Part shown: positions 1 through 32,964 of the stretch, piece by piece
How positions within the stretch are numbered: the first letter of the stretch is position 1
Layout: the number at the start of each line of letters is the position of its first letter
Assembly (NCBI GenBank): GCA_025210615.1
Contig: JAOARJ010000014.1
Coordinates: 1 to 32,964, forward strand
Direction of reading: 5' to 3'
DNA length: 32,964 nt
From: Candidatus Altimarinota bacterium
GTDB taxonomy: Bacteria; Patescibacteriota; Gracilibacteria; BD1-5; UBA6164
Notes under the pieces: model-generated
What the model saw: only the letters and a program-made list of their open reading frames with translations
Databases searched by the model: none
What the model was told of the DNA's origin: nothing
Translations under genes and position numbers: made by a program

Positions 1-45
1 CTTCGGGCGCGCCTCAACAATAAAACTTCCTTATCCTAAATAAAC

Positions 46-1347
46 CTATTTAATAAATTTATCAATTAATTTTTTATAAGTCATTCTATTTTTTATTTCT
101 TCGTAATATTTGGTTCCAGGAATATATAATTCTCTAAGTCTTCCTTTCACTTCTTCATTACTATAATTTTCAATAATTGTTTCAATTTCTTTTTCTAACT
201 CCTTATCAGTTACTTCTACTTTTTCTTCTTCTTGAATTTTTTGTAAAATTAATTCTCCTTGTAATCTCTTAATCGCAGTTTCTCTTACATGTTTTTCTTT
301 ATAAGTTGCTTCATCCATATTTAATGACGCTAAATAATCTTCCATTTTAGCTCCTTGTTGCATCATATTTTGTTTAATTTCTCAGAAAACTTTTTCAATA
401 CTTCCTGCTATCATATTTTCTCATAAACTAATTTTAGCTTTTTTAATAAGCGCTTCGATTAATTTTTCTTCATCTTGCATTCTCGAATTAGCTGTTTTTG
501 TATCTTTAATTTCTTGTTTAATTAAATCTTTAAATCCGTCTAAATCTAATTTTTTACCTCTTAATTGTTCAATAAATTCTGGAGTAAATTCTGGTTTTAC
601 AGCTTTTTCTATTGAATTAATTTTTACTTTAAATTTAGTATCAAGTCCAGCAAAATCAGAGTTGTGATAATCTTTAGGGAAAGTTACATCTAGTTCAAAT
701 TCTTCACCTGTTTTATGCCCTGCAATTCCATCTTCAAATCCAGGAACTAATACATTGCTTCCCAAAACTAATGGATATTTTTGCATATTTGTGTTTTCTA
801 ATGCTTTTCCTTTTCAGTCAAATCCTTCAGTATCAATATTTACTCTATCTCCTTTCTTAGCTTTATATGCTTTACTTTTAACTTCTTCAAAAGTTGTAAA
901 TTTAGCTTGAATAGAATTAAGAGCTTCAGTTACTTCTTTAGCTGTTACTTTTACTGCCGTCTTTTTGATTTCAATTTTATCATAGTCAGCTTTTTTGATT
1001 TCAACCTCTGGATAAACTTCTACTTCTATCACAAATTTTAATGGATCTTGTGACTCCACATTCTTCACATGAGCTTGTGCCATAGGCATAATTTTATTCT
1101 CTCTTAATGCTTTTTTGTATAAAACATCAATAGCATTTTCAACAGCAATAGAATTAATATATTCATCACCAAATTGTTTTACTAAAATTTCATCAGGAAT
1201 ATTCCCTCATTTTCTGAATCATTTGATGTCAGCATTTTTTCTTAAATAATCCAATCCTTGTTTTCTATATTTAGCAACAAATTCCTTTTTTTCTTCGATT
1301 GTTATTTCTACAATTGAATTGTCTAATTTCTTAATTTCCGATTTCAT
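46..1347 (-). CDS. tig: Trigger factor, ribosome-associated chaperone/prolyl isomerase
   Basis: Encodes 433 residues, the usual trigger-factor length. Trigger factor binds ribosomal protein L23 at the exit tunnel and shields nascent chains. The N-terminal ribosome-binding signature reads GFRKGGNIP at about residues 43-51, and both of its first and second glycine positions of interest (GF and KG) are UGA codons, so the gene is intact only with UGA as glycine. The middle part (about residues 155-245) has the FKBP-like PPIase pattern, with GDRVNIDTEGFD and a downstream VPGFEDGIAGHKTGEEFELDVTFP segment split here by UGA-free reading. The C-terminal third is a Lys/Glu-rich helical chaperone arm. 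Start is the ATG at 1347; no Shine-Dalgarno precedes it. The stop is TAG. Upstream lies a long structured noncoding stretch. Identification is firm. Confidence 0.96.
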
Positions 1348-1425
1348 AAAATATAAATATTAATTTAAAATTAAAATAAACGCAGTGCATTATATTCAAA
1401 AACTATTTTTTAGCAAACAAAAATA

Positions 1426-1697
1426 GCTCTATATGGTGTACTTGCTATCTGTCAGAGCAAGGGATTATATAGAGCCGAGATTTTGACAGTTACTTAGCTT
1501 CCGCAAGTTTTTATAGAGGAAAATTCGCGCGCCCCTTACCGCGAGCTATGAGATTCAATCGAATACACCATACTGCAGTCTTTTATTTTTGTAACTTGTA
1601 TTTTGTAACTTATTGTTTTTTGTAACTTGTTTTGTTTTTGTTTTATTCGGCAAGGTTTCTTTGCCATCACTAAGTAACATACATATTACACCATATA
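1426..1697. ncRNA. Candidate structured RNA with pseudoknot, family unknown
   Basis: Visible pairings, in plus-strand coordinates: GCTCTATAT (1426-1434) with ATATAGAGC (1467-1475); nested CTTGCT (1441-1446) with AGCAAG (1456-1461); the loop bases CTGTCA (1449-1454) with TGACAG (1484-1489), which makes a pseudoknot; ATAG and CGCG (1512-1529) with CGCG and CTAT (1540-1549). TATGGTGTA (1432-1440) can close the domain with TACACCATA (1564-1572), or an 11-bp version can pair with TACACCATATA (1687-1697), competing with the first stem. No match to tmRNA, SRP, 6S or complete RNase P RNA was recognised. The strand is undecided; on the minus strand it would be the leader of the trigger-factor gene. 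Confidence 0.4.
1587..1628. repeat. Three direct copies of TTTTGTAACTT
   Basis: Copies at 1587-1597, 1601-1611 and 1618-1628, spaced 14 and 17 nt apart with T-rich spacers. They lie between the two alternative TACACCATA partners of the putative structured RNA. Too short and irregular for a CRISPR array. Confidence 0.7.
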
Positions 1698-1747
1698 TTT
1701 TACAGTTTGTCAAATATTTTTACTAAAAAAAATAATAAAAAAATAAA

Positions 1748-1766
1748 AAACGACTGTTAATCGTTT
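1748..1766 (-). terminator. Intrinsic terminator overlapping the stop of the hypothetical gene
   Basis: Stem AAACGA/TCGTTT with a 7-nt loop. On the minus strand it is followed by a long T-rich run, and the TAA stop of the gene at 1757-2890 lies in the loop. A compact gene end of this type recurs in the window. Confidence 0.7.
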
Positions 1767-2890
1767 TTATAAGCCATTTTATAATCATATTTTCATATCT
1801 CAGGATTATAAAAATACTCTATTCAATTATGTTTTTCTTGTTGAAAATCAATTGGAATATAATTTATAATCCCATTGTTAAAGAGTATCTGAGGTGTATC
1901 TGCATTTTTTCAAGTCTTGTTATAATAATCTTTATTCGCGTTCTCTAGATAAAATAAATTTAATTCTCTTGTCGCCTTGTTCACGAAATTTAGACAAGAA
2001 TTTCATAAAATTAATTTATTTACATCTTCTTCTCAAGTTAATTTTTTTCTATTTTCTTCTATAATTTCTAATAATTCTCCTGTTATTGCTGTTTGTTTTA
2101 TGGTATTATCTATATCTATAGCAAAATTTTTACACTGATTATCTTCTTCTGACACTGACATATTTATCGCCATATTCAAAAACATTAATATAGATTTTTC
2201 CCTATCTCATCATTTTCATTGCATAATAGCAGCTAACACTTTTGCTCAATCCGGAGCATCAACATTCGCTGCTGTAATTTTATAATACTTCGCTGCATTA
2301 GCTCAATCTTTTTTATAAAAATGATAAATATATCACAAATAATAAGGGACCATTGGTGATATACACGGATTTTTATATTTTTCTTCGCTTGTTAATTTAT
2401 CTAAATCAAATTCTTTATCATTATTTATTGTGTCTATTTTTGTAGCATCACAAAAATTTTTTACTCATTTTTCTCATATTTTAATAGAATTTTCAAGGTT
2501 TTTATCTATTTCTTCTTGTGATAAATTTTCATATCTAACATTTACATTTGGCAATAATAACTGAGTAATTAAATATGGTTTTTCAAAATATGGATTCAAA
2601 TCAGTTATAAGCTCCGTCATCTCATATAAGTATTTTTTATATTCAGAAGCCATAGCATTTCATCAAATATATTGTATAGCTTCAAGCCAATATTTGTCTG
2701 CTAATACATTTGAATAACCTGATGAAATAAATTTCGCTGAGGTCGCATCAGGAAGCAACTCTGGATGGTCTACTTTTACTTGTTTTATCTCCAAATGTTT
2801 TTTATAATTAGCATTATTTATTTGCCAAAATCAACTTATTACTCAAAAAATTATAAACATTATTAAAAGTGTTTTTATTATATGTTTCAT
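1757..2890 (-). CDS. Hypothetical membrane-anchored protein, TPR-like
   Basis: Encodes 377 residues when UGA is read as glycine; no family is recognised with certainty. It opens MKHIIKTLLIMFIIFGVISG, a positively charged start and one hydrophobic segment typical of a signal anchor or signal peptide, so the rest is probably outside the cytoplasm. The body is helical and charged. A stretch at about residues 180-225 (AAKYYKITAANVDAPDGAKV, then a run ending in SILMFLNMAINMS) has the small/large residue spacing of tetratricopeptide-type repeats, which are often used for protein contacts. It has two or three cysteines and no catalytic motif. It is divergently transcribed from infB with about 200 nt between them and ends in a hairpin terminator. 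TPR assignment is a guess from pattern; a structure prediction could overturn it. Confidence 0.8.
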
Positions 2891-2995
2891 ATTTTTTTAC
2901 TTTATTTTTTCTAAAAATTATTAATTTTTCTGCTAAATTATTATAGTTATTTTTTATTATATGCAAAAAAAATAAAAATCTAGTTTTAATAAGTT

Positions 2996-3023
2996 TTGAC
3001 AATTTTACTAAAATACATATTAT
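2996..3023 (+). promoter_or_regulatory. Probable sigma70-type promoter of infB
   Basis: TTGACA at 2996-3001 and TATTAT at 3018-3023 with a 16-nt spacer, about 65 nt before the infB start. The same -35 hexamer and spacing recur before the S10 cluster. Confidence 0.6.
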
Positions 3024-3088
3024 TTTAGCGTTATATTTCATAAATAAAAAAGAAATTTCCAAGTTTAGTTATTAACTAATTTTTTTTA

Positions 3089-5557
3089 ATGCCAAAGAAA
3101 ACAGATAAATCTGACAAAAAAGTAGATGATTATTACGCTAATATAGAGTCTGATGACGCTAAAAAATCTTCTGATAAAAAAGCCAAAGTTAAACCAAAAA
3201 TAAAACTTAGAGCAAAAAAGAAAGTGCCTGCAGAAGACAAAAAACAAGCTGATAAAAAAAATACTGATAAAAAATCTAATAATAAAAATAAGAAGAAAAA
3301 AATTACTTCTTGAATAAGAGAATTATCTCCTGAAGAAAAGAAAAAAGTATCTAATAAATCTACTAAAACAACAAAAAATAAAAGAGATTTTAAACCTACT
3401 GATAAAAAAGAAGGAAGAAAATCTAATTTTAAATGAGTAAAAAAATCTGATAATAAAACACAAGAGCCTAGAGTTAAAAAGACTTTTTCTATAAAAACAA
3501 AAGATGAACTAATCGCTGAAAAAAAAGCTAGACAAGCTAAAAAATCAGAAAAATCTAATGATAATAAATCTGGAACTAAAACTTTTGAAAAACCTCAAAA
3601 GAAATTCTGACCAAATAAACAAGCTGAAAAAACATCAAGTAATTTCAAAAAATGAAAGAAAAAAGGAAAATTTTCTAAATGGGAAAAGGAACAAGAAAAA
3701 GAACAAGAATTTATTAGGTCAACTCAAAACCTAATGAAGAAAAAAGAAGAAAAAAATCTGGAAGATATAAAACAAAATCTAACAGATAGAACTTGAGAAA
3801 CTGTTATCATCTGAGATGTTATTCCTGTTAAAGAATTATCAGATAAAACTTGAATTCCAGTTGCTAAACTTATGGCTGAGTTTATGAAAAATGGTATGAT
3901 GTTAAACTTAAATTCTCCTGTAGACTTTGAAACAGCATCAATCGTTATCGAACCATTTAACATAAAACTAGAAAGAGATACTTCTGGAGGACTTAGTATA
4001 GAAGAAGTTATGGAATGAGATATTTCTGTTTTATTACAAGAAGATGATACTTCTAAATTAAAAAATCGTCCACCTGTTATATCTATAATGTGACACGTAG
4101 ACCACGGTAAAACTTCTCTTTTAGACCAAATAAGAAAATCAAAAGTTGCTGAATGAGAAGCTGGTTGAATCACTCAATCTATCTGAGCTTACCAAGTTGA
4201 AGTTAAATGACAAAAAATAACTTTCCTTGATACTCCAGGTCATGAAGCATTTACAGTAATGAGAGCCAGATGAGCTAAATCTACTGATATTGCTATTTTA
4301 GTAGTAGCTGCTGATGAATGAGTAAAACCTCAAACAATAGAATCAATAAACCATGCTAAAGAAGCTGGGATTCCTGTTGTTGTAGCTATAAATAAAATGG
4401 ATAAACAAGGAGCTAATCCTGACCATGTAAAAGGACAACTAGCAGAACACTGATTAGTATGAGAAGATTGGTGAGGAGATGTTATTATGGTTCCAGTATC
4501 AGCGAAAATGTGAGATTGAATTGATGAACTACTTGAAAACATTTTATTAGTTGCTGAAATGGCTGAATTAAAAGCAAATCCAGAAAGAAACTGAGTTTGA
4601 ACAGTTATTGAATCACATTTAGATACAAAATTTGGTTCTGTTGCGACAGTATTAATAAACACTTGAAATCTAAATAAATGAGATCATATTGTTTGTTGAG
4701 GAGCTCACTGAAAAGTAAAAGTATTAAGAAATCACTTACATAAAAATATTGATACTGCTCTTCCAGGTGATCCTGCTCTTATAGTATGATTAGATAAAGT
4801 TGTTGAATGATGAGATATTTTGCAAGTTGTAAAAGATAATGAAACAGCTAGAAAAAAAGCTATAGAATTCGAAGAAATAATGAAAGCGAAAAAAGCTCAA
4901 TCTCAATCAGGATTAGAACTTCTTATGTCAAGAATCAAATCTTGAATGTTAAAAGATTTAAAAGTCGTTGTAAAAGCTGATACAAATGGTTCGTTAGAAG
5001 CTTTAAAAGCTGCTTTACTTAAAATCAGTAATGATGAAGTAAGAGTCGCTATTGCTCACGCTTGAGTAGGTAATATTAATGAATCTGATGTACTTATGGC
5101 TAGTGCTTCACAAACTATCTTAGTATGATTCAATGTTGATTTAGTTTGAAAAGCTAGTGAAATGGTCGATAGTAGTTGAATAGAATTAATTAACCACAGA
5201 GTTATCTATCATATTACTGAAAGAATTGAAGCTATTGCTACTTGAATGCTTGATCCAAAAGAAGTTGAAATTGTATTATGAGAGGCTAAAGTAAAACAAA
5301 TTTTCTATACTTGAAAGAAATATTTAATTTTATGATTAGGATTACTAGAGTGAAATAAAATAGAATCTTGAGCAAAAGTAAGAGTAATCAGAAAAGACAA
5401 GATGATCGGTAAATGAGATATTGAAAATTTAAAATCATGAGTAGAAGATGTAAAAGAACTTGAATGACCTATTGAATGTTGAGTACAATTCAACTGAGAT
5501 ACAAAAATTGAAGAAAAAGATATCTTAGAAATATATAAAATAGAAATCCAAAAATAA
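3089..5557 (+). CDS. infB: Translation initiation factor IF-2
   Basis: Encodes 822 residues. IF-2 is the GTPase that places initiator fMet-tRNA in the P site and drives subunit joining. The GTP-binding motifs are in order: G1 GHVDHGKT at residues 335-342 (its first glycine is UGA), G3 DTPGH at 381-385, and G4 NKMD at 435-438. The C-terminal half continues with the typical [16 protein letters not shown] segment and a last domain ending in [12 protein letters not shown]. The first 220 or so residues are low complexity, extremely rich in Lys, Asp and Ser, and read as a disordered RNA- or ribosome-binding tail, as in many long IF-2 proteins. Dozens of in-frame UGA codons fall on conserved glycines, so this gene alone fixes the code. 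ATG start after an AT-rich leader without Shine-Dalgarno; a strong terminator follows. Confidence 0.98.
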
Positions 5558-5559
5558 TA

Positions 5560-5585
5560 AAAACTCTAGTTAATTCTAGAGTTTT
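5560..5585. terminator. Bidirectional hairpin terminator after infB
   Basis: Nine-bp stem AAACTCTAG/CTAGAGTTT with loop TTAATT, flanked by A-rich and T-rich runs, so it can serve infB and the converging gene at 5590. The same stem and loop recur exactly at 14327-14350. Confidence 0.85.
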
Positions 5586-5589
5586 ATTT

Positions 5590-6793
5590 TTATGCTAATC
5601 TAGTTTTTTGAGCTTTAAGTTTCGCTAGGTATTGTTTTCAACTAAATCTTATAATATTATTCAATTTAGATTTTCACTTTTTTGTAAAAGCAGAGAAATC
5701 AGTCTCGACAACTCCTCCCATACTGTAAGAAGAATGTTTTTAGTGGTTCTCCATTTTGTCAAATTTCTGTAACAATTCATATATGCCTATTTTCTTTTTT
5801 CGTTTTAGGATTATATGTACTTGTAGTAACAAAATCTCAGACTTTATATTTAGTATTTCAATTGATTTTTTCCATTGAAAATCATGGTTCATTTGGTAGA
5901 AATTCTTCCAATTTTGAAACTCTTCTTACATCAAAAGGATCTTCGTGTGCTTTTTGTAAAAAAGATAATTCTAATCAACTAGCAATTAATACTTCTCTAA
6001 TTAAATCAGAACAAACAAGAGGCTTTTCTTTTGTTGTATATCTTTCTCCATTTTTATATGAACCTTTGTATTCTCAATTTTTACTAATTTTTCAAAATCA
6101 ATCTTTTGCAGTTCCTTTCTCATAAACTGAATCATATTTTCTTCATAAATATTGTTTCGCTAAATTAGCAAATAATTCTCAATTTACTTCTTTAATATTC
6201 TCTTTAGTTTCTACAAATGAAGTATGATATATTGAATATCTTTTTGTCCCAACTATAACTTCCCTCCTAGTAGAAGAAACAACTTTTCAAGTATATTCTA
6301 AAACCATTTTATCAGCATTTGTAAATCTTAGTTTCCTACCTCATTTTTCTAATGGATAAAGATTTATAGAGTTATCAGCTGACCAAAGTCTTACATGCCT
6401 TTTAGCTTGCATCTTTTCAAGATCTTCTTTTTGATGAATTTTTCAATCATCTTCTTTTACCTCAAAATCTTCTTTTTTAAGGTTAAAATCTGGTTCAAGT
6501 TTTATTCAAGTTTCATCTTCATTATACAATTTTTTAAGAGCCATAAATTCAGTTTTCTTAAATAATTTATTTCTATTATCAGTAGAAAATCATAAAGCAT
6601 CTTGTAATTTAGCTAATTGCTCAGCAGTATAAATTATAATTTTATTTCTATTTTTATTATAAGAATCTAAGATGGCCTTCGCTTCATCTTTATCCAAAAC
6701 ATTGTCAGCAAGAGCTTTATCAATCATTTTTCAAAAATTTTGTTTCTCATAATCTTTAGGAGTAAATTTAGGGTTTTCACCAGTAGTTATCAT
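5590..6793 (-). pseudogene. NlpC/P60-like cysteine hydrolase, frameshifted near its 3' end
   Basis: About 400 residues if one extra A is removed. The second half has the circular order of NlpC/P60 and related papain-like amidases: an AKQYLGRKYDSVY helix start, the catalytic-type PLVCSDLI (Cys261), a GDFVTT strand, and RHIGIVTEI with the likely catalytic His337. Such enzymes cut peptide bonds in peptidoglycan or act as amide hydrolases. No signal peptide is seen, so its site of action is uncertain. The first 130 residues are helical and charged and not recognised. At 5737-5741 (a run of five T, A on the coding strand) the frame must skip one base to continue with YSMGGVVETDFSAF and end at 5590; without the skip it runs on through unrelated residues to an early stop. 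Both key residues lie before the shift. The cause may be a real mutation, slippage or a sequencing error. Confidence 0.75.
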
Positions 6794-6932
6794 AATTTAT
6801 TAATAAAAAATATTATTCTGTTCAAGTATATCATAATTTTTTCTTTTATGCAAAAACTTGAATTTTTAAATTTGCTTTTTTATATAAAAAGCATTATAAT
6901 CAAAAAAATATTTAATAAAATTTATAATTTTT

Positions 6933-7130
6933 ATGAAAAAATTAATACTAACTTTATCAATATTACTAGCTTGAATATATTTAGTTAATTTTATTAGTGC
7001 CATTAGTGTTACTAAAGACTCATGAGAAGTTTTAGATAATTTGACTTGGTCAGAAATATCTATTTTAACTGATAAAATAGATGTTAGTTCTAGTGATATA
7101 AAATTAAACTGAAAATTATATGTAACTTGA
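6933..7130 (+). repeat. Shared 66-residue N-terminal module, copy 1
   Basis: Codes for signal peptide plus the stretch with SGEVLDNLTW and SDIKLNGKLYVTG. Compared by eye, about 50 of 66 residues agree with the copy at 32545-32742. Confidence 0.85.
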
Positions 7131-7809
7131 GAATTATGTAGCGTGATTTGATGAGTAAAAAAAATGTCTGGTTTGACCAAAATGAACAGTGGATAATCCT
7201 TGGCTTTCTTGCAAGGATATTAAAGAACATAATTGAGATTCTTGAAATAAAAATTATACTATAGATCCTGATTGACCTTGATGAAATGCACCTTTTTCAG
7301 TTTATTGCGATATGAGCACTGATTGATGAGGTTGGACCTTAGCTTTAAATATAACACAAGATATTCAAGAATCAGATTTATATAATACCGAAATTTGAAC
7401 TCCATCACTATCTTCAAATTATATGGTATGAATAAAAAAATTAGTACTTGACAATAATACTAAAATAAAATTTTCTTGTCAAAAATATGATTCAAGTTGG
7501 TATTCTTTTTATCATAGAAATATATCAGATTTTTCAAGCTACTTGATTGTTTCTTGAGTATATTGAGGTACAATTGAATGTGCTGAAGATTTAAATTTTT
7601 CATCTAATATATGAACAACTTCTAATAATTGTTTATATGATTGAGGTACATCAGAACATAGATATTATGGATTACCTTCAATACCGTGACTCGCAGTTGG
7701 TTGGTGAAATTATCCTGTTTGTGCTTCACCAAGATTGTTAAGACACTGTGCTGGAGAATGGCATTGAAATTGAACTCCTTGACATGATGCAAGAATTTGG
7801 ATAAAATAA
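6933..7809 (+). pseudogene. Secreted fibrinogen-like domain protein, frameshifted in a poly-A run
   Basis: About 291 residues if one A is removed from the A8 run at 7157-7164. It starts MKKLILTLSILLAGIYL, a signal peptide, then a module ending KLNGKLYVTG that is shared almost intact with the gene at 31405-32742. After the shift the frame gives a fibrinogen-related pattern: SCKDIKEHNGDSG, then PFSVYCDMSTDGGGWTL at about residues 122-136, and later paired cysteines and a NCLYDGGTSEHRYYG stretch. Fibrinogen-like domains in other proteins bind sugars or other ligands, so an extracellular adhesin is the best inference. In the uncorrected frame the protein stops after about 85 residues, right behind the shared module. 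The upstream frame has no Shine-Dalgarno. Terminator follows directly. Confidence 0.8.
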
Positions 7810-7834
7810 AACTCTAGAAATTAATCTAGAGTTT
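7809..7834. terminator. Bidirectional hairpin terminator
   Basis: Ten-bp stem AAACTCTAGA/TCTAGAGTTT with loop AATTAA and a T-run (plus strand). It overlaps the TAA of the fibrinogen-like gene and lies 6 nt from the stop of the converging gene at 7841. Confidence 0.85.
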
Positions 7835-7840
7835 TTATTT

Positions 7841-8614
7841 TTACGATTTGAAATTTAAAAAATGTTTTCTATAATAATCTTTCACATCTGCTAATTTTTT
7901 TATCACTTCTTTATCATCTCAAACTGATAATTCTTTTGGATTCACTTTTAATGAAAAATATCATCCATATCAAGAAGTTCTCATCTTCATAAAGAAACTT
8001 TCAAGTGGTAAAGTAGAAATTCAACCTCAAGCATTTCAAGGAAGAAGTCACATTTTTGGCCCTCTTCTATCACTTAAATAAATATTTTTTATAGTATTCC
8101 CTAATATATTTTGAGCTTTCATAATATCCATTCAAGCAGAAGATTCAATATTACTTAAATTAAGTGAAGTAAATCAAGTCACTTTCTTTATATCAAGCAA
8201 ATTATTACTTCTATATTCAGGGATAACAAATAATAAAAATTTAGGCGCCACATTTTGAACAGTAATCACAATATGATTATCTCTAGAAGCTTTTCAAATA
8301 TAAGTCGTAAACCAACCACTATTTTTATCTGTAATATGAGGTGGAGAAAAAGTTATATTTTGCGCTTTTATAGAAACAGCCAAATCAATAATTTCATCTA
8401 CAACTTTTTTTGTAATTCATCTATTCGGTGCTGTCACTGATAATACAGGCATAGCAAAACTTTCACTTAAACTTCTCACATACTCTTTATTCCAAGAGTC
8501 AAAATCTCATTTTTCTAAAACTAAATCTATCCCATCGTATCAGGCTTTTTTAGCGAAAACAAATTTTCTATGAAGTCAATATCATTTTAGACTAGAAGTT
8601 GATAAAAGTAACAT
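7841..8614 (-). CDS. Xylose isomerase-like TIM-barrel protein
   Basis: Encodes 257 residues, the usual size for the sugar phosphate isomerase/epimerase and AP endonuclease 2 TIM-barrel superfamily. The opening STSSLKGYGLHRKFVFAKKA followed by GYDGIDLVL matches the first strand-helix-strand of these barrels. Further strands follow the pattern (PVLSVTAP, AQNITFSPP, NHIVITVQNV, SLNLSNIESS, IKNIYLSDRRG, and a GLLPGNAGGGISTLPLESFF loop-helix). The metal-binding Glu/His set of true isomerases is not clearly complete: expected positions read IPEY and LSDRRG. Substrate cannot be named. No signal peptide, so cytoplasmic. It faces the fibrinogen-like gene and shares its terminator; serS lies upstream in the same direction after about 380 nt of gap-plus-end region. 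Confidence 0.85.
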
Positions 8615-8738
8615 TTATCTTTTATTTAATAATTAAAACAAGCGTATTGTAATAGAATTATACTATTAAATCAAATTTTTTTTTAACTTTCTTACAAATT
8701 ATATTTATATTTAATATAATTTTTTAATAATTTTAGTA

Positions 8739-9998
<1,260 letters not shown>

Positions 9999-10057
9999 AA
10001 TATTTTTTTTATGTGATAATTTATTTTATTATAGCCAAAAAGCTAGTTTTTCAAGTT

Positions 10058-10531
10058 TTAGTAATATTTTTGCATAGCTTTTTTTGCTTCTCTGTCCAAA
10101 GTTCTCTCTTTTAATACTTGTTTTTTCTCGTATTTTTTACGACCTTTAGCTAGTGCTATTTTGGCTTTTATAAGCTGACCTTTAAAGTATAATTCACATA
10201 CGATAATTGTATTACCAGCTTCTTTTATTTTTTGAGTTAAGTATAAAATATCTTTTTTATGTAAAAATATTTTTCTCTCTCTATCTGGCTCTATAGCCTC
10301 CCTATTTGGTAAAGCCTTCCAAGGCGTTATATGCATTCATTTTATATATAATTCATTGTTGATACTGGAAACGTAGGAGCCTTTTAGATTGACATGTCAG
10401 TGTCTAATTGATTTTACTTCATAACCTCTTAAGTCAATTCACGCTTCAAAACTCTTGACTATTTCATAGTCAAAATACGCTTTCTTATTCTTCGCTATTA
10501 ACTTAAATTTATCTTTGTTATTATTACTCAT
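10058..10531 (-). CDS. smpB: SsrA-binding protein SmpB
   Basis: Encodes 157 residues, typical for SmpB. It binds tmRNA and stalled ribosomes in trans-translation. Visible signatures are the N-terminal KKAYFDYEIVKSFEAG, GYEVKSIRHGHVNLKGSY, then DRERKIFLHKKDI, ELYFKGQLIKAKIALAKGRK and the basic C-terminal KKYEKKQVLKERTLDREAKK. An ATG at 10336 would give a 92-residue fragment lacking the RNA-binding N-terminal half; the start at 10531, read through UGA glycines, restores the whole fold. It sits between the M23 peptidase gene and serS, all minus. No tmRNA was recognised in the window. Confidence 0.96.
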
Positions 10532-10579
10532 AATTTTATTATTTCTCTCTAATTTTTCTAAATTTTTTAGTATTTTTAT

Positions 10580-11725
10580 TTATTTTTTACTAAAAATACT
10601 GTATTGATTCTCTCTAATATAATTTATAGTTTCTCATCTAAATAACCAATCCCATTTCATTATATCCAAATAACTATATTTTCAATACTTTTCACTATTA
10701 TACGGATTTTTTTGAATAGGCAAATGTAAATGATAATTGCTATAATTCGCATCAGGTACTCAAGTTATTCAAATTTGTCCGACTGGATATCATCTTGAAA
10801 TAAATGTTCATTCTTTTATATTATCAAAACTTTTAGATAAATGTGAATATAAAGCTACTTCTCACTTAAGAGTTTTTATCCATACTTGATTTCATCTAAG
10901 AATATCTAAATTAAGCATTCTATCATTTAATGGTAAATTATGACTATAATTTATTTTTTCTAAATCACTAAATTGAAAATTTTTCACAACTCTTATAACA
11001 ACTCAATCATCAAGTGAAACAACATTAGAACGAAGCGGCGCATAAAAATCCCATCAATGATGAAAACTATCCGTATAACTCTCTCTATAACTTCTTCATG
11101 CATTAGGAAGTCTAGTTGCTTGAGTTGGCATATCATAACCAGGAGTTGGGATTAAATATTTATTTTTTCTACCTTGTTTTATATAATTTAATAAATCTAT
11201 ATAATATTTATTTTTTTCTTGCTCTCTAGAGTTTACTAGCTTTATAAAAACATTATCTGATAATTTTTCTTGTTTTAAATCTTCTAATTTATGTTCAAAA
11301 CTAGCTATTTGAAGAGCTAAATCATTATCAGAAAAATCACTATAAAATTCTATAATATCAGCTTTAATTTTTATTTCTAATCTCTTTTGGGTATTGCTTA
11401 CTTGTTTATTATTATAACTTAAAAATACTCTAAAATCCTTACAGGTATTTCATTTATCTAATAATTTAAAATGAAAAATATTTAATCAGTTTTTTTCTCA
11501 AACATACTGCGATTTTATATTGCAATTTGACTTTAGTTCCAAATCTCTAAGCTCTCTATTCGCTTTTATAAAATAATAATTTTCATTTAAATTGTTTTTC
11601 TCAGCATCAGAAAAAACCTCATTATATAATAATCTTGTTCCTCATAAATAATTATAAAATGAGTATCAAAAAAGCGCAATACTTAGTCAAATTATCAAAA
11701 ATATTGAAGTAAAAATTTTTTTCAT
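10580..11725 (-). CDS. M23 (LytM-type) zinc metallopeptidase, membrane-anchored
   Basis: Encodes 381 residues. The start MKKIFTSIFLIIGLSIALFG is a signal peptide or membrane anchor. Residues 30-190 are mainly helical and charged and contain a pair of cysteines (SNCNIKS, GNTCKDF) that may form a disulfide. The catalytic domain follows with the M23 zinc motifs HHGWD (H222, D226) and HLH (332-334), plus the typical ALYSHLS and GYPVGQIGITGVP segments between them. M23 enzymes cleave peptidoglycan cross-bridges, or act as scaffolds when residues are lost; here the metal ligands are present, so it is probably active. It lies 48 nt before smpB in the same direction. In an episymbiont it could act on the host or its own wall; the sequence does not decide. 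Confidence 0.93.
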
Positions 11726-11765
11726 ATTTATCTTTTTATTTTATTAAAAATGTTTTTCTATTAAT

Positions 11766-11796
11766 GGGGCGAGTTGCCCTTTGGGCAACTCGCCCC
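11766..11796. repeat. Perfect 14-bp GC-rich inverted repeat, loop TTT
   Basis: GGGGCGAGTTGCCC pairs completely with GGGCAACTCGCCCC across TTT. Such GC content is unlike the surrounding DNA. No T-run follows directly on the minus strand, so it is not a standard terminator for thiI. Confidence 0.9.
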
Positions 11797-11798
11797 TA

Positions 11799-11827
11799 GC
11801 GTAGCCTCGCTTTTAGCGAGGCTACGC
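11799..11827. repeat. Perfect 13-bp GC-rich inverted repeat, loop TTT
   Basis: GCGTAGCCTCGCT pairs with AGCGAGGCTACGC across TTT, only two bases from the previous hairpin and with the same loop but an unrelated stem. On the plus strand a weak T-run follows (ATCAATTATTTTTT). The pair resembles REP-type or miniature mobile palindromes more than a terminator. Confidence 0.9.
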
Positions 11828-11849
11828 ATCAATTATTTTTTCCTTTATT

Positions 11850-13301
11850 TTACGGTCTATAAATCTTTATATTGTCGTATCAATGCTCTTTTAAATATAA
11901 TCAGTGCATTTTGCTCAACACTCATTTATCACAATAAAATAAATAAGTTTTTTCTTTGTCTAAATCTCTAAATTTTATATTAATTTCATAAAAAGGAATT
12001 TCTAACTTTTTAGTTTCATCAATTCTTAAAGGCGATTTTTTAATATTATTTTCTTCTCTTAAATCTATAACTATTTCTCATTCTCAAATTAAGTTTACCT
12101 CTTCTAAAGTTTTTATATCAAGTTCTCAAATATCATCTAATAAGTCAACTAATTTCTGAGTTTTTCTATTTTCAAAAGCTCTTTCAATAATTCACTCAAC
12201 TAATTTTTCTTCTTCAGCTAGTACATCTTCTAGTTTAGCAGCTGTACTAGGCTTATCAGATATAACACCACAATATTCTGGCATACTAGCGCTATAATCA
12301 TAAGTTCAAATCTTCTTCGAAATATTTATTATATCATCTTTATCACTAGCTATTAATGGTCTTAAAACAAGAGTATTACTTGCTTTTGTTATAACATCTA
12401 AATTTGTCAAAGTTTGGCTTGATACTTGTCCTAACGCTTCTCATGTTATTATCGCTTCATATCAATATTTTTCAGTTATTTTATTTGCTACCATAAACAT
12501 TAATCTCTTCAAAATAACTCATCTATATTTATGGTTTACATTCGTTAATAACTCTTTGATAACTTCTTCAAAATCTACTGTTACAAAATTTGCTTTATAA
12601 CTCGGTGAAAAAGTTTTCCATATATAATGTGTAATTTGTTTTACTCAAATCTCGTGAGCAATTCAACCTAAATTAAAAAATAAATAATCTACTTTTATTC
12701 ATCTTTTTGCCATCAAAAAACTAGCAACAGGAGAGTCAAATCCTCAAGAAATAAGGCTCAACGCTTTATTTTGTACTCAAACAGGATACCCTCAAATCCC
12801 TTCTATTTTTTTATCTATTAAATAAAATTTATCATCTTTTATTTCAAGTGATATCGTAATTTCTGGATTTTTTAATTTTACCTTAGTTCAAGCTATATGC
12901 TGATTTATCCCTCATCAAATATACCTCTCTAAATCTATTGATGTAAAAGCGTGTGTTCAAGCTCTTTTTACTCTAACAACAAAAGTTTTATTTTCTAATT
13001 TTTTTTCATAAGTTTCTTTTACTTTTAAAAAACAATCATCAAAATCTATCAAATCATATTCTTTTACTTTACTTATATAAGCGATTCAAGGTACTCTTGA
13101 TAAAGTAAGTTCAACTTCATCTAAAATTCTATCATCATAAACATCTACCTCTATTTTATCCCAAAAATATCTTGAGTCGAAATCCACAGTTATAAGCTCT
13201 AAATGTTTATTTAAATTATTATATAATTTTTTGATAAATTTTTGTCTAACAGGTTTTGATTTTATTGTTATTTCAGGAAATAATCTTATTATATATTTCA
13301 T
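11850..13301 (-). CDS. thiI: tRNA 4-thiouridine synthase ThiI with rhodanese domain
   Basis: Encodes 483 residues, close to the long enterobacterial form. ThiI makes 4-thiouridine in tRNA and in some bacteria also supplies sulfur for thiamine. The order is: N-terminal ferredoxin-like/THUMP part (starting [19 protein letters not shown]), PP-loop motif [10 protein letters not shown] at residues 185-194 (first glycine UGA), and a C-terminal rhodanese-like domain ending FYCDKGVLSKMHGLYLKEHG then YDNIKIYRP. The cysteine in FYCDKGV matches the persulfide-carrying cysteine of E. coli ThiI. Reading UGA as stop would cut it after 71 residues. A cysteine desulfurase (IscS-type) partner is expected but is not in the window. 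Upstream to the right is the small ORF with foreign features. Confidence 0.95.
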
Positions 13302-13417
13302 CTAGTTTATTATTTTTTATTATTATTTAATTTTTATATTTATTTAAAATAAATTCTAGTTTATTATAGTTTTAAATAGCAAAAATACAATATTTTTTAT
13401 TGAAAATTTTTGAGTAT

Positions 13418-13453
13418 AAAAAAAGGGAGCAAGAGGCGTGTGCCAAATGCTCC
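13418..13453 (-). terminator. Strong GC-containing terminator of the small ORF
   Basis: Stem GGAGCA/TGCTCC (13426-13431 with 13448-13453) and inner GGC/GCC (13435-13437 with 13442-13444), followed on the minus strand by C and seven T (13424-13418). It is textbook in form and richer in GC than other terminators here, all of which are built from A, T and CTAGAG. Confidence 0.85.
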
Positions 13454-13468
13454 ACAAAAAACAAAATG

Positions 13469-13726
13469 TTAACGAACGAGTACTGCAGAACCATAATCCG
13501 AGGGAACTCCTTCATAATAAAAGCCCCCTATTTTCAACTCCATATAATTATCATGGCAGGCATAACAGCAAACTCTTCCCCAAATAGTTGAACCATCTTC
13601 AAGAATAAGAAGAATTTCTTCTTTCTTATTGTATGATTCCACTACATTTTGCCTTTTTAAGCCTGCAATCACATTAATTTTTCTAGGCAACTTTAGAAAC
13701 GCCTTAGCCAACATCATTATTCTCAT
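13469..13726 (-). CDS. Small hypothetical protein of possibly foreign origin
   Basis: Encodes 85 residues, family not recognised. The ATG at 13726 is chosen because GGAGG lies 8 nt before it; an ATG 15 nt further upstream overlaps that site. The product has a basic N-terminus (KAFLKLPRKINVIAGLKRQN), then a beta-rich part with EEILLILEDGSTIWGRVCCY, a CCYAC cysteine cluster and KIGGFYYEG. Three cysteines close together suggest metal binding or disulfides, untested. It contains no UGA; all seven glycines are GGN. That alone is weak evidence, since some short ribosomal genes here also lack UGA, but the ribosome binding site, the GC-rich terminator and codons such as CCC, TCG and CTC set it apart. 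A small SH3- or Sm-like barrel is possible. Confidence 0.7.
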   Translation of the reverse strand: MRIMMLAKAFLKLPRKINVIAGLKRQNVVESYNKKEEILLILEDGSTIWGRVCCYACHDNYMELKIGGFYYEGVPSDYGSAVLVR

Positions 13727-13734
13727 TTTAATAA

Positions 13735-13739
13735 CCTCC
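13735..13739 (-). promoter_or_regulatory. Consensus Shine-Dalgarno GGAGG, unusual for this window
   Basis: GGAGG followed by TTATTAAA and ATG. No comparable purine-rich site precedes infB, def, pheS, serS, tig or the fibrinogen-like gene, whose leaders are A/T only. A -35-like TTGACT with a 17-nt spacer and AATATA lies a little upstream (about 13745-13775). Confidence 0.8.
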
Positions 13740-13855
13740 ATTTTTTGTATATTACTAATATTTAATTTAAAGTCAAAAAATATTCTAATTTATAAAACAT
13801 TGAATAAAAAATAAAAATAAGTATAATCTGAAAAATTATAAATAAATACTAAATT

Positions 13856-14326
13856 ATGTTTAAAATAGAAACTTGAGATAATAACGAAATTTTAAGAACT
13901 AAATCTCAAGAAATAGCTAGAATAGAACTAAATAAATATGTCAAATTATGAAAACAAATGATAGATTATTTAAAAAATCCTGACAATTGATGAGTATGAC
14001 TTGCTGCCCCACAAATCTGAATAAATAAGCGTATAATAGCTGTTTCTCTTATGAATAGTTATGAAGATGAAAATTATAGAACTATTATGATGATAAATCC
14101 TGAAATTTTGGAGCATTCTAATAATGTTGAAGTAGACTGAGAATGATGTTTAAGTCTTCCTTGAGAATCTTGAGAAGTTGAAAGATATTGTCGTATAAAA
14201 CTTCAATTTCTAGACCAAAAATGACATAAAAATACGATAATTTTAAAATGATTATCAGCTAGAATTGTTCAACATGAAATAGACCATTTGGATTGAATTT
14301 TATTTATGGACAGAGTAGAAAAATAA
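13856..14326 (+). CDS. def: Peptide deformylase
   Basis: Encodes 156 residues, a short but normal deformylase. It removes the N-formyl group from nascent proteins at the ribosome, using a metal ion. All three family motifs are complete: motif 1 GVGLAAPQ (46-53), motif 2 EGCLSLPG (metal ligand Cys98) and motif 3 QHEIDH (metal ligands His140 and His144, catalytic Glu141). Five glycines in or next to these motifs are UGA. The ATG follows an AT-rich leader lacking Shine-Dalgarno. It converges on the symporter gene, with both stops touching one shared hairpin. Confidence 0.97.
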
Positions 14327-14350
14327 AAACTCTAGTTAATTCTAGAGTTT
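14327..14350. terminator. Shared bidirectional terminator between def and the symporter
   Basis: Stem AAACTCTAG/CTAGAGTTT and loop TTAATT, identical to the hairpin after infB. It starts at the base after the def stop and its last bases overlap the symporter stop codon (14349-14351). Confidence 0.88.
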
Positions 14351-15665
14351 ATTTTTTATTAAATAATTTATCTGGTGTCAGTAATCAAATGGCAGAAAAA
14401 ATCAACGTTACGAGTAAAACTTCCGGCTTTACTCATAATAATACAATTCACACTATTAATCCTATAAATCAAATTATAATAGAGCTAAAAAATTTTATTT
14501 TACTTCTTCATCAAGATATTATATACATCATTGCAACAGGCAGAAATAAACTAAAACTTGCTGCAAAAACAGACAAATCAACTACATCTCTATAAAATAA
14601 AGCTAATAACATTGTTATAAATATTAGTCAAAATGTTATATATCTAATTCTTGATATAGATTTTTTTTCTCAAAATAACAAAGAAATATGAGAAGATATT
14701 GCATATATATAACTATCTGAAGAACTCATAATTCAAGCTAGAAATAATACAACTCAAACAGGTAAAAATACACTAGGTAAATAATTTTTCATTGCTTCTA
14801 TAAAAACTACACTTGTATTTAAAGAAGAATCTTGAGAATGAATAAATAACCCTACTAATATCAATAGAAATCCTGTTATAAAAATTGGAACCATTGAAAA
14901 GAATAATCATCTTTGAGCATCTTTTTTGGTCTTACTAGCATAAATTAATTGATATCTATCTGAAAAAGCAAAATGTGATAAAGTTCAATAAAGAAAGAAT
15001 CAAATAGCTGTTCAAGCTCAAATACTTCCTGTTTTTTCTGATAATACAACTGGGACACTAACTTCTCTTAATAAAAATCCAACTATAAAAAATAATAATG
15101 TTATTATAACTATAGATTGAACAAAATCAGTAAAAATAACTGCCTTAAATCAAGCTAATAGAATATAAATTAAAACTACCAATCAAATAATCAAAACTCA
15201 ATATTCATATGATAATAATCACAAATAACTTAATATATTTGCTCATCAAACAATTGAAATTAATAACCAAAAATATTGAATAAAAACAGATAAAATATCT
15301 ATAACTTTTTTTATTTGCTTACTTTTGAAAATACTATAAACATAATCTCACATTGTTATATATTTATCTTTTTTAGCATTATCGTATATTTTAGGAATAA
15401 ACCAAAGAGCCAAAAGAGAATATCAAGCGACATATCAAATCATAGCAGCAAAAGTACTAAGTCAATATATATAAGCGAATCAAGTATAAGTTATAAACCA
15501 AGATGCTCATACACTTCAGGCATATTTAGAAAACATTATTTGCCAAGAATTTCTATCTCTTCAAGCAATTAAAAAATCTTCTTCAGAATTATTTTTGTTA
15601 AACCATAAGCTCACTGTCAATATAAATAATATATAAACAGCTAAATAAATTATCAAATTTTCCAT
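14349..15665 (-). CDS. Sodium:solute symporter family transporter
   Basis: Encodes 438 very hydrophobic residues with about 12-13 membrane segments, matching the SSS/SSF family (sodium-driven uptake of sugars, amino acids, vitamins or similar). Visible family features are the early EEDFLIAGRDRNSW, YGLSTFAAMIGYVAGYSLLA around segments 2-3, the FKAVIFTDFVQSIVI segment, FAFSDRYQLIYASKTKKDAQ at the cytosolic loop after segment 6, and LAGIMSSSDSYIYAISS in segment 8-9, whose SSSDS serines correspond to sodium-site residues in this family. About 30 glycines are UGA. The substrate cannot be assigned; for a cell with few biosynthetic genes, uptake of a nutrient would make sense. It converges on def. 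Confidence 0.9.
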
Positions 15666-15757
15666 AACTTTTATTATAAAATATATAAAACTATTTTAAT
15701 ATAGTTATTTTTTTATACAAAGCAAATAAAGTTTGTTTAGTAATTATTAAATCACAA

Positions 15758-15785
15758 AAAAACTCTCCTTTTATAGAGAGTTTTT
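15758..15785 (-). terminator. Terminator of the ribosomal protein/secY operon
   Basis: Stem AAAAACTCTC/GAGAGTTTTT with an 8-nt loop and T-run on the minus strand, 12 nt after the secY stop. It ends the long S10/spc transcription unit. Confidence 0.85.
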
Positions 15786-15796
15786 ATTTTCAAAAA

Positions 15797-17128
15797 TTAC
15801 TTGAATTTTTTGTAATCATACATTTGCATTTCAGAGTCAATTTGTCTCACTAATTCTAACACTACTGAAACAATAATGATAAGCCCTGCTCAAGATACTA
15901 TAAAGTTTACTTGAGTTCATACAAATTTTTGCATAATATATGGGAAAACAGCAATTAAAGCTAAGAATCAACCACCAAATAAATTTAAGTGAGAAGAAAC
16001 TTTTCCTAAATAAGCTGAAGTTTCGCTCCCAGGTCTAACACCTGGAATATAACCACCTCTTTTTTGAATAGATTCAGCTATTTCATCAGTATTAAATGTG
16101 ATAGATACATAGAAATATGCAAATAATACAACTAATACAAAATAAACAGCGATATACATCCAAGAAGGATTATTGAAACTAAAGTTTTCCATCAAGAATT
16201 TAGCTATTCCACTGTCTGAATTACCTTTTGAAAGAACTTTTCATAGTATAGATGGGAAAGTGATTAGTGAAACAGCAAAGATAATAGGTACCATACCTGC
16301 TTGATTTACCTTGATTGGGAAGAAAGATTTTTCTTCTCTACCAGTTCTAGTGTAAATCACAGGAATTTTTCTATATCATTCTGTGAATTTTACTATTACG
16401 TAAATAACCGCAACAGTAAGAGCTAGTATAATCAAAAATGATAATCAACTAGAAAGTCCAGCAAAACCTTCAGAATTTGTGAAAGCTCATGAAATTGTAT
16501 CAAAAACTCATCCTCCATTATCTGGGAAATATCCAGCAATTAAACTAGGTATTCCTGATAATACAGAAGCTGAAATTATAATACTTATACCGTTACTAAT
16601 TCCATATTCTGTCATAACTTCCCCTAGCCAAACTAAGAACATTGTACCAGCTGTAACGATTGTCATCGCTGTTAATACAGTGCCAGTATCAGATGTATCT
16701 ATAATTTGCCCACTTGCTAAAGTATTTAGCAGCAAAATCATTCAATAACTTTGAACAAATGCTAAAGGGAAGGCTAAAATTCTAGTGTATTTATTAATTT
16801 TTCTTTGACCAGCTTCTCATTCTTTTTTAAGATTTTCTAAAGGAGGTATAATTACTCCTAGTAATTGCATTATAATTAACGCATTAATATAAGGAGAAAG
16901 CCCCATAAGAATTATAGAGAAACTTGCTAGTCATCATCACATTAAAGCTCCAAAAAATGCAAGTCCTTCATTATCAGCTAGCATAGAAGATAAAGCTTCA
17001 GTATTAACTCCAGGAACTGGAATAATAGCTAAAAGTTTATAAACTAAAACTAACGCTAATGTCATTAAAATCTTATTTTTTAAATGCTTTACTGCAAAGA
17101 TTTTTTTCAAATGATTTAACATACTCAT
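15797..17128 (-). CDS. secY: Protein translocase subunit SecY
   Basis: Encodes 443 residues with ten membrane segments. SecY forms the channel for protein export and membrane insertion, with SecE and SecG. The start reads [20 protein letters not shown], then the first segment [23 protein letters not shown], where the PVPGV element before the plug region is typical. Segment 2-3 shows the expected glycine-rich [21 protein letters not shown]. Loop regions carry the [10 protein letters not shown]-type basic stretch. The C-terminus is QMYDYKKFK. It is the last gene of the cluster, with rplO before it and a terminator after. The frame between rplO and secY contains a weak hairpin (GCCTTGCTT with AAGCAGGC at about 17154-17178). 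Confidence 0.96.
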
Positions 17129-17185
17129 TTTTTAAGATATAATCGAAAACCTCGCCTGCTTATTAAAGAAAGCAAGGCTCTCCTA

Positions 17186-17644
17186 TTATTCAGTAATTTC
17201 TACTTTAGCTCCTAATTTATCTAAAGCCTCTTTAGCTGTTTTAGATAATTTATTAACAGAAACTTCCACTTTAGTTGTTAATTCTCAGTTTCCTAATAAT
17301 TTAACACCTAAGTTTTTATCTCTAATAATTCTATTTTCAAGTAATACTTCTTTATTAATAGTAGTAATACCTTTTTGAGCTAAAATTTCCAAATCGCTAA
17401 GGTTTATGATGTTATATTCTTTCATAAATCTAGCATTAGAGAACCCTTTTAATTTAGGCATTCTTCTAAATAGAGGAGTTTGTCCTCATTCAAACCAAGC
17501 AGGAACTCATCATCCACTTCTACAGTTTTGACCATTCATCCCTCTTCCACAGAATGTTCCTTTACCAGAACCATTTCATCTACCAACTCTTTTAGCAGTT
17601 TTAGTAGAACCTGTACTAGGTTTGATTCCATTTAATTTTAACAT
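17186..17644 (-). CDS. rplO: 50S ribosomal protein L15 (uL15)
   Basis: Encodes 152 residues. It binds 23S rRNA late in assembly. The N-terminus MLKLNGIKPSTGSTKTAKRV then GRGNGSGKGTFCGRGMNGQ is the glycine/arginine-rich extended tail of L15, with two cysteines and a NCRSGGGVPAWFEGGQTPL segment matching the family's GGQ-PL/RR loop. The C-terminal globular part ends KLGAKVEITE. It follows rpsE after only about 30 nt, so rpmD (uL30), normally found here in other bacteria, is absent. Confidence 0.96.
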
Positions 17645-17674
17645 ATTTAGCTTTTTTTAAATTCTAAATAATTA

Positions 17675-18157
17675 TTATTTTTTCATACTTGTTAAAGCTT
17701 TTATAGCTGCGCGAGAATTGTTAATTAAGTTTGTAGACCCATATCTTTTAGCTAATACATTCTTGTATCCAGCAACAGATAAAACTTTTCTCACCGCACC
17801 TCCAGCAATAATTCAAGTACCTTCAGAAGCAGGATGTAACATTACAACTGCTGATTTAAATTTAACTTTAATTTCGTGAGAAACAGTTCCTCCCTCACAA
17901 ATTTCAACTTTTTCTAAGTTCTTTTTAGCACAACTGATAGCTTTTTGGATAGCAGTAACTACTTCTCCACTTTTACCAGTACCAAAACCAACTTTTCCTT
18001 TACCATCACCGATAACGATAGATGCTCTGAATCTAAGTTGTCTTCAACCAGCAGTAACTCTTGTTACTCTATCAATGCTTAGAAGTTCTTCTTGAAATTC
18101 TTTTTTTTCTCTAAAAGGTTTTCTTTTTCCACCTTTAGATTTATTAAAATTAGCCAT
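17675..18157 (-). CDS. rpsE: 30S ribosomal protein S5 (uS5)
   Basis: Encodes 160 residues. S5 helps accuracy and mRNA unwinding at the entry channel. Signatures: [40 protein letters not shown] and the C-terminal [20 protein letters not shown] then [13 protein letters not shown]. It starts at the ATG at 18157 with 21 nt between it and rplR. No rpmD follows. Confidence 0.97.
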
Positions 18158-18178
18158 ACTATTTTGCTTTTTAACAAA

Positions 18179-18520
18179 TTAAAATTCAAGTCCAGCTTTT
18201 CTAGCAGCATCTGCTAAAGTTTTAACTCTTCCATGGTAAGCAAAACCATTTCTATCAAAAATTACTTTTGATACTTTTTGCTCTTTAGCTAGGTTAGCAA
18301 TAGCTTCACCAACTTTAGCAGCCTTTTCTGATTTTGTACCTTTATCAAGCTTTAAGTCAGAAGCCGAACATAATGTTTTGCTATCCTCGTCATTAATGAT
18401 TTGAGCGTAGATATTAGCATTACTTCTAAATACGCTTAATCTTGGACAAGCAGCAGTTCCACTAATTTTAGCTCTAACTCTAGCTTTTCTTCTTAATCTT
18501 TTAACTACTTTTTCTAACAT
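18179..18520 (-). CDS. rplR: 50S ribosomal protein L18 (uL18)
   Basis: Encodes 113 residues, normal for L18, which binds 5S rRNA. The basic N-terminus ([20 protein letters not shown]) leads into [19 protein letters not shown] and later [20 protein letters not shown], all family signatures. It contains no UGA codon. Confidence 0.97.
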
Positions 18521-18547
18521 ATAAGAAAATGTAAAAAATATAATTTA

Positions 18548-19093
18548 TTATTTACCTGTTTTACCAGCTTTTCTTCTAACATATTCTCATACATATCTGA
18601 TACCTTTACCTTTATATGGTTCAGGTTTTTTGTATGCTCTAATGTTAGCAGCAAATTCTCAAACAGCTTGTTTATCAATCCCTGAAATGTGGATAGTGTT
18701 TTTAGCTTTTTCATCAGCTTTAACTTCTATTCCAGCAGGAATTTCAACTTCAACTTTATGAGAATATCCTATACTTAAAACTAACTTTTTACCAGAAAGT
18801 TCAAATTTGTAACCTACTCAAATAATCTCTAAAGATTTTTTGTATCATTGCGTTACTCAAACTACCATATTATTAATGTTAGCTCTAGTTGTTCCCCAGT
18901 AAGCTCTTGAAAATTTTTCATCATTACATGGTTCAACAACTATTTCATTATCAGCTACATTAACTTTTACAGCTTCTTGCTTAACTTCTAACTTTAATTC
19001 TCCCTTAGGACCTTTAACAGTTACAATTCAAGAAGCAACATTAGCTTCTACTTTTTCTGGAATAGCTACAGGTAATTTTCCTATTCTAGACAT
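18548..19093 (-). CDS. rplF: 50S ribosomal protein L6 (uL6)
   Basis: Encodes 181 residues. It starts MSRIGKLPVAIPEKVEANVA, the classical L6 opening, and has two repeated domains with KGPKGELKLEV in the first. The C-terminal [20 protein letters not shown] then GKTGK is the conserved rRNA-contacting tail. It lies between rpsH and rplR in normal spc order. Confidence 0.97.
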
Positions 19094-19121
19094 AAAAACA
19101 ATTATTATTAATTAATTATAA

Positions 19122-19517
19122 TTAGAATACTTCACATATAAGTTCTCCTCCTAAATTCAAACTTCTAGCTTCATAACCAGTCATAAGACCTTTTGGAGTA
19201 GAAACAATGTAAATTCATTTACCATTTCTAGATTTTCTAATTTCTCTAGATTTTACATAGATTCTTTGTCCAGGTTTAGAAATTCTTGTGAAAGTAGGTA
19301 CATATTTAGTAACTCTTAAGTTATTTAGTTCAACAACTATATCTTTCTTATTTCCGTCTTTTTCTTCGACTTTGTAATCAACGATATATTTATTTTTCTT
19401 AAGAATTCTAAGTACTTCTTCTTTCATCTTTGAGTGAGGAAAACTTACACTTGTTAACATTCCCATATAAGCATTTCTAAGTCTAGTCAATAAATCTGCA
19501 ATACTATCGATTGTCAT
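19122..19517 (-). CDS. rpsH: 30S ribosomal protein S8 (uS8)
   Basis: Encodes 131 residues, normal for S8, a primary binder of 16S rRNA helix 21 and, in E. coli, repressor of the spc operon. It starts [17 protein letters not shown] and ends with [20 protein letters not shown] then [15 protein letters not shown], where the glycine in GKGIYIVST is UGA; reading it as stop would remove the RNA-binding C-terminal domain. Confidence 0.97.
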
Positions 19518-19555
19518 AAACGATTTTATTAAATATTAATGTATCTCAAAGCTGA

Positions 19556-19780
19556 CTACCAACTTGATTTTCTAACTCCAGGAAGTTCACCAGCATTTGC
19601 TTTTTCTCTAAAACAAATTCTACAAATCCCGAAATCTCACAAGACACCTCTAGGTCTACCACAAATTTCACATCTGCTATAAACTCTTGTAGGTTTAGTT
19701 GGCTTTTTTCCTAACTCTAAGGCTCTATCATGAGCTCTTTGAAGTCTTTTAGCTTTGGCAATTAACGCTTTTCTAGCCAT
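19556..19780 (-). CDS. rpsN: 30S ribosomal protein S14, zinc-binding type (uS14)
   Basis: Encodes 74 residues, longer than the common 61-residue zinc form but far shorter than the 101-residue zinc-free form. Four cysteines in RCEICGRPRG and GICRICFRE form the CXXC...CXXC zinc site. The end GELPGVRKSSW is typical. The extra length sits in the N-terminal arm (KAKRLQRAHDRALELGKKPT). Stop is TAG. Confidence 0.95.
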
Positions 19781-19804
19781 CTTAATAATTTTTTATAATA
19801 TAAA

Positions 19805-20344
19805 TTATTTAGCAAAAGGGAATCCAAATTCCTTTAATAGTGCTCTGTTATGTTCAACGTCAGTAACGTTAGTTTTAACAGTTATTTGCATACCGTGTAC
19901 TTTGACGATATCATTTTGTGGCACTTCAGGAAAAATTGTATGTTCTTTTATTCAGAAGTTATAATTCCCTTGTTTATCAAAACTCTTTTTACCGAAACCT
20001 CTAAAATCTTTAATTCTAGGCATTACGATTTTAATCATTTTCTCAAGGAATTCATACATTCTATCTCCTCTCAAAGTAACAGTTAACCCAACAGGCATAC
20101 CTGCTCTAAGTTTAAAGTTAGATACTGATTTTTTAGCATATTTTACAACTGGTTTTTGACCAGCAATAAGAGCTAATTCTTTTTCTAATCCAGAAAAATC
20201 TTTGTTTCCTTGTCTAATAAAAGAACCAATACCCATATTTAGTACAATTTTTTCAACTTTTGGTACTAAGTGAGGATTTTTGATATCTAAATCTTTTTGT
20301 AATTTAGAAGCCATTTCCTCTTTATATTGTTGTTTAAAACTCAT
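19805..20344 (-). CDS. rplE: 50S ribosomal protein L5 (uL5)
   Basis: Encodes 179 residues, standard for L5, which binds 5S rRNA and contacts the P-site tRNA. Signatures: NPHLVPKVEKIVLNMGIGS, the AGQKPVVKYAKKSVSNFKLR stretch, RGDRMYEFLEKMI, and RIKDFRGFGKKSFDKQGNYN then FGIKEHTIFPEV, where the glycine before IKEH is UGA. Confidence 0.97.
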
Positions 20345-20370
20345 AGTTTTAATATAATTACTTAATATAA

Positions 20371-20790
20371 TTATTTAATTATAGCATCTTGTGGAGTCTT
20401 TTTAGCTCCATCTTTAACAGCTACTTTAGAGAATCTAAATTTCTTTTTAGATCCAGTTTTCTTGTCTTCTTCAAAGAAGAATCCAATTCTTGTAGGTTTT
20501 CCAGTGTATGGACAAACAAGCATTACATTAGATGCATCAACTGGTTTTTCCATTTCTACAATTTGTCCTGGTTGAGTTCCTTGTTTCTTCATATGTCTTT
20601 TGACAATGTTAACTCCCTCAATTAAGACTTTATTTTCATCTTTGAAAACCTTTAATATAGTTCATGTTTTTCCTTTGTTTCCTAAGGCTTTACCTTTAGC
20701 AGAAGTTCTAGCTTGAGCTTCACCGTCTACTGTTTTAGTTTGTCTACCTCCAGAAATAAGAATAACATTATCTCATTTTCTTAATTTCAT
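20371..20790 (-). CDS. rplX: 50S ribosomal protein L24 (uL24), with an insertion
   Basis: Encodes 139 residues, longer than the usual 100-110. The KOW start MKLRKGDNVILISGGRQTKT is split from the following conserved TWTILKVFKDENKVLIEGVN by an insert of about 20 residues (roughly 20-40, rich in Ala, Lys and Gly). The middle KRHMKKQGTQPGQIVEMEKP is canonical, and the C-terminus VMLVCPYTGKPTRIGFFFEE carries the TGKPTRIG motif with a basic extended tail. It nucleates 50S assembly. Confidence 0.95.
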
Positions 20791-20812
20791 AAGTTTTCTT
20801 GTAAGAAATTAA

Positions 20813-21181
20813 TTATAAAACTTCACTTGCCAAACTAACGATTTTTTGGTAACCTTTAGTTTTTAATTCTCTGGCAACAGGACCAAATATACGACTACCT
20901 CTTGGGTTTCCATCATCTCAGATAATAACACAAGCGTTATCATCAAATCTGATATAAGATCCATCTTTTCTTCTAATTTCTTTTTTCGTTCTAACTACAA
21001 CCGCTTTTACAACTTTTTTCTTCTTTACTACCCCATTAGGAAGCGCCTTTTTTACTGTACATACAATAACATCTCAAACTGAAGCGTATCTTCTTTTAGA
21101 TCATCCTAAAACTTTAATACATAATACTTCTTTTGCTCAGGAGTTATCTGCTACAGCTAATCTACTTTCTGTTTGTATCAT
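20813..21181 (-). CDS. rplN: 50S ribosomal protein L14 (uL14)
   Basis: Encodes exactly 122 residues, the family standard. It starts [20 protein letters not shown] and includes the C-terminal [20 protein letters not shown] pattern. It lies at the subunit interface next to L19. Confidence 0.98.
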
Positions 21182-21207
21182 AAGTGATTTTTCTTAATAA
21201 ATTAATA

Positions 21208-21432
21208 TTAATCTTTAACAACTTCCCATCTTTTTAGTTTAGACATTGGTTTGATTTCTTTAATAGTAATCTCATCACCAGCCTTAAACTCGTTGTTTTC
21301 ATCATGAGCATAGAATTTAGTTGTAACTCTATACTTTTTATGATATTTAGGATGTGTTTTATAAGAGTGAACAGATACAACAACTGTCTTATCCATTTTA
21401 TCACTACTAACTACACCTTTTATTGTTCTCAT
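21208..21432 (-). CDS. rpsQ: 30S ribosomal protein S17 (uS17)
   Basis: Encodes 74 residues. GVVSSDKMDKTVVVSVHSYK and HPKYHKKYRVTTKFYAHDE match the OB-fold S17 signature, with KAGDEITIKEIKPMSKLKRW at the end. Normal length and position after rpmC. Confidence 0.97.
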   Translation of the reverse strand: MRTIKGVVSSDKMDKTVVVSVHSYKTHPKYHKKYRVTTKFYAHDENNEFKAGDEITIKEIKPMSKLKRWEVVKD

Positions 21433-21448
21433 AAATAAAAACTAGTTA

Positions 21449-21667
21449 TTATTTTAAAGTGATTTGTTGTTCATTAGCTACCGTCTTGATTCTAGCAACA
21501 TATTTTTTTAAAATTCCCGGTTTATGAGATTGTCTTTCTGTATTAAGCTCTAAGCCCATTTTTACGATAGAAAGCTCTTTTTGTGCTTCATCAAGCTCTT
21601 TTTGTAAATCTTCAACTTTCAGACCTCTTAGGTCTTCAGGTGATTTTAATTTAGTTAAGTCTTTCAT
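21449..21667 (-). CDS. rpmC: 50S ribosomal protein L29 (uL29)
   Basis: Encodes 72 residues as a two-helix hairpin: MKDLTKLKSPEDLRGLKVED then LQKELDEAQKELSIVKMGL. The ATG at 21667 is preferred over a TTG 18 nt further upstream, because the TTG would overlap the rplP stop. L29 lies by the tunnel exit, near the trigger factor site. Confidence 0.95.
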   Translation of the reverse strand: MKDLTKLKSPEDLRGLKVEDLQKELDEAQKELSIVKMGLELNTERQSHKPGILKKYVARIKTVANEQQITLK

Positions 21668-21677
21668 TTCTAACAAA

Positions 21678-22082
21678 TTAATCAACTAATGTTTTAGTTT
21701 TTACTGGAAGTTTATGAGAAGCTAATCTAAATGCTTCTTTTGCTACTTCTGGTTTAACACCAGAAATTTCAAATAATACTCTTCCAGGTTTTACAGGAGC
21801 TCTAAACATTTCTAGAGAACCTTTACCTCAACCCATAGGGACTTCAAGAGGTTTTTCAGTGTAAGGTTTATCTGGGAAAACTCTTATCCAGATTTTTCAA
21901 CCTCTTTTTATATAACGAACCATAGCTCTTCTGGCAGATTCAATTTGTCTTGAAGTTAAGTATCCTCTTTCAGTAGCTTTCAAAGCGAAATCTCCGAATA
22001 CTACAGTAGAACCTTTAACGGCAGGACCTTTTAATCTACCTCTATGAGTTTTTCTATATTTTACTTTTTTAGGTTGTAACAT
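21678..22082 (-). CDS. rplP: 50S ribosomal protein L16 (uL16)
   Basis: Encodes 134 residues, normal length. It starts [20 protein letters not shown], then [20 protein letters not shown] and [20 protein letters not shown]; the first glycine of [12 protein letters not shown] is UGA, a fully conserved position. L16 helps form the A-site tRNA region. Confidence 0.97.
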
Positions 22083-22124
22083 ATCTAGCTATTTAAATTT
22101 AATAAATTGCTCTAGTGTTTAAGA

Positions 22125-22760
22125 TTATTTTTTCTTAAATACTTGTCATTTGTAAATCCAAACCTTGATACCGATTGTACCGTAAACTGTTTCAGCTCTA
22201 TCAGTAGCATAATCAATATCAGCTCTAATTGTTTGAGTTGGAATATTACCATCTTTATAAGTTTCTCTTCTGGCAATTTCAACTCAGTTTAATCTACCAC
22301 CAGCAATAACTTTAACTCATTTAGCACCTTTTTCCATTGCTCTAGAGATAGCCATTTTGATTACTCTCTTATAAGGCATTCTCTTTTCAATTTGTCTAGC
22401 AACAGAGTCAGCAACTAAAGTTGCGTTAATTTCTGGTTTTTTAATTTCTTTAACATTTACAGAGAATTTTAATCCAAACTTTTTTTCAAGTTTTTTAACT
22501 AATTCAGCTACTCCTTCTCCTTCTTTTCCGTTAACCATTGCTGGTTTAGCAGTAAAGATATCAACAGTAACTTCCTCTTGTCCTCTGTAAAGTCTTATAT
22601 CTCATACAAGTTTTCCGTTTAGTTCTTTTTTAAGGAAATCTCTCATTTGGATGTCAGCAACAGCAGATTTAGCGTAATCTTTTTTGTCTGCATACCAAGA
22701 TGATTTCCAAGTTTTAACTAAAGGAATTCTGAATGATATTGGACTAACTTTGTGTCACAT
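22125..22760 (-). CDS. rpsC: 30S ribosomal protein S3 (uS3)
   Basis: Encodes 211 residues. It starts [13 protein letters not shown], with the second codon UGA, and contains the KH-domain region and [20 protein letters not shown], the family motif. The C-terminus [18 protein letters not shown] is typical. It lines the mRNA entry channel together with S5. Confidence 0.97.
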
Positions 22761-22790
22761 AAATTATTTGTAATAAAACTTTAAAATAAA

Positions 22791-23117
22791 TTATTTACTT
22801 TCAAGTTCTAATCTAATATTAGAAGTTCTTTTTAGAATAGGATGCATTCTACCTCTTGAGATAGCATTACCTCTTTTGTAAACAATCCCTTTCGTAATAA
22901 TTAACGTTCCTAATTTTAAACTAGCTTTATCTTGTTTGTCATTATGCTCAGCGTTAGCAACAGCGCTTTTAACAACTTTATATAAGATATCAGCTCATTT
23001 TTTAGGAGCGAATTTTAGAAAGTCCATTGCCCAAGCAGCATCTTTTCCTTTCACAACCTCAGCAACTACACGTAGTTTCTTTGGTGAAATTCTTATATTT
23101 TTAGCATAAGCTTTCAT
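22791..23117 (-). CDS. rplV: 50S ribosomal protein L22 (uL22)
   Basis: Encodes 108 residues. NIRISPKKLRVVAEVVKGKD at the start and the C-terminal beta-hairpin region KGIVYKRGNAISRGRMHPIL then KRTSNIRLELESK match L22, whose loop lines the peptide exit tunnel. Confidence 0.97.
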
Positions 23118-23148
23118 ATAATTTTTTAATTAACTATAAATTAAAACC

Positions 23149-23412
23149 TTACTTATTCCCAGCGTGTCATCTAAATGTACGAGTCATTGAGAATTCACCC
23201 AATTTGTGACCCACCATATCTTCTGTTACGAAAACAGGTATGTGCATTTTTCCGTTATGAACACCAAATGTGTGTCCTACAAACTCTGGAATAACTGTGC
23301 AGGCTCTAGACCAAGTTTTAATAACAGTCTTTTTACCTTGTTCGTTTAATACAGAAACCTTTTTTAGAAGTTTTTCATCTATATAAGGTCCTTTCTTTAA
23401 ACTTCTTCACAT
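23149..23412 (-). CDS. rpsS: 30S ribosomal protein S19 (uS19)
   Basis: Encodes 87 residues. It starts [19 protein letters not shown] (second codon UGA) and ends [18 protein letters not shown], with the [20 protein letters not shown] core. It binds near the 16S rRNA 3' domain with S13. Confidence 0.97.
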
Positions 23413-23423
23413 AAGCTATATTA

Positions 23424-24272
23424 TTATTTAATTAATAATTTACCTTTTCTAGTTTTCAGAATCCATCTATTAGTAGATTTCTTTCTGTTTCTAGTTTTAA
23501 CCCCAAGAGCATGTGCTCCCCAAGGAGTTTTAGGATATTTCATACCGATAGGAGATCTACCTTCACCTCAACCATGTGGATGGTCTACTGGATTCATAGC
23601 TTTACCTCTAACAGTAGGTCTTTTACCCATATGTCTACTTCTACCTGCCTTACCAATCTTAATCATATTATGATCAGGGTTTGATACTTGACCAATAGTA
23701 GCATAACATTTTTTATGTACCAATCTAATTTCTCCAGATGGCATTTTCACTTGTGTGTATTCACCATCTTGTGAAACAACCACACCGTATGAACCAGCAC
23801 TTCTGATAGCTGATACTCATTGTCCAACAATTGTTTCTAAGTTATAGATTTCTAATCCTGTTGGAATATTTCCGATTTCCATTCTATTCCCAGAAACTGG
23901 TTTAGCTTTTTCAGCTGTAATTAGAATGTGTCCAACTTTGATTTTCTTGTGAGCAAGAATATATCTTCTTTCTCAATCTGCATAACAGATTAATGAAATC
24001 CAAGCTGTTCTATATGGATCATATTCTACAGTTTCAACTCTAGCTTCAATTCCTTTTTTATCATGGAAATAGAAATCAATCATTCTATATCTCTTAGCAG
24101 CTCAACCTCCTTGGTGTCTAACAGTAATTCTTCAGTCAGAACCTCTACCAGCATGTCTTTTTAACTTCATAGTTAATTTTTTATGCGGAGTAGAAGTTGT
24201 GATTTCTTCGAAAGAATTCCCTGTCATATTTCTTCTACCATTTGTAGTTGGCTTAAACTTTTTAATTCCCAC
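23424..24272 (-). CDS. rplB: 50S ribosomal protein L2 (uL2)
   Basis: Encodes 282 residues. L2 is needed for subunit association and peptidyl transfer. The start is a [20 protein letters not shown], since no ATG precedes the first conserved residues and the alternative ATG would remove the N-terminal motif. Later motifs: [40 protein letters not shown], and [18 protein letters not shown] with its conserved His near the peptidyl transferase centre; one glycine in this motif is UGA. Confidence 0.96.
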
Positions 24273-24296
24273 TTTCTTAAAAGTTAAAAACTAAAT

Positions 24297-24593
24297 TTAT
24301 TTAATTTGCAAGAAGTCTACACTTTGTCCTTCTTTCAAAGTAACATATGCTTTCTTTGTAGTTCTTTTTCTAAGTGAAACTCATTTTCTAGTGAATTTAA
24401 ATTTTTCTCTAGTATTTACGATTCTCACTTTTTCAGCATCAGCTCAATAAACAAATTTGAAAGCATTTTTTACATCAACCTTAGTAGCTCTAGGTGAAAT
24501 TTGAACTGTGTAAGTCTTTTTATCACCAGTAACCTCCATTACAGAAGTTTTTTCAGTTACTATTGGTTTAACTATTATATTATATAAGTTCAT
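24297..24593 (-). CDS. rplW: 50S ribosomal protein L23 (uL23)
   Basis: Encodes 98 residues, with IIVKPIVTEKTSVME and the loop RKGVSLRKRTTKKAYVTLKE. L23 is the docking site of trigger factor, whose gene is at the left end of the window. Confidence 0.96.
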
Positions 24594-24615
24594 ATTTTAT
24601 ATATTAATGCTTATA

Positions 24616-25239
24616 TTATTTAACGAAAATTTCATTAATTTTTTCTAAAGAGCTTTTAGTTAATAAAAGATTTTCGTATTTTAGTAAATCATGAATGTTT
24701 AAGTAATTTACAGTAAGTGATTTAACAGTAGGTATGTTTGAAGCACTTTTTTGTAAAACTTCATTCTTTTCAGGTAACGCTACTAATGTTTTTCCTTCTA
24801 AAGGTAAATTATTAATAACTTTTACCATATCTTTTGTTTTGATTTCTTTTAACTTAATATCATCAACTATCACTAAACCACTTTGTGCTTTAGCAGATAA
24901 TGCTGAGAATAAAGCTTTTCTTCTTTCTTTCTTATTCATAGAAAGACTGAAGTTAGATACATTTCTAGGTCCAAATACTACACCTCATTTCTTTCTGATA
25001 GGAGATCTAGCAGAACCCATTCTTGCTCTACCTGTACCTTTTTGTCTGTACAGTTTTCTTGTTGAACCTCTTCTTTCACCTCTCGTTTTTGTATGAGCAA
25101 CAACCTGTCTAGCGTTAGCTAATTGGTATACAAGAGCTCTGTGAATCAGTCCTTCATTAACTTCTTGAGCGAAAACGATATCGTTTAATTCAACTTTACC
25201 AGTTTCTTTTCACTCTTGACTATATAGTGCTATTTGCAT
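24616..25239 (-). CDS. rplD: 50S ribosomal protein L4 (uL4)
   Basis: Encodes 207 residues. It opens MQIALYSQEGKETGKVEL (glycine before KETG is UGA) and has the extended loop HTKTRGERRGSTRKLYRQKG then TGRARMGSARSPIRKKGGVV, the exit tunnel loop and the family's strongest signature. The globular part follows (KKERRKALFSALSAKAQSGL). In E. coli L4 also represses the S10 operon; the leader in front of rplC could be checked for that role. Confidence 0.97.
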
Positions 25240-25259
25240 CTGTATAAAGTAATTAAAAA

Positions 25260-25862
25260 CTAAAATTCTAATACAACTAACGAGTTTCTAGCTCCAGGAA
25301 TAGGTCATTTCAATCCTAGTACAGATAAGTCCTTATTAATTAATTCAACAGGAACTTTTCTTAAAGTAACTCTTTCATTTCACATGTGTCCGTGCATCTT
25401 TTTACCTCTATGAGTTCTAGTTGGTTTTCTATTACCGATAGAACCTAACGCTCTATGGAATTTAGAACCATGACCAGCAGGACCACCATGGAAATTATGT
25501 CTTTTCATTGCACCGGCAAATCATTTACCTTTTGATGTAGAAATAACTTGAACATTTTCAACCCCCTCAAGAGCATCAATAGTAACGTCATCTCATACAT
25601 TATAGTCAGCTATTGCTTCTTCTGAAACTCTAACTTCTTTAATTTCTTCAAAGTCTTTAGCGTTTAACGCGCTATTTCCTTCTTTCAAAGAAGTTTCTTC
25701 ATTTTTAGCAATACCTAATACTAGTGCAGTGTATCCGTCGTTATCTAGAGTCTTAATAGCAACAATTTTAATAGCAGGAACTTTAAGTAAAGTAACTGGA
25801 ATTAACTCATTACCCTTAACTACTCTAGTCATTTCTAACTTACGAACTAGTAATCAAGCCAT
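25260..25862 (-). CDS. rplC: 50S ribosomal protein L3 (uL3)
   Basis: Encodes 200 residues. L3 starts early 23S assembly. The opening is [20 protein letters not shown]; the centre has [20 protein letters not shown] then [20 protein letters not shown] and [14 protein letters not shown], the family motif reaching the peptidyl transferase centre. It ends [10 protein letters not shown]. It is the first gene of the cluster; rpsJ (S10), usually directly upstream, is not present here. Confidence 0.97.
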
Positions 25863-25965
25863 AATTAAAAATAAAATAACAAAATAAACAGCCAGAGGTT
25901 GCATAATACTGGGATTCTCACCCGCAAACACAACATAACTTTACACAAACTTTTGTTTTAAAAGC
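25863..25965 (-). promoter_or_regulatory. Structured 5' leader of the ribosomal protein operon
   Basis: On the minus strand the roughly 100-nt leader between promoter and rplC contains TTGC-GGG-TGAGAAT-CCC-AGTATTAT-GCAA, a two-part stem, then CCTCTGGCTG that can pair with CCCAG-type bases (CCAG at 25893-25896 with CTGG). Leaders of r-protein operons in other bacteria bind L4, S8 or similar; here the role is inferred only. Confidence 0.45.
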
Positions 25966-25971
25966 CAAAAT

Positions 25972-25999
25972 AGTATAAGAAATAAGTAATATATGTCAA
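25972..25999 (-). promoter_or_regulatory. Promoter of the S10/spc cluster
   Basis: On the minus strand TTGACA (25999-25994), a 16-nt spacer and TATACT (25977-25972). It is the best match to a sigma70 consensus in the window and precedes the 20-gene cluster. Confidence 0.75.
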
Positions 26000-26197
26000 A
26001 AGAAAATCAGACTTTTTTTGACTTTTTTCAAAAAACAATCTATAATATTTTATTTTTTATAATATTTCCTCTAAAATAAGCCCTTTTTATATTATTATAA
26101 TTAATAATTATTTTCACCTTATATATTGTATAAAGAAAAATAAAGCCTAAATCTAATAAAAAATTAGAACAAGCTTTATAAATAATAACAATATTTT
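26000..26197. other. Intergenic region before the rplC promoter
   Basis: AT-rich, with only the terminator of the next gene (26140-26179) recognised. No rpsJ or tRNA gene is seen here. Confidence 0.7.
26140..26179 (-). terminator. Terminator of the coiled-coil Cys-rich protein gene
   Basis: Two-part stem: ATAAAGC/GCTTTAT outside and TCTAAT/ATTAGA inside, followed on the minus strand by TTTTTCTTT. Confidence 0.7.
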
Positions 26198-26698
26198 TTA
26201 ATCTTTTATACAATAAACATTATTTCTATCATAATTCCAACGTCCTGCTGAATATTCTTTTGGTCATCATCTTTTTGTATATCCTGATGGACAGACACAA
26301 GAATCACCAGTAGTAGTCATATTTCACCAAACACCTGTACAATAATGTTCATCTAATGAATTAACTTCCCACATTCAACCTCATCAAATTACTCAAGAAG
26401 GCACACCTCCTGAAACACCTGCTACTTTAGTATCTACATATGTTGTATCTGCTTTAGATGTTTTTAAAGCTTCAAGTTCAGCCCTTAAAGCTGTTACTTC
26501 CGTTCATAAATTATTCCAGGTTGTAGCATCTAGTACATCCCCTGTATTTTTTGAATAATTATTTGTTGCCGCATAAATCACTCAAGCAGCTAAAAAAATC
26601 ACCAAAAACGATTTTAATAAATTTTTTCCAAAAAAAACTGATTTTGCCTTTAATTTAATTCTGCTATCTTGTTTAAAATTCTTTTTTTGTTTTGTCAT
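26198..26698 (-). CDS. Secreted coiled-coil, cysteine-rich small protein
   Basis: Encodes 166 residues, family unknown. A basic N-terminus of about 25 residues precedes one hydrophobic segment (NLLKSFLVIFLAAGVIYAA), so it is a signal anchor or a signal peptide with a long n-region; bacterial pilin-like start is another option. Then comes NTGDVLDATTWNNL, resembling the SGEVLDNxTW motif of the two modular secreted proteins, then a short coiled coil (EVTALRAELEALKTSKADTT). The C-terminal half is glycine-rich with five cysteines (HYCTGVW, DSCVCPSGY, YCIKD), probably disulfide-linked outside the cell. Six glycines in this half are UGA. Its own promoter lies upstream. Possibly a surface fibre or adhesin part. 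Confidence 0.85.
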
Positions 26699-26736
26699 AA
26701 TGAAAGTTAAGTTAAATATAAAAATATAACAACCAC

Positions 26737-26765
26737 ATGTTATCATTGATACATAATATTGTCAA
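26737..26765 (-). promoter_or_regulatory. Probable promoter of the coiled-coil protein gene
   Basis: Minus strand TTGACA (26765-26760), 17-nt spacer, TAACAT (26742-26737), about 40 nt before the ATG at 26698. Confidence 0.6.
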
Positions 26766-26859
26766 TAATTTTTTTCTACTTTTTTATCTTTTTGAAACTT
26801 ATTAAATATTCTTTTTTCAAAAAAAATCAAAAAAGATTTTATTATTTTAAAGTTTTATC

Positions 26860-26865
26860 TATAAT
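26860..26865 (+). promoter_or_regulatory. Possible -10 element of pheS
   Basis: TATAAT 31 nt before the pheS ATG. No good -35 at the expected distance (only TTTTAT). Confidence 0.4.
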
Positions 26866-26896
26866 AAGACAAGTTTAAGAAATAAAAATATTAATT

Positions 26897-27952
<1,056 letters not shown>

Positions 27953-27954
27953 TA

Positions 27955-27984
27955 AAAAAATAACCTATGATAAGGTTATTTTTT
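27955..27984. terminator. Bidirectional terminator between pheS and its neighbour
   Basis: AATAACCT/AGGTTATT stem with flanking A- and T-runs. It overlaps the stop codon of the converging gene (27976-27978). Confidence 0.85.
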
Positions 27985-28767
27985 AAGAGTAATTATTTTA
28001 CTAAGATATTTTTTTGCATCATCAGAAAGATCTTTACTTAAAACTAAAACTTTAGCAGCTCATTCAATAGATGTAATTCTTTCTACTAAATCCATTTCAA
28101 TACCAGGAAAAAAACGTTTTACTTTAGGTGTTAAAATTCATTCTTCACCTGAACATAGTATTAAAATAGCATCTTCTTCGCTCATTTTTCCAACCAAATT
28201 ATATTCAATATTACTATTTCAAAATGATAAGATATTATTAGTCAAAATATCTTTTACAACTTCCGGATCCTTTATTAAATCTGCTAAATGATCATATCTA
28301 GAATTGAATATAGACGGCCTTAAAGATGAAAGAATATCTTTAGCATCTTCTTGAGTTCTTATAAGAGAAATCAAATATGCTGTAGATTCTGCAGACAAAA
28401 CACTCTTGTCATCTTCAATAGGACAGCCCTTTAAAACTATTTTAGCCGCCTCAGGAGTATATATTTTCTTGGCAAGCGTTAAATTATTAGTAGCACCTTC
28501 TCATCTTTTTCTAGGCCTAGAATTTAAAAGATACTTTACGGCTTTATCTTCAGCCTCTTTAAAAACATCTCTATCTTTTTCTAATTGCGCTTTCATTTTT
28601 GAAATAATTAAATCTTTTTTAGATATCTTTTTATTTAATATTGCTTGTTCTTCATCAGAAATTCCTCATTCCTTAAATTTATTAAACAAATCAAATATTC
28701 ATTTATCTAATTCTTGAGATCTCATTTTAATTGGATCATTTCCTTCTAAAGATTTTTCTCAAATCAT
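27976..28767 (-). CDS. Hypothetical cytoplasmic helical protein
   Basis: Encodes 263 residues; not recognised. No signal peptide or membrane segment. Residues 1-100 are charged and helical (ELDKGIFDLFNKFKEGGISD, then KKISKKDLIISKMKAQLEKD). The rest is a string of short repeats in which an aliphatic pair follows an Asp/Glu-rich turn: TPEAAKIVLKG, TQEDAKDILSS, DPEVVKDILTN, SEEDAILILCS, SIEGAAKVLVLS. This suggests an alpha-solenoid of helical repeats, a protein-binding scaffold. One cysteine in each of two repeats. ATG at 28767; it converges on pheS. Confidence 0.85.
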
Positions 28768-28845
28768 AATTTATTTATTTTAATAATATAATATATTAAA
28801 CTCAGTATATCATATTTATATAAAAAAATGCAAATCTTGAACCAT

Positions 28846-29298
28846 TTATATTAAATCACCACTTGTCTTACTAAAAAACATTTTTCTTACCTCAAATAAT
28901 TTTTCTATTTTTAAAGCATTTTTACTAACCAAATTAAAAACTTCTTCTGACTCCAAATTTTCATTATAATAACTCAAAAGATTTTTATGAACCTTTTTTC
29001 TCTTTCTAATATTATTTTTTAAATCTTTTTTTAAGTTTGTTAAAGATATTTCTCAGTTCATATATAACAAAATTTTGTTTTGAATAGTATTATCAAGCTC
29101 TTTATCTAGATAAGAAACAACAGAAATAATATCTTCTTTACCTTCATCATTATTACTCTCATCACAATCAGTATTTAATTCATAATTAATATCTTGTCTT
29201 AATTTTGCTGTATTAGCAAACTTTGACGCTCATACTCCATTTATTCAAGTCAATCATAATATTAACACCAAAGCTGTTAATAATTCTCTTTTTTTCAT
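28846..29298 (-). CDS. Small secreted helical protein
   Basis: Encodes 150 residues; not recognised. MKKRELLTALVLILGLTGIN then GVGA is a clear signal peptide with a probable cut after GVGA. The mature part is charged and helical with one cysteine, with IISVVSYLDKELDNTIQNKI and a basic KKDLKNNIRKRKKVHKN stretch. It is one of four secreted or anchored products in a row here, same direction. Confidence 0.82.
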
Positions 29299-29409
29299 AT
29301 TTTATTTATAATTTATTAATTATTTTCCACATTACTATATTTAATATAACGACAAAAATAATAATAAGTTACAATTGTAAGAAAATTTTAAGAATTTTCA
29401 ATAAAAAAA

Positions 29410-29437
29410 CTCCCAATTAATTCAGGAGATTTTTATT
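29410..29437 (-). terminator. Weak terminator after the GH114-like gene
   Basis: CTCC/GGAG stem around an 11-nt loop containing AATTAATT; on the minus strand seven T follow. Confidence 0.55.
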
Positions 29438-29446
29438 ATAATTATT

Positions 29447-30574
29447 TTATTTTCAGAAATATTTATTCTTTAATTCAGATAAAAAGCTAGCTAATGCTTT
29501 TTGTAGTTCCTCTTTCTTCTTATTTTGTTTTTCTTTAATTTCACTTCTTTCTAGCTTTTGTCTATCTGCTAATTGCTCTTTTTCTAATTGTTGTTTTTCA
29601 TTTAATTCTATAACATCATCTTGATATTCCTGAGTAATCTCGGCTAAATCTTCTTTATACTTCTCATAAGCACGCTTTCTTTCGACATAATATTCTTGTC
29701 TTTTTTCTTTTTCTGTTTTTTGTGAAAAATCGCTATTATTATTATTTACACATTTTTTAGCACTAGATATACTTAAATTTCTATTAAAAACTGATGAAAT
29801 ATATCATTTTTCTTCAGTATAATTATAATAATTACAAATTAAATTATTTTTCGTAGCATAATCCACTGATAATACTTTTTTATCAGCTTCTATAACTTTA
29901 TTTAAAAAATTCTCTCTATATTCTATTTCTGTATTATTTTGTTTTTTATTTCCGTTTGTTAATAAATCTTCAACTCAAACTCAATCAATAGTATCAAGAT
30001 ATTCAGGATAATCTACCAAATCTAAAGCATTTTGTCAAAATACTAAGAATTTTGTTTTATCTTTAATCTTTTTTACAAAATCTATCATCTCAAAAGCAGC
30101 TGTTTCTCTACCTTTTTCTTCATAGTAATAATAAGCATCTATGATATCAAGATAGACTCAATCATATCAAGTTTCTTTTATTTTTTCAGCTTTATTTATT
30201 ATAATATCCTGCCAATCTGAATTCCAATATTTAACTTTATAATTCCCTGGCCAATCTCTATTTTCTTTATCTAAAAATTCTGGATTTCATACTTTCCATC
30301 ATTTTTGCCAATAATCTCTATAATCTTCAGCTTCTCAAATACTTAAATAAGATAAAACTATATTTCAATTATTTTTTAAACTCTCAATTTGCTGTTTAGT
30401 AAGCTCACTATCATCAATATCAATAACAATATAACTATTTTTTAATTGTTTTAGTTTAGAATAATTAGTTTTTTGTAATTGATAGTGAAAATTATTTTGC
30501 GAAGCCATTACAGATGGCACAATTAACACACTAAAAAATAATGCTACTAAGCTGTTTTTTATTATGTTTCTCAT
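29447..30574 (-). CDS. Secreted GH114-like (TM1410-type) protein with coiled-coil tail
   Basis: Encodes 375 residues. MRNIIKNSLVALFFSVLIVP then SVMA is a signal peptide. The following TIM-barrel-like domain has features of the GH114/TM1410 family (alpha-1,4-polygalactosaminidase type): NIVLSYLSIGEAEDYRDYWQ, DWPGNYKVKYW and GYDGVYLDIIDAYYYY, where the Asp in YLDIID is the candidate catalytic or nucleophile-site residue. The substrate is not certain; related enzymes act on galactosaminogalactan-type polymers. The last 95 residues form a long charged coiled coil (EKQQLEKEQLADRQKLERSE), an unusual addition that may anchor or oligomerise it. Three cysteines lie near the junction. Several glycines are UGA. 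Confidence 0.85.
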
Positions 30575-30660
30575 ATTTTTTTAGTTTAATAAAATAAATT
30601 CTGTAAAATTAATTATAAAATAGATAATATTATATTATGTTTTTTTACTCAAGTCAATAA

Positions 30661-30688
30661 AAAATTCTAGAATTAAATCTAGAATTTT
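30661..30688 (-). terminator. Terminator of the DM13 gene
   Basis: Eleven-bp stem AAAATTCTAGA/TCTAGAATTTT with loop ATTAAA and a T-run on the minus strand. It has the same CTAGA core as those after infB, def and the fibrinogen-like gene. Confidence 0.8.
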
Positions 30689-30698
30689 ATTTAATATA

Positions 30699-31304
30699 TT
30701 ATAATTTCTTCAGTTCAGCATAACTAAACAAAGCACTAAACGGCTTACACCATACCATCACATATTTATATTTATCAAAATCTATATTAGAATCAACCGT
30801 ATAATTTATATTCCCCTTCGTTCATTTTATTTTTCATAAATCTATAAAATCTTTAGCTTTCAAATCCGCTCATAAATAAATAAACAAATCTGGTCAATTT
30901 ATAGTATCAAAATTTTCAAACCTAATAACAGCATCTTCTCAAGATAAAATAAGTTTTGCTTCTCATTTTACTTCATGTTCAGCCGCTATAAAATCTCATT
31001 TATGAGAAGTAATTATCTCTGGAACTTTTTCTTCTTTTTTTTCAATCTCTTCTACAACTTTATTTTCTTCCTCAATATTCTCTTTATCGGTATTGTCTTC
31101 ACTAATATTATTATTCTCTATTTTATCTACTACGTCTTCTAATATTTCAGGCGAATTATTATCAACTATATTTTCATTATTATTAGTACTAAAAGGCAAT
31201 TTATCATCTCTTTCTATCACAATAAAAATAGGGGAGATAAGGTACCACGCAATAGGCAAAATAATAATTATACCTATAATTATCAAAATCTTTTTTGTAT
31301 TCAT
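30699..31304 (-). CDS. Membrane-anchored DM13-domain protein
   Basis: Encodes 201 residues. Residues 5-30 are a hydrophobic anchor (KILIIIGIIIILPIAWYLIS). A Glu/Asn/Asp-rich linker follows to about residue 100. The C-terminal domain matches DM13: a KGEAKLILSGEDAVIRFENF strand pair, then DTINGPDLFIYLSADLKA, DLGKIKGTKGNINYTVDSNI and VMVWCKPFSALFSYAEL, with the single conserved Cys in the VWCK segment that in DM13 proteins has been proposed to take part in redox reactions. The first glycine of GDFIAAEHEV is UGA, separating the linker from the domain; without recoding the domain would be lost. Likely faces outside. Confidence 0.88.
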
Positions 31305-31382
31305 AATATTATAGTTATAAAAGTAAAATAACTTTAATATACAATTATAAAGATTTTTTTTATAAATTCAAGAAAATAAAAA

Positions 31383-31403
31383 AATCACTATATAAAAGCG
31401 ATT
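31383..31403 (-). terminator. Terminator of the large secreted modular protein gene
   Basis: Seven-bp stem (AATCACT with AGCGATT, including one G-T pair on the minus strand) and six or more T. It lies next to the stop codon at 31405. Confidence 0.65.
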
Positions 31404-31404
31404 T

Positions 31405-32742
31405 TTAAGGACGAACAACGAATCTTGCTGACTCATAACTAGCACGAGAACCTGTATAATCGTAATATTGGTCTAAACAATCATTATGACGTACGACACG
31501 AGCACCACGTCCCCAATCAAGACCACTGGTACGACCAATTGCTGAAAGCCATATCCGCTCACCATCATGTTGGTCAGAGCTTTGGTCCGTTGCAGCATAA
31601 TAAAAGTCATTATTAGTAGCACTATTATCATTTTGATATAATTCACATGCTTTTTGATATTCTCATTTAGCATTATCATCACTTATATTATCACAATCTC
31701 ATCCTCCGCTGCAAGGTCAAGCATTATCTGCATTTATATAACTAAAAGCTGATGGAAGATGGGAACCACTCTTTTGTGTCCAAGCAGTTAAATATTTTTG
31801 TCTATTTTGATAAATTATACAATCTAAATCCGCTGTATCTGTCGATGTCACATTACATCAAGGATATGTTCCAGATTGGTCTAATGTGGTTTTGTCTGTA
31901 TTATATTCAGCATAAGTTACTTCATCAGTAGAATTATCATTATGAATATATGTCATATCAGTTCATAAATCTCTTTTTCAATCTATACAGTCAGCTATAT
32001 AAAGAGCTGGAATAGCATGTTTGTTTCCACTAGCTCCAACTCAACCAACTAGTGGAATACCTGTTGAAGAATTTACTATCCAGTCTATACTTTGAGCCTC
32101 TGTATAATTATTCTTTATTGTAGCAAGCCATTTCATTCTATTATAAATAGTATCTCATTGACCATCCGCTGTATCATAATCATCATTTGCTGTTCATAAA
32201 GTTTTACAAGTATACAATGTATTTTCATCTATTACATGTTGTAAATCTTTTGTTTGTCAATATTGTAAAGTAGGATTTCATCAGTCTGTTACATTTGTAG
32301 CATCCCATCATTCATAATAACCTACATTATTAAGGCCTCCCCATCAATTCCATGATATTCAATCTGTTCAATCATTTGTATCACCAAAATCTCAAAATCT
32401 AGGCGAAATACAAAATCAAGTTTTAGTTTTATTTCAGATTTTTACATCATGATTTTTATCTACCCAAATCCATCAAGCTAATTCACATAAATCTTTATCA
32501 ATTAATTTTTTTCCTAAACAATTTCAATCGCCATCACAAATATCTCAAGTCACATATAATTTTCAATTTAATTTTATATCACTTCAAGAAACATCTATTT
32601 TATTTGTTAGTCAAGAAATATTTGTCCAAGTTATATTATCTAAAACTTCTCAAGAATTTTTAGTAACAGTAATAGCACCAATAAAATTAGCTAAATATAT
32701 TCAGCTTAAAATTAAACTTAAAAATAATATAAATTTCTTCAT
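31405..32742 (-). CDS. Large secreted protein with shared N-terminal module
   Basis: Encodes 445 residues. It begins MKKFILFLSLILSGIYLANF, a signal peptide, then a module through KLNGKLYVTG that equals the module of the fibrinogen-like protein at 6933 in about 50 of 66 positions. The C-terminal part is unrelated to the fibrinogen pattern: Trp- and Gly-rich with many cysteines (CDGDGNCLG, PCSGGGDCDN), a WLATIKNNYTEAQSIDWIVN stretch, and a closing block with WLSAIGRTSGLDWGRGARVV and ESARFVVRP. The closing block resembles the ends of DUF1566/FISUMP-type surface domains, with low certainty. The last 75 codons use CGT for arginine repeatedly, whereas AGA is the rule elsewhere here. Probably a surface adhesin. 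Confidence 0.85.
32545..32742 (-). repeat. Shared 66-residue N-terminal module, copy 2
   Basis: Codes for signal peptide plus the stretch with SGEVLDNITW and SDIKLNGKLYVTG. The other copy is at 6933-7130 on the plus strand, inside a different gene. The match ends sharply after KLYVTG, where the two proteins diverge. Confidence 0.85.
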
Positions 32743-32798
32743 AAATTTCGAAAAATTATTTAATATTTGCCTAATTTTAATATATATTTTAAAAAATG

Positions 32799-32964
32799 CA
32801 AATCAAAAAAAAATTACTAAATTTTAGTAATCAAAATCAATACTTTTTTAAATAAAAAGGTGATGAAAAAGAGTGCTTCTGCCTCTCCCTCCCGGGTGGG
32901 GCTCACTGCTTGGAAAATAGTATATTTTAGTCTAACGCGTTTTGCCCAATTTTAAGCAAAAAAA
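32799..32964 (-). other. GC-rich hairpin element with downstream terminator, runs off the window
   Basis: On the minus strand a nested hairpin at 32872-32907 (AGTG/CACT outside, GCC/GGC, CCC/GGG inside with a GGGA tetraloop of GNRA type) is followed by TCTTTTTC and, further on, by the stem ATTACTA/TAGTAAT (about 32815-32833) with nine T. No reading frame fits. It may be the 3' end of a noncoding RNA whose 5' part lies beyond the window. The GNRA-capped stem brings signal recognition particle RNA to mind, but the conserved AGCAG side of its internal loop is missing. Confidence 0.45.

Follow-up and report, generated by a model that had tools for sequence, protein, structure and literature searches.

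About forty adhesin-like proteins sharing one N-terminal carrier in a Gracilibacterium

Introduction

How ultrasmall Patescibacteria recognise the cells they live on is largely unknown. The question raised here comes from a 32,964-nt stretch (the window; contig JAOARJ010000014.1, positions 1 to 32,964, of assembly GCA_025210615.1, Candidatus Altimarinota bacterium), in which two secreted proteins begin almost alike and then diverge completely: is this a chance pair, a simple duplication, or part of a larger system in which one front end presents different domains? An initial annotation, made from the sequence alone, proposed that the shared N-terminal module may be a surface-sorting, fibre or docking domain displaying interchangeable ligand-binding domains, and that a third protein, at 26198, carries a related motif. 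The observation is confirmed, with two corrections, and proves larger than reported. The interpretation is only partly supported: its modular part holds, while sorting, anchoring, docking or fibre formation by the module remains inference. The context that proved decisive, that relatives carry the same kinds of head on type IV pilins, was not foreseen.

The two window genes

The window uses genetic code 25 (TGA=Gly), since only with it are the long frames open. Under this code the N-terminus encoded at 6933 (plus strand) and that of the protein at 31405-32742 (minus strand) agree in 51 of 66 residues, and the sequences then diverge. In the first gene the signal peptide occupies 6933..7001 (MKKLILTLSILLAGIYLVNFISA) and the mature module 7002..7163 (ISVTKDSGEVLDN...KLYVTGELCSVIGGVK). 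The span 6933-7809, which had been given as one protein, is not one open frame: the module frame stops at 7196 and the rest (7189-7809) is read one base later. The shift lies at an A8 run, 7157..7164, where sister copies with the same GTA-AAA-AAA-TGT site have A7, so that this copy is either frameshifted by one base or mis-assembled. The remainder, 7165..7809, is a fibrinogen-like head now in the +1 frame (CKDIKEHNGDSG...YCDMSTDGGGWTLA), with matches above cut-off to PF00147 (E=9.8e-8) and PF01410 (E=6.3e-7).

The second gene, on the minus strand, is intact. Its signal peptide lies at 32674..32742 (MKKFILFLSLILSGIYLANFIGA), its mature module at 32512..32673 (ITVTKNSGEVLDN...YVTGDICDGDGNCLG), and its 368-aa head, which we call VRP after its last residues, at 31408..32511.

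Copy number and anatomy of the module

The similarity is far beyond chance. The 268-bp module DNA has 40 matches in the same genome, most at 78-89% identity, and a profile of 28 copies finds 42 places: 39 genes, one degraded copy (C5:13916, contig and position in this assembly, with a stop inside) and two 27-residue fragments at contig ends. The 39 genes lie on 10 contigs and fill 39 kb, 3.1% of the 1.25-Mb assembly; several lie exactly at contig ends, so the true number may be slightly higher. The initial annotation would have been refuted by few further copies or by a single kind of C-terminal domain, and neither was found.

There are two alternative 5′ cassettes, MKK-type signal peptides (34 genes) and a KLRW-type with its own conserved 160-bp leader (five genes, plus two leaders at contig ends). 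All intact copies start with a Sec-type signal peptide. An alanine, A23, is invariant in 30 of 30 MKK-type copies aligned and lines up with the alanine of the unrelated KLRW-type signal peptide, just before the mature part, as would be expected of a signal peptidase I site. The mature module follows, KNSGEVLDNxTW..I..LTNKIDVSSSDIKLNGKLYVTG, with a near-invariant Trp39, and then a linker in one of two forms, CDxSGxCLG or CSxxGGxKKCLG, each with two cysteines. After the signal peptide the shared module reads SGEVLDNxTWTNISSLTNKIDVSSSDIKLNGKLYVTGKxC. DNA similarity between the two cassettes starts at about codon 27 and ends at the linker. Searches of the module against PHROGs, PDB and Pfam returned nothing, and an AlphaFold model of the intact window protein, made with two homologues, had a mean pLDDT of 30 and was unusable.

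We considered whether the copies might be phase- or antigenic-variation cassettes, with one expressed gene and silent donors or with homopolymer switching. In favour is the frameshift of the window copy at a poly-A run that is near 7-8 A in many long-linker copies. However, nearly all copies have their own start codon and many a promoter-like sequence, so there is no single expression site, and only one copy is out of frame at this run. Of the two other broken copies, C9:87441 has a frameshift inside its fibrinogen-like head (at 1903-2541 of L021; L numbers denote extracted stretches of DNA) and C5:13916 (in L026) is a degraded VRP copy without signal peptide. An assembly error at the run cannot be excluded either. 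We regard this reading as very unlikely.

The heads

Pfam searches and direct inspection give 24 intact fibrinogen-like heads plus that of the frameshifted window copy, four VRP heads, one RCC1 propeller, two 'PGQ' heads and seven Cys-rich or unknown heads. Most of the 25 fibrinogen-like heads, which share a YCDMxxxGGGWT subdomain, exceed a curated cut-off, while a few fall just below. A representative scores 70.9 bits on NCBIfam GGGWT_bact (NF040941; cut-off 30), and the best PDB relatives of one head are XEEL, tenascins, intelectins and, lower, tachylectin-5A and a ficolin. Only the first ~50 positions of the domain are recognisable, the rest of each head being divergent. The VRP head, of 293-368 aa, has no match in Pfam, NCBIfam or PDB. 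Two signal peptide types, two linker types and at least five head classes occur in mixed combinations.

A second, order-wide N-terminal family

The protein at 26198 does carry NTGDVLDATTWNNL after its hydrophobic segment, as had been noted, but it is not a clear member of the module family. A loose alignment led us to a second N-terminal family, found across the order, with a signal peptide, Ala-Trp-x-Gly and then G-D-x-L-x4-W-N-x-[LM]-[VI]; in the 26198 protein the signal peptide and this module occupy 26459..26620 (minus strand). A profile built only from relatives' proteins finds the 26198 protein (E=5.7e-9) and does not find the 39 module copies. The family (sampled in L139-L162) is apparently not in Pfam and carries many C-terminal domains, including Gp10_C (E=3.9e-19), C1q (above cut-off) and collar-like domains, different in most cases from the heads described above.

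It is possible that the 39-copy module is a diverged member of this family and seeds a trimeric fibre, with a helix start and a beta stalk as in tail-fibre-like and C1q-like proteins. Both have the same position after the signal peptide and share G-[DE]-x-L-x4-W, and profile-profile comparison with hhalign links them at 68% probability (P=4.7e-5), though over only 21 columns. Gp10_C and C1q are domains known as trimers, the WN modules of relatives show hydrophobic residues at W+3, +4, +7 and +10/11, and intelectins and ficolins are oligomeric. On the other side, bit scores for the mature part are only marginally above those of shuffled decoys, the module lacks the Ala-Trp-x-Gly start, and no oligomer could be modelled. 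A distant kinship is suggested but not established, and we consider the fibre reading doubtful.

Distribution of module and heads

The module was found in none of the 76 other genomes searched from the order. Among 286 further genomes drawn across the phylum there was no credible match; the one hit (in genome G306, E=2e-5) is not in a secreted protein frame and was rejected as chance. Pattern scans of GTDB contigs and IMG/VR also found none. Since these genomes included no second species of the genus, 'private' here means at species or genus level, and the module is not the general Absconditabacteria/Gracilibacteria module whose existence the initial annotation had suggested examining.

The heads, in contrast, do occur in relatives. 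Fibrinogen-like domains are common, in 38 of 60 genomes, in 1-10 copies each, against 22 matches in the window's genome. Of 67 distinct untruncated fibrinogen-like ORFs in the stretches examined, 59 begin as type IV pilins, four more look like pilins with altered N-termini, and only four are Sec-type. VRP heads were found in five relatives, and all six full-length proteins begin as type IV pilins; the two from GTDB contigs are named Candidatus Gracilibacteria. One second-domain head here is 54% identical over about 200 aa to a pilin-borne head in a relative's stretch, L127. The window's genome keeps one pilin-borne fibrinogen-like head and has 14 pilin-type N-terminus hits, within the family's range, all in genes other than the module copies. 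The same heads therefore ride on two different carriers, and in this lineage nearly all have the private one.

Modular type IV pilins are the closest known arrangement (PilB/PilC of Streptococcus sanguinis, PMC8179133; PilX2 of Nanosynbacter lyticus, PMC12206443). There too a constant N-terminal carrier presents exchangeable adhesive heads, and the relatives' fibrinogen-like and VRP heads are exactly of this kind; PilX2, with a beta-propeller head, is needed for host binding in another Patescibacterium. The window proteins likewise graft non-pilin effector heads on a shared carrier, but they have no prepilin (class III) signal or FTLVEL helix, having instead an ordinary Sec signal and a private module of ~50 residues.

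The module might still place the heads on pili as an N-terminal docking segment for the pilus tip, by analogy with TcpF and CofJ (PMC9565799), which are Sec-exported soluble proteins bound to the trimeric minor pilin through a short mature N-terminal segment with a key aromatic residue. The pilin-borne heads of relatives, the pilin hits, a pilus-type ATPase-like gene in the genome and Trp39 would fit. However, no partner minor pilin was identified, the TcpF/CofJ segments are 11-15 residues against about 50 here, and there is one such protein per pilus system against about 40 here. We consider this reading possible but unlikely.

Older heads, younger carrier

At residues identical between two copies, module codons match in 75% of cases (58% expected from usage), while head codons of the same gene pairs match in 69% (62% expected). 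The modules thus share more recent DNA ancestry than the heads attached to them, by spread of the module or by gene conversion, although module codon conservation could partly reflect nucleotide-level constraint near the start. Recent duplication as the sole cause of the DNA identity was weighed; module codons are clearly above random but not near-identical. On a tree of the mature modules, head type changes 11 times (shuffled mean 13.2), and the four VRP genes need four changes, meaning no clustering. As the tree rests on 117 columns and few of its branches are well supported, it supports reassortment without proving each event.

Ordinary paralogous expansion, in which whole genes were duplicated and heads diverged faster than a constrained N-terminus, was considered as the alternative. 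Some close pairs share both module and head type (C2:34756/C9:4848; C9:92925/C9:87441), all copies keep the order signal peptide-module-head, and purifying selection on the module with relaxed heads would give the same picture. Against it stand the unrelated head folds (fibrinogen-like, VRP, RCC1, PGQ) on one module, the combination of both signal peptides and both linkers with several heads, the codon comparison and the homologous heads on pilins elsewhere. We judge it unlikely.

A retroelement target among the VRP heads

In one relative, genome G018, the last 46 codons of a VRP pilin have a near-copy 3 kb away on the same contig, C25 (L135:2221-2370 and L137:1507-1656). All 12 mismatches inside the coding part lie at adenines of the copy; the only other mismatch follows the stop. 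A reverse transcriptase gene stands between them, with its best PDB match to 8ub7, the Bordetella phage DGR enzyme. This is a diversity-generating retroelement (DGR) whose target is a pilin-borne VRP head.

Compared with the G018 template, the last 46 codons of the window's VRP head (31408..31545, minus strand) differ at 11 of 12 AAY codons but only 8 of 34 others (p=5e-5), and three alignable VRP copies of this genome together show 31/36 against 32/102 (p=1e-8), although high variability at exposed binding positions without a retroelement could give a similar pattern. A search for RVT_1 found no match in the window's genome, against matches in 24 of 60 genomes, and no isolated template copy was found; as the assembly is 96% complete, absence is likely but not certain. 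Four intact fixed VRP copies are present instead. A survey of DGR targets in Patescibacteria had found no recognisable domain on most targets of one clade (PMC8144416), and a pilin carrier read in code 25 may explain part of that.

A model for the repertoire

We favour, as more likely than not, a lineage-specific repertoire of about 40 secreted display proteins in this tiny, parasite-like bacterium, a probable kit for recognising other cells. In this view each protein is exported by Sec and cleaved by signal peptidase I after residue 23. The mature protein would start with a short, strongly constrained carrier, an amphipathic segment W..I..L...I and then a beta-hairpin-like stretch with two conserved cysteines, followed by an exchangeable head. 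What the analysis shows is that heads which relatives present on type IV pilins ride here on a private carrier; the spread of carrier DNA over older heads, or its homogenisation across them, is supported by the codon and tree tests; the signal peptidase cleavage, the binding of glycans or proteins on prey or host cells by the heads, and the oligomerisation of the carrier or its docking on the cell surface or pilus, so that one presentation site can show many specificities, are inferred. Recognition is inferred from family resemblance and because relatives put the heads on pili, which are known to mediate host binding in other Patescibacteria (PMC12206443). Nothing shows surface retention or oligomerisation. 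We hold a secreted recognition repertoire on a shared carrier with moderate confidence, and the action of the carrier as an oligomeric stalk or docking segment only tentatively.

A more speculative reading, which we consider unlikely though not excluded, is a carrier swap with loss of programmed mutation: this lineage would have moved the recognition heads of its type IV pili, including a head that relatives diversify with a retroelement, onto a private secreted docking module, replacing on-the-fly mutagenesis by a fixed repertoire of about 40 reassorting paralogues.

A carrier with grafted heads is known in principle, and no Gracilibacteria paper that we read describes this family; what is new is the scale, the species-private carrier, the swap from pilin carriers and the retroelement connection. 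The analysis points to one pool of probable ligand-binding heads in Gracilibacteria, fibrinogen/intelectin-like and VRP, shared between two carriers, type IV pilins in most species and a private secreted module here. The heads are small and secreted and lend themselves to glycan arrays.

Leaders, terminators and neighbouring genes

The 160-bp leader upstream of the KLRW-type copies (L039:3320-3479, minus strand, and L016, L037, L035 and L026) contains a promoter-like sequence, a 15-16 codon upstream ORF (MSVNKESQERLVTRKA in most copies, MRDNESQKRLVAKEA in L039) and two direct repeats AGTCACAAGAAAGGC that change together in one copy. The signal peptide frame has no ATG, and in two copies no TTG, near the expected start, leaving the start codon uncertain. 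An Rfam search of this leader returned nothing.

Many copies have their own promoter-like sequence and terminator. The frameshifted window gene is followed at 7810..7838 by a terminator-like inverted repeat (AACTCTAGAAATTAATCTAGAGTTTTTAT), and this CTAG-type palindrome (AACTCTAG...CTAGAGTTTT) follows 9 of 39 copies, the window copy included, within 150 bases. The two window genes stand among housekeeping genes such as infB, serS and pheS, and next to the intact one lie a glycoside hydrolase family 114 protein and a DM13-domain protein (29447-30574 and 30699-31445, minus strand).
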